Positions 1-46,392 of a stretch of DNA of 46,392 bases are shown one piece after another. The position numbers were made by a program, and so were the translations under genes. The stretch covers positions 1 through 46,392 of the forward strand of contig MSTD01000046.1 of NCBI GenBank assembly GCA_001942045.1, given 5' to 3'. The DNA is from Mycolicibacterium porcinum. Its GTDB lineage: Bacteria; Actinomycetota; Actinomycetes; Mycobacteriales; Mycobacteriaceae. Numbering within the stretch: the first letter of the stretch is position 1; each line of letters begins with the position of its first letter. Below the pieces are notes generated by a model, which was given only the letters and a program-made list of their open reading frames with translations, did no database searches and was not told where the DNA came from.

Positions 1-480
1 GTTGCGGCACGCCCACACCGGCCCGTGTCGACGCCTCCCCCGCGTCAGCCGTCGTCCCAAGAGCAGCCACGGCACCACCCGCGGCCCGGGCCACCGTCAT
101 CACGCGCGCCGCAACCACCGTCGCGCCCGAAGGCCAAGCCCCAACTCTCCGGGCGGCGTCGGCAAATCGGTGCGGTCGTCGCCGTGGTGGCCGTCGCGGT
201 GATCGGGATCGGGTTGTGGGCCTGGAGCCGCTCGGATGTCACCGGCACCCGGCTCGATGTCCGAAGGGCCGAGGCCGGCGTGGCGCAGATCCTGTCCGAC
301 CCGATCAACGGCTACGGGGCCAACCGCGTCGTCGCGGTCGCTTGCAACGACGGCAAGAATCCAGTCGTGCGCGCCGGCGCGACATTCACATGCGCCGTTG
401 AGATCAACGACACAATGCGCCGGGTAATCGTGGAATTCACCGACAATAACGGGACTTATGCGGTGGACGGTCCCCGATAG
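1..480 (+). CDS. DUF4333 membrane-anchored protein (5' end probably outside window)
   Basis: The frame is open from base 1. A GTG at 25 is the first possible start inside the window, but the Pro/Arg/His/Gln-rich beginning looks like the middle of a low-complexity cytoplasmic tail, so the gene probably starts upstream. From the GTG, about 45 Pro-rich residues are followed by RRR and one hydrophobic helix (residues about 50-67, VVAVAVIGIG). An extracytoplasmic domain of about 80 residues follows, with two cysteines (VACNDG and FTCAV) that could form a disulfide. This is the layout of actinobacterial DUF4333 proteins: Pro-rich tail, one TM, small Cys-pair domain. No function is established for the family. 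It is separated from the downstream acyl-AMP ligase by about 95 bases. Confidence 0.75.
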   Translation, partial: VAARPHRPVSTPPPRQPSSQEQPRHHPRPGPPSSRAPQPPSRPKAKPQLSGRRRQIGAVVAVVAVAVIGIGLWAWSRSDVTGTRLDVRRAEAGVAQILSDPINGYGANRVVAVACNDGKNPVVRAGATFTCAVEINDTMRRVIVEFTDNNGTYAVDGPR

Positions 481-574
481 AGAGAGACCCACGACACATT
501 TTCCACAGCGGGTGACAACCCACACCGGACCATGCTGCGGAGCTTTATTAGAGGCGCTATTAGTCTTACCTGTT

Positions 575-2407
575 ATGGGTCGGGATCCCTTCGCAACCAG
601 CGCTGTTGACGAGTCGAAATCGAACATCGAGAACTACGTTCGCGACGACGGCACAATCGTCGTACCCGATGGCGTCACCCTTACATCTTTTCTGGATCAC
701 AACCGGTTCACGTTTGGGGACGAGCCGTCGTACCGATTCCTCGACTACTCCACCGACCCCGACGGGCGGGCCGTAGAGCTCAGCTGGAATGCCCTGTGGT
801 CACAGGTATGCGCGGTCGGTGCCCGATTGCAGCAGGTCACCCAACCCCGCGATCGGGTGGCAATCCTGGCCCCGCAGGGCGTCGAATATGTCGCCGCCTT
901 TTTCGCCGCGATCCACGCCGGCAACATCGCGGTACCGCTGTTCGCGCCCAGCCTGGCCGGGCACGCCGAGCGTCTCGCCGCCGTATTGGCCGACGCCAAG
1001 CCCACTGTCGTCCTGACCACGACCGCCGCGTCGGAGTCGGTGCGGAACTTCTTGCGTACGTTGCCCGCCGCCGAGCGTCCGCGCCTGATCGCGGTGGACG
1101 CTGTTCCGGACTCGCTGGCGTCGATGTTCCAGGCCCCGACCATCGGCACCGACGACATCGCCTACCTGCAGTACACCTCGGGCTCCACCCGCACCCCGGC
1201 CGGTGTGGAGATCACCCACCGCAACGTGTGTACCAACGTCCTGCAGATGATCCTGGCCGGTGACCTCAGCATGGGCATCCGCAGTGTGAGCTGGCTGCCG
1301 CTGTACCACGACATGGGCCTGATCATGATCATGTTCCCGGCGTTGTGCGGCAGCCACATCACGCTCATGGACCCCATGGCGTTCGTCCGGCGGCCCTACC
1401 GCTGGATCAAGCAGCTCGGGGTCGAGGCCGCCCACGGTCGCACCCTGGCCGCAGCACCCAACTTCGCCTTCGAGCTGGCCGCCGAGCGCGGCCTGCCGCC
1501 CGCCGGCGAAGCGCTGGACCTCACCAACGTGGTGACGCTGCTCAACGGATCCGAACCGGTCACCATGGCCGCTGTCGAGAAATTCACCTCGGCGTTCGCC
1601 CCGTACGGGCTGCCCGCGACCGCAGTCAAGCCGTCCTACGGCATGGCCGAAGCGACCCTGTCGGTGGCCAGCATCGCGCCGAGCGCCGCGGCCAGCGCCG
1701 TGTACCTCGACCGCGAACAACTCAGCGCCGGGCGCGCGGTGGTCGTCTCGCCCGACGCCGATGGTGCCGTGGCACATGTGTCGTGCGGCCAGCCGATTCC
1801 GAACCAGTGGGCGGTGATCGCCAGCCCTGACGGCGACGAGGTGGCCGACGGCACCGTCGGCGAGATCTGGCTGCACGGCAACAACGTCGGCCAGGGTTAC
1901 TTCGGCCGCGCGGACGAGAGCGACCGGGTGTTCGCCAACAAGCTGCAGACCCGACTCACCACCGGCAGCCACGCCGAGGAGGTGCCCGACAACGGCCACT
2001 GGCTGGCCACCGGCGATCTCGGGGTCTACCTCGACGGCGAGCTGTACCTCACCGGCCGGATCAAGGACATGATCCTGATCGACGGACGCAACCACTACCC
2101 CACCGACATCGAGACCACGGTCAGCGCTGCGTCGCCCGCGGTGCGCTCCGGCTACGTCGCGGCGTTCTCGGTGGTCGGCAACCGCGGCGAGGAACTGGTG
2201 GTCGTCGCCGAGCGGGCCGCCGGCGCGGGCCGTGCCGAGCCCGGCCCGATCGTCGACGCGATTCGCGCGGCGGTGTCCCGTCACCACCAGATTCGGGTGG
2301 CCGACGTGCGGATGGTCGCCGCTGGCGTGATCCCTCGGACGACGTCAGGCAAACTGGCCCGGAGTGCTTGCCGCGCTGAGTATTTGAGCGGGAAGTTCAA
2401 CAAGTAG
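575..2407 (+). CDS. fatty acyl-AMP ligase (FadD32-like FAAL)
   Basis: ANL-superfamily enzyme of 610 residues. It is predicted to activate a fatty acid with ATP to an acyl-adenylate for loading onto a polyketide synthase or carrier protein. Visible landmarks: the P-loop-like YTSGSTRTPAG, a FAAL-type SWLPLYHDMG segment, the adenylate-binding KPSYGMAEATL, the WLATGDLG hinge region, and a C-terminal SGKLARSACR with the expected lysine. The segment VGARLQQVTQPRDRVAIL closely resembles FadD32 as I remember it. The frame extends upstream to an ATG at 458, which would overlap the previous gene. ATG 575 is preferred because the 39 extra residues do not resemble the family. No PKS, acyl carrier protein or carboxylase gene is adjacent, so the partner must be elsewhere. 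The exact FadD number cannot be assigned. Confidence 0.88.
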   Translation: MGRDPFATSAVDESKSNIENYVRDDGTIVVPDGVTLTSFLDHNRFTFGDEPSYRFLDYSTDPDGRAVELSWNALWSQVCAVGARLQQVTQPRDRVAILAPQGVEYVAAFFAAIHAGNIAVPLFAPSLAGHAERLAAVLADAKPTVVLTTTAASESVRNFLRTLPAAERPRLIAVDAVPDSLASMFQAPTIGTDDIAYLQYTSGSTRTPAGVEITHRNVCTNVLQMILAGDLSMGIRSVSWLPLYHDMGLIMIMFPALCGSHITLMDPMAFVRRPYRWIKQLGVEAAHGRTLAAAPNFAFELAAERGLPPAGEALDLTNVVTLLNGSEPVTMAAVEKFTSAFAPYGLPATAVKPSYGMAEATLSVASIAPSAAASAVYLDREQLSAGRAVVVSPDADGAVAHVSCGQPIPNQWAVIASPDGDEVADGTVGEIWLHGNNVGQGYFGRADESDRVFANKLQTRLTTGSHAEEVPDNGHWLATGDLGVYLDGELYLTGRIKDMILIDGRNHYPTDIETTVSAASPAVRSGYVAAFSVVGNRGEELVVVAERAAGAGRAEPGPIVDAIRAAVSRHHQIRVADVRMVAAGVIPRTTSGKLARSACRAEYLSGKFNK

Positions 2408-2441
2408 TTTTCGGGGGCGCTTGAGTGTTTTGGCCGCCGAG

Positions 2442-2502
2442 ATCTACGCCAGGGTCGTGCTGAGCGACGTTCAACAGCCATGGCGTCGAATTCGGCGTAG
2501 AT
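2442..2502. repeat. spaced 9-bp inverted repeat in intergenic gap
   Basis: The 159-base gap between the acyl-AMP ligase and the STAS-like gene (convergent) has no credible ORF. It contains ATCTACGCC at 2442-2450 and its exact complement GGCGTAGAT at 2494-2502, 43 bases apart. It could be a weak transcription-end structure or part of a dispersed mycobacterial intergenic repeat. No T-tract follows, so an intrinsic terminator is not well supported. Confidence 0.4.
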
Positions 2503-2566
2503 GCCCGAGCTCTGAGCAATGGCAAGCCGCGGCGGACGACTACGACGACGTCGAGTGAGACGTACC

Positions 2567-2935
2567 TCAGCCCGCCGCCCACTCCTTGGCCGCGTCGAGC
2601 TCGCCAAGCCCAAACACCTTGAGCTCGCCCGGAATCATCCACGCGAACGCGTGCATGGCGTGCGCGACCCACTCCATGTCGGACACAACCGCGATCCGTT
2701 TGAACGCGGAGTGATGGCGCAGCAGCGCGCCGAGACCGAGCTTGAGATCCTCGACCAGACCACCGGGACCGAAGCCCTCATAGTCCGGTGAGATGACCTC
2801 GACAATCCGGATCTCGCCGGTCTCCAACAGCTCGTCCATCGTCGGCCGGAAGTCGCGCAGGTCGTCGCCACGCACTCGGCCCGACACTCGGATACCGAAC
2901 ACACCTTTCGGCATATCGGGAAGGACGTCGATCAT
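2567..2935 (-). CDS. SpoIIAA/STAS-like protein
   Basis: A 122-residue cytoplasmic protein beginning MIDVLPDMPKGV. It has the alternating beta/alpha pattern and the FGIRVSGRVRGDDL opening of the SpoIIAA-like (DUF3478) family, which share the STAS fold. An aspartate-rich middle (ISPDYEGFGPGG), a central helix with basic residues and WVAHAMHAFAWMIPGELKVF near the C terminus fit that family. ATG 2935 is chosen over a start 39 bases upstream because GAGGGGAG lies seven bases before it. No kinase or phosphatase partner is adjacent, so an anti-anti-sigma role cannot be inferred. Some relatives are thought to bind lipid or lipid-like ligands. Function unknown. Confidence 0.75.
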   Translation of the reverse strand: MIDVLPDMPKGVFGIRVSGRVRGDDLRDFRPTMDELLETGEIRIVEVISPDYEGFGPGGLVEDLKLGLGALLRHHSAFKRIAVVSDMEWVAHAMHAFAWMIPGELKVFGLGELDAAKEWAAG

Positions 2936-2989
2936 CGGTTCTTCTCCCCTCTCACACCTCGAGTCTGCACACACTCGACAGCGGCAGAA

Positions 2990-3406
2990 TCAGGAACGCG
3001 ACGACTCCCAGAGACCGGTGATTTCCGACGGCACCTTGTCTGGTTTGACGGCGCTCCGGGTCCACCCGCCGTGGCTACCGGGAGTGATCCGGTAGACGCC
3101 CGCGTTGCCCGAATAGACCCAGAGCTGCTCGGGTTCGGTCGGCAACCAGGCGATCATGACGTCCTGGGCGCTGTAGGAGGAATGATCGTGGAAGACCTCT
3201 TTGCCGGCCTTGTCCCGAACCACCACGACCCAGGGCTTCTCCCCGTTCTCTTCCTGACCCGGCTCGGCGAACGCGGTGTAGGTACCCGACGGAGAAGTCT
3301 GAGAATGATCAGGCGTGACGATCTGCGCGGCCGCACCGTCGCCTTTGCCGCAACCCGCGACGAGGGCCACCACTGCCAGAATCAACGCAACGATCTGCTT
3401 ACTCAC
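2990..3406 (-). CDS. small secreted lipoprotein
   Basis: 138 residues starting at GTG 3406, which has AGGGGA ten bases upstream. A start at 3427 would only add seven charged residues before the signal. The N terminus is a lipoprotein signal: a lysine, about 12 hydrophobic residues and the lipobox VAGC with Cys19, so the mature protein should be diacylated and held at the outer face of the plasma membrane. The mature part (about 120 residues) is rich in beta-strand (PWVVVVRDKAGKEVF, QLWVYSGNAGVYRI) and has aromatic residues but no recognisable enzyme motif. It lies downstream of the TetR gene on the same strand with a 98-base gap and may be co-transcribed. Function unknown. Confidence 0.75.
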   Translation of the reverse strand: MSKQIVALILAVVALVAGCGKGDGAAAQIVTPDHSQTSPSGTYTAFAEPGQEENGEKPWVVVVRDKAGKEVFHDHSSYSAQDVMIAWLPTEPEQLWVYSGNAGVYRITPGSHGGWTRSAVKPDKVPSEITGLWESSRS

Positions 3407-3504
3407 GTGTATCGATCCCCTTCGCACCCTCAGCTGCCTTGGTGAGAAGGAACGATACGGTCTGACCGCGAGGACCGGTCAGTCCCCCGGTCCGAGGCAC
3501 CAAG

Positions 3505-4200
3505 TCATCGAGTGCGTTCTCGGAGCATCGATGTCAGTCCGGCGATGACGACATCGAGGTTGAACTCCAACTGTGCGTCCTCGTCGGTCTCCGCTGCCAT
3601 CGCCTCCAGCACCTGCCGCAGCACCTTGTAGGCGCTTCCGTCACCAACACCGATGGCCGCCAGGGCCTCTTCGTGTTGAGGATGGATCCCTCGTCCGGCG
3701 CGCAACAGCGAATCGCGTGCGGCAGACAGTGCCAACTCAGCGATGGTGTTGGCCGCCCGGCCCGCCTGCGCCACCGCGAAGCCGGCGTCGACCAGAGTTT
3801 GCAGAACGAACTCGGCCTGCTCCAATGCCGCGAGGCCGACAGCACCCTCCATCGGGAACGCGTCGTGCACTCCGAGCTGGGCTATCGCAGTGCGCGCCCG
3901 GTGGGCGTACCACCGCAGCACAGAGCGCCAGTCGCCGTCGACCGGCGGTGGAACGCGCTCAAATTCTGCCTCGAATACCGCAGATGCCATGAGCGCCAAC
4001 AACGTTTCACGATCGCCGATGTGGTACTTGACGGACTTGCGGTCGACGCCGAGCGCGTCGGCCACCGCCTGCATGGTCAACGGCTCGGGCGCGACGCTGA
4101 GCGCAGCAGAGACAATCTGGTCACGGTTGATCCGCGCCGGGCGGCCTCGCCGCACCGGTGACGCGGCGTCGTCGCCGTTGTCGAGATCGTGACTGCTCAC
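3505..4200 (-). CDS. TetR-family transcriptional regulator
   Basis: 231 residues from GTG 4200. Residues about 18-70 form the TetR DNA-binding domain: RRGRPARINRDQIVSAAL, then the helix-turn-helix LTMQAVADALGVDRKSVKYHIGDRETLL. The remaining 160 residues are helical with the low conservation typical of ligand-binding/dimerisation domains. The GRP motif before the HTH and TetR_C-like C terminus resemble actinobacterial TetR repressors of the tetracycline-repressor branch. The inducing ligand cannot be deduced. It may control itself and the downstream lipoprotein. A short inverted repeat containing ACCGGT lies between the two genes (about 3465-3482) and could be a site for it, though this is weak. 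Confidence 0.88.
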   Translation of the reverse strand: MSSHDLDNGDDAASPVRRGRPARINRDQIVSAALSVAPEPLTMQAVADALGVDRKSVKYHIGDRETLLALMASAVFEAEFERVPPPVDGDWRSVLRWYAHRARTAIAQLGVHDAFPMEGAVGLAALEQAEFVLQTLVDAGFAVAQAGRAANTIAELALSAARDSLLRAGRGIHPQHEEALAAIGVGDGSAYKVLRQVLEAMAAETDEDAQLEFNLDVVIAGLTSMLRERTR

Positions 4201-4444
4201 ATCACCCAGCCTAGATAACCGGGGCTCCGATTCGCGGGCTCCGGTTGTCGAGGATCGCCGTCAAACAATTTCCCCCGCTACGGGGACAGCCGACGATCAG
4301 CACACGCCCGCCTCGGTGTAGAGCGGCACGCCTGCCCAATCTGTGGATCGTGCAAGGAAAGGATCGACTGACGGCCATCACCCTTGTTCGCACTGTGGCC
4401 TCCCTCACATCATGGTGCTCACCAGCGCCGGAAGGGGGCCCAGA

Positions 4445-4510
4445 ATGTCACAGCAGCAACGGGTTGCGACCCGGAACCGTTGCACAGGTGGACCGAGGCG
4501 GTGGTCATGA
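4445..4510 (+). CDS. candidate 21-residue leader ORF
   Basis: A 22-codon frame too short for ordinary gene calling. It has the best Shine-Dalgarno in this region: GGAAGGGGG at 4430-4438, six bases before ATG 4445. It encodes MSQQQRVATRNRC then TGGPRRWS: five arginines and one cysteine at codon 13. Its TGA (4508-4510) overlaps the ATG (4507) of the Cys/Gly-rich membrane peptide, so translation of the two would be coupled. The 244 bases between the TetR start (4200) and this frame show no other credible gene. A leader-peptide or attenuator role is inference; chance is possible for so short a frame. Confidence 0.4.
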   Translation: MSQQQRVATRNRCTGGPRRWS

Positions 4511-4731
4511 TGGGCCTCTCCCTCTCGATTTTTCTCACCTTCGTGGCGGTCGCCTGTCTGGCGGCATGGAGTAAGGCGCTTCGACGAGACGCCGTCTGGC
4601 AGGCCGGCGGAAGCGAGAACGGAGACAGCCGCGGAACCTGCAGTGCCGCAGGCGACGCTTCCGGCGGTTGCGGCGGCTGCGGCTCCGGCTGTGGTGGCGG
4701 CTGCGGTGGGTGTGGTGGTTGCGGTGGGTAA
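4507..4731 (+). CDS. small membrane peptide with Cys/Gly-rich tail
   Basis: 74 residues from ATG 4507 (a second ATG follows at 4510), with GAGG eight bases upstream. An N-terminal helix (LSLSIFLTFVAVACLAAW) should insert in the membrane. A basic/polar linker follows, then a 22-residue tail made only of Gly, Cys and one Ser (GGCGGCGSG...). The tail resembles the Cys/Gly repeats at the ends of bacterial proteins carrying the GRDP-like domain, and superficially the modified core of microcin B17. No cyclodehydratase or protease gene is adjacent, so a modified peptide is not supported. The stop overlaps the next gene, whose product is GRDP-like. This suggests that membrane anchor and Cys/Gly segment, normally part of one protein, are encoded separately here or joined by frameshifting. 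Confidence 0.6.
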   Translation: MMGLSLSIFLTFVAVACLAAWSKALRRDAVWQAGGSENGDSRGTCSAAGDASGGCGGCGSGCGGGCGGCGGCGG

Positions 4732-5242
4732 CGCAACAGCGCGTCGTTACCGGTTGAGTCATGTGTCGAGCGCGGTGGCCAATCTCGAGCTCCCGCCGGC
4801 CGTCTTCAAAACGTGCCCGTGGGAACCCCGGCCACTGATCGAGACCGGCCTGCGGCAATGGCTGCGGTTGTGCGCACCCGCATTGCGCGACAACAAGGCC
4901 ATCGGCATGCCGTCGCATGCGGTCGATGAAGCCTGGCACGGCCTGATCCTCTGCACCGCAAGGTATTCCGCGTTCTGCACGAAGGCCTATCGCACGTTTC
5001 TGCACCATCACCCGGTCGACGGTGCGCCCGCCGAGGTGGCGGCGCTCGCCGAGCCCATGCCCGAGCGGCTACGCCGGACGGTTATCGCGTGGTCACTCGT
5101 CGCCGAACCCGGTGAGGAGTGCGTGCTCTGGGATATCGACCAACGACTCGGGCTGGCAGATCCGTGGGGCTTACCAATGGAACGGATCGCTCAGATCCAG
5201 ACGTCGCTCGAGGGACTCCGATCGTCTCGGCTTTCGTCGTGA
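4724..5242 (+). CDS. GRDP-like (glycine-rich-domain-protein-like) conserved protein
   Basis: About 172 residues. The frame stays open back to 4643. GTG 4724 overlaps the previous stop by eight bases and is preferred; GTG 4763 is the other option. Landmarks are AIGMPSHAVDEAWHGLIL (around residues 64-81) followed by ARYSAFCTKAYRTFLHHHP. They match a widespread bacterial domain in which a MPS..VD.AWH segment precedes a histidine-rich FLHH motif. The function is unknown; the His and Cys residues could bind a metal, which is inference. The gene lies in the +1 frame relative to the Cys/Gly peptide. In proteins of this family that I recall, a transmembrane start, this domain and a Cys/Gly tail occur in a single chain. 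Confidence 0.65.
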   Translation: MGNATARRYRLSHVSSAVANLELPPAVFKTCPWEPRPLIETGLRQWLRLCAPALRDNKAIGMPSHAVDEAWHGLILCTARYSAFCTKAYRTFLHHHPVDGAPAEVAALAEPMPERLRRTVIAWSLVAEPGEECVLWDIDQRLGLADPWGLPMERIAQIQTSLEGLRSSRLSS

Positions 5243-5286
5243 CGAACACGAAAGCAACCCCATTTCAACCTATCTGAAAGGCAATC

Positions 5287-6663
5287 ATGCAATTGACAGA
5301 GAACCAGGAACGATCGCCTCGGCCCCGGTCGGTGGCCGGCAACGTGATCCGCGGTTCCCTCGGGAACCTGATCGAGTGGTACGACTGGTACGCCTACGCC
5401 GCGTTCAGCATCTATTTCGCCGGCGTGTTCTTCCCGTCGGGAAATCAGACCGCCCAACTGCTGAACACCGCCGGCGTCTTCGCGGTGGGGTTCCTGGTCC
5501 GGCCCCTCGGCGGTTGGATGTTCGGCAGATACGCCGACCGCTTCGGACGCCGTGCGGCATTGACCCTGTCGGTGACGTTGATGGGTATCGGCTCCCTCGG
5601 CATCGCCATCCTGCCGGGCTATGGCCAGATCGGTTTGCTTGCGCCGATCCTGCTGGTGGCGCTGCGGCTACTCCAGGGATTGTCACTCGGCGGCGAATAT
5701 GGCACCTCGGCAACATATTTGAGCGAAGTCGCCACACCGCACCGGCGCGGCTTCTATTCCTCATTCCAGTATGTGACGCTGACCAGCGGTCAACTCCTGG
5801 CGCTCGGTGTGCAGATCGTGCTGCAACAGCTTCTGACGCCCGAACAGATGCACAGCTGGGGCTGGCGCATCGCCTTCCTGGTCGGGGCCGCCGCGGCAGT
5901 GACGGTGATGTGGCTCCGACGCACCATGGACGAGTCGGCCAACTATCAGCTCGCCGTCAGCGAGAGCACTGAGGATGCCGAGCGCGGCAGCCTGCGGGTG
6001 CTGCTGTCCTACCCGAAGGAATGCCTGACCGTCGTGGGCCTCACCCTCGGCGGCACCATCGCGTTCTACACGTTCACCACCTACATGCAGAAGTTCATGA
6101 TCAACACGACGGGACTGCCCAAAGAACAGGTGACGCTGATCAACTTCGTAGCGTTGGTCCTCTTCGTCGGCCTACAACCCGCGATGGGCGCGCTGTCGGA
6201 TCGGGTCGGCCGTCGCCCGCTGTTGATCGCCTTCGGCGTGGGCGCAACACTTTTCAGCGTCCCACTGTTGTTCGCGGTGTCTCGGGCCGGCTCGGCGCTC
6301 TCCGCGTTCGGCCTGATGATGCTGGGGCTGATCATCGTGTCCGGATACACGTCGATCAATGCGGTAGTGAAGGCGGAACTGTTCCCCGCCCGGATACGGG
6401 CGCTCGGTGTCGGACTGCCGTATGCGCTTACGGTTGCGATCTTCGGCGGTACCACCGAATACATCGCGCTGGGGCTGAAGAACATCGGCCACGAGCAATT
6501 GTTCTTCTTCTACGTCGCCGGCGCCGCCCTGATCTCCTTGTTGGTCTACGTGTTCATGGGTGAGTCCTCGAGTTCGTCGCACCTTGAGCGCGAGGCGGAG
6601 GAACTCCCCACCGTGGGCGCCGAGCTCGTCGATTCCGCGGCGTCCGCCGGGAAAGGTTCCTAG
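5287..6663 (+). CDS. MHS-family major facilitator permease (dicarboxylate/alpha-ketoglutarate type)
   Basis: 458 residues, twelve predicted membrane segments, proton-coupled uptake. The start RGSLGNLIEWYDWYAYAAF is the signature of the metabolite:H+ symporter group (KgtP, ProP, ShiA relatives). Motif A follows (FGRYADRFGRR), then LSLGGEYGTSATYLSEVA and, in the second half, ALSDRVGRRPLLI. Known substrates in the group include alpha-ketoglutarate, citrate, shikimate and betaine, so substrate choice cannot be fixed from sequence. GAAAGG sits about six bases before ATG 5287. A TctDE-like two-component pair begins only ten bases after its stop and a TAXI binding protein follows. Regulation by, or feedback to, that pair is likely, with a di- or tricarboxylate the best guess. 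Confidence 0.87.
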   Translation: MQLTENQERSPRPRSVAGNVIRGSLGNLIEWYDWYAYAAFSIYFAGVFFPSGNQTAQLLNTAGVFAVGFLVRPLGGWMFGRYADRFGRRAALTLSVTLMGIGSLGIAILPGYGQIGLLAPILLVALRLLQGLSLGGEYGTSATYLSEVATPHRRGFYSSFQYVTLTSGQLLALGVQIVLQQLLTPEQMHSWGWRIAFLVGAAAAVTVMWLRRTMDESANYQLAVSESTEDAERGSLRVLLSYPKECLTVVGLTLGGTIAFYTFTTYMQKFMINTTGLPKEQVTLINFVALVLFVGLQPAMGALSDRVGRRPLLIAFGVGATLFSVPLLFAVSRAGSALSAFGLMMLGLIIVSGYTSINAVVKAELFPARIRALGVGLPYALTVAIFGGTTEYIALGLKNIGHEQLFFFYVAGAALISLLVYVFMGESSSSSHLEREAEELPTVGAELVDSAASAGKGS

Positions 6664-6673
6664 CATCAGCGCC

Positions 6674-7339
6674 ATGCAGGTGCTGCTCGTCGAAGACGAC
6701 GACGGAGTGGCGTCGGCGCTGGTCGATCTTCTCGGCCAGACCGGCGCCTCCGTTGTGCGCGTATCTCACGGCACCGATGCACTGCACCGGGTCAAAGGCG
6801 CCGATCTCGTGTTGCTGGACCTCGGGCTTCCCGACATGGACGGCCTGGATGTGCTACGCACCCTGCGGCGCGCATCGTCGGTACCGGTGATCATCATGAC
6901 TGCCCGCGACAGCGACGGCTCAGTGGTCCTGGGGCTGCGCGCAGGCGCTGACGACTATCTCGTGAAGCCCGTGCGGAAAGCCGTGCTGTTGGCCCGAATT
7001 GACGCGGTGATGCGCCGCCTACGTCGCGCCACCGGCGAAGCCGCTGCCCCGTCAGCCCCGGTCGTCGCCGGGCCGGTCACCATCGACCGGGAACGCCGGG
7101 AAGTAACCCTGGCGGGCGCCGCACAAACCCTGACTCGAACCGAATTCCAGATCCTCTCGACGCTGGCAGCCCGGCAGGGTGAGGCCGTCAGCCGCGAGGA
7201 ATTGATGTTGCAGGTGTGGGGCACGGCGGTCGTCGGCCGGTCCAGATCTTTGGACTTCTTCATCGGTCAGATCAGGGCCAAGCTCGCCGGGCTGCCGCTG
7301 CAGACGGTGCGCGGCTTCGGTTTTCGGCTGGACAGCTGA
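6674..7339 (+). CDS. OmpR/TctD-like response regulator
   Basis: 221 residues. The receiver domain (1-115) shows the acidic pair EDD at 7-9, the phosphoacceptor Asp49 in LVLLDLGLPDMDG, Thr in IIMTARDSD and the lysine of YLVKPV. The C-terminal winged helix (about 130-221) contains LTRTEFQILSTLAA, SREELMLQVWG and the wing end VRGFGFRL. It should bind DNA as a phosphorylated dimer. The frame extends upstream into the permease gene, but ATG 6674 lies after the permease stop and starts directly with the receiver strand MQVLLVE. It is separated by one base from its kinase. Similarity is closest to TctD/QseB-type regulators of carboxylate uptake. Confidence 0.93.
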   Translation: MQVLLVEDDDGVASALVDLLGQTGASVVRVSHGTDALHRVKGADLVLLDLGLPDMDGLDVLRTLRRASSVPVIIMTARDSDGSVVLGLRAGADDYLVKPVRKAVLLARIDAVMRRLRRATGEAAAPSAPVVAGPVTIDRERREVTLAGAAQTLTRTEFQILSTLAARQGEAVSREELMLQVWGTAVVGRSRSLDFFIGQIRAKLAGLPLQTVRGFGFRLDS

Positions 7340-7340
7340 C

Positions 7341-8723
7341 ATGGGTCTGCGAGTCCGCATCGTTATGGTCATCCTGCTTCTGCTCGCGGTCATGGCGCTG
7401 GCGGTGCCCTTGGCGCTCAGCTTGTCCGATCGGCGCACCGCAGCATTGGCCGCCGAACGGGACCGGCACCTCGCCGCGCTCACGGATGCCGCTGCCATGC
7501 CCGGTATCCCTCTGCAGCCCCTTGTCGACCGGTACTACGACGTTTACTCGGAAGGCCTGCTCATCGCCGATGCCGATGGCCGCACCCTGGCCTCCCGCGG
7601 ACTCGACCTTTCGGCGCCCGGGGCGCAGACAGCCCTGTACCACGCCCTAGTCGCCGCACCTGTCTCGCCGTGGAGCCGGATCCTGCCGTGGGACGGCCAT
7701 CGGCCGCTCGCCACCTCCGCGATCCGACGCGACGGTGAACTGATAGGCGCGGCGGTACTGGCGGTCGACACTGGCACGGCCGCAAGAGATGTCGCGAGGG
7801 GCTGGTTGTGGATAGGCGCCGGGTGTCTGGCCTTCCTACTGTTGGCGGCGGTGGTTGCTCGCGCGTTGACGCGGTGGGTGCTGCGGCCGCTCGACGGGCT
7901 GGAGCGCGCCGTCGCCGAGATGACCGAGGGCGTGGCCGGGCCACCCGCCGATGTGGCCGGGCCACCGGAACTGCGTCACTTCACCTCCGCCTTCAACACC
8001 ATGGCCCAGGTGGTGCGTGCGTCGCTGGACCGTCAGCGTCGACTGGTGGCCGACGCGTCGCATCAGATGCGCAATCCGCTTGCCGCAGTTCGTCTTCGGG
8101 CCGACAGTCTGGAGAGCTATGTCGTGCCGGAGGGACGACCGGCCTACGACTCGATGACTTCCGAGCTCGATCGTTTCGAGAACCTCCTGCAACAACTGCT
8201 CCGTCTGGCTCGCGCCGAGCAGGTCAGCGGCAGCCGAAAGGTGGGGTTGTCCAACGGCGCTGCCGAGAACACCGACCTCGGCGACGTCGTCGCCGAGCGA
8301 CTGACGTTCTGGGAAACACTCGCCGCCAGGAATGAGCAGCAGCTGTGCAACAGAGCAGCCCGCATCGGCCCGCCCGTACAGGTCCCCCGTCATGAGGTGG
8401 AGCAACTACTCGATGTGGCGTTGGATAACGCGGTCCGCTACGCCGGGCCGGACGCGACCATCACCGTGTCGGCGACCCGCGCCGACGATACGTGCGTTGA
8501 GCTGGTGATCAGCGACAGTGGCACCGGTCTACCCGAGGAGGATCTCTCGCAGGCGGCGTCACGTTTCTGGCGCGGATGCGACGACGGCAGCGGCACCGGC
8601 CTCGGTCTGGCGATCGCCGCCGAGATCGTCCAAGGACACGGCGGAGCAATCGAGGTGCACCGAGCCCCTGAAGGCGGCCTCTTGATCCGCTACCGGTTGC
8701 CGGCAACGGATGCGTCGGCCTGA
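7341..8723 (+). CDS. TctE-like sensor histidine kinase
   Basis: 460 residues, membrane-bound. TM1 is at about 7-28. The extracytoplasmic sensor of about 125 residues runs from 29 to 153, with DRYYDVYSEGLLIADADG as in TctE/QseC-like sensors. TM2 is at about 154-176, then a HAMP linker. The phosphoacceptor is His241 in DASHQMRNPLAAVRL. The ATPase domain has the N box (DNAVRYAG), the G1 box (DSGTGLPEED) and the G2 box (GTGLGLAIAAEI). The His/Gln/Met after the H (HQMRNP) is the variant common in actinobacteria. It starts one base after the regulator's stop and overlaps the TAXI protein gene by one base (TGATG), so the three are translated together. The TAXI lipoprotein may present a ligand to its sensor domain; this is inference. 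Confidence 0.93.
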   Translation: MGLRVRIVMVILLLLAVMALAVPLALSLSDRRTAALAAERDRHLAALTDAAAMPGIPLQPLVDRYYDVYSEGLLIADADGRTLASRGLDLSAPGAQTALYHALVAAPVSPWSRILPWDGHRPLATSAIRRDGELIGAAVLAVDTGTAARDVARGWLWIGAGCLAFLLLAAVVARALTRWVLRPLDGLERAVAEMTEGVAGPPADVAGPPELRHFTSAFNTMAQVVRASLDRQRRLVADASHQMRNPLAAVRLRADSLESYVVPEGRPAYDSMTSELDRFENLLQQLLRLARAEQVSGSRKVGLSNGAAENTDLGDVVAERLTFWETLAARNEQQLCNRAARIGPPVQVPRHEVEQLLDVALDNAVRYAGPDATITVSATRADDTCVELVISDSGTGLPEEDLSQAASRFWRGCDDGSGTGLGLAIAAEIVQGHGGAIEVHRAPEGGLLIRYRLPATDASA

Positions 8724-9664
8724 TGAACGTCTGGTCTGTGCAGTTGAATCGCCGCACATTCGTCGCCGTAACAGCGCTGCTGGCCGCCGGGTGCGTCCGC
8801 AGCTCACCGTCCGGACGGCTGAGACTGGCCGCCGGAGATCCCGGCGGGCTGTATCTGGCCTTCGCGCAAATTCTTGCCGAGCGGGTCCAGGCCCGCTGCC
8901 CGAACCTCGTCGTCGATGTCGTTTCGACAGAGGGCAGTGTGCAGAACCTCGCCAAGCTCCGGGCTGGCGAGGTCGATATGGGCCTGACCCTGGCCGATGT
9001 TGCCGAACGCGACCGGGCTACCGGTCCAACCGCCACCGCGCCACAGGCCGTGGCGCGAGTGTACGAGAACTACCTTCAGGTGCTCGTCCGCAAATCGGCA
9101 CTCGCCCAGACTGTTTCAGATCTTGCCGGCAAGCGCGTCTCGATCGGACCCACCGGCTCGGGAGCGGCGGCGACCGGCACCGTGCTGTTCGACGCGGCAG
9201 GGCTACACGGCCGGGTAGCGATGGAGAACTACCGTCTGCGGGACGGACTGGCCCATCTTGCCGACGGTCGTGTGGAGGCGATGGTGTGGTCAGGCGGGGT
9301 CCCGACGCCGGCGATCGCCGACCTGCACAACCAGGTGCCGATGCGCATGCTCGACATCGGCGCGCTGGCGGCGCCGATGAGTGAGCTTGCCGGATACCCG
9401 TACACCGTCCGCTTCGCACCGTCCGGCGGATACGTACCCCCGGGGACCCGCACCATCGGGGTCCCCGACCTGCTCCTGTGTCGCAACGACATCGGCTCCG
9501 AGTTGGTCGCGGCGGTTGTCGACGTCCTGGCCACCGACGCGCCCCAACTGATCCCTCCCGGCGTCCGAGGACTGCAGTACCTCGATGCCCCGTCGATGAT
9601 CCAGACAGGTGCCATCCCTCTGCATACCGGCGCCATCGGGGCCTACCGCACGCTGCACGGCTGA
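8723..9664 (+). CDS. TAXI-family solute-binding lipoprotein
   Basis: 313 residues. The N terminus has twin arginines (NRR, 9-11), a hydrophobic run and the lipobox LAAGC with Cys24, so export (possibly by Tat) and lipidation at the outer membrane face are predicted. The mature part has the TAXI-TRAP binding-protein pattern: LAAGDPGGLYLAFAQILAE, VSTEGSVQNLAKL, VDMGLTLADVA, KRVSIGPTGSGAAATG and GYVPPGTRTIGVP. TAXI proteins normally feed a TRAP DctQM permease, but none is present here. The neighbours are a sensor kinase and an MHS permease. The likely role is therefore ligand capture for sensing. It overlaps the kinase stop by one base. Confidence 0.88.
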   Translation: MNVWSVQLNRRTFVAVTALLAAGCVRSSPSGRLRLAAGDPGGLYLAFAQILAERVQARCPNLVVDVVSTEGSVQNLAKLRAGEVDMGLTLADVAERDRATGPTATAPQAVARVYENYLQVLVRKSALAQTVSDLAGKRVSIGPTGSGAAATGTVLFDAAGLHGRVAMENYRLRDGLAHLADGRVEAMVWSGGVPTPAIADLHNQVPMRMLDIGALAAPMSELAGYPYTVRFAPSGGYVPPGTRTIGVPDLLLCRNDIGSELVAAVVDVLATDAPQLIPPGVRGLQYLDAPSMIQTGAIPLHTGAIGAYRTLHG

Positions 9665-9720
9665 CGCGGGAATCTCGGGTTGCCCGCGATTTTCGCGGAG
9701 CGGTGCCGCACACTTTTGCG

Positions 9721-10467
9721 GTGACGACGCAACGCCTCGACAGATGGGAGGCCCGCGCCGAGTGGCCGCTGGCCTCGGTGGCAGCAGTGTTCCTGGCCGC
9801 GTATTCGGTGGAGGTGCTGGTACAGCCGCACGGACTGGCGGCCCGTGCCGTCGAGCTGGCAACCTGGCTCACCTGGGCGGTGTTCTCGGCGGACTATGCG
9901 GCGCGGCTGTTTCTCGCCGACGACCGCATGCGCTGGTTTCGCACGCACCTCGTCGACCTGGCAATCGTGCTTCTGCCCCTGTTGCGGCCGCTGCGCTTGT
10001 TGCGGCTGGTCGTCCTGATCGGAGTGATCCAGAAAGCCGTCGGCCACGCGATCCGAGGCAAGGTCATCCTCTACACGATCTCGGGCGCGGTCCTGCTCGT
10101 CTACGTCGCGTCGCTCGCAGTGCTGCAGGCCGAGCGTGGTCAACCCGACGCCCACATCACCAACTTCGGTGATGCCATCTGGTGGGCGATCACCACCATC
10201 ACCACCGTCGGGTACGGCGACATGTATCCAGTGACGACGACGGGGCGAGTCATCGCCGCGCTGTTGATGATCGGCGGGATCAGCCTGGTCGGTTCGATCA
10301 CCGCGACGATCGCGTCGTGGATCGTGCAAACCGTGGCGGTTGACGACGCCGCCACCGCGGCAGCGACGGCGGCTCACATCAACGAACTGCGTGCCGAGAT
10401 CGCGTCGCTGCGGGATGAGTTGCGTGCACCAGCCGGCGAGAGCTCGGGGACCGACCACCGACCATGA
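9721..10467 (+). CDS. voltage-gated-like potassium channel (Kv-type, six TM)
   Basis: 248 residues from GTG 9721. The frame continues upstream into the TAXI gene, but those residues are unlike the family. It has four hydrophobic voltage-sensor-like segments, with S4 rich in arginine (LRPLRLLRLVVLIG), then S5, a pore loop with the filter TVGYGD (162-167), S6, and a short charged coiled-coil tail (INELRAEIASLRDEL). This is the architecture of small bacterial Kv channels, which pass K+ across the plasma membrane as tetramers. There is no RCK/TrkA domain. It lies 57 bases after the TAXI gene on the same strand and is followed by a palindromic terminator. A functional link to the upstream sensor cluster is not evident. 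Confidence 0.9.
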   Translation: MTTQRLDRWEARAEWPLASVAAVFLAAYSVEVLVQPHGLAARAVELATWLTWAVFSADYAARLFLADDRMRWFRTHLVDLAIVLLPLLRPLRLLRLVVLIGVIQKAVGHAIRGKVILYTISGAVLLVYVASLAVLQAERGQPDAHITNFGDAIWWAITTITTVGYGDMYPVTTTGRVIAALLMIGGISLVGSITATIASWIVQTVAVDDAATAAATAAHINELRAEIASLRDELRAPAGESSGTDHRP

Positions 10468-10495
10468 AACCTGGTACCGCATGCGGTACCAGGTT
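10468..10495. terminator. 28-bp perfect palindrome between K+ channel and tRNA-Leu
   Basis: The arm AACCTGGTACCGCA is followed by its exact complement, giving 14 paired positions with no spacer (in practice about 12 pairs plus a four-base loop). It starts at the last base of the channel gene's stop and lies 22 bases beyond the tRNA 3' end. On the minus strand the hairpin is followed by TTTCATGG, a short T-tract, so it best serves as the terminator for the tRNA. On the plus strand no T-run follows. Confidence 0.7.
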
Positions 10496-10517
10496 GGGAG
10501 AACGTGCGTGTGTTGAG

Positions 10518-10601
10518 TGCGGGCGGTGGGACTCGAACCCACACGTTCTTTCGAACACCGGCACCTAAAGCCGGCGCGTCAGCCAGTTGCGCCACGCCCG
10601 C
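10518..10601 (-). tRNA. tRNA-Leu (anticodon UAG)
   Basis: An 84-base cloverleaf on the minus strand. The acceptor stem GCGGGCG pairs with CGCCCGC, discriminator A at 10518. The anticodon stem CCGGC/GCCGG encloses the loop TTTAGGT with anticodon TAG, reading CUA and probably other CUN codons. There is a long variable arm as in class II tRNAs, and the T arm has GTTCGAGTC. CCA is not encoded. The tRNA is intact; no duplicated 3' end that would mark an integration site was seen in the flanking sequence. Confidence 0.95.
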
Positions 10602-10663
10602 CGCGCGTCCGATCGTACAGCCTGCACAGCAGCCGAATCTGTCGGAGGCCGGTCATATGGTTG

Positions 10664-11431
10664 GTGACATCGGCAGTCGAGAGAGGCGATGTGCGGTCGG
10701 CGGAGGAGTTCAATGCAGTCCAAGCCTTGATCGAGGCGGGGATGAACGACTGCGCCATTGCACGGGCAACAGGCATTCCACGTCCGACAGTGCGGGATTG
10801 GCGAGTACGACCACCATCGCCGTTGAGACGACCGCAGGCATCGTCTGTATGCGGCATCGACCATGACTTCGGTGCATTGCCGCCACGCGAATACACCTAC
10901 CTGCTCGGCCTCTACCTGGGCGACGGGTGTATTTCACCCGACCGACGCGTCTGGCGCCTCCGGATCACGCTCGACGATAAGTACCCCGGAATTATCGACA
11001 GCTGCCGCGCGGCCATCGATACCCTGATGCCTGGCCAACATGCGGCGATCGAGCGACAACCAACGGCATGCGTCCAGGTTTCGCTCTACTCCAAACACTG
11101 GCCGTGCCTGTTCCCCCAACACGGGCCCGGCCGAAAACACCATCGCCGCATCGCTCTCGAGCCTTGGCAAGAGGCCATCGTCAGGAAGGCCCCCGAAGAC
11201 TTCGTGCGGGGCCTTATTCACAGCGACGGTTGCCGGGTGATCGCGGACGACCGCGGCGTCAAGAGCATCCGGTACCACTTCACGAATCACTCGGAGGACA
11301 TCCTCGGCCTCTTCACCGCCGCACTGGACCACCTCGGCATCCCCTGGACGCGTTCCACCAAATACGTCGTCTCGATCTACCGGAAGGCCGCCACCGCCCG
11401 CCTCGACGAATTCATCGGCCCCAAGATCTAG
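10664..11431 (+). CDS. HTH-LAGLIDADG protein
   Basis: 255 residues from GTG 10664 (GGAGG at 10644-10648). TTG 10661 and GTG 10691 are alternatives; the frame itself runs back into the tRNA. Residues about 14-46 form a homeodomain-like helix-turn-helix (EAGMNDCAIARATGIPRPTV). Two LAGLIDADG-like helices follow at about 78-90 (YLLGLYLGDGCIS) and 185-197 (FVRGLIHSDGCRV), each ending in an acidic Asp-Gly as in homing endonuclease active sites. The segment CLFPQHGPGRKHHR between them is a conserved marker of an actinobacterial family. It is not inside an intron or intein. Whether it cuts DNA or is a domesticated regulator (like WhiA) is unknown. It starts 62 bases from the tRNA-Leu gene, in divergent orientation, and ends in a CTAG shared with the opposing gene. 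Confidence 0.78.
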   Translation: MTSAVERGDVRSAEEFNAVQALIEAGMNDCAIARATGIPRPTVRDWRVRPPSPLRRPQASSVCGIDHDFGALPPREYTYLLGLYLGDGCISPDRRVWRLRITLDDKYPGIIDSCRAAIDTLMPGQHAAIERQPTACVQVSLYSKHWPCLFPQHGPGRKHHRRIALEPWQEAIVRKAPEDFVRGLIHSDGCRVIADDRGVKSIRYHFTNHSEDILGLFTAALDHLGIPWTRSTKYVVSIYRKAATARLDEFIGPKI

Positions 11432-12123
11432 ACGGACGGAAGCACCTGCCCCGACATGTTGACCAGGCGGTCGTGTTCGTCGAAAAGCAGTTCGGCATGA
11501 CCGTCCGGCAGCGCGAGCCGTAGACCGCCCGGTATTTCCTCGATCGGTACTTGTCGGATCGCCGCCCACAGATAGACGCTGCGGGGAGCGACGGGCATCG
11601 CCTGCAGTGCCTCACCAACACAGCGCAGCAGTCGCGGTGCACTCGGCGCGGGCAACCTCAGCCGCTCGTCGGTCAGCACGATCACGCCCACTGTCCCACC
11701 GTCGAGTTCAAAGGTGTAGCAAGGCTTCAATCCGAGATTCAGCGAGGCTATCGCGGCCATCTGCCACGCGAACTCCCGCGGCGCCATGTCGCCGAGCGGC
11801 ACCTCGGCATCACGCAGTTCGGCGATACCGTTCAACTCGCCGAAATCGCGGAGAACTGTGCCGCCGTAGACAGTCGCGAGCGGAAGTTCGGGGTTCGCCC
11901 ATGCCCACTCCCATATACCGGCTTCCGGGCCGGCGGCGCCGATCAGTTGCGCCTGCGCCACGAACGGCTCCGCACCATGCGTCGAGGCAAGGGAGAACAA
12001 GCCGGCATCGCTGTCGAAGTTCCAGGCACCGTCATACGGCGTGCCGTCGCCGATGAGATCTACGAGATAGGCCTGGACCTCGGCTTGCACGATCGCAGCG
12101 TCGAGCAGCATGTCTTCGAACAC
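11428..12123 (-). CDS. DUF6882-family protein
   Basis: 231 residues from GTG 12123 (ATG 12111 is possible). Markers of the family are FDSDAGLFSLASTHGAE, an aromatic strand PEAGIWEWAWANPELP and the helical segment MAPREFAWQMAAIASLNLGL. It appears cytoplasmic: no signal or membrane segment. Function unknown. Proteins of this group are widespread in actinobacteria and sometimes near polymorphic-toxin loci, but no toxin is adjacent here. It converges on the HTH-LAGLIDADG gene, and both stops are read from the same CTAG (11428-11431), so the coding regions overlap by four bases. Confidence 0.72.
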   Translation of the reverse strand: MFEDMLLDAAIVQAEVQAYLVDLIGDGTPYDGAWNFDSDAGLFSLASTHGAEPFVAQAQLIGAAGPEAGIWEWAWANPELPLATVYGGTVLRDFGELNGIAELRDAEVPLGDMAPREFAWQMAAIASLNLGLKPCYTFELDGGTVGVIVLTDERLRLPAPSAPRLLRCVGEALQAMPVAPRSVYLWAAIRQVPIEEIPGGLRLALPDGHAELLFDEHDRLVNMSGQVLPSV

Positions 12124-12202
12124 GCGAGAAGCCTAAGCGGCGATCGCGGCTCGTCTGGGCACGTATTTTCGACGCCCGAGACCCGCGCCGTACCATGGAC
12201 GA

Positions 12203-12583
12203 ATGTCCACTACACGGCGTAGGAGACCAGCGCTCATCGCACTGGTCTGCCTTGGCGCCGCCGGCTGCCTGGCGTTGGCCTGGTGGCAGTGGACCCGCTA
12301 CGAATCGGCGTCGGGCACCTTCCAGAATCTCGGCTACGCCTTGCAGTGGCCGATGTTCGCCGGGTTCTGCTTCTACGCCTACTACAAGTTCGTCAGGTAC
12401 GAAGACGCTCCCCCGGAGCGGCCCAGCGACGAGCTCACCGAGATCCCCGCGGGCCTGTTGCCGGAGCGCCCTAAGGCCGTGGGCGCGGATGCCGGCGATC
12501 AAGAACTGTCCGAGTACAACGCCTACCTTGCCGAGCTGGCCAAGTCCGACCAGCCCGAGAAGAAAGACAGGACCGATAGATGA
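12203..12583 (+). CDS. lprD: LprD-like conserved membrane protein
   Basis: 126 residues. Two hydrophobic segments: 10-27 (ALIALVCLGAAGCLALAW) and about 43-58 (QWPMFAGFCFYAYYKF). A cytoplasmic tail follows, with EIPAGLLPERPK and EYNAYLAELAK near its end. These segments and the start MSTTRRRRPAL match M. tuberculosis LprD (Rv1343c) as I remember it, including length. The AAGC looks like a lipobox, which gave the name, but the positively charged start and following membrane segment make true lipidation uncertain. It overlaps the next gene by four bases (ATGA) and so forms a two-gene unit. Function unknown. Confidence 0.85.
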   Translation: MSTTRRRRPALIALVCLGAAGCLALAWWQWTRYESASGTFQNLGYALQWPMFAGFCFYAYYKFVRYEDAPPERPSDELTEIPAGLLPERPKAVGADAGDQELSEYNAYLAELAKSDQPEKKDRTDR

Positions 12584-12942
12584 CCGCACCAGAACCGGGC
12601 GCCGAGGTCACGCCAGCTGTGTCGACCCCCAAGGAGGCCATCCGCAAGGCCCTGCTGGGCTACCGCGTGCTGGCTTGGACGACGGGCATCTGGCTCATCG
12701 CACTGTGCTACGAGATGGTGCTCAAGTACATCGTTCAGGTGGACAACCCGCCGAGCTGGATCGGCATCGTGCACGGCTGGGTGTACTTCATCTACCTGCT
12801 GTTCACGGCCAACCTCGCGGTCAAGGTCCGCTGGCCCATCGGCAAGACCATCGGGGTTCTGCTCGCGGGCACGATCCCGCTGCTGGGCATCATCGTCGAG
12901 CACTTCAACACGCTGGACCTCAAGAAGCGGTTCGAGCTCTAG
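12580..12942 (+). CDS. DUF3817 membrane protein (Rv1342c-like)
   Basis: 120 residues with three or four hydrophobic segments: VLAWTTGIWLIALCYEMVL, then an amphipathic stretch, GIVHGWVYFIYLLFTANL, and TIGVLLAGTIPLLGIIVEHF. The layout is that of the DUF3817 family of small integral membrane proteins. It is the immediate partner of lprD, with start and stop overlapping, as in M. tuberculosis Rv1343c-Rv1342c. A second DUF3817 gene lies at 36716-37111. No function is established. It is followed by a MarR gene on the opposite strand, ten bases from its stop. Confidence 0.85.
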   Translation: MTAPEPGAEVTPAVSTPKEAIRKALLGYRVLAWTTGIWLIALCYEMVLKYIVQVDNPPSWIGIVHGWVYFIYLLFTANLAVKVRWPIGKTIGVLLAGTIPLLGIIVEHFNTLDLKKRFEL

Positions 12943-12952
12943 GCTCAAGCGG

Positions 12953-13405
12953 CTATGCCATCGAAGCCAGCCGCCGAAGTAACGGCCCGGCTTTGACCAA
13001 GGTCGCCACCTCCTCGTCGGTCATCTGAGCGAACTGCTCGTGGACGCCGGCGGTCCAGGCCGCGTCGATCATCTTCTTGTGCTCTGCGGCCCTGGCGGTG
13101 AGGTGCAGCCGGATGCAGCGACGGTCGTGTTCGTCGGGCGCTCGGTCGATCAAGCCGCGCTCCACGAGTTTCCGCACCGTGGTGCTTACGTTGCTGGGCT
13201 GCAGCGCCAGCAGATTGGCGGCCTCGGAGACACTGATCCCCGGGTGGTCGCCCACCGTGCGGATGACCTCGAACTCCGAGTGCGGCAACGGTTCCAGGCC
13301 GACCTCCTTCTCACCGAACCGCCGTAGCGACCAGACCAGCGTCCGCACGGCGGCCGCGGTGTCACGCACATCACGCATCGCCCTGGGTACTCGTGCGGCC
13401 GTCAT
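12953..13405 (-). CDS. MarR-family repressor
   Basis: 150 residues from ATG 13405. The frame runs far upstream through the divergent transporter gene but only this part is MarR-like. The winged helix-turn-helix spans about 38-105: LPHSEFEVIRTVGDHPGISVSEAANLLALQPSNVS with the wing APDEHDRRCIRLHLTARA. Flanking helices form the dimer interface. It is transcribed away from a Bcr/CflA-type efflux gene. The spacer of 51 bases holds a 24-bp perfect palindrome, the expected operator for both genes. The inducer is likely a small toxic or signal compound exported by the pump; this is inference from the arrangement. Confidence 0.92.
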   Translation of the reverse strand: MTAARVPRAMRDVRDTAAAVRTLVWSLRRFGEKEVGLEPLPHSEFEVIRTVGDHPGISVSEAANLLALQPSNVSTTVRKLVERGLIDRAPDEHDRRCIRLHLTARAAEHKKMIDAAWTAGVHEQFAQMTDEEVATLVKAGPLLRRLASMA

Positions 13406-13414
13406 GTCCGCTAT

Positions 13415-13438
13415 ATTACCTATAAATTTATAGGTAAT
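13415..13438. promoter_or_regulatory. 24-bp perfect palindrome, likely MarR operator
   Basis: Half-site ATTACCTATAAA followed directly by its exact complement. It is the most AT-rich spot of its neighbourhood and lies ten bases before the MarR start and 19 bases before the MFS start. MarR proteins bind such 20-odd-base palindromes as dimers, so repression of both divergent genes is expected. The AT-rich centre may also contain the -10 elements. Confidence 0.8.
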
Positions 13439-13456
13439 TCTTGAATCTAAGGTCGT

Positions 13457-14683
13457 ATGAGTACTCGAACCACAACTAGCGAGACGACGTCCCACACACC
13501 TGCGCTGCCGCTGAGTTGGCTGGGTGTGCTCGCCCTGCTGACCGCCGTGGCACCGCTGTCGATCGACATGTACCTGCCCGCCTTCCCTGCGATGGCCGAG
13601 GAGTTCGGCACATCGGCCTCGGCGGTCCAGTTCACCCTGACCTCGTTCATGGTGGGCCTGGCCAGTGGGCAGCTGATCCTCGGTCCGCTCTCGGACCGGT
13701 TCGGCAGGCGTCCCCTGATGCTCGCGGGCACCTTCGTCTGCATCCTGGCCGCTGTGGCCTGCGCGGTGGCTCCGAATATCGCAGCGTTGACGGCATTCCG
13801 CTTCGTACAGGGATTCAGCGGCGCGGCCGGCGTGGTGCTGAGCCGTGCTGTCGTGGCCGATCGAGCGCACGGTGCGGTGGCCGCACGGGCATTCAGCCTG
13901 ATGATGATCATCAACGGTGCCGCACCGGTGCTGGCACCGCTGATCGGTGGATCGCTGATGGGCGTGATCGGCTGGCGCGGCGTCTTCTGGATCCTCGCCG
14001 GGCTGGCCGTGGCGATGTTCATCGGCGTGGTCGCCGTGCTCACCGAGACCCACCCCAAGGACCGTCGTCACACCGGCGGCGTGACCGCCATGCTCCGCGA
14101 TGCGCGGTCGGTGCTGACCAATCGCGTCTACATCGGCTACACACTGGCATTCGCGTTCGGCTTCACCGTGATGTTCGCCTACATCTCGGCCTCACCCTTC
14201 GTGCTTCAGAACGTGCTCGGCCTGTCCCCACTGCATTATTCGTTCGCCTTCGCCGCGAACGCCGCGGGCATCGTGATCATGAATGCCGTCAACGCCAGAA
14301 TCGTCGGGCGATTCGGCCAGCGCCGGCTGCTGCACCTCGGCGTCGGCCTGCTCGTCCTCTTCTCGGTGCTGCTGTTGGTAGACGCGCTGCTCGGTCCGGT
14401 GCTGTGGGCATCGCTGCTGCTGCTCTGGGGCGCAGTCGCGAGCCTCGGCCTGGTGGCCGCCAACGCGACGGCACTGGCACTCGACCAGGTCCGCCATGCG
14501 GCCGGCACCGGTTCTGCGGTGCTGGGCGCATTGCAGTTCGGCCTGGCGGCGGTGGTGTCACCGATCGTGGGCCTCGGCGGGGACCACACCGCGCTGCCCA
14601 TGGCGGTGGCCATGGTGGTCAGTGCCGGCATCGGCGCGGCAGCGCTGCTGCTGACCCGCCGCTCAGCGCCCGAGGCAGACTGA
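13457..14683 (+). CDS. Bcr/CflA-family drug efflux transporter
   Basis: 408 residues, twelve predicted membrane segments, proton-driven efflux. Family markers are APLSIDMYLPAFPAMAEEF at the start, LGPLSDRFGRRPLM (motif A) and RFVQGFSGAAGVVLSRAVVAD (Bcr/CflA signature). Known relatives export bicyclomycin, chloramphenicol, sulfonamides or peptides, but specificity here is unknown. It is divergent from the MarR gene with a shared operator, so it is probably induced when MarR releases DNA. The stop is directly followed by the stop of rdgB on the other strand. The MarR/MFS pair is absent between these neighbours in the M. tuberculosis order and looks like a lineage insertion. Confidence 0.9.
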   Translation: MSTRTTTSETTSHTPALPLSWLGVLALLTAVAPLSIDMYLPAFPAMAEEFGTSASAVQFTLTSFMVGLASGQLILGPLSDRFGRRPLMLAGTFVCILAAVACAVAPNIAALTAFRFVQGFSGAAGVVLSRAVVADRAHGAVAARAFSLMMIINGAAPVLAPLIGGSLMGVIGWRGVFWILAGLAVAMFIGVVAVLTETHPKDRRHTGGVTAMLRDARSVLTNRVYIGYTLAFAFGFTVMFAYISASPFVLQNVLGLSPLHYSFAFAANAAGIVIMNAVNARIVGRFGQRRLLHLGVGLLVLFSVLLLVDALLGPVLWASLLLLWGAVASLGLVAANATALALDQVRHAAGTGSAVLGALQFGLAAVVSPIVGLGGDHTALPMAVAMVVSAGIGAAALLLTRRSAPEAD

Positions 14684-15289
14684 CTAGGACTCGGCCAACT
14701 CCCGCAGCGCAGGCACCAACAACGCCAGCGCGCGGCCACGGTGCGATGCCGCGTCCTTCTCGGCGGGCGACAGCTCGGCGGCCGTCACAGTAGAACCCTC
14801 AGGCACGAATACCGGGTCATACCCGAACCCGCCGTCGCCTCGGGGTTCACGAGCCACGGCGCCGGGCCACTCCCCCCGCACCACGGTCGAACCCGTCGCA
14901 GACACCAAAGCACACGCGGATACGAATGCGGCTCCGCGCCGATCATCGGGGACATCGGCCAGCTGCCCCAAGAGCAGGGCAGTGTTCGCGGCGTCGTCCC
15001 CGTGCTTCCCGGACCATCTCGCGGACAGCACTCCGGGCATCCCGTTCAGCGCATCTACGGAGATCCCGGAATCATCTGCGACACAAGCCAATCCGGTGGC
15101 ACGAAAGCCGTCGGTCGCTTTTGCCAACGCGTTGTCCTCGAACGTCGCGCCGGTTTCGGGTGCCTCGTCATAGGGGGCGACGTCGGCCAGGGACACCAGT
15201 TCCAGTCCGGTGATCCCGGCGGCATCCAACACCCGCCGCAGCTCGGCCAGCTTCTTGGCGTTGCGGCTGGCTACCAGGAGCGACGGCAC
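14684..15289 (-). CDS. rdgB: non-canonical purine NTP pyrophosphatase (RdgB/HAM1)
   Basis: 201 residues. It hydrolyses dITP, ITP and XTP to the monophosphate plus pyrophosphate, keeping deaminated purines out of DNA and RNA. Visible landmarks: the N-terminal ASRNAKKLAELRRVL (family S/T-x-N-x-x-K), the acidic metal site in ACVADDSGISVDALNG followed by MPGVLSARWSG, FGYDPVFVPEG, and the end SHRGRAL. The length is typical. The start abuts the rph stop with no gap, so they are translated together, as in other actinobacteria. It is the last gene of the minus-strand run. Confidence 0.95.
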   Translation of the reverse strand: MPSLLVASRNAKKLAELRRVLDAAGITGLELVSLADVAPYDEAPETGATFEDNALAKATDGFRATGLACVADDSGISVDALNGMPGVLSARWSGKHGDDAANTALLLGQLADVPDDRRGAAFVSACALVSATGSTVVRGEWPGAVAREPRGDGGFGYDPVFVPEGSTVTAAELSPAEKDAASHRGRALALLVPALRELAES

Positions 15290-16069
15290 TCAGCTACCGA
15301 ACGCTTTCTTGGGGGCGGGCCCCTCGGGCAGCACGCCCGGGTACGGCAATTCCAGTGCCTCGCGCTGGATCACGAACAACTGCTCGCACGCGCCGAGCGC
15401 GGCGTCGAGCATCTTGTCGAGCGTGGAGCGCGGGAAGGTGGCGCCCTCACCGGTGCCCTGGATCTCCACCAGGGTGCCCGTGTCGGTGGCGACGACGTTC
15501 ATGTCCACCTCGGCGCGGGAATCTTCGACGTACGGCAGGTCGACCCGGACACGGCCGTCAACCACACCCACGGACACGGCGGCGATCGCACACGACAGCG
15601 GGCGCGGGTCGGAAAGCCGCCCGGCCGCAGCCAGATACGTCACGGCGTCGGACAACGCGACGTAGGCGCCGGTGATCGCCGCGGTGCGGGTACCGCCGTC
15701 GGCCTGCAGCACGTCGCAGTCGATCGCGATGGTGTTCTCCCCCAGCGCGCCGAGGTCGATGCACGCGCGCAGCGAGCGTCCGACCAGCCGGCTGATCTCC
15801 TGGGTGCGGCCGCCGACGCGCCCCTTGACCGACTCGCGATCGGAGCGGTCATGAGTGGCTGCCGGCAGCATGGCGTATTCGGCGGTCAGCCAGCCCTGCC
15901 CGGAACCCTTGCGCCAGCGCGGCACGCCTTCGGTGACCGAGGCGGTACACATGACGCGGGTCTGGCCGAACTCCACCAATACCGAGCCTGCGGGATGCGA
16001 TGTGAAACCGCGGGTGATGGTTACCGGACGCAGTTCGTCGTCGAGACGACCGTCTTCTCGCTTGGACAC
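15290..16069 (-). CDS. rph: ribonuclease PH
   Basis: 259 residues. Phosphorolytic 3'-5' exoribonuclease that trims tRNA 3' ends. Markers: [14 protein letters not shown], the phosphate-binding [35 protein letters not shown] and [17 protein letters not shown]. The active enzyme is a hexameric ring in the cytoplasm. It begins 17 bases after the Rv1339-type gene and ends flush with rdgB. This matches the M. tuberculosis order Rv1340-Rv1341 (rphA-rdgB). Confidence 0.96.
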
Positions 16070-16086
16070 CCGCCAACCCTAGCGGG

Positions 16087-16854
16087 TCAGCCCCGGGTGA
16101 CGTCGAAGGTCTCGCCGCACACAACGGCGTGCACCGGGCCGTCGAACTCGGCCTTGGCTTCGCTGATCACGTCCTCGCGTGAGGTCCACGGCGGAATGTG
16201 CGTCAGCAACAGCTCGCCGACGCCGGCTTCGGCCGCCGCACGGCCGGCCTCGGTGCCCGACAGGTGCAGATGAGGGGGACGGGACGGATCGTGTGTCCAC
16301 GACGCCTCGCACAGGAAGACGTCGGCCCCGCGGGCGAGCTCGACCAGCGCGTCGCAGTATCCGGTGTCCCCGCTGTAGACCAGCGTCGCCCCGGACGGAT
16401 CGGTGAACCGCATGCCGTAGGACTCGGTGGGGTGACACACCAGCCGCGGCGTGATGTTGAGCGTGCCCATCTGTACCGGGAAGCCGTCCTCCCAGTGCCG
16501 CACCTCGAAGATGTCGGTGAAGTCGTCGATCTCGCCGCCCTCCGGCGAGGAGGCCGCACCCAGCCGCGACCACGTATTGGCCGGCCCGTACATCAGGCCG
16601 CGCTCGGTGGCGGGGATCGGGTGGTACCGGCGCCAGACGAACAACCCGGGCAGGTCCAGGCAGTGATCGGCATGCAGATGCGACAGCAACACGTTGACCG
16701 AATTCGGGTCGGCATAGCGCTGCAACGCACCCAGGACGCCACCGCCGAAGTCGACGACCATCGGAATCGTGTCTGGTGCGGTGACGAGATAGCCCGAGGC
16801 TGCCGAATCCGGGCCGACAACGCTGCCGGAGCATCCCAGGATGGTCAATCGCAC
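16087..16854 (-). CDS. metallo-beta-lactamase-fold phosphodiesterase (Rv1339-like)
   Basis: 255 residues from GTG 16854. The metal site is LSHLHADHCLDL (HxHxDH), with downstream CHPTES, YSGDTGYCD and LTHIPPW supplying further ligands. The start MRLTILGCSGSV is the usual first strand of the fold. The M. tuberculosis homologue Rv1339 is reported to be an atypical class II cyclic-AMP phosphodiesterase affecting cAMP level and drug tolerance. The cAMP link is interesting because an adenylate cyclase lies elsewhere in this window. Relatives include tRNA 3' processing enzymes, and the neighbouring rph would fit RNA metabolism, so substrate is not settled by sequence. Confidence 0.88.
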   Translation of the reverse strand: MRLTILGCSGSVVGPDSAASGYLVTAPDTIPMVVDFGGGVLGALQRYADPNSVNVLLSHLHADHCLDLPGLFVWRRYHPIPATERGLMYGPANTWSRLGAASSPEGGEIDDFTDIFEVRHWEDGFPVQMGTLNITPRLVCHPTESYGMRFTDPSGATLVYSGDTGYCDALVELARGADVFLCEASWTHDPSRPPHLHLSGTEAGRAAAEAGVGELLLTHIPPWTSREDVISEAKAEFDGPVHAVVCGETFDVTRG

Positions 16855-16918
16855 AGTGTCTAGCTTGCCATGCTCGATGTGCGCGTTGCCAAGACATCGC
16901 CGGTTTGGGCGACGCAGA

Positions 16919-17743
16919 TCATTTTGTGACGCCCGCGTGACGCCGGACCTGTCGCGCCCCGTCCAGCCCCGGCCCCAGGAAACGGGCGGCGAGGGCGGTG
17001 AACGCCTCCGGATCGCCGGTCGCCTCGAACACCCGCTGCGCCGGTCCCGAGTCGTGCGGCTTCAGCAAATCCAGCTCGGTCAGCACCCTGAGCAGGTCCT
17101 TGGCGGTCTCTTCCGCCGACGACACCAGGGTGACGTTGTCGCCCATCGCCAACTGAATCAGCCCGGACAGCATCGGATAGTGCGTGCAGCCCAACACCAG
17201 GGTGTCGACCTCGGCGCGCTGCAGTGGCTCCAGATAACCCTCGGCCAGACCGAGCACCTGACGTCCGCTGGTGACGCCACGCTCGACGAAGTCGACGAAC
17301 CGCGGGCAGGCCACCCCGAACACCTCGGTGTCCCGCGCGGCGGCGAACGCGTCCTGGTAGGCGCCCGAGGCGATGGTGGCGGCAGTGCCGATGACGCCGA
17401 TGCGTCCGTTGCGGGTCGCCGCCACCGCACGGCGCACCGCGGGCAGGATCACCTCGACCACCGGCACCGGCGAGTAGCGCTCGCGCGCGTCGCGCAGGCA
17501 GGCCGACGATGCGGTGTTGCACGCGATCACGAGAGCCTTGACGCCGCGGGCCACCAGATCGTCGCCGATGGCCAACGAGTGCGCCCGGATCTCGGGGATG
17601 GTCAGCGGTCCGTAGGGACCGTTGCCGGTGTCGCCGACGTAGATGATGTCCTCGTCGGGCAATTGGTCGATGATCGCGCGGGCCACGGTCAGTCCGCCGA
17701 CGCCGGAGTCGAAGATGCCGACGGGTGCCAATTGATCGTTCAT
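16919..17743 (-). CDS. murI: glutamate racemase
   Basis: 274 residues. It makes D-glutamate for peptidoglycan. The two catalytic cysteines are visible in [12 protein letters not shown] and [11 protein letters not shown]. The N-terminal [14 protein letters not shown] with the conserved aspartate and the [11 protein letters not shown] loop are also present. It acts in the cytoplasm ahead of MurD. It overlaps the rhomboid gene by four bases (ATGA). This matches Rv1338-Rv1337 in M. tuberculosis. Confidence 0.97.
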
Positions 17744-18408
17744 ACGCTCAACTGGTTGGGCTTCTTGCGCGCTTCCCGCGCCTTGCGTTCCGGTCCGGAC
17801 AGTAGGTACGCCGCCACCACACCGGCGATGGCGCCACTCAAGTGGCCCTGCCAGGACACCCCCGCGTTACCGGGCAGGACTCCGAACAGAACGCCGCCGT
17901 AGACGAACAGCACGACTACGCCGATCACGATCTCCCACACATTGCGGGTGAAGAATCCGAACACGATCAGGAACGCGAGCCAACCGAAGATCAAACCGGA
18001 GGCGCCGATGTGGGTGCTCGTGCACTGCACGGTGACGTAGGGGCAGTGCAGGCCGATGTTGCCGATGAGCCAGGTGCCGAAGCCACCGAGGATCCAGATG
18101 ATCGCGGTCGCGGCGATGAATCGGCCCATCCCGGCCAACGTCATCAGGAAGCCGAGCACCAGAGCGGGCACGGTGTTGGCGATCAGGTGTGGCCAGCCGC
18201 CGTGCAGCAGCGGGGCCCACAGGATGCCCCAGAGACCGTCGGTCTGCAGGGGCCGGATGCCGTCCTGGTCGAGCCGGTGTCCCATGGCGGTGTCGACGAA
18301 CTCGATCACATACAGGAGCGCGACGAAGCTGACGATCGTGACGCCGCCGACCATCCACGCCGGGCGTTTCTTCGGCGCGTTTCTCGGCGCGGTCGAGGGC
18401 GTGCTCAT
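17740..18408 (-). CDS. rhomboid intramembrane serine protease (Rv1337-like)
   Basis: 222 residues from ATG 18408; the frame continues upstream into cysM but that part is not rhomboid-like. Six or more membrane segments. The catalytic serine lies in the GxSG motif [11 protein letters not shown] and the histidine in [12 protein letters not shown]. The conserved HLIANT segment of TM2 supplies the oxyanion residues. The family cuts substrates inside the membrane. The natural substrate in mycobacteria is not known to me. It lies ten bases after cysM and overlaps murI, so it is part of the same transcript. Confidence 0.93.
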
Positions 18409-18418
18409 CGCTGCCCGC

Positions 18419-19396
<978 letters not shown>

Positions 19397-19672
19397 TTAG
19401 GCCCCACCCGCGACGGCGGGCAGGATGGTGACCGAGTCGCCGTCGGCGATGGTGGTGTCCAGCCCGCCGGAGAACCGTACGTCCTCGTCGTTGACGTAGA
19501 TGTTGACGAAGCGGTGCAGCTTGCCGTTATCCACGAGCCGGTCGGAGATACCGGAATAGTTGGCCTCGAGATCGGCGATCACCGCCTGCAGGGTGTCGCC
19601 GGACGCGCTGACGCGCTTCTGCCCGTCGGTGTGCGGACGCAGGATGGTCGGGATCGAAACTGTTACTGCCAT
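19397..19672 (-). CDS. cysO: sulfur carrier protein CysO
   Basis: 91 residues, ubiquitin/ThiS fold. MAVTVSIPTILRPHT, LEANYSGISDRLVDNGKLHR and NIYVNDEDVRF match M. tuberculosis CysO. The C terminus, normally the Gly-Gly that is converted to a thiocarboxylate, reads LPAVAGGA: one alanine follows the Gly-Gly before TAA. If the start and stop are right, the terminal Ala must be removed before activation, plausibly by the adjacent Mec protease, as QbsD does for QbsE. It is located between mec and cysM. Confidence 0.93.
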   Translation of the reverse strand: MAVTVSIPTILRPHTDGQKRVSASGDTLQAVIADLEANYSGISDRLVDNGKLHRFVNIYVNDEDVRFSGGLDTTIADGDSVTILPAVAGGA

Positions 19673-19684
19673 GGGGACGCCTTT

Positions 19685-20098
19685 CTAGTACTGCTCAACG
19701 ATAGTGACGGGTTCCTCGGTGACGACGCCGTCGACGATGCGGTAGCTGCGCAGCTCGTGCTCTTGCGGGTCCCGCGTTGAGACGAGCACGTAGTGGGCGT
19801 CCGGCTCGGAGGCGTAAGAGATGTCGGTGCGGCTGGGGTAGGCCTCGGTCGCGGTGTGCGAGTGGTAGATGACGACGGGCACCTCGTCGGCTTCGTCCAT
19901 CGCTCGCCACACCTTGAGCTGCTCGCCGGAGTCGAAGCGGTAGAAGGTCGGGGAACGCTCGGCGTTGACCATCGCGATGAACCGGTCCGGCCGATCGGAG
20001 CCCTCCGGCCCGGCGATCACCCCACACGCCTCGTCGGGATGGTCGGCGCGGGCATGCGCCACCATGGCCTCGACGAGATCCCGGCGGATCACCAGCAC
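19685..20098 (-). CDS. mec: CysO-cysteine peptidase Mec (JAMM metalloprotease)
   Basis: 137 residues from GTG 20098. It has the JAB1/MPN zinc motif: an upstream glutamate in PDEACGVIAG and the signature YHSHTATEAYPSRTD (HxH, seven residues, S-x-x-D). In M. tuberculosis Mec (Rv1334) releases cysteine from the CysO-cysteine adduct, regenerating CysO. Here it may also trim the extra CysO alanine. Twelve bases separate it from cysO. Confidence 0.95.
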   Translation of the reverse strand: MLVIRRDLVEAMVAHARADHPDEACGVIAGPEGSDRPDRFIAMVNAERSPTFYRFDSGEQLKVWRAMDEADEVPVVIYHSHTATEAYPSRTDISYASEPDAHYVLVSTRDPQEHELRSYRIVDGVVTEEPVTIVEQY

Positions 20099-20111
20099 TT
20101 GATCACTCCCA

Positions 20112-21152
20112 TCACGCTTCCTTCACTGCGAACGCTCCCGGCAACATGTCCCGGTAGGTCGGTATTCCTGCCACCGGCTCGGCGGCGAGCAGCGCCACCA
20201 TGACGGCGCGGGCCAGCACGTCGGCCGCGGCCGCCCCGACCCGGGTGACCAGTGCGGTCTCCGGCGACATCGCCGCCGGGGTCTTTTCGTCCGGTTCGAC
20301 GGTCACCGCGCCGGTCGCCAGCGCAAACACCGTATCGCCATCGAGCGGGGTGTGACACGGCGAGATGGTCCTGGCCAGTCCGTCGTGGGCGGCGACGGCC
20401 ACCCGGCGGCACCCGGCCGGGGTCAGCTCAGCGTCCGTGGCGACCACCGCGATGGTGGTGTTCAACGGAGCCAGCTCGGTGTGCCGGTCGGCGTATGCGG
20501 TGAGCTGATCGGCGGGCGGGGCGACGAGCCCGAACTCCTCGATCAGCGACGCCATCCAGGGCAGGCCGGTGGCCGGGTCCGCGACGTCACCGGCGGCGTT
20601 GAGCACGACCAGGGCTCCCACGGTCACGCCGCAGTCCAGGGTCACCGACGCGGTGCCGACACCGCCCTTGAGGACGCCGGCCCGCGCGCCGACGCCGCCG
20701 CCGACGGTCCCCAGCGCGAACTCGGTGGAGGCCGCAGCGGCCGCCGCATAGCCGAACTCCGCCGTCGGCCGGTTGGCCCAGCCACCCACGGGCAGGTCGA
20801 AGATCACCGCAGCGGGCACGATCGGCACCACGCCGCCTTCCATCGCCACCCCGCGGCCCTGCTCCTCCAGCCAGGTCATCACCCCGTCGGCGGCCGCCAG
20901 CCCGTAGGCACTGCCACCGGTCAGCACGACGGCGTCGACATGGCGCACGGTGTTGATCGGGTCGAGCAGATCGGTCTCCCGGGTGCCGGGGGCTCCGCCG
21001 CGGCCGTCGACAGCACCGACGGTCCCCGGCGGGGCCAACACAACGGTGGATCCCGACGCCCACCCCGAGCCGAGCGTCACATCGGGGTCGATCCGGTGAT
21101 GGTGGCCGACCAGAATGCCACCGACGTCGGTGATCGATCCCATCGAACTCAC
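20112..21152 (-). CDS. P1-family (DmpA/NylC-like) N-terminal-nucleophile hydrolase (Rv1333-like)
   Basis: 346 residues from GTG 21152, which has GGGGAAG six bases upstream inside the end of the previous gene; ATG 21143 is also possible. Markers: ITDVGGILVGHHH at the start, AVVLTGGSAYGLAAADGVM, and GVGARAGVLKGGVGTASV. In APLNTTIAVVATDAELT an Asn-Thr bond is the probable self-cleavage site giving a Thr nucleophile, as in NylC. Known relatives are aminopeptidases, amide oligomer hydrolases or ArgJ-like acyltransferases. Its substrate is unknown. Its place between the DUF2017 and mec genes, with gaps of 2 and 13 bases, is the Rv1332-Rv1333-Rv1334 order. Confidence 0.88.
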   Translation of the reverse strand: MSSMGSITDVGGILVGHHHRIDPDVTLGSGWASGSTVVLAPPGTVGAVDGRGGAPGTRETDLLDPINTVRHVDAVVLTGGSAYGLAAADGVMTWLEEQGRGVAMEGGVVPIVPAAVIFDLPVGGWANRPTAEFGYAAAAAASTEFALGTVGGGVGARAGVLKGGVGTASVTLDCGVTVGALVVLNAAGDVADPATGLPWMASLIEEFGLVAPPADQLTAYADRHTELAPLNTTIAVVATDAELTPAGCRRVAVAAHDGLARTISPCHTPLDGDTVFALATGAVTVEPDEKTPAAMSPETALVTRVGAAAADVLARAVMVALLAAEPVAGIPTYRDMLPGAFAVKEA

Positions 21153-21154
21153 CG

Positions 21155-21733
21155 CTACTTCCCCATGAGGCCGAGGACGAGGTATTCCTGCAGCACGGTC
21201 AGCCACTGGTAGACGTCGACGTGCCCGGCCATCGGATGCTCGGCGGGCAGCTGCTCGGGACCCATCGGCCCGATCTCGAGCATGGTGCCCAGCGCCAACC
21301 GGATGTCGTTGACCGCAGCCGCCCACGCTTCCGCGTCATCCTCGGTCAGCTCGAACTTGCCGCCGCCGTCCGGAATGGTGTCCAACAAACGTTGGGCTGC
21401 TTCACGTTTGGCGTCGATGATGGCGGGTTCATGCAGGCCGCGCAGCGCGCTGTTGAGGCTCTCCGCGGTACCGGAGCCCGCCGGATGCTCGGTCGGCGGC
21501 CGATAGAAATCCGGGAGCAGACGCTTCATGGTGGCGTCCTCGGGCGGCTCCGGATTGCCGGTCTTCATCCCCGTGATCATCTCGAGTTCGTCTGTGGGCC
21601 CGGATGATCCACGCTCGTCCAGCATGGCGAGCATCGACGTGCCCAGGCTCGTCAGCAATGCGGCCTCGTGAGCTTCCAGCGCCGAGCGCAACCGCAGACC
21701 GTTCCCGGTCTCAACCCGTTTCCATTTGCGCAC
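21155..21733 (-). CDS. DUF2017 protein (Rv1332-like)
   Basis: 192 residues, helical, cytoplasmic. Recognisable segments: VETGNGLRLRSALEAHEAAL, KRLLPDFYRPP, and EDAEAWAAAVNDIRLALG. The family occurs almost always immediately after clpS in actinobacteria, as here with a six-base gap, which suggests a role linked to ClpS-directed proteolysis. No catalytic motif is visible. Sometimes annotated as a regulator, without good reason in the sequence. Confidence 0.88.
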   Translation of the reverse strand: MRKWKRVETGNGLRLRSALEAHEAALLTSLGTSMLAMLDERGSSGPTDELEMITGMKTGNPEPPEDATMKRLLPDFYRPPTEHPAGSGTAESLNSALRGLHEPAIIDAKREAAQRLLDTIPDGGGKFELTEDDAEAWAAAVNDIRLALGTMLEIGPMGPEQLPAEHPMAGHVDVYQWLTVLQEYLVLGLMGK

Positions 21734-21739
21734 CGTCGA

Positions 21740-22054
21740 TCAGCGGTCCTGTTGCATGGTTGCCCACAGCCCCGCGGCGTGCAGTTTGGAAACGTCGGTC
21801 TCCATCGACTCGCGGCCGCCTGCCGACACCACGGCCTTGCCTTCGTTGTGTACCTGCAGCATGAGTTTGGTGGCGTGTGGCTCGCTGTATCCGAACAGTT
21901 TCTGGAACACGTAGGTGACATACGTCATCAGGTTGACCGGATCGTCCCAGACGATGGTCACCCACGGGCTTTCGGTGGCCTCATCTTCCCGGGGAGCCGC
22001 CCCGACGCTGCGCTCTTCGCGGGTCCCCGGTCGGGCCTTCGCCGGTGTAACCAT
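21740..22054 (-). CDS. clpS: ATP-dependent Clp protease adaptor ClpS
   Basis: 104 residues. It binds N-degron substrates and hands them to ClpC1 for ClpP degradation. The core begins [20 protein letters not shown] with the DDPVN turn and then [26 protein letters not shown], the usual N-degron pocket region. The disordered first 30 residues are typical. It is the first gene of an eleven-gene minus-strand run reaching rdgB. The promoter should lie in the 65-base divergent gap with pncB, but no clear -10 or -35 element could be picked. Confidence 0.95.
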
Positions 22055-22119
22055 GGGCCCACAATACCGGCAGGGGTGCCGCGATATTGAAGCAGCCGCG
22101 AACAGCTACGGTTGCTGGT

Positions 22120-23430
22120 GTGACCGTCGCGTTGCTCACCGACAAGTACGAGCTGACGATGCTCGCCGCCGCTCTGCGCGATGGCACGGCGCACCGCCGC
22201 ACCACGTTCGAGGTCTTTGCCCGCCGACTGCCCGAAGGGCGCCGCTACGGCGTCGTCGCGGGCACCGGGCGATTCGTGGAAGCGTTGGCAGAGTTCACGT
22301 TCGCCGCCGACGAGCTGACTGCGCTCTCGGAGTTCCTCGATTCGGCAACACTGGATTTCCTGTCGAACTACCGGTTCGGCGGCGACGTCGACGGCTATGC
22401 CGAAGGCGAGCTCTACTTCCCCGGTTCCCCCGTGCTGTCGGTGCACGGCACCTTCGCCGAGTGCGTGGTGTTGGAGACCCTCGTGCTGTCAATCCTCAAC
22501 CACGACACGGCCATCGCCTCGGCTGCGGCCCGGATGACCAGCGCTGCCCAGGGTCGGCCGATGATCGAGATGGGCTCCCGCCGCACCCATGAGCTGGCCG
22601 CCGTGGCCGCGGCCCGCGCCGCCTACCTCGCCGGCTTCACCGGATCGTCGAATCTGGCCGCCCAGCAGCGCTACGGCGTGCCCGCACTGGGCACCGCGGC
22701 GCACGCCTACACCCTGCTGCACACCACCGAGTCCGGTCCGGACGAGCAGGCGGCGTTCCGTGGACAGGTCGCCGCACTCGGCGTCGACACCACACTGCTG
22801 GTGGACACCTACGACATCACCGCGGGCGTGGCCAACGCGATCGCGGCCGCCGGCCCGCAGCTGGGCGCGGTACGTATCGACTCGGGTGATCTGGGGGTGC
22901 TGGCCCGTCAGGTGCGCCAGCAGCTCGATGACCTCGGTGCCACGAACACTCAGATCGTGGTCTCCGGGGATCTCGACGAGTTCGCGATCGCCGCTCTTCG
23001 CGCCGAACCCGTCGACAGCTACGGCGTTGGCACCTCGGTGGTCACCGGATCGGGCGCGCCGACCGCGGGCATGGTCTACAAGCTGGTCGAGGTCGACGGG
23101 ATGCCGGTGGCCAAGCGCAGCAGCCGCAAGGAGTCCCATGGCGGCCGTAAACAGGCCGTACGGCTCGCCAAGGCCTCGGGCACGATCGTCGAAGAGGTGG
23201 TCCACCCGTACGGTCAGGAACCGCCGGAGACGTCGGGCCTCACCGCTCGGCGGCTCACCGTGCCGCTGGTCACCGGCGGCGTCCCGGTCGAAGGCCACCA
23301 CCCCGCCACCGACCTGTCGACCGCCCGCGCGCGGGTCGCCGCCGGGCTGCACAGCCTGCCGTGGGACGGCCTGAAACTGTCCCGCGGCGAGCCGGCGATC
23401 CCGACTCGGGTCGTGCCGCCCCGGACATGA
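22120..23430 (+). CDS. pncB: nicotinate phosphoribosyltransferase
   Basis: 436 residues from GTG 22120; the frame stays open to a TTG at 22087, but VTVALLTDKYELTMLAAAL is the usual start. It converts nicotinate plus PRPP to nicotinate mononucleotide in NAD salvage. Landmarks: FEVFARRLPEGRRYGVVAGTG, EMGSRRTHE, TGSSNLAAQQRYGVPALGTAAH (with the histidine thought to be phosphorylated), VRIDSGDLGVL and DSYGVGTSVV. It corresponds to Rv1330c (pncB1). Its TGA overlaps the dinG ATG, forming a two-gene unit. No Shine-Dalgarno is obvious, so leaderless translation is possible. Confidence 0.94.
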   Translation: MTVALLTDKYELTMLAAALRDGTAHRRTTFEVFARRLPEGRRYGVVAGTGRFVEALAEFTFAADELTALSEFLDSATLDFLSNYRFGGDVDGYAEGELYFPGSPVLSVHGTFAECVVLETLVLSILNHDTAIASAAARMTSAAQGRPMIEMGSRRTHELAAVAAARAAYLAGFTGSSNLAAQQRYGVPALGTAAHAYTLLHTTESGPDEQAAFRGQVAALGVDTTLLVDTYDITAGVANAIAAAGPQLGAVRIDSGDLGVLARQVRQQLDDLGATNTQIVVSGDLDEFAIAALRAEPVDSYGVGTSVVTGSGAPTAGMVYKLVEVDGMPVAKRSSRKESHGGRKQAVRLAKASGTIVEEVVHPYGQEPPETSGLTARRLTVPLVTGGVPVEGHHPATDLSTARARVAAGLHSLPWDGLKLSRGEPAIPTRVVPPRT

Positions 23431-25472
23431 CGACGAGATCGAAGCCATCCCGTGAGGTGGCCAACGTGGTGACCAACCTGCTCAAGATCGCCGTCAAAGG
23501 GCTCGGCGGCACCAGCCGTCCGGGTCAGGTGGAGATGGCCGAGGCCGTGGCCAACGCCTTCGAGTCCGGTGAACATCTGGCTGTGCAGGCCGGCACCGGC
23601 ACCGGCAAGTCGCTGGCCTACCTGGTGCCGTCGATCGCCCGCGCCCTGCAGACCGAGCAGCCGGTGGTGGTGTCGACGGCCACCATCGCACTGCAACGCC
23701 AGCTCGTGGATCGCGATCTGCCCCGGCTGGTGAACTCCCTGGCTGACGCGCTGCCCCGCAAACCTACCTTCGCCTTGTTGAAGGGTCGAGGTAACTATCT
23801 GTGCCTCAACAAGATTCACAATGGCGCGGCGGAAGACCCGGCCGACCGACCGCAGGACGAACTGTTCTCGCCGATGGCGATCAGCGCCATGGGACGCGAT
23901 GTGCAGCGGCTGACGGAATGGTCTTCCGAAACCGAGACCGGTGACCGCGACGAGCTGACTCCCGGTGTGCCGGACCGGTCGTGGTCGCAGGTCAGCGTGT
24001 CGGCCCGCGAATGCATCGGCGTGTCCCGGTGCCAGTTCGGCACCGACTGCTTCGCCGAACGGGCGCGGGAAAAGGCCGGCGCCGCCGACGTCGTCGTCAC
24101 CAATCACGCCCTCTTGGCCATCGATGCGCTGTCCGAGTTCTCGGTGTTGCCCGAATACGAACTCCTGGTGGTCGACGAGGCCCACGAACTGGCCGACCGG
24201 GTGACCGGGGTGGCCACCGCCGAGCTGTCCGCGACGTCCATGGCGGTGGCACACCGCAGGATGGCGCGACTGGTCGACGACGAACTGGCGCAACGATTCG
24301 AGGCCGCCGTCGCGACGCTGAGCTCGCTGCTGCACGAACTGGACCCCGGCCGCATCGACGTGCTCGAGGAGGAGTTGGGCGTCTACCTGACGGCACTGCG
24401 CGACGCGGCCAACGCGGCACGCACGGCGATCGACACCACCCCGAATGACCCACAGGCGGCCGCGGCCCGCACCGAGGCCGTCACCGCGCTGAGCGATGTC
24501 AGCGACACGGCCACCCGCATCCTCACGTCGTTCGTCCCAGCCATCCCCGACCGCGTCGACGTGGTGTGGGTGGCGCGAGAAGAAAGCGCCAACGCGACCC
24601 GGGTGATCATGCGAGTCGCCCCGATGTCGGTCTCCGGGCTGTTGCGCACCAGGCTGTTCGCCAACACCACCGCGGTGTTGACCTCGGCGACACTGACCCT
24701 GGGCGGCAACTTCGATGCGATGGCGCGCAACTGGGGCCTCGGCAGCACCTCCGATGCCGGCGAGCCGGCCAAACCGGGCGGAGCCGGTACGCCCGCCAAA
24801 CCGGGTTGGCGCGGCTTGGACGTGGGGTCCCCGTTCGACCATGCCAAATCCGCAATCCTCTACGTGGCCAAGCATTTACCGGCGCCCGGACGGGACGGCA
24901 CCGATGCCCGCACCCTGGACGAGATCGAAGGCCTGATCACCGCGGCCGGTGGTCGCACCCTGGGCCTGTTCTCGTCGATGCGCGCAGCCAAGGCCGCCGC
25001 CGAGGTGATGCGTGAGCGGCTGTCCACCCCGGTGCTCTGCCAGGGGGAAGACACGACTTCGGCTTTGGTGCAACAGTTTTCCGACGATCCCGAGACCTCG
25101 TTGTTCGGCACCCTGTCGCTGTGGCAGGGCGTGGACGTCCCGGGGCCCTCGCTGTCACTGGTGCTGATCGACCGGATTCCCTTCCCCCGCCCGGACGATC
25201 CGTTGTTGACTGCGCGGCAACGGGCGATCAGCGCGCACGGCGGCAACGGATTCATGGCGATCGCCGCCAACCACGCCGCGCTGCTGCTGGCCCAGGGCAC
25301 CGGACGGCTGCTACGCCACACCGACGACCGCGGGGTGATCGCGGTGCTGGACTCCCGGTTGGCGACCGCCCGCTACGGCGGGTACCTGCGTTCGTCGTTG
25401 CCGCCGTTCTGGTCCACCACCGATCCTGACCGGGTGCGTCAGTCGCTGAAACGGCTTCGCGGAGCGGGCTGA
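23427..25472 (+). CDS. dinG: DinG-family Fe-S helicase
   Basis: 681 residues from ATG 23427, overlapping the pncB stop (ATGA). Superfamily 2 XPD-like 5'-3' helicase. Walker A is at 55-62 (AGTGTGKS). Four cysteines that should hold the 4Fe-4S cluster lie in NYLCLNK and CIGVSRCQFGTDCF. The DEAH box is VVDEAHELAD. Motifs V/VI appear as SLWQGVDVPG and QGTGRLLRHTDDRG. It is expected to unwind damaged or G-rich structures. The insert KPGGAGTPAKPGWRG around residues 448-462 is a low-complexity linker. It matches Rv1329c. Confidence 0.94.
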   Translation: MTTRSKPSREVANVVTNLLKIAVKGLGGTSRPGQVEMAEAVANAFESGEHLAVQAGTGTGKSLAYLVPSIARALQTEQPVVVSTATIALQRQLVDRDLPRLVNSLADALPRKPTFALLKGRGNYLCLNKIHNGAAEDPADRPQDELFSPMAISAMGRDVQRLTEWSSETETGDRDELTPGVPDRSWSQVSVSARECIGVSRCQFGTDCFAERAREKAGAADVVVTNHALLAIDALSEFSVLPEYELLVVDEAHELADRVTGVATAELSATSMAVAHRRMARLVDDELAQRFEAAVATLSSLLHELDPGRIDVLEEELGVYLTALRDAANAARTAIDTTPNDPQAAAARTEAVTALSDVSDTATRILTSFVPAIPDRVDVVWVAREESANATRVIMRVAPMSVSGLLRTRLFANTTAVLTSATLTLGGNFDAMARNWGLGSTSDAGEPAKPGGAGTPAKPGWRGLDVGSPFDHAKSAILYVAKHLPAPGRDGTDARTLDEIEGLITAAGGRTLGLFSSMRAAKAAAEVMRERLSTPVLCQGEDTTSALVQQFSDDPETSLFGTLSLWQGVDVPGPSLSLVLIDRIPFPRPDDPLLTARQRAISAHGGNGFMAIAANHAALLLAQGTGRLLRHTDDRGVIAVLDSRLATARYGGYLRSSLPPFWSTTDPDRVRQSLKRLRGAG

Positions 25473-25560
25473 TAATCGCACCCGGTGCCCGCCGAGTTAA
25501 CTAGTGTGTGCGGCATAGCCGCGCGGACAGACAACCGCCAGAGTGCACCGGAAGGCAGCG

Positions 25561-27006
25561 ATGATGAGCCGACGCGCCCTGTTCGGCGTCGCGTTGACGG
25601 TGTGCACGGTGCTGCCGCTGGCCGCGTGCTCGTCTCTGATCGGGGGCGCGGCGGTATCGGTGTTCGCCGATCCCTTCTCGGTCGCCGGCATGGCTGCCAC
25701 CGATGGGCCCAGTGGGCTGCGTCCCAATGCCGAGCAACCTTCGCGCGAGGTCAAGAACACCGACGGAGGCAAGGCCGACAACCTCGCGGCCAGCGCCGTC
25801 AGCGATCTCGAGGAGTTCTGGGCAGACGCCTACGGCGAGGCATTCGATGGCGAGTTCAAACCGGTGCGCGCGCTGATCTCCTGGGACGCCGAAGGTTTCG
25901 ACGGGCAGTTCTGCGGCATGGACACCTACGGTCTGGTCAATGCCGCGTTCTGCAAGCCGGATCGGACCATCGGCTGGGACCGCGGCGTGCTGATCCCAGG
26001 ACTGCGCCAGCAGAACGGCGACATGGGAGCCGTCATGGTGCTCGCACACGAGTACGGCCATGCCATCCAGCAGCAGGCCGGCCTGATCACCCGCCAGACG
26101 CCCACCCTGGTCGCCGAACAGCAGGCCGACTGCCTGGCAGGCACCTACATGCGATGGGTGGCCCAAGGCGATTCCCCGCGGTTCACCCTCAATACCGCCG
26201 ACGGGCTCAACCACCTCCTGGCCGCGGTGATCGCGTTCCGGGACCCGCTGCTCACCGAGGCCGAAGCCCAGGTCGGCATCGACGAGCACGGATCAGCGTT
26301 CGAACGGGTCTCGGCCTTCCAGTTCGGATTCACCGACGGGCCGGCCGCGTGTGCCGCGATGGACGTCAAGGAGATCAACCAGCGGCGCGGCGACCTGCCG
26401 GTTCTGCTACCCGAGGACCAGAGCGGTGACCTGGACATCACCGAGCGCTGGGTCCGCTCGATGGTCGACGCGCTCAACACCATCTTCAAACCCACCGATC
26501 CCCCGCAGCTCGACTTCCGGCCCGACGCCGCGGTGGACTGTCCGAGTGCGCGGCCCAGCCCGCCGGCGTCCTATTGCCCGGACACCAACACCATCGTGGT
26601 CGACCTGGCCGAATTGCAGGCGCTCGCAGCGCCATCCGACGAGGTCGACGTCGGCGACCTGGCCGGTGGTGACAACACCGCGTTCTCCGTGCTGATCTCC
26701 CGCTACATGCTGGCCCTGCAACACGCCCGCGGCCTGGTGCTCGACAACGCCGAGGCAGCGCTGCGTACCGCCTGCCTGACCGGGGTGGCCACCGCCAGGA
26801 TGATCAAGCCGGTGAACCTGCCCAACGGCGACACGATTCTGCTGACCGCAGGCGACGTCGACGAAGCGGTGTCGGGCATGCTCACCAACGGGCTGGCGGC
26901 CAGCGACGTCAACGGCGAGTCGGTGCCCTCCGGTTTCGCCCGCATCGACGCGTTCCGGGTCGGCATCCTCGGCGACGAGCAACGCTGCCTCAAGCGGTTT
27001 GCCTGA
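25561..27006 (+). CDS. neutral zinc metallopeptidase lipoprotein (YpfJ-like)
   Basis: 481 residues from ATG 25561 (GGAAGG six to seven bases upstream). Signal with lipobox LAAC, Cys23. The zinc motif HEYGH is at 163-167 (VMVLAHEYGHAIQQQ), followed by the glutamate-bearing EQQADCLAGTYMRW, the layout of the putative neutral zinc metallopeptidase family. PSARPSPPASYCPDTNTIVVD and a second helical region form the C-terminal half, where about 200 residues have no assignable domain. It should act on the outer side of the membrane. It is one of three genes between dinG and glgP that the M. tuberculosis order lacks. It converges on the porin gene with an eight-base gap. Confidence 0.88.
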   Translation: MMSRRALFGVALTVCTVLPLAACSSLIGGAAVSVFADPFSVAGMAATDGPSGLRPNAEQPSREVKNTDGGKADNLAASAVSDLEEFWADAYGEAFDGEFKPVRALISWDAEGFDGQFCGMDTYGLVNAAFCKPDRTIGWDRGVLIPGLRQQNGDMGAVMVLAHEYGHAIQQQAGLITRQTPTLVAEQQADCLAGTYMRWVAQGDSPRFTLNTADGLNHLLAAVIAFRDPLLTEAEAQVGIDEHGSAFERVSAFQFGFTDGPAACAAMDVKEINQRRGDLPVLLPEDQSGDLDITERWVRSMVDALNTIFKPTDPPQLDFRPDAAVDCPSARPSPPASYCPDTNTIVVDLAELQALAAPSDEVDVGDLAGGDNTAFSVLISRYMLALQHARGLVLDNAEAALRTACLTGVATARMIKPVNLPNGDTILLTAGDVDEAVSGMLTNGLAASDVNGESVPSGFARIDAFRVGILGDEQRCLKRFA

Positions 27007-27014
27007 ACGTGCGC

Positions 27015-27740
27015 TCAGACCACCTTCGTGGTGCCATACCAGGCCAGCACCGCCTCGGACTCGTCGGTCGACCGGGTCAGGACGGCGTAGGACCGGATGA
27101 ACGACTGACCCACGCAACCGTCGATCTTCACCCGGAAGTTGCTGATCATCACCCACGGCTCGGTGCCCTTGAATTCCTTCTCGGCCACCGGGATCAGGTT
27201 GATGATGCCGGGTTTGAGGCCGATCGTGATGCCGCCGCCGATGTTCGCGCCGACGCCCGGCAGGATGCCCTCGGGCCAGGGTGAGACCACGTCGGTGCCG
27301 AGAACGCCGATGGAACTGTTGAGGCCGGCGGTGCCGGTCAGCGAGACGCCGTTGGAGGTACTCATGTCGATACCGCAGCCGATCTGATAGCCGGCCTCCA
27401 ATGTGCCGCGCGGATCGTCACCGCCGGGTCCGGTCATCGAGCCCCGGTACGTTCCACCGACGACGTACTCGCGGGAGGACACCGCGGTGGTAAGCGGAGC
27501 CACCGCGGCCTGCGTCTCGTCACTGGCCGACACCGTCAGGTTCCAGTCGTCCGGGGTCTTGAGATGGGCCGGCGGGGTCGACTCGACCAAATCGGGGGCG
27601 GCCGGTTCGCCCGGCTTGGGCAGCACGTCGGCGACGACTTCGACCTCAGGAGTGACGGCGGGATCGGCCCAGGCCGGGGCAACCGGCGCCGCGCAGGCCA
27701 ACGACACTGCAGCGAGCAGTCCGAACGAGCGAATCAACAC
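27015..27740 (-). CDS. MspA-family porin
   Basis: 241 residues from GTG 27740. Signal peptide of about 25 residues ending APAWA. A Pro-rich, acidic spacer of some 40 residues (VADVLPKPGEPAAPDLV) precedes the porin domain, longer than in MspA itself. The porin core includes LTTAVSSREYVVGGTYRG, GTLEAGYQIGCGIDMSTSNGV, TAGLNSSIGVLG and SFIRSYAVLTRSTDE near the end, all hallmarks of the family. Octameric mycomembrane channel for small hydrophilic solutes is the family role. Two cysteines (GCGIDM and DGCVGQ) could pair. A hairpin-forming repeat lies 27 bases upstream of the start. Slow-growing pathogens lack these porins. Confidence 0.92.
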   Translation of the reverse strand: MLIRSFGLLAAVSLACAAPVAPAWADPAVTPEVEVVADVLPKPGEPAAPDLVESTPPAHLKTPDDWNLTVSASDETQAAVAPLTTAVSSREYVVGGTYRGSMTGPGGDDPRGTLEAGYQIGCGIDMSTSNGVSLTGTAGLNSSIGVLGTDVVSPWPEGILPGVGANIGGGITIGLKPGIINLIPVAEKEFKGTEPWVMISNFRVKIDGCVGQSFIRSYAVLTRSTDESEAVLAWYGTTKVV

Positions 27741-27766
27741 AGGCGGCCTCTCGTTACAGTCCCCCG

Positions 27767-27790
27767 CGGGAACGTATCGCCACGTTCCCG
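27767..27790. promoter_or_regulatory. inverted repeat upstream of the porin gene
   Basis: CGGGAACGT (27767-27775) and its exact complement ACGTTCCCG (27782-27790) flank six bases. It lies 27 bases before the porin start and 52 bases after the vgb-like stop. It could be an operator of the porin or the transcription end of glgP-vgb. The minus strand shows no T-run after it, which favours an operator. Confidence 0.5.
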
Positions 27791-27841
27791 GCAGAACAAA
27801 GCTGCCTATGTACTTACCCGACCGTCAGCGCCGGTCAGCAG

Positions 27842-28690
27842 TCAGGTCGGCATTTTCAGGACGAATCCACACTCAAGCGCCACCCAGCAGGCGCCGTCCG
27901 GACCGATCGCCAGCCCGTGCGGTTCGCTGCCGGACGGCAGATCGATCGTCACCACGTCCCCGTCGCCGCTGATCCTGGCGATCTGATCGGCGCCCCACAG
28001 ACTCACCCACACCCCGTCGGTCGGGTCGGCGACCACCGCATGCGGTTTGCCCGGCAGGTCCAACTCCTGGATGGCGTCGTTCACCGGGATTCTGCCGATC
28101 TTGTCGGCACGGATCTCGGTGAACCACACCGCGTCATCATGGGTGGCCGCGATGCCGACGGGACCGGCTGCGGCCGTGGGCAATTCGCGCACCTTGAGGG
28201 ATCCGTCGACTGTCAGCCGGCCCACCGCACCGGCCTCGTTGAGCGTGAACCACAGTGCGCCGTCGGGCCCTGTGGTGATCATCGACGGCATCCCGCCCAC
28301 CGTGGCCACCGTGCTGATCTCACCATCGGTATCGATCCTGCCGACCTCGCCCGAGGACATCGCGGTGAACCACAACGCACCGTCGGGACCCGCAGTGATC
28401 CCGAAAGGCGCACTGCCGTCGGGTAATTCGAAGGAGCTCAACTCCCCCGCGGTGGTGATCCGACCGATGCGATCGTCGCCCGTCCGGGTGAACCACAGTG
28501 CCCCGTCCGGTCCGGGCGCGATGATCGACGGACGCGAGTTCTCTCCGACCGAGTACATGCTGACCTCGCCGCCGACCGAGACCCGGGCGACGGCACCGGC
28601 GTGCACCAGCGTCACCCACATCGCACCGTCGCTTCCGGTGGCCAGCGCGTACGGGCCTCCGTCGAGGGAGACTTTGAGCGCCTTACTCAA
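27842..28690 (-). CDS. virginiamycin B lyase-like seven-bladed propeller
   Basis: 282 residues. The start appears to be TTG 28690, overlapping the glgP stop (TTGA). Seven repeats of the type GPDGALWFT...G.IGRI run through the chain, as in the seven-bladed Vgb fold that linearises streptogramin B antibiotics. Catalytic-region landmarks of Vgb are partly kept: KPHAVVADP and, near the end, SEPHGLAIGPDGACW with the Glu-x-His pair. The FTEWG seen after the first His in Vgb is VSLWG here, so a glutamate is lost there. It may be an active lyase or a related propeller of other use. No signal peptide. Coupled to glgP translation. Confidence 0.8.
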   Translation of the reverse strand: MSKALKVSLDGGPYALATGSDGAMWVTLVHAGAVARVSVGGEVSMYSVGENSRPSIIAPGPDGALWFTRTGDDRIGRITTAGELSSFELPDGSAPFGITAGPDGALWFTAMSSGEVGRIDTDGEISTVATVGGMPSMITTGPDGALWFTLNEAGAVGRLTVDGSLKVRELPTAAAGPVGIAATHDDAVWFTEIRADKIGRIPVNDAIQELDLPGKPHAVVADPTDGVWVSLWGADQIARISGDGDVVTIDLPSGSEPHGLAIGPDGACWVALECGFVLKMPT

Positions 28691-31278
28691 GCCAGCGCCA
28701 CCAGCCCGAGTTCGTTGTCGGCGGTCAGCAGCCGGTGATGGGGCAAGACCCGCACGGTGTAGCCCACCGGCCCGGCGACCGGAAGCGGCGTGCTGGTCGA
28801 GAACACCTCGGTACCGCCGTCAGCCGAACTGGTGTGCGCCATCGGCACGGTCACCGGATTCAGGATCACGTCACTGGCATCCACCCGGCCCAGCACGGCC
28901 TGCACGGTGACCTCGTCGGGCTGCAGTCCGGCCAGCTGCACCGTGGCGGTCAGGGTCAGCTGAGACCCCAGCAACGGGGTGTCCGGCAAGCCGTAGCTGT
29001 CCACATCGGTGATCTGGATCTTGGGCCAGGCCTCCTGGGCGCGGCGCCGGTAGGCGGCCAATTCCCGGGCCGCACCGAACGGCTCGCCCGAGGTGGCCTC
29101 GACGGTCTCGCGCAACGACTGCGCGGCGGGCAGGTAGTACTTCTCCGTGTAGTCGCGGACCATCCGCGAGGCCAGCACCTTCGGCCCCAGCACCTGCAAC
29201 GTGTGCCGCACCATCTCGACCCAGCGGGTCGGCACCCCGTGCTCGTCGCGCTCGTAGAACTTCGGCGTGACGGCATGTTCGAGCAGGTCGTAGAGAGCGG
29301 CGGCCTCCAGGTCGTCGCGACGGGCCTCGTCCTCGACGCCGTCGGCGGTCGGGATCTCCCAGCCGTTCTCGCCGTCGTACCACTCGTCCCACCAACCGTC
29401 CCGGATCGAGAGGTTCAACCCGCCGTTGAGCGCACTCTTCATCCCGGACGTGCCACAGGCCTCCAACGGCCGCAGCGGATTGTTCAGCCACACGTCGCAG
29501 CCCCAATACAGCAGCCGGGCCATCGACATGTCGTAGTCCGGCAGGAAGGCGATCCGGTGCCGCACCTCCGGCCGGTCGGCGAACCGCACGATCTGCTGGA
29601 TGAGCGCCTTGCCGCCGTCGTCGGCCGGGTGCGACTTACCCGCCACGATCAACTGCACCGGCCGGTCCTCGTCGAGCAGCAGTTTCTCCAGCCGCTCCGG
29701 GTCGCGCAGCATGAGCGTCAGCCGCTTGTACGTCGGCACCCGTCGGGCGAATCCGACAGTCAGCACCGACGGGTCGAAAGCCGTTGCGATCCAGCCGAGT
29801 TCGGCCTCGGACGCGCCCCGTTCCAGCCAAGAGCGACGCAGGCGGTCCCGCACGTCGGCGATCAGCGTCTCCCGCAGTTGGGAGCGGATCCACCACATGT
29901 GCGCCGGTTCCACCTCCTGCAGCCGTTCCCACACCGCGGGTTCGGCAGCCTCGGAACCGATCAGCTCGCGGCCCAGCGCCAACCATTGCGGCGCCGCCCA
30001 GGTCGGGGCATGCACGCCGTTGGTGATCGATCCGATCGGCACCTCGGCCCGGTCGAATCCGGGCCACAGGTCGTTGAACATGGCCCGGCTCACCCTGCCG
30101 TGCAGCAACGACACCCCGTTGGCCCGCTGCGCGAGCCGCAGACCCATGTGCGCCATGTTGAACTTCGACGGATCATCCTCGGCGCCGAACGCGACCACTC
30201 GCTCGAGCGGCACACCGGGAAGCAGCCGAGAGTCGGCGGGCCCGCCGGGCGGGCTGCCGAAGTAACGCCTGATCATCTCGACCGGGAACCGGTCGATGCC
30301 GGCCGGGACCGGGGTGTGGGTGGTGAACACCGTCGACGACCGCACGACGGTCAGCGCGGTGTCGAAGTCCAACCCGGCGGCGACCAACTCGCGGATCCGC
30401 TCCACACCGAGGAATCCGGCGTGGCCCTCGTTCATATGGAACACCTCGGGGGCGGGCAGGTTCTCGATCTCGGTGAACGCCCGGATCGCCCGAACCCCGC
30501 CGATGCCGGCCAGGATCTCCTGCCGGATGCGGTGCTCCTGATCGCCGCCGTACAGCCGGTCGGTGACACTGCGGAGTTCGTGTTCGTTCTCCGGGACGTC
30601 GGAATCGAGGAGTAACAGCGGGATCCGGCCCACCTGCGCGACCCACACCCGAGCCCGTAGCTCGCGAGCCTCGGGCAGTGCCAGCGTCACCAGTACCGGC
30701 GCGCCTGAGGCGTCGGTGAGCAGCCGCAACGGCAGCCCCTGCGGGTCCAGCGACGGGTACGTCTCATGCTGCCAACCATCGGCGGTCAGCGACTGCCGGA
30801 AGTACCCGGAGCGGTAGTACAGGCCGACGGCGACCAACGGCAGACCCAGATCCGATGCGGACTTCAAATGGTCACCGGCCAGGATGCCCAGGCCGCCCGA
30901 ATAGTTCGGCAGCACCTCGGCGACACCGAACTCCATCGAGAAGTACGCGATGCCCTTCGGCATCTCGACTCCGTCGGAGATCTGCTGCTGGTACCACAGC
31001 GGGCGGCTCAGATAGTTGTCCAGGTCCGCGGCCAGCTCATCGAGGCGGCCCAGGAACGATTCGTCGCCGGCCAGTTCATCGAGCCGCTGCGGACTCACCG
31101 CGCCCAGCAGCGCCACCGGGTCGCCCTGGGTCTGCTCCCACAGCTCGGCATCGACAACAGCAAACAGATCCTGGGTCGGCTTGTGCCACGACCAGCGCAG
31201 GTTGATCGACAGCCGTTCCAGCGCCGACAACCGCTCGGGAAGGTGCGCGCGGACGGTGAACCGTCTGAGGGCTTTCAC
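28687..31278 (-). CDS. glgP: alpha-glucan (glycogen) phosphorylase
   Basis: 863 residues from GTG 31278 (the frame has 21 further bases upstream to another start). It releases glucose-1-phosphate from alpha-1,4 chains. Residues follow M. tuberculosis GlgP (Rv1328) closely: [18 protein letters not shown] at the start, [46 protein letters not shown], and the PLP lysine in [19 protein letters not shown]. It is the short DUF3417-containing bacterial type. It is divergent from glgE with a 190-base shared promoter region, which would allow coordinated control of synthesis and breakdown. The vgb-like gene overlaps its stop. Confidence 0.96.
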
Positions 31279-31468
31279 GCGAACCAACCTTACTGACAAA
31301 TCCGGTTCGTGCAGCGGTCAGCGACATCCGGACAGACGGTGTTATCCGTACAAGCGGCCACACTTAACGCCCGCGAGGTTGGGCAGCCCATTACGGTGGG
31401 TATCAGACGCGACAAGGCAAGTGAACGAGAGACAGCCGCTTGATCGGAACGACGTGAGGAGTGGATGG

Positions 31469-33565
31469 GTGGCCGGTCGTATCGGAATCGACGATGTCGC
31501 GCCCGTGGTGTCCGGCGGGCAGTTCCCGGCAAAAGCCGTCGTCGGCGAAGTTGTGCCGGTACGGGCCACCGTCTGGCGCGAGGGTCATGACGCGGTCTCG
31601 GCCACCTTGGTGGTGCGTTACCTCGGCACGGACTACCCGCGGCTGGCCACCGGCCCGGGCACCGCGCCGGCACCGGTGTCGATCGACACGGTGTTGCCGA
31701 CCAATCCTGCGGTGCGCCCCTCCCAGCGCATCAAGCCACAGGCCCTGCCCATGGCACAAGGTGACGTCCCCGATGTTTTTCATGGCCAATTCACCCCCGA
31801 CAGCGTCGGTCTGTGGACCTACCGGGTCGACGGCTGGGGCGACCCCATCGCCACCTGGCGACACGCGGTCGAGGCCAAGCTGGGCGCCGGCCAAAGCGAG
31901 GCCGAGCTGTCCAACGACCTGCTGGTCGGGGCACGCCTGCTCGAGCGCGCCGCCGCCGGGGTACCCCGCAAACTGCGCGACCCTCTGATCGAGGCCGCCG
32001 CCGCACTGCGCACTCCAGGCGACCCGTTCCTGCGCGCCGGGGCGGCGCTGTCCGACGAGGTCACCGAACTGCTCGACCAGTACCCGTTGCGCGAGTTGGT
32101 CACCCGCGGTGAGCAATACGGCGTCTGGGTGGACCGGCCGTTGGCCCGCTTCTCCGCGTGGTACGAAATGTTCCCGCGGTCCACCGGCGGCTGGGACAAG
32201 ACCGGACATCCGGTCCACGGCACCTTCGCCACTGCTGCCGACCAACTCCCCCGGATCGCCCGCATGGGTTTCAACATCGTCTACCTGCCGCCCATCCATC
32301 CCATCGGCAAGGTGCACCGCAAGGGCCGGAACAACGCCGTGACCGCCGCACCGGACGACGTCGGGTCACCGTGGGCGATCGGTAGCGACGAAGGCGGCCA
32401 CGACGCCGTGCATCCCGCCCTGGGAACCATCGACGACTTCGATGCCTTCGTGGCCGCCGCCCGCAAACAGGGCGTCGAGGTGGCGCTGGACCTCGCGCTG
32501 CAGTGCGCCCCCGACCACCCTTGGGCCGCAGCACATCCCGAGTGGTTCACGGTGTTACCCGACGGCACCATCGCCTACGCGGAGAACCCGCCCAAGAAGT
32601 ACCAGGACATCTATCCACTCAACTTCGACAACGACCCGGCCGGCCTGTACCACGAGGTGCTGCGGGTGGTCCGGTTCTGGATCTCTCACGGCGTCAAGGT
32701 CTTTCGCGTCGACAATCCGCACACCAAGCCACCCAACTTCTGGGTCTGGCTGATCGCCGAGGTCAAGAACGAGGACCCCGACGTGCTGTTCCTGTCCGAG
32801 GCGTTCACCCGGCCGGCCCGGCTCTACGGCCTGGCAAAACGCGGATTCACCCAGTCCTACACGTACTTCACCTGGCGGACCAACAAGTGGGAGCTCACCG
32901 AATTCGGCAACGAGATCGCCGCGAATGCCGACTTCGCGCGGCCCAGCCTGTGGGTCAACACCCCCGACATCCTGCACGAGTCACTGCAGCACGGCGGTCC
33001 GGGCATGTTCGCGATCCGCGCGGTGCTGGCCGCCACCATGAGCGCGTCGTGGGGCATGTATTCCGGTTTCGAGCTGTTCGAGCACCGGCCCGTCCGGGAG
33101 GGCAGCGAGGAGTACCTCGACTCGGAGAAGTACGAGCTGCGGCCCCGCGACTTCACAGCCGCGCTTGCCGAGGGGCGCTCCCTTGAGCCGTTCGTGACCC
33201 GGCTCAATGAGATCCGGCGGCTGCACCCGGCGCTGCGCCAATTGCGGACCCTGACCTTCCACCACGTGGACAACGACGCACTGCTCGCCTACAGCAAGTT
33301 CGACCCGATCACCGGAGACACCGTGCTCGTGGTGGTCACCCTCAACCCGTTCAGCCCGGAGGAAGCCACGTTGTGGTTGAACATGGGCGCACTGGGTATG
33401 GAATCACATGACCGGTTCTGGGTACGCGACGAGATCACCGGCGAGGAATACCAGTGGGGGCAGTCGAATTACGTCCGGATCGATCCCGCAAAGGCGGTGG
33501 CGCACGTACTGAACATGCCGCTCGTACCCTATGAGCAACGACTGGGCTTGCTACGCAGGGAATGA
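31469..33565 (+). CDS. glgE: alpha-1,4-glucan:maltose-1-phosphate maltosyltransferase
   Basis: 698 residues from GTG 31469, which has AGGAG seven bases before it. GH13_3 enzyme adding maltosyl units from maltose-1-phosphate to alpha-glucan. The nucleophile is Asp415 in [11 protein letters not shown] and the general acid Glu444 in [10 protein letters not shown], both offset by three from M. tuberculosis positions. Also present are [18 protein letters not shown] and [11 protein letters not shown]. The N-terminal part is the beta-rich N and S domains. It lies in an operon with glgB (seven-base gap). No treS or pep2 gene, which would make the donor, is in the window. Confidence 0.97.
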
Positions 33566-33572
33566 GAACAAC

Positions 33573-35780
33573 ATGACGAGAATCAACCACCTCAACGACT
33601 TACATCTGCGGCCCGACCCCACCGACATCCAGCGCTTGCTGATCGGTCAACACCACGACCCGCACTCGGTCCTCGGTGCCCACGAATACAACGACCGGAC
33701 CGTGATCCGGGCCTATCGCCCTCACGCCGCCAAGGTCGTCGCGCTGATCGGCGGCGACCGATACCCACTGCAGCACATCGACTCCGGGCTTTTCGCCGTC
33801 TCCGTTCCGTTCACCAACCTCGCTGACTACCGCCTGGAAATCAGCTACCCCGGCGCCGACGACACTCTCTTCACCCACACCACCGCCGATGCCTACCGGT
33901 TCCTTCCCACCCTCGGCGAACTGGACCTCCATCTGTTCGCGGAAGGGCGCCACGAACGCCTGTGGGAGATCCTGGGTGCACACCCACGCAGTTTCACCAC
34001 TCCCGACGGGGTCGTCGAAGGTGTCTCTTTCGCGGTGTGGGCACCGAATGCCAAGGGCGTCAGTGTGATCGGAGACTTCAACCACTGGGACGGCAACGAG
34101 GCGCAGATGCGTGTACTCGGGTCCTCCGGGGTGTGGGAGCTGTTCTGGCCCGGGTTCCCGATCGACGGCCTGTACAAGTTCCGGGTACACGGCGCCGGTG
34201 GGGTGACCACCGATCGTGCCGACCCGATGGCGTTCGCCACCGAGGTGCCACCGCAGACCGCGTCGCGGGTCACCACCAGCTCGTACACCTGGAGCGACGG
34301 CGAGTGGATGACCCAGCGTGCCGCGCAGAACCCGGTTTTCGAACCGATGAGCACCTATGAGGTGCACCTGATGTCCTGGCGCCCGGGCCTCAGCTACCGC
34401 CAGCTGGCCACCGAGCTGACCGAATACGTTGTGGAACAGGGCTTCACCCACGTCGAACTGCTCCCGGTGGCCGAGCATCCGTTCGGCGGCTCGTGGGGCT
34501 ACCAGGTCACCTCCTACTACGCCCCGACCTCACGCCTGGGAACGCCTGACGACTTCCGGTACCTGGTGGATTCACTGCACCAGGCCGGGATAGGGGTGAT
34601 CGTCGACTGGGTCCCGGCCCACTTCCCCAAGGACGCCTGGGCACTGGGCCGGTTCGACGGCACCCCGCTCTACGAGCATTCCGACCCCCGCCGCGGCGAG
34701 CAACTCGACTGGGGCACATACGTTTTCGACTTCGGCCGCCCCGAGGTGCGCAACTTCCTGGTCGCCAACGCGTTGTACTGGCTACAGGAGTACCACGTCG
34801 ACGGCCTGCGGGTGGATGCCGTCGCCTCGATGCTCTACCTCGACTACTCCCGGCCCGAAGGTGGTTGGACGCCCAACATCCACGGCGGGCGGGAGAACCT
34901 GGAGGCGGTGCAGTTCCTGCAGGAGATGAACGCCACCGTGCACAAGGTGGCCCCGGGCATCGTCACCATCGCCGAGGAGTCGACGTCCTGGCCGGGTGTC
35001 ACCCGCCCGACCAACCTTGGCGGCCTTGGTTTCTCGATGAAATGGAACATGGGCTGGATGAACGACACCCTCGACTACGTCAGCCACGACCCGGTGCACC
35101 GCAGCTACCACCATCACGAGATGACGTTCTCGATGCTGTACGCCTTCAGCGAGAACTACGTGCTGCCGATCAGTCACGACGAGGTCGTGCACGGCAAGGG
35201 CACGCTATGGACGCGGATGCCCGGCGACGATCACGCCAAGGCCGCGGGCCTACGCAGTCTGCTCGCCTACCAGTGGGCCCACCCGGGCAAGCAACTGCTG
35301 TTCATGGGCCAGGAATTCGGCCAGCGGGCCGAATGGTCCGAGGAACGCGGGCTGGATTGGTTCCAGCTCGACGAGCAGGGCTTCTCGGGCGGTGTGCAGC
35401 GGCTGGTGCGCGATCTCAACGGGATCTACCGCCGCCACCCGGCGCTATGGAGCCGGGACACCAGCCCCGAGGGCTACTCCTGGATCGACGCGAACGACTC
35501 GGCGAACAACGTGCTGAGCTTCCTGCGGTTCGGCGCCGACGGTTCTGTGCTCGCCTGCGTGGTCAACTTCGCCGGCAGCGAGCACAGCGAGTACCGGCTC
35601 GGACTACCGCACACCGGTGAGTGGCGCGAGGTGCTCAACACCGACGCGACGATCTACAACGGTGCGGGGATCGGGAACATGGGCGCGGTGCAGGCCACCG
35701 ACGAGCCGTGGCACGGCCGCCCGGCCTCGGCCGTGATGGTCCTGCCGCCGCTGGCGATGCTGTGGTTCGAGCCCGCCTGA
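33573..35780 (+). CDS. glgB: 1,4-alpha-glucan branching enzyme
   Basis: 735 residues from ATG 33573; the frame opens earlier inside glgE. Two N-terminal CBM48-like domains (first from about 20, second from about 120 with [18 protein letters not shown]), then the GH13 barrel. The nucleophile is Asp415 ([15 protein letters not shown]) and the acid Glu468 ([15 protein letters not shown]). [11 protein letters not shown] supplies the third acidic residue. It forms alpha-1,6 branches in the glucan made by GlgE. It matches Rv1326c in position and length. The PE_PGRS gene next to it in M. tuberculosis is absent here. Confidence 0.97.
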
Positions 35781-35799
35781 GGTTCTTCCCGCGAAGTGC

Positions 35800-36702
35800 T
35801 CAGTACAGCGCGTTGGCCAGGTTGCGCCGGCCCGCGACCACCTCGGGATCAGCCGGGTCGAACAGGTCGAACAGCTCGACGAGTCGGGTTCGCACCTTGC
35901 TCCGGTCGTCGCCTGCGGTGCGCTTGATCAGTGCGATGAGCCGATCGAAGGCCGCCGTCACGTTCTGCGCCAGGATCTCGGCGTCGGCAGCCGCCAATGC
36001 CGCGTCGATGTCGTCGGGAGCGGCGTCGGCGACGGCCACTGCGTCGGGGCGCTGCGCGCTCGCCCGTTGCAGGAACGCGATCTGCCGCACCGCGCCCTTG
36101 GCCTCGGCGTGGTTGGGCTGGGTATCGAGAATCGCCTGATAGGCCGTTGATGCGGCGGCAAAGTCGCCCTCGTCGAGCGCGGCCCTGGCCGCGGCCAACG
36201 CCGGATCGACCTGCTCGGGCTCATCTTCACCGGCACCGGAGCCGGTCAGCTTGCCCGCGGTCGCGTCGAGCAGCGAATCGACCCAGCGGCGGAGTTCATC
36301 GGCCGGCTGAGAGCCCTGGAAACTGGCGATCGGCTGCCCTCCGGCAAGCGCGACGACAGTCGGCACACCCTGGATGCCGAACATCTGAGCCACCCGCGGG
36401 GTGGTGTCGACGTTGACCAGGGCCAGAGACCATTTGCCGTTGTCGGCGGCGGCCAGACCGGCCAGGGTGTCTCCCAGCGCAGCACTGGACTCGCTGCGCG
36501 GCGACCACAGCACCACCACTACCGGCACTTGGCCCGAGCGGACCAGCACCTCGGCTTCGAAGTTCGCTTCGTTGACCTCGGTGACATTCGGGCCGCCGGC
36601 CGCGCCGGGGCTGCCACCGCCCGCCGCGGGCCGCTGCTTGAGTGCCGAGAGGTCAACCGCGCCGGCCAGCGCCGGCCCGACAGAAGGTCGTGGACGAGTC
36701 AC
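35800..36702 (-). CDS. thioredoxin-fold/TPR protein lacking active-site cysteines (Rv1324-like)
   Basis: 300 residues from GTG 36702. A Pro/Gly-rich start of about 40 residues is followed by a thioredoxin fold (about 40-150: VVVVLWSPRSESSAALG, LVNVDTTPRVAQMFGIQGVPTVVAL with the cis-proline). The usual WCGPC is WSPRSESS, so no redox activity is possible at that site. The C-terminal half (about 170-300) is a helical tetratricopeptide-like region (ALDEGDFAAASTAYQAIL). This is the CnoX/YbbN layout, a holdase co-chaperone. No signal peptide despite some family annotations as secreted. It begins 13 bases after the DUF3817 gene and is likely co-transcribed with it. Confidence 0.87.
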   Translation of the reverse strand: MTRPRPSVGPALAGAVDLSALKQRPAAGGGSPGAAGGPNVTEVNEANFEAEVLVRSGQVPVVVVLWSPRSESSAALGDTLAGLAAADNGKWSLALVNVDTTPRVAQMFGIQGVPTVVALAGGQPIASFQGSQPADELRRWVDSLLDATAGKLTGSGAGEDEPEQVDPALAAARAALDEGDFAAASTAYQAILDTQPNHAEAKGAVRQIAFLQRASAQRPDAVAVADAAPDDIDAALAAADAEILAQNVTAAFDRLIALIKRTAGDDRSKVRTRLVELFDLFDPADPEVVAGRRNLANALY

Positions 36703-36715
36703 GTCACCAAGTCTG

Positions 36716-37111
36716 TCACGTTGTTTCGGCCACGGCGTCGCCCGGTTGCGACAGCAGGGCCGAGGCGTCGGCCGGCTCCAGGCCCGAACTCAACCGGGCG
36801 GTGCGGTCGGCCCACATGACAAAGATCACACTGCCCAATGGCACGATGCTGGCCAGCAAAGCCAGGACCCAGGTTCCGATGCCCCACTTGCGGGCTAGCC
36901 CGACCAGCACCGCGGCCACCACGAAGGCGATGAAAATACCGCCGTGGATCGGGCCGAACACCTTGACACCGATCTCGGTGCGCGGACTTCCCAGGTACTT
37001 GAAGTACATCCCGATCAGCAGGCCGGCCCAGCTCACCGCCTCGGCAAGAGCGATGAGCCGGAACCAGCCGGCAACCGTACGCAGGTCGAACGAGCTCGTC
37101 ATGGCCGCCAT
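36716..37111 (-). CDS. DUF3817 membrane protein
   Basis: 131 residues from ATG 37111 (ATG 37102 is possible). Three membrane segments: VAGWFRLIALAEAVSWAGLL, IHGGIFIAFVVAAVLVGLA and WVLALLASIVPLGSVIFVMW, with the family's FGPIHGG turn. It belongs to the same family as the gene at 12580-12942 but is not a close copy. The C-terminal 30 residues are acidic and disordered. It lies upstream of the thioredoxin-fold gene on the same strand. Function unknown. Confidence 0.85.
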   Translation of the reverse strand: MAAMTSSFDLRTVAGWFRLIALAEAVSWAGLLIGMYFKYLGSPRTEIGVKVFGPIHGGIFIAFVVAAVLVGLARKWGIGTWVLALLASIVPLGSVIFVMWADRTARLSSGLEPADASALLSQPGDAVAETT

Positions 37112-37171
37112 TGTGCCTGAGCGAGCGGCCAGCTACTACACACCGTCGTATTGACGGTCAGCCGATAGCTG

Positions 37172-38362
37172 TCAGCGACGCAGGATCAGCGCATCGCCCT
37201 GGCCACCGGCACCACAGAGCGCGGCAACCGCGTAGCCGGACCCCTTGCGGGCCAGCTCCAGCGCGGCGTGCAGCGTGATGCGGGCACCCGACATCCCGAT
37301 CGGGTGGCCGATCGCGATCGCACCGCCGTTGACGTTCACCTTTGCCGGGTCGACACCCAGTTCCTTGGTCGAGGCCAGCGACACCGCGGCGAACGCCTCG
37401 TTGATCTCGAGGATGTCGAGCTGGTCGACGCTGATGCCCTCGCGCTCGACGGCCTTCTTGATGGCGTTGGCCGGCTGGCTCTGCAGCGTCGAATCCGGCC
37501 CGGCCACCACACCGTGCGCACCGATCTCACACAGCCAGTCCAGGCCCAGCTCCTGCGCCTTGGCCTTGCTCATCACCACGACCGCGGCCGCACCGTCGGA
37601 AATCTGCGACGACGAACCGGCGGTGATGGTGCCGTCCTTGCGGAAGGCCGGACGCAGGCCACCGAGCGATTCGGCGGTGGTGTTGGCCCGGATGCCCTCG
37701 TCCTCGGCGAACTCGATCGGGTCACCCTTGCGCTGCGGGATCGACACCGGCACCACCTCATCGGCGTAGACACCGTCTTTCCACGCGGCAGCAGCCTTCT
37801 GGTGCGACTGGGCAGCGAACTCGTCCTGCTCGGCGCGGGTGAACTTGTCGGTCTCATTGCGCTGCTCGGTGAGTGCGCCCATCGGCTGGTCGGTGAACAC
37901 GTCGTGCAGACCGTCGTAGGCCAGGTGGTCCAGCACGGTCACGTCGCCGTACTTGTAGCCCTCACGGCTCTTGGGCAGCAGGTGCGGGGCCTGGCTCATC
38001 GACTCCTGACCACCGGCGACCACGACCTCGAACTCACCGGCCCGGATGAGCTGGTCGGCCAGGGCGATCGCGTCGATGCCCGACAGGCACATCTTGTTGA
38101 TGCTCAACGCGGGCACGTCCCAGGGGATGCCGGCCCCCACAGCGGACTGGCGAGCAGGCATCTGCCCGGCGCCGGCGGTCAACACCTGGCCCATGATCAC
38201 GTAGTCCACCAGCGAAGCATCGACCTTCGCCTTCTCCAAGGCGCCGCGGATCGCGATCGCGCCCAGGTCACTGCCGGAAAAATCCTTCAGCGAGCCCATC
38301 AATTTACCCACCGGAGTACGCGCTCCAGCAACGATCACCGACGTGCGAGATTCCGCAGTCAT
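37172..38362 (-). CDS. fadA4: acetyl-CoA acetyltransferase (thiolase)
   Basis: 396 residues. The catalytic triad is visible: Cys in [11 protein letters not shown], His in [12 protein letters not shown], and the second Cys in [14 protein letters not shown] at the C terminus. [15 protein letters not shown] at the start is the usual first motif. It interconverts two acetyl-CoA with acetoacetyl-CoA, or acts in the last step of short-chain beta-oxidation. It corresponds to Rv1323. It is divergent from the methylmalonyl-CoA epimerase gene with an 83-base spacer containing GTTACCGTTACG repeats that could hold a shared regulator site. Confidence 0.95.
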
Positions 38363-38445
38363 TTCCTACCTCCAAGGCCTGGTTCCAAGAGCTGTGTGGG
38401 CGATCACACATACGCAAACGTTCAGGTAGAGGTTACCGTTACGTT

Positions 38446-38919
38446 ATGACCGCCGATCAGGTTGATGCCCGTCCCGCCCTCGCCTCCGCGCTGGTGACGG
38501 CGATCGATCACGTCGGTATCGCCGTCCCTGATCTGGATGCCGCGGCCAAGTGGTACCACGACAACCTCGGCATGATCGTCCTCCACGAGGAGATCAACGA
38601 GGAGCAGGGTGTGCGCGAGGCGATGCTCTCGGTGCGCGGCGCCCCCAAGGGCAGCGCACAGATCCAGCTCCTGGCCCCGCTCAACGAGAAGTCGACCATC
38701 GCCAAGTTCATCGATCGCAGCGGCCCCGGCCTGCAGCAGCTGGCCTACCGGACCAGTGACATCGACGCACTGAGTGAGCGGCTGCGCGGCCAGGGTGTCC
38801 GGCTGCTCTACGAGGCCCCCCGCAAGGGCACGGCGAACTCCCGCATCAACTTCATCCACCCGAAGGATGCCGGCGGCGTGCTGATCGAGTTGGTCGAGCC
38901 TGCCTCCGACGAGCACTGA
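38446..38919 (+). CDS. mce: methylmalonyl-CoA epimerase
   Basis: 157 residues, two vicinal-oxygen-chelate (glyoxalase-like) modules. TAIDHVGIAVPDLDAAAKWY has the first metal histidine, GLQQLAYRTSDIDALSERL the second, and HPKDAGGVLIELVEPA the final glutamate. It converts (S)- to (R)-methylmalonyl-CoA for the mutase, linking propionyl-CoA from odd-chain lipid or cholesterol to succinyl-CoA. It matches Rv1322A. GAGG lies about 11 bases before ATG 38446. It converges on the small zinc-ribbon gene, nine bases from its stop. Confidence 0.94.
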   Translation: MTADQVDARPALASALVTAIDHVGIAVPDLDAAAKWYHDNLGMIVLHEEINEEQGVREAMLSVRGAPKGSAQIQLLAPLNEKSTIAKFIDRSGPGLQQLAYRTSDIDALSERLRGQGVRLLYEAPRKGTANSRINFIHPKDAGGVLIELVEPASDEH

Positions 38920-38928
38920 CTCAGAGCA

Positions 38929-39210
38929 CTAAGACCACTTTCTCGTCGGACCACGATTGGCCCGATTTGCCCAGCAGGCGGTGTGCCAGTGCCTGCGGTC
39001 ATCGACATCGCCGACGTCGAGCGGCAGCACTACCACGTGTGCGGTGGCCACCCGAATCTCGTGATCGCAGCCCGGGCATCGGTACACCTTCACCGCCCGC
39101 GACGCGGCGATCGCACGCACCTCGTAGTCATAGCCGTCGGGCCCCGTCTCGACGCGACGTGCCGGCGGCAACGGCGCCAGCCGGCGGTGTTCACGGGGCC
39201 GACGACGCAT
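38929..39210 (-). CDS. small zinc-ribbon-like protein (Rv1322-like)
   Basis: 93 residues from ATG 39210. It overlaps the nucS stop by one base (TGATG), so it is translated with nucS; a start 63 bases further up would lie inside nucS and is rejected. A basic, Pro/Arg-rich start ([16 protein letters not shown]) is followed by KVYRCPGCDHEIRVATAHVV and, 20 residues on, DRRHWHTACW. The CxxC plus HxxxC pattern suggests one zinc site, similar to HNH or zinc-ribbon cores. The constant pairing with nucS in actinobacteria suggests a role in mismatch repair or nucleic-acid handling, but no function has been shown that I know of. Confidence 0.8.
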   Translation of the reverse strand: MRRRPREHRRLAPLPPARRVETGPDGYDYEVRAIAASRAVKVYRCPGCDHEIRVATAHVVVLPLDVGDVDDRRHWHTACWANRANRGPTRKWS

Positions 39211-39881
39211 CAGAACAGCCGGTATTCGTCGCTGTCCATGCCTCGCATCTGATCGTAATCCAAAGTGACACAACGGATTCCACGGTCAGTAGCCAGCGTG
39301 CGGGCCTGCGGTTTGATCTGCTGCGCGGCGAAGACGCCGGCCACCGGAGCCAGCACGGTGTCGCGGTTGAGCAGCTCCAGGTAGCGGGTCAGCTGTTCCA
39401 CGCCGTCGATCTCGCCGCGGCGCTTGATCTCCACGGCCACCGACCGGCCCAGCTCGTCACGGCACATCAGGTCCACCGGACCGATCGCCGTCGGGTACTC
39501 CCGACGAACGAGGGTGTAGCCCTCACCGAGAAGTTCCACATGCTCGGCCAGCAGGACCTGCAGGTGCGCCTCCACCCCGTCCTTCACCAGACCGGGGTCG
39601 ACCCCGAGCTCATGGGTCGAGTCGTGCTCGACGTCCTCGACGGTAATGCGCAGCTGCTCGCCGGCCTTGTTCTCGACCACCCACACCGGCACGCCGTCGT
39701 TGGCGTCCTCGGTGAGCCAGCACGGCGGACTCATCCAGTTCAGCGGCTTGTAGGCGCGATCGTCGGCATGGACACTGACCGAACCGTCGGACTTGAACAA
39801 CAACAGCCGGCGGGCTGATGGGAGGTGGGCGGTCAGCCGCCCGACGTAGTCGACGGTGCACTGGGCAATCACGAGGCGCAC
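39210..39881 (-). CDS. nucS: mismatch endonuclease NucS (EndoMS)
   Basis: 223 residues from GTG 39881 ([16 protein letters not shown], the M. tuberculosis Rv1321 start); the frame extends 81 bases more. N-terminal dimerisation/DNA-binding half with [13 protein letters not shown]. The C-terminal nuclease has the restriction-type D...ExK signature in [10 protein letters not shown] and [13 protein letters not shown]. It cuts both strands at G-T, G-G and T-T mismatches, replacing MutS/MutL in actinobacteria. The clamp-binding tail DEYRLF is retained at the C terminus. Its upstream region now abuts a tnpB gene. Confidence 0.96.
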
Positions 39882-39961
39882 CCGATCCACCTTAAGGGCA
39901 TGGCGAACGAACGAACCGATGCGCCACTGCATGCCTGCCCAACTCGTCGGTCGTGAGTGCA

Positions 39962-41311
39962 ATGCTCACCGCTGAGATGACCCGGCATACCACGTTCCGA
40001 TTCTGTCTGGACCCCACGGTTGAGCAGCACAGCCTGTTGTCCAGACATGCCGGTGCATCGCGATTCGCGTTCAACCAGTGCCTGCGCATCGTCAAAACCG
40101 CACTCACCCAACGCGACGCCGGCCGTGACACCGAGGTGCCGTGGACCGGTTTCGATCTGATCAACGCCTTCAATGCGTGGAAGCGGTCCGAGGAAGCCGG
40201 ACGGATCTTCGCTGTTGGTAACGATGGCGTCGTCACCGCGCTGGTGACCGGACTGCCGTGGCGGACCGAGGTGCGTCAACAGGTCTTCGAAGAAGCAGCT
40301 GTCGACCTGGGTAAGGGACTGAAGGCTTGGTCGGATTCGCAATCTGGTCAGCGCAGGGGTAACCGCATTGGCTTTCCACAGTTCAAAAAGAAGACCAATA
40401 CGGTGCCGTCGTTTCGGCTACGAAACAACCGCCCCAACGGCCAGCTGCCGCCAATCCGAGTCGGAGAGTGCAATCGGCCACGCTCCATCACTCTGCCTGG
40501 TATCGGGCAGATCGGAGTGTTCGACGACACCCGCCGGTTGAGACGCATGCTCACCAACAACCGAGCCAAGATTCGGTTCGCGACCCGCACACGTCGGCGC
40601 GGCCGCTGGTGGGTGTCTCTGAACGCGGAGGCAGTCGACCTGCACCCCGGTCGCCACCATCCGTCGCGAGATCCGGCCGACGACACAGGCTGGGTCGGCC
40701 TCGACCGGGGATTGTCGGCGTTTGTGGTCGCCGCCACTGCAGACGGCAAAGAGGTGGCTCGCATTACCGCAGCCCCTAAAGCGCTGGCCAAAGGGATGGT
40801 CAAGCAACGGCGGCTCGCAAAGTCGTTGTCACGCAAGCAGAAAGGATCACGAAACCGCAAGGACGGCGCAACCAAACTGGGCCGACATCACCACCACGTC
40901 GCCAACGTCCGACGCCATTTCCTTCACGATGTCACCAACGCGCTGGTCAAGGCTCACGACCGGCTCGTCATCGAGGACTTGAGCGTGACAGGCATGATGG
41001 CCAACCATCGACTTGCTAGCGCCATAGCCGATGCGAGCTGGACCGAGTTCGCCAGGCTGTTGAAGTACAAGCAAGCTTGGCGTAGCGGCGACATTGTGCA
41101 GGCCGATCGATGGTATCCATCGACTAAACGCTGCTCGGCTTGCACGGCTGTAAACGCGACGATGACATTAGCCGATCGAGTGTTCACCTGCGGTTGCGGA
41201 TATGTCGCCGACCGCGACACCAATGCCGCCGTGAACCTCGCCCTGTGGGGGGACGCCCGAGAAGGGCGGTGTCGAACATTCTCCAGAGTTGTTCGACACG
41301 CTTTAGGCTGA
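39962..41311 (+). mobile_element. tnpB: stand-alone TnpB (IS200/IS605 or IS607-type RNA-guided nuclease)
   Basis: 449 residues from ATG 39962; GTG 39953 and ATG 39977 are alternatives. N-terminal OrfB helix-turn-helix region (TTFRFCLDPTVEQHSLL, FAFNQCL). RuvC-like residues are complete: Asp248 in VGLDRGLSAF, Glu338 in LVIEDLSVTGMM, and Asp417/Asp419 in VADRDTNAAVNLA. The zinc ribbon is CSAC...CGC. So the nuclease is probably active. There is no tnpA transposase on either side. It lies in the gap between divergent nucS and an adenylate cyclase gene, and its stop is only seven bases before the cyclase ATG. A 9-bp hairpin sits at its 3' end. It could be domesticated or moved by a TnpA elsewhere. 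Confidence 0.92.
41269..41299 (+). ncRNA. hairpin at the tnpB 3' end, candidate right-end/omega-RNA element
   Basis: GTGTCGAAC (41269-41277) and its exact complement GTTCGACAC (41291-41299) enclose a 13-base loop, within the last 15 codons of tnpB. TnpB guide RNAs (omega/reRNA) are made from the tnpB 3' end plus the element's right end, and the guide is the sequence just beyond. The true RNA limits cannot be set here. If the element ends near the tnpB stop, the guide would be read from the first codons of the cyclase gene. Confidence 0.45.
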
Positions 41312-41318
41312 CGCCACA

Positions 41319-42923
41319 ATGAACTCCGACAAATCGCTGGCACGACGGCTGGGCCGCGTCCTTGAGGGTGTCACCCGCCAGAACAGCCGGATCCCGAGCA
41401 CCCCGGAATACGGATCGTGGGTGCTGGGCCGGGTATCGGAGAGCCAGCAACGGCGCAGGGTGCGGATCCAGGTGATCCTCACGACGTTCGTGATCCTCGC
41501 GAACCTGCTCGGTATCGGCATCTCGATGATCATCGTCACGCTGTTGTTCCCGTCTCCGGCCGTGTTCGATCCGCAGGTCCGTTGGATCACCTTCATCGTG
41601 GCCCCCATCTACATGGCCGCGGCGCTGATCGTCGGGGTGTTCTGGGCGACGACCCGGGTGATCGACAACGTGCGCTGGGCGATCGAGGAGCGCCCACCCA
41701 CCGTCGCGGACCAGCGCAACACGTTCTTCGCCCCGTTCCGGCTCACCCGCGTACTGCTCGTCCTCTGGGGGCTCGGAGCCGCCTTGCTGACAACGCTCTA
41801 CGGGATGGTGAATACCAACTACATTCCGAAGTTCCTACTGGGCATCACTTTTCCCGGCATCGTGGTGTCGGTGAGCTGTCACCTGTTCACCGAGTTCGCC
41901 CTGCGGCCGGTCGCCGCCCAGGCGCTGGAGGCGGGCCCACCGCCGGTCCGGCTGGCCCCGGGCATCATGGGCCGCACCATGGTGGTGTGGGCGCTGAGCT
42001 CGGGTGTCCCGATTCTGGGCATCATGCTGGCGGCCATGTTCGCCGTGACGCTCAACAACCTCACGCCGATCCAATTCGCCTACGCTGTCATCGGTCTCGG
42101 CTCGTTCGCGTTGATCTTCGGATTCCTGCTGATGTGGATTCTGTCCTGGCTCACCGCTACTCCGATCCGGGTCGTGCGCGCGGCCCTCAACCGCGTCGAA
42201 CAGGGTGATCTGGACACCAACCTGGTGGTGTTCGACGGCACCGAACTAGGCCAGCTGCAGCGAGGTTTCAACTCGATGGTGCACGGCCTGCGCGAGCGCG
42301 AGCGGGTTCGCGATCTGTTCGGCCGCCACGTCGGCCGCGAGGTCGCCGCGCTGGCCGAACAGGAGAAGCCCGTCCTGGGCGGCGAGGAGCGCCACGCCGC
42401 AGTGATTTTCGTCGACGTGATCGGCTCGACGCAATTGGTCACCACGCGGCCCGCAGTCGAAGTGGTCGATCTGCTCAATCGATTTTTCGCTGTCATCGTC
42501 GACGAGGTCGACAATCACCGCGGCCTGGTCAACAAGTTCGAAGGCGACGCGATACTCGCGGTGTTCGGCGCGCCGGTCTCGTTGCCCAACGCCGAAGACG
42601 AGGCGCTCGGCGCCGCCCGGGCGATCGCGCGCCGGCTGCGGACCGAGGTACCCGAGCTTGAGGCAGGCATCGGGGTGGCAGCCGGACAGGTGGTGGCCGG
42701 AAACGTCGGTGCCAAACAGCGCTTCGAGTACACCGTGATCGGGGAGCCGGTCAACGAGGCGGCGCGGTTGTGCGACTTCTCCAAGCAGGTGCCCGGGCAC
42801 CTGGTGGCGTCATCGGACACGATCGCCAACGCTTCCGAAACCGAGAGGGCCCGTTGGTCACTGGGCGAATCGGTGACCCTGCGCGGTCTGGGCGAGCCGA
42901 CCCGCGTAGCCGTGCCGGTCTAG
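41319..42923 (+). CDS. membrane adenylate cyclase, class III (Rv1318c-Rv1320c type)
   Basis: 534 residues. Six membrane segments in the first 265 residues (e.g. VILTTFVILANLLGIGISMI, FLLGITFPGIVVSVSCHLF, FALIFGFLLMWILSWL), then a HAMP linker (TPIRVVRAALNRVEQGDL) and the cyclase domain (about 355-534). Metal Asp in VIFVDVIGSTQL, second metal/substrate segment NKFEGDAILAVFGAP, and EYTVIGEPVNEAARL contain the usual residues. It makes cAMP at the membrane. M. tuberculosis has three tandem copies, one is seen here. An Rv1339-type phosphodiesterase in the window may oppose it. Any upstream promoter must lie within or before tnpB, because only seven bases separate them. Confidence 0.93.
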   Translation: MNSDKSLARRLGRVLEGVTRQNSRIPSTPEYGSWVLGRVSESQQRRRVRIQVILTTFVILANLLGIGISMIIVTLLFPSPAVFDPQVRWITFIVAPIYMAAALIVGVFWATTRVIDNVRWAIEERPPTVADQRNTFFAPFRLTRVLLVLWGLGAALLTTLYGMVNTNYIPKFLLGITFPGIVVSVSCHLFTEFALRPVAAQALEAGPPPVRLAPGIMGRTMVVWALSSGVPILGIMLAAMFAVTLNNLTPIQFAYAVIGLGSFALIFGFLLMWILSWLTATPIRVVRAALNRVEQGDLDTNLVVFDGTELGQLQRGFNSMVHGLRERERVRDLFGRHVGREVAALAEQEKPVLGGEERHAAVIFVDVIGSTQLVTTRPAVEVVDLLNRFFAVIVDEVDNHRGLVNKFEGDAILAVFGAPVSLPNAEDEALGAARAIARRLRTEVPELEAGIGVAAGQVVAGNVGAKQRFEYTVIGEPVNEAARLCDFSKQVPGHLVASSDTIANASETERARWSLGESVTLRGLGEPTRVAVPV

Positions 42924-44203
42924 CCTGCGCCCCACCGCAGCGCTGCGTCCACCGCCTCGTCGAGAGTGCGGAACACGACGGCGTCGTAATCGTCACGCCG
43001 GTCGGGCGGCACCACACGACCGTCGGGGTCGACGAGATAAGCCTCTTTGCCCGTGGCGGTCAGGCCGGCCCGCATGCCGGTCAGCATGCCGCGCGCGGCA
43101 TCGTTGATGTCATCGGTGCGGGTGACGTCCAGCACGGCGACGTCGTACTCGTCACGTTCATGCTCGGCCCTCCGCAGCACCTGCTCAGCCCCGGCGAACA
43201 GTAGATCCCCCTGAACCTCGTACACCCGGACGCCCGGGTGGACATCGAACACCGCCCGCAGCGTCGACGACGCCTCACGACCGACGGTGAGAAAGTGAAG
43301 CCCCAGCTGCGACGACAGATTGCGGCACACCTGCACCCCTCGCACACTGTTGCCGCGGGAATCGAGCCGTGGTGAGTACACACCGATCCCTAGTTGGCCG
43401 GGCAGCACCGCCACGATCCCGCCACCGACACCGCTCTTGGCCGGCATGCCGACGGCGCTGACCCAATCGCCTGTCGCGTCGTACATTCCGCACGTCACCA
43501 TCACACTGAGCGTCCGTCGAACCACGTCCGCATCGACCACCCGGCGACCCGTCAGCGGGTTGAGCCCGCCCCGGGCCAGGGTGGCGGCCATCCGCGCGAG
43601 GTCTGTGCTCGTCACCTTGACCGAACACTGGCGGAAATACACGTCGAGGACCTCGTCCGGATCACCGTCCAGCACACCGAAACTGGTCAGCATGTACGCG
43701 ATCGCCCGATTGCGGTTACCGGTCGCCTTTTCCGAGGCGTACACCTCCGGGTCGATCTCGAGCCGGCGGCCGGCACACGCCGAGTAGAACTCCTGGATGT
43801 GGTCGAACCGTTCGTCGGCGCTCGCGCCGGGGATCAGCGAAACCGCCGCAATGGCACCGGCATTGATCATCGGGTTCTTCGGTGTCTTGGTGACGTCGTC
43901 CACACTGATCTCGTTGAACGCCTCGCCGGAGGGTTCGACACCGATCTTGGCGTCGACAGCATCCTGGCCGAGCCGGCTCAACGCCAGTGCATACGTGAAC
44001 GGCTTGGAGATCGACTGAATGGTGAATTCCACTGCGGTGTCGCCGGATTCGTAGACATATCCGTCCGAGGAGGACACGCTGAGCCCGAACCCCTCGGGAT
44101 CGACATTGGCCAGCTCAGGGATGTAGCTCGCCAGAGCACCGTCGCGCAGTTCGATCTGCTCGGCACGGATCCGGTCCAGGTAGTGCTGCACCAGCTCGGC
44201 CAC
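42920..44203 (-). CDS. glsA: glutaminase with C-terminal STAS domain
   Basis: 427 residues from GTG 44203 (GAGG just upstream); the frame reaches 44242. The serine beta-lactamase-like glutaminase domain (1-300) has the Ser-x-x-Lys pair in FTIQSISKPFTYALAL, KTPKNPMINAGAIA, SEKATGNRNRAIAYML, and the MPAKSGVGGG loop. It hydrolyses glutamine to glutamate and ammonia. After residue about 325 comes a STAS domain (VRVYEVQGDLLFAGAEQVL, VAVLDVTRTDDINDAARGML), a likely regulatory module. Its TAG and that of the cyclase are read from the same CTAG (42920-42923). It is not in the corresponding M. tuberculosis position. Confidence 0.92.
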   Translation of the reverse strand: MAELVQHYLDRIRAEQIELRDGALASYIPELANVDPEGFGLSVSSSDGYVYESGDTAVEFTIQSISKPFTYALALSRLGQDAVDAKIGVEPSGEAFNEISVDDVTKTPKNPMINAGAIAAVSLIPGASADERFDHIQEFYSACAGRRLEIDPEVYASEKATGNRNRAIAYMLTSFGVLDGDPDEVLDVYFRQCSVKVTSTDLARMAATLARGGLNPLTGRRVVDADVVRRTLSVMVTCGMYDATGDWVSAVGMPAKSGVGGGIVAVLPGQLGIGVYSPRLDSRGNSVRGVQVCRNLSSQLGLHFLTVGREASSTLRAVFDVHPGVRVYEVQGDLLFAGAEQVLRRAEHERDEYDVAVLDVTRTDDINDAARGMLTGMRAGLTATGKEAYLVDPDGRVVPPDRRDDYDAVVFRTLDEAVDAALRWGAG

Positions 44204-44291
44204 GCCTCGGAGTGTAACCCGCGCGCACCATCCCACGACCATGTCGTTTTTCCGCTAGTGCAAGGCCGGACGCCGTGCCATCGTGGAACGC

Positions 44292-45785
44292 ATGCACGAG
44301 GATTTCGACCGCTGCTACCGGGCAGTCCAGTCCAAGGACGCCCGGTTCGACGGCTGGTTTGTCACCGCCGTGCTCACCACAGGTATCTACTGCCGGCCCA
44401 GCTGCCCGGTACGCCCACCGTTCGCGCGCAACATGCGGTTCTACCCCACCGCGGCCGCCGCCCAGGCAGCCGGATTCCGAGCCTGCAAACGGTGCCGCCC
44501 TGACGCCTCGCCGGGCTCACCCGAATGGAATGTACGTGGTGACGTCGTGGCGCGGTGCATGCGGCTCATCGCCGACGGCACCGTAGACCGCGAGGGCGTG
44601 ACCGGACTGGCCGCCCGCGTCGGCTACACCAGTCGGCAGTTGCAGCGCATCATGCAGGCCGAGCTGGGCGCCAATCCCCTGGCGCTGGCCCGGGCGCAAC
44701 GCACCCAGACCGCCCGGGTGTTGATCGAAACCACTGAGCTGCCGTTCGCCGACGTGGCGTTCGCCGCGGGCTTCGCCAGCATCCGGCAGTTCAACGACAC
44801 GGTACGCGCAGTGTGCGACCTGACACCGACGCAGCTGAGGCAGCGGGCACGCAGCCGATTCGCCACCGAGGTCGCCGCTGCGCCCGGCGTGCTGTCGCTA
44901 CGGCTACCGGTACGGACCCCGTTCGCGTACGAAGGGATGTTCGGGCACCTGGCAGCCAGTGCAGTGCCGGGCCTGGAAGAGGTGCGCGACGGGCAATTCC
45001 GGCGCACCTTACGCCTGCCGCATGGCCACGGCATCGTCGGTTTGACTCCGCAACCCGATCACGTCCGCTGTCAATTGGTGCTCGAGGATTTCCGCGATCT
45101 GGCGGCCGCGATCGCGCGGTGCCGGCGTCTGTTGGACCTCGATGCCGATCCCGAGGCGGTCGTGGAATCGCTCCAATCCGACCCGCAGCTTGCGCCGGTG
45201 GTGGCCAAGGCGCCGGGTCAACGCATACCCCGGACCGTCGACGAATCCGAGCTCGCACTGCGGGTGGTGATCGGCCAGCAGGTGTCGATCAAAGCGGCGT
45301 CCACACACGTCGGCCGCCTCGTCACCGGTTACGGAACCGCGATCTCCGACGAGGCCGGAGGTCTGACCCATGTGTTCCCCAGCGTCGCCGACCTCGCGGG
45401 ACTGGATCCCCAGGGTCTGGCGATGCCGGCGTCCAGGAAGCGGACTGTCACCGCGTTGGTAGCGGCGATCGCCGATGGTGATCTGACCCTCGATCCCGGA
45501 TGTGACTGGGACCTGGCCCGCCAACAGCTGCTGGCACTGCCCGGGGTGGGGCCATGGACGACGGAGGTGATCGCCATGCGAGGCCTCGGCGATCCAGATG
45601 CCTTCCCCGCCACCGATCTCGGCGTGCGCGCTGCCGCCGGTCATCTGGGCCTGGCCCCGGATGGGCTCGTCGACCACAGCACCCGATGGCGACCGTGGCG
45701 TGCGTATGCGACGCAACACCTTTGGACCACACTGGACCACGCGGTGAACCAGTGGCCCCCGCACGATCGACAGGAGACGTCATGA
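44292..45785 (+). CDS. alkA: Ada-AlkA fusion: methyl-phosphotriester sensor plus 3-methyladenine glycosylase
   Basis: 497 residues from ATG 44292 (a GTG nine bases before is the other choice). Ada N-terminal zinc domain: TTGIYCRPSCPVRPPF and ACKRCRPDASPG with four cysteines, the first accepting a methyl group from phosphotriesters. An AraC-type HTH follows (about 90-190: LAARVGYTSRQLQRIM, VAFAAGFASIRQFNDTV). The AlkA domain ends in a helix-hairpin-helix LLALPGVGPWTTEVIAM and the catalytic aspartate in FPATDLGV. It both activates the adaptive response and removes alkylated bases. It matches Rv1317c and overlaps ogt by four bases (ATGA). Confidence 0.95.
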   Translation: MHEDFDRCYRAVQSKDARFDGWFVTAVLTTGIYCRPSCPVRPPFARNMRFYPTAAAAQAAGFRACKRCRPDASPGSPEWNVRGDVVARCMRLIADGTVDREGVTGLAARVGYTSRQLQRIMQAELGANPLALARAQRTQTARVLIETTELPFADVAFAAGFASIRQFNDTVRAVCDLTPTQLRQRARSRFATEVAAAPGVLSLRLPVRTPFAYEGMFGHLAASAVPGLEEVRDGQFRRTLRLPHGHGIVGLTPQPDHVRCQLVLEDFRDLAAAIARCRRLLDLDADPEAVVESLQSDPQLAPVVAKAPGQRIPRTVDESELALRVVIGQQVSIKAASTHVGRLVTGYGTAISDEAGGLTHVFPSVADLAGLDPQGLAMPASRKRTVTALVAAIADGDLTLDPGCDWDLARQQLLALPGVGPWTTEVIAMRGLGDPDAFPATDLGVRAAAGHLGLAPDGLVDHSTRWRPWRAYATQHLWTTLDHAVNQWPPHDRQETS

Positions 45786-46279
45786 CGACACTGCAGTACC
45801 GCACCATGGACAGCCCCGTCGGCCTTCTCACGCTGGCCGGCCGGGACGGAAGGCTCATGCACCTACGGATGGTCGATCAGACCTACGAGCCGAGCCGCGA
45901 GGGTTGGGAGCCCGACGACAGTGCCTTCGCGGACGCCGTCGATCAACTGTCGGCGTATTTCGCCGGCGAGCGCACCGAATTCGACCTCGAACTCGACATG
46001 GTGGGCACACGGTTTCAGCGTCGGGTGTGGGACGCCCTGCAGACCATTCCGTATGGCGAAACCTGCACCTACGGCGAGATCGCCCGTCAGATCGGTTCAC
46101 CGAGTGCGTCACGCGCCGTCGGCCTGGCCAATGGGCACAATCCGATCGGCATCATCGTGCCCTGCCATCGGGTGATCGGCGCCAACGGCAGTCTCACCGG
46201 ATACGGCGGCGGCCTGGACCGCAAGCGAGCATTGTTGGAATTGGAGAAAAGCCGAACGACGCCGGCTCTGTTCAATTGA
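45782..46279 (+). CDS. ogt: methylated-DNA-[protein]-cysteine methyltransferase
   Basis: 165 residues. Suicide repair of O6-methylguanine: the acceptor cysteine is in IIVPCHRVIGANGSLTGYGGG, the arginine finger in SPSASRAVGLANG, and the HTH in YGETCTYGEIARQIG. It matches Rv1316c. Translation is coupled to alkA. It converges on the rRNA operon. The downstream hairpin terminator may serve both. Confidence 0.96.
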   Translation: MTTLQYRTMDSPVGLLTLAGRDGRLMHLRMVDQTYEPSREGWEPDDSAFADAVDQLSAYFAGERTEFDLELDMVGTRFQRRVWDALQTIPYGETCTYGEIARQIGSPSASRAVGLANGHNPIGIIVPCHRVIGANGSLTGYGGGLDRKRALLELEKSRTTPALFN

Positions 46280-46302
46280 AAACGCGCCTAGATAGAAAAA
46301 TG

Positions 46303-46336
46303 CCCGGGCCCTCCAATCGAAATTGGAGGGCCCGGG
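46303..46336. terminator. strong intrinsic terminator of the rRNA operon
   Basis: A 15-bp perfect stem (CCCGGGCCCTCCAAT and its complement) with loop CGAA. Read on the minus strand, ten bases after the 5S end, it is followed by CATTTTTCTATC, giving the T-run of a rho-independent terminator. On the plus strand only AATTT follows, so it may act weakly for ogt too. Confidence 0.93.
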
Positions 46337-46346
46337 ACTTAATTTG

Positions 46347-46392
46347 TGTTCGGCGGTGTCCTACTTTTCCACCCGTGTGGGTAGTATCATCG
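46347..46392 (-). rRNA. rrf: 5S rRNA, 3' end only (cut by window edge)
   Basis: The minus strand reads CGATGATACTACCCACACGG... and ends GGACACCGCCGAACA, the 3' third of mycobacterial 5S rRNA. The rest of the gene, and probably 23S and 16S, lie beyond the window. The operon points left, towards ogt, as expected from the murA-rrs-rrl-rrf-ogt order. Confidence 0.93.

Follow-up and report, generated by a model that had tools for sequence, protein, structure and literature searches.

Organization of the Locus

The window, by which we mean the whole stretch of 46,392 nucleotides of the Mycolicibacterium porcinum genome that was analyzed, carries three short overlapping frames on its forward strand, followed by genes for a transporter, a two-component system and a solute-binding protein (Table 1). 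An earlier, sequence-only reading had reported three overlapping frames, a leader of 21 codons, a frame for a peptide of 74 residues and a GRDP-like gene, with an overlap of eight bases between the second and the third, and the analysis upheld these coordinates throughout: the leader ORF opens with the ATG at 4445 and closes with a TGA (4508–4510) inside the start region of the second frame, where one ATG (4507–4509) is followed directly by another (4510–4512), and the TAA of the second frame (4729–4731) lies within the third, which is read from a GTG at 4724 in +1 relative to the second frame and overlaps it by eight bases. The third frame is already open from 4511, upstream of this assumed start.

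Table 1. Features of the locus, with positions in the window.
Feature	Position	Strand	Remarks
23-bp regulon element, AATCTGTGGATCGTGCAAGGAAA	4338..4360	+	only copy in the window at ≤3 mismatches; 0 in 100 shuffles
TGTGR-N6-TCACA palindrome, Crp-like	4394..4409		56 bp after element start
Putative -10 box, CATCAT	4408..4413	+	CATCATG in 13/28 and CANNATG in 21/28 element copies
Shine-Dalgarno sequence of the leader, GGAAGGGGG	4430..4438	+	duplex energy with the 16S 3' end -14.4 kcal/mol
Leader ORF, 21 codons, MSQQQRVATRNRCTGGPRRWS	4445..4510	+	ATG at +107 from element start
Single-TM protein, 74 aa, W-x-A-G motif and Cys/Gly tail	4507..4731	+	predicted N-out/C-in
Soluble all-helical GRDP-like protein, 172 aa	4724..5242	+	homologues carry the label PF27765; start at GTG assumed
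MFS transporter, MHS metabolite:H+ symporter type, KgtP-like	5287..6663	+	PF00083, 3.7e-37
OmpR-family response regulator	6674..7339	+	start chosen inside ORF 6560-7339
Sensor histidine kinase	7341..8723	+	profile searches
TAXI-family solute-binding protein	8723..9664	+	TIGR02122, 155.6 bits, above cut-off

The transporter scored 498 bits with PRK10406 and 412 bits with TIGR00883, in each case below the cut-off. With an MFS/Sugar_tr transporter, an OmpR-type regulator, a kinase and a TAXI protein in a row the region resembles MHS-family transporter operons, from which it differs by the tail/GRDP pair at its front and by the 23-bp element. From the leader through the TAXI gene it looks like one operon, whose genes would share a transcript. 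The closest relatives found for the third gene are 91% (G329) and 82% (Mycobacterium sp. URHD0025) identical, and in the former (L188) the gene order around the pair is the same as in the window.

The GRDP-like Partner Protein

The third gene product did not match any of the Pfam profiles searched, and comparison with solved structures yielded no convincing match. Its predicted structure is all-helical (pLDDT 82.7, with only one of five models confident), and the 120 listed of its 1317 homologues carry the precomputed Pfam label PF27765, a profile that gave no hit in the Pfam search itself. The sequence-only reading had called the protein GRDP-like, a label that profile searches do not confirm: none of 51 members (the window protein, 42 of the 120 listed homologues and 8 of 20 fetched paralogue loci) matched PF07173 (DUF1399) at E ≤ 1. 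A search of 149 genomes of the phylum with the same profile gave no hit, but neither did the 14 controls, so that this search carries no weight. Fourteen positions, including M62, S64, V67, D68, W71, H72, Y81, H95 and P97, are invariant in the 51 aligned members, eight of which are distant paralogues. The partner has a D-x-x-WH ... H motif that resembles DUF1399, and a relationship between the two domains may be regarded as a lead. A longer paralogous family of mycobacteria (L155-L174), with a core of about 220–260 aa, contains the motifs M-x-S-x-x-V-D-x-A/V-W-H and H-x-P and shows no Cys/Gly tail in the frames shown.

The Tail Gene and Its Partner Form a Recurrent Pair

The 154 fetched loci that contain the third gene correspond to 130 distinct loci (131 with the window), 80 of which stem from Mycobacterium, Mycolicibacterium, Nocardia and one Nonomuraea, and 50 from other genomes. 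A tail ORF, taken as one with at least 4 Cys and at least 13 Gly in its last 45 residues and CGG near its end, adjoins the third gene in 81 of the 130 loci. Within −1500 to +2000 of the start of the GRDP-like gene 87 such ORFs were found, whereas the more distant flank of these loci, 513 kb in total, contained none; 49 of the 130 loci lack a tail ORF under this filter, L090 being a miss of the filter itself.

When the window is included, 62 of the 88 tail ORFs lie on the strand opposite to the partner (45 divergent upstream, 10 with an open frame running into the gene and 7 convergent downstream) and the other 26 share the strand of the partner (23 upstream, two of which encode GPP34-domain proteins (L047, L154), and 3 downstream). 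Relative to the partner's aligned first residue, co-directional upstream tail genes end anywhere from about 39 bases before it to 19 bases after it, in varying frames: L005, L014 and L019 have another frame relation than the window, and L088 and L089 have no overlap. The sequence-only reading had proposed to look for the same three frames in related mycobacteria, and the exact relation, with the overlap of eight bases, recurs in L001 and L087 but in no other co-directional locus.

According to the same reading, anchor, tail and GRDP-like domain belong to one chain that is split here. That the split genes belong together is borne out by their adjacency in 81 of 130 loci, whereas a one-chain form in bacteria is not: in none of the 131 loci did the open frame of the partner contain a Cys/Gly stretch, and no Cys/Gly C-terminus was seen among the 120 listed homologues (the search being limited to lengths of about 95–301 aa). 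One continuous frame in homologous loci had been named as the sign of a sequence error, and it is the split that recurs. Plant GRDP2 does combine DUF1399 and a C-terminal [CG]GGGCGG[GC] region on one chain (PMC4299439; also PMC8585784), which makes a functional link of domain and tail attractive. Plant GRDP1/2 thus share with the bacterial pair a similar Cys/Gly tail (PMC4299439), but have it on one chain together with a putative RNA-binding motif, while the bacterial genes are separate.

The one-chain form of the plant proteins also speaks for the suggestion that anchor, tail and GRDP-like domain are joined by ribosomes shifting into +1 within the GGT/TGC tract, as does the partner's frame, which runs open through the tract in the window and in L001. 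Tracts of the type (GGN TGY)n tend to read open in +1, however, and such openness tends to follow from composition. With most tail ORFs on the opposite strand, no fused frame, and strand, frame and overlap varying as described, a +1 frameshift product is not conserved, and we regard such a fusion as very improbable. The tail protein and its partner look like separate proteins encoded by ordinary overlapping genes, rather than like a recoding or cysteine-sensing device.

Cys/Gly Tails and Their Possible Modification

A hydrophobic stretch is present in 87 of the 88 tail ORFs, and in 70 of the 88 the motif W-x(1,2)-[AGTS]-G occurs within the last 110 residues. The C-terminal flank of the TM segment is the more positive one in 74 of the 87 proteins and the N-terminal flank in 5 (8 ties), which predicts a cytosolic location for most tails. 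In L047 (4277-4984) and L154 (780-1490) the proteins encoded directly upstream of the GRDP-like gene are GPP34 (GOLPH3-domain) proteins with a CGGCGG-type tail, and a small tail/TM gene is additionally found downstream.

Among described proteins, those of the TIGR04222 (near_uncomplex) family are among the closest: according to PMC12452194 they are membrane proteins with a Gly/Cys low-complexity tail, found mostly in Actinomycetota, and their tails are periplasmic and proposed to be substrates of MNIO enzymes. They share with the window peptide a Gly/Cys tail on a membrane protein and an adjoining partner gene. The window peptide has one TM segment and a tail predicted to be cytosolic, its partner is GRDP-like instead of an MNIO enzyme, and neither peptide nor partner matched the TIGR04222 profile at E ≤ 1. 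The main text of PMC12452194 contains no occurrence of GRDP, DUF1399 or PF07173, and none of the matches listed in our literature search, which covered few subscription papers, described the tail/GRDP pair.

The sequence-only reading had also suggested looking for modification enzymes linked to similar tails, and these exist in part: the TIGR04222 proteins of three genomes (G001, G329, G003) have a similar Cys/Gly tail and an MNIO gene directly behind them, the arrangement known for this family from PMC12452194. In G001 a second tail/GRDP pair (L186, G001:C13:170231-175092) is separated by about 3 kb from a TIGR04222 gene and the MNIO (PF05114) gene that follows it. This neighborhood could be taken to mean that the tail studied here is likewise a RiPP-type substrate of an MNIO enzyme. 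But PF05114 had no match in 7 of the 13 tested genomes with a GRDP-like gene, nor among the eight window proteins scanned, and the tails of the pair are predicted to lie on the other side of the membrane, which renders modification by MNIO quite unlikely.

A 23-bp Element Marks a Small Regulon

The alignment of the window with L001 revealed a conserved upstream block that contains the 23-bp element. In slightly degenerate form the element precedes the partner gene in 10 of the 130 loci plus the window, compared to none in 790 kb of farther flank, and most pairs are thus not under its control. These ten loci are those with co-directional CGGCGG-type small TM genes; upstream of the two GPP34 loci with CGGCGG-type tails (L047, L154) the element is absent. 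Allowing up to 3 mismatches, ten genomes contain 27 copies (1–8 per genome), with none for the reversed control pattern, and 26 of 386 genomes of the same genus carry the element (control 0). Eight copies occur in G292 and five in G276, several of them grouped on the contig that also carries the kinase gene.

Behind 28 copies, that of the window included, we found 9 MFS genes (identified by a common N-terminus), 11 tail/GRDP units (3 with the leader) and 3 genes for hotdog thioesterases, in addition to a DUF732-like small protein below the cut-off (L207), an SBP/VWA protein (L200) and unclassified genes (L210, L217); L218 has no clear gene. The thioesterase genes (4HBT) are those of L201, L214 and L215, and at L005/L201 two elements point apart, one for the thioesterase and one for the tail/GRDP pair. 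The start codon of the first gene (an ORF of at least 60 aa or an ATG followed by at least 20 codons) lies 103–113 bases after the start of the element in 24 of the 28 copies, once as GTG; in L212 the tail gene at 103 was chosen over a longer ORF at 117. The four other copies are those of L198 and L199, where the tail gene starts at 141 without the shared leader, of L200 (125) and of L218.

Between element and leader lies a palindrome which, in the window (TGTGG-CCTCCC-TCACA), is one half-site base off the Crp consensus TGTGA-N6-TCACA given in PMC4218801; L001 and L019 have TGTGA. It occurs near the gene in 7 of the 130 loci plus the window and nowhere in 790 kb of farther flank, and in full form in 12 of the 28 element copies, always at position 55 or 56, while the 6 matches with one mismatch within the window are not above chance (3.9 expected). 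Its place just ahead of the putative -10 box would suit a repressor.

An orthologue of the operon's histidine kinase (67–93% identical) was found in 10 of 10 element genomes, with a same-strand element 2.1–3.0 kb upstream. Scored over 386 genomes (E ≤ 1e-100, four candidates per genome), the kinase is present in 21 of 26 element genomes vs 3 of 360 others (Fisher 5e-27, uncorrected for shared ancestry), with five element genomes lacking the kinase and three kinase genomes lacking the element. In 11 of 12 further tabulated genomes 0.7–2.1 kb separate an element, on either strand, from the kinase gene, and in G150 the two are on different contigs. In view of its linkage and co-occurrence with the kinase, the element is most likely a binding site, and the foremost candidate to bind it is the response regulator of the operon itself. 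Neither the element nor PF27765 was mentioned in the literature searched, which again covered few subscription papers, and this small regulon, which we consider the main new result, is apparently undescribed.

The Leader ORF as a Probable Ribosome Entry Site

The Shine-Dalgarno sequence of the leader had been described as near-ideal, and rightly so: its duplex energy compares with −9.6 kcal/mol for the best 1% and −7.1 kcal/mol for the best 5% of 3000 random 17-mers of the window, and with −8.7 and −6.1 kcal/mol for the starts of the peptide and of the GTG-initiated gene. The leader ATG lies 107 bases from the element start in L087, as in the window, and 105 in L001, that is, within the usual range of first-gene starts in element-bearing units, and it is best read as probably the true ribosome entry site of the operon.

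Loss of the leader start and Shine-Dalgarno sequence among close relatives had been named by the sequence-only reading as grounds for refutation, and the outcome is mixed. Start, Shine-Dalgarno sequence and length of 21 codons are indeed kept in L087 and L001, the two closest relatives and the only fetched ones with a leader, and length and junction (TCATGATG) are identical in all three carriers; the leader DNA is, however, present in just 2 of 386 genomes of the genus and in 2 of 130 fetched loci. The leader is a feature of a narrow lineage. Its three pairwise pS/pN values (0.18/0.15, 0.12/0.24 and 0.17/0.15), compared to 0.30/0.03 for the GRDP core in the one pair resolved (window vs L087), reveal no selection on the leader residues, although with three sequences this is a weak test. 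Nucleotide differences number 1–2 in the first 30 bases and 9–11 in the last 33, which indicates constraint at the start region. The leader peptide has no conserved sequence and is probably without a function of its own. A hairpin (CGGGT-TGCG-ACCCG, 4460-4474) lies within leader codons 6-10, and in L087 and L001 an A to G exchange keeps a U-G pair.

A cysteine codon in a leader directly ahead of a Cys-rich gene could suggest a cysteine-responsive attenuator, and leaderless polycysteine attenuators are reportedly found in mycobacteria, to go by the title of an article by Canestrari from 2020. These have in common with the window a short ORF ahead of an operon, but are leaderless and polycysteine, while the window leader has a strong Shine-Dalgarno sequence and a single Cys codon (TGC, codon 13), a poor sensor. 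This codon exists neither in L087 nor in L001, even though start, Shine-Dalgarno sequence and length are kept there, and the folding of the RNA of 4330-4520 is ordinary (z −0.95). We thus see hardly any chance that the leader senses cysteine.

Alternatively, the leader might be a relic, either of the 5' end of an MFS gene of the regulon or of a frameshifted former tail-gene start, left in front of an inserted tail/GRDP cassette and tolerated rather than selected. Its ATG lies near the position at which the MFS genes behind nine other element copies start (109–113), its residues appear unselected, and it shows local similarity to some MFS starts (the scores of window/L194 and of L087/L197 are each reached by 2 of 500 shuffles, that of window/L206 by 7 of 500). 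The majority of the 27 leader/MFS comparisons is ordinary, however, and the constant length and junction in the three carriers argue against mere tolerance, so that we consider such an origin less likely than not. As it concerns where the leader comes from, it can be true together with its use as a ribosome entry site.

A Model for the Operon and Its Implications

The reading that we favor, and consider rather probable, is that of a transporter operon controlled by a two-component system, with a bipartite tail/GRDP-like module that would be read by coupled termination and reinitiation. The three frames would form the promoter-proximal part of a unit in which leader, tail protein and GRDP-like protein are followed by the MHS transporter, the response regulator, the histidine kinase and the TAXI protein, and the response regulator, to judge from linkage and co-occurrence, would bind the 23-bp element. 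Ribosomes would enter at the leader ATG, at the usual first-gene position of element-bearing units, stop at the TGA and reinitiate at the ATG that overlaps it, producing the 74-residue protein, and a further restart on the GTG would yield the GRDP-like protein. The two products would be separate members of a recurrent two-gene module. In its predicted topology the single-TM protein keeps the Cys/Gly tail in the cytosol, where it could bind the soluble, all-helical partner, and the pair would then probably represent a membrane-tethered scaffold handling thiols or, perhaps, metals beside the transporter.

More tentatively still, and with the chances rather against it, we speculate that in mycobacteria and nocardiae Cys/Gly-tailed single-TM proteins and GRDP-like proteins make up a system of two parts that has not been described before. 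The partner would bind or mature the cytosolic tail independently of MNIO, and plant GRDPs would have in this system a bacterial counterpart in split form, tied in this organism to a dedicated two-component regulon that includes a metabolite transporter.

The recurrent pair of tail and partner genes may explain the role of Cys/Gly tails in the absence of MNIO enzymes. The regulon itself is compact, in that promoters, first start codons and the likely regulator can be predicted from a single 23-bp element, and the short leader ORF, located at the regulon's usual translation start, may set off the coupled translation of a series of overlapping genes.
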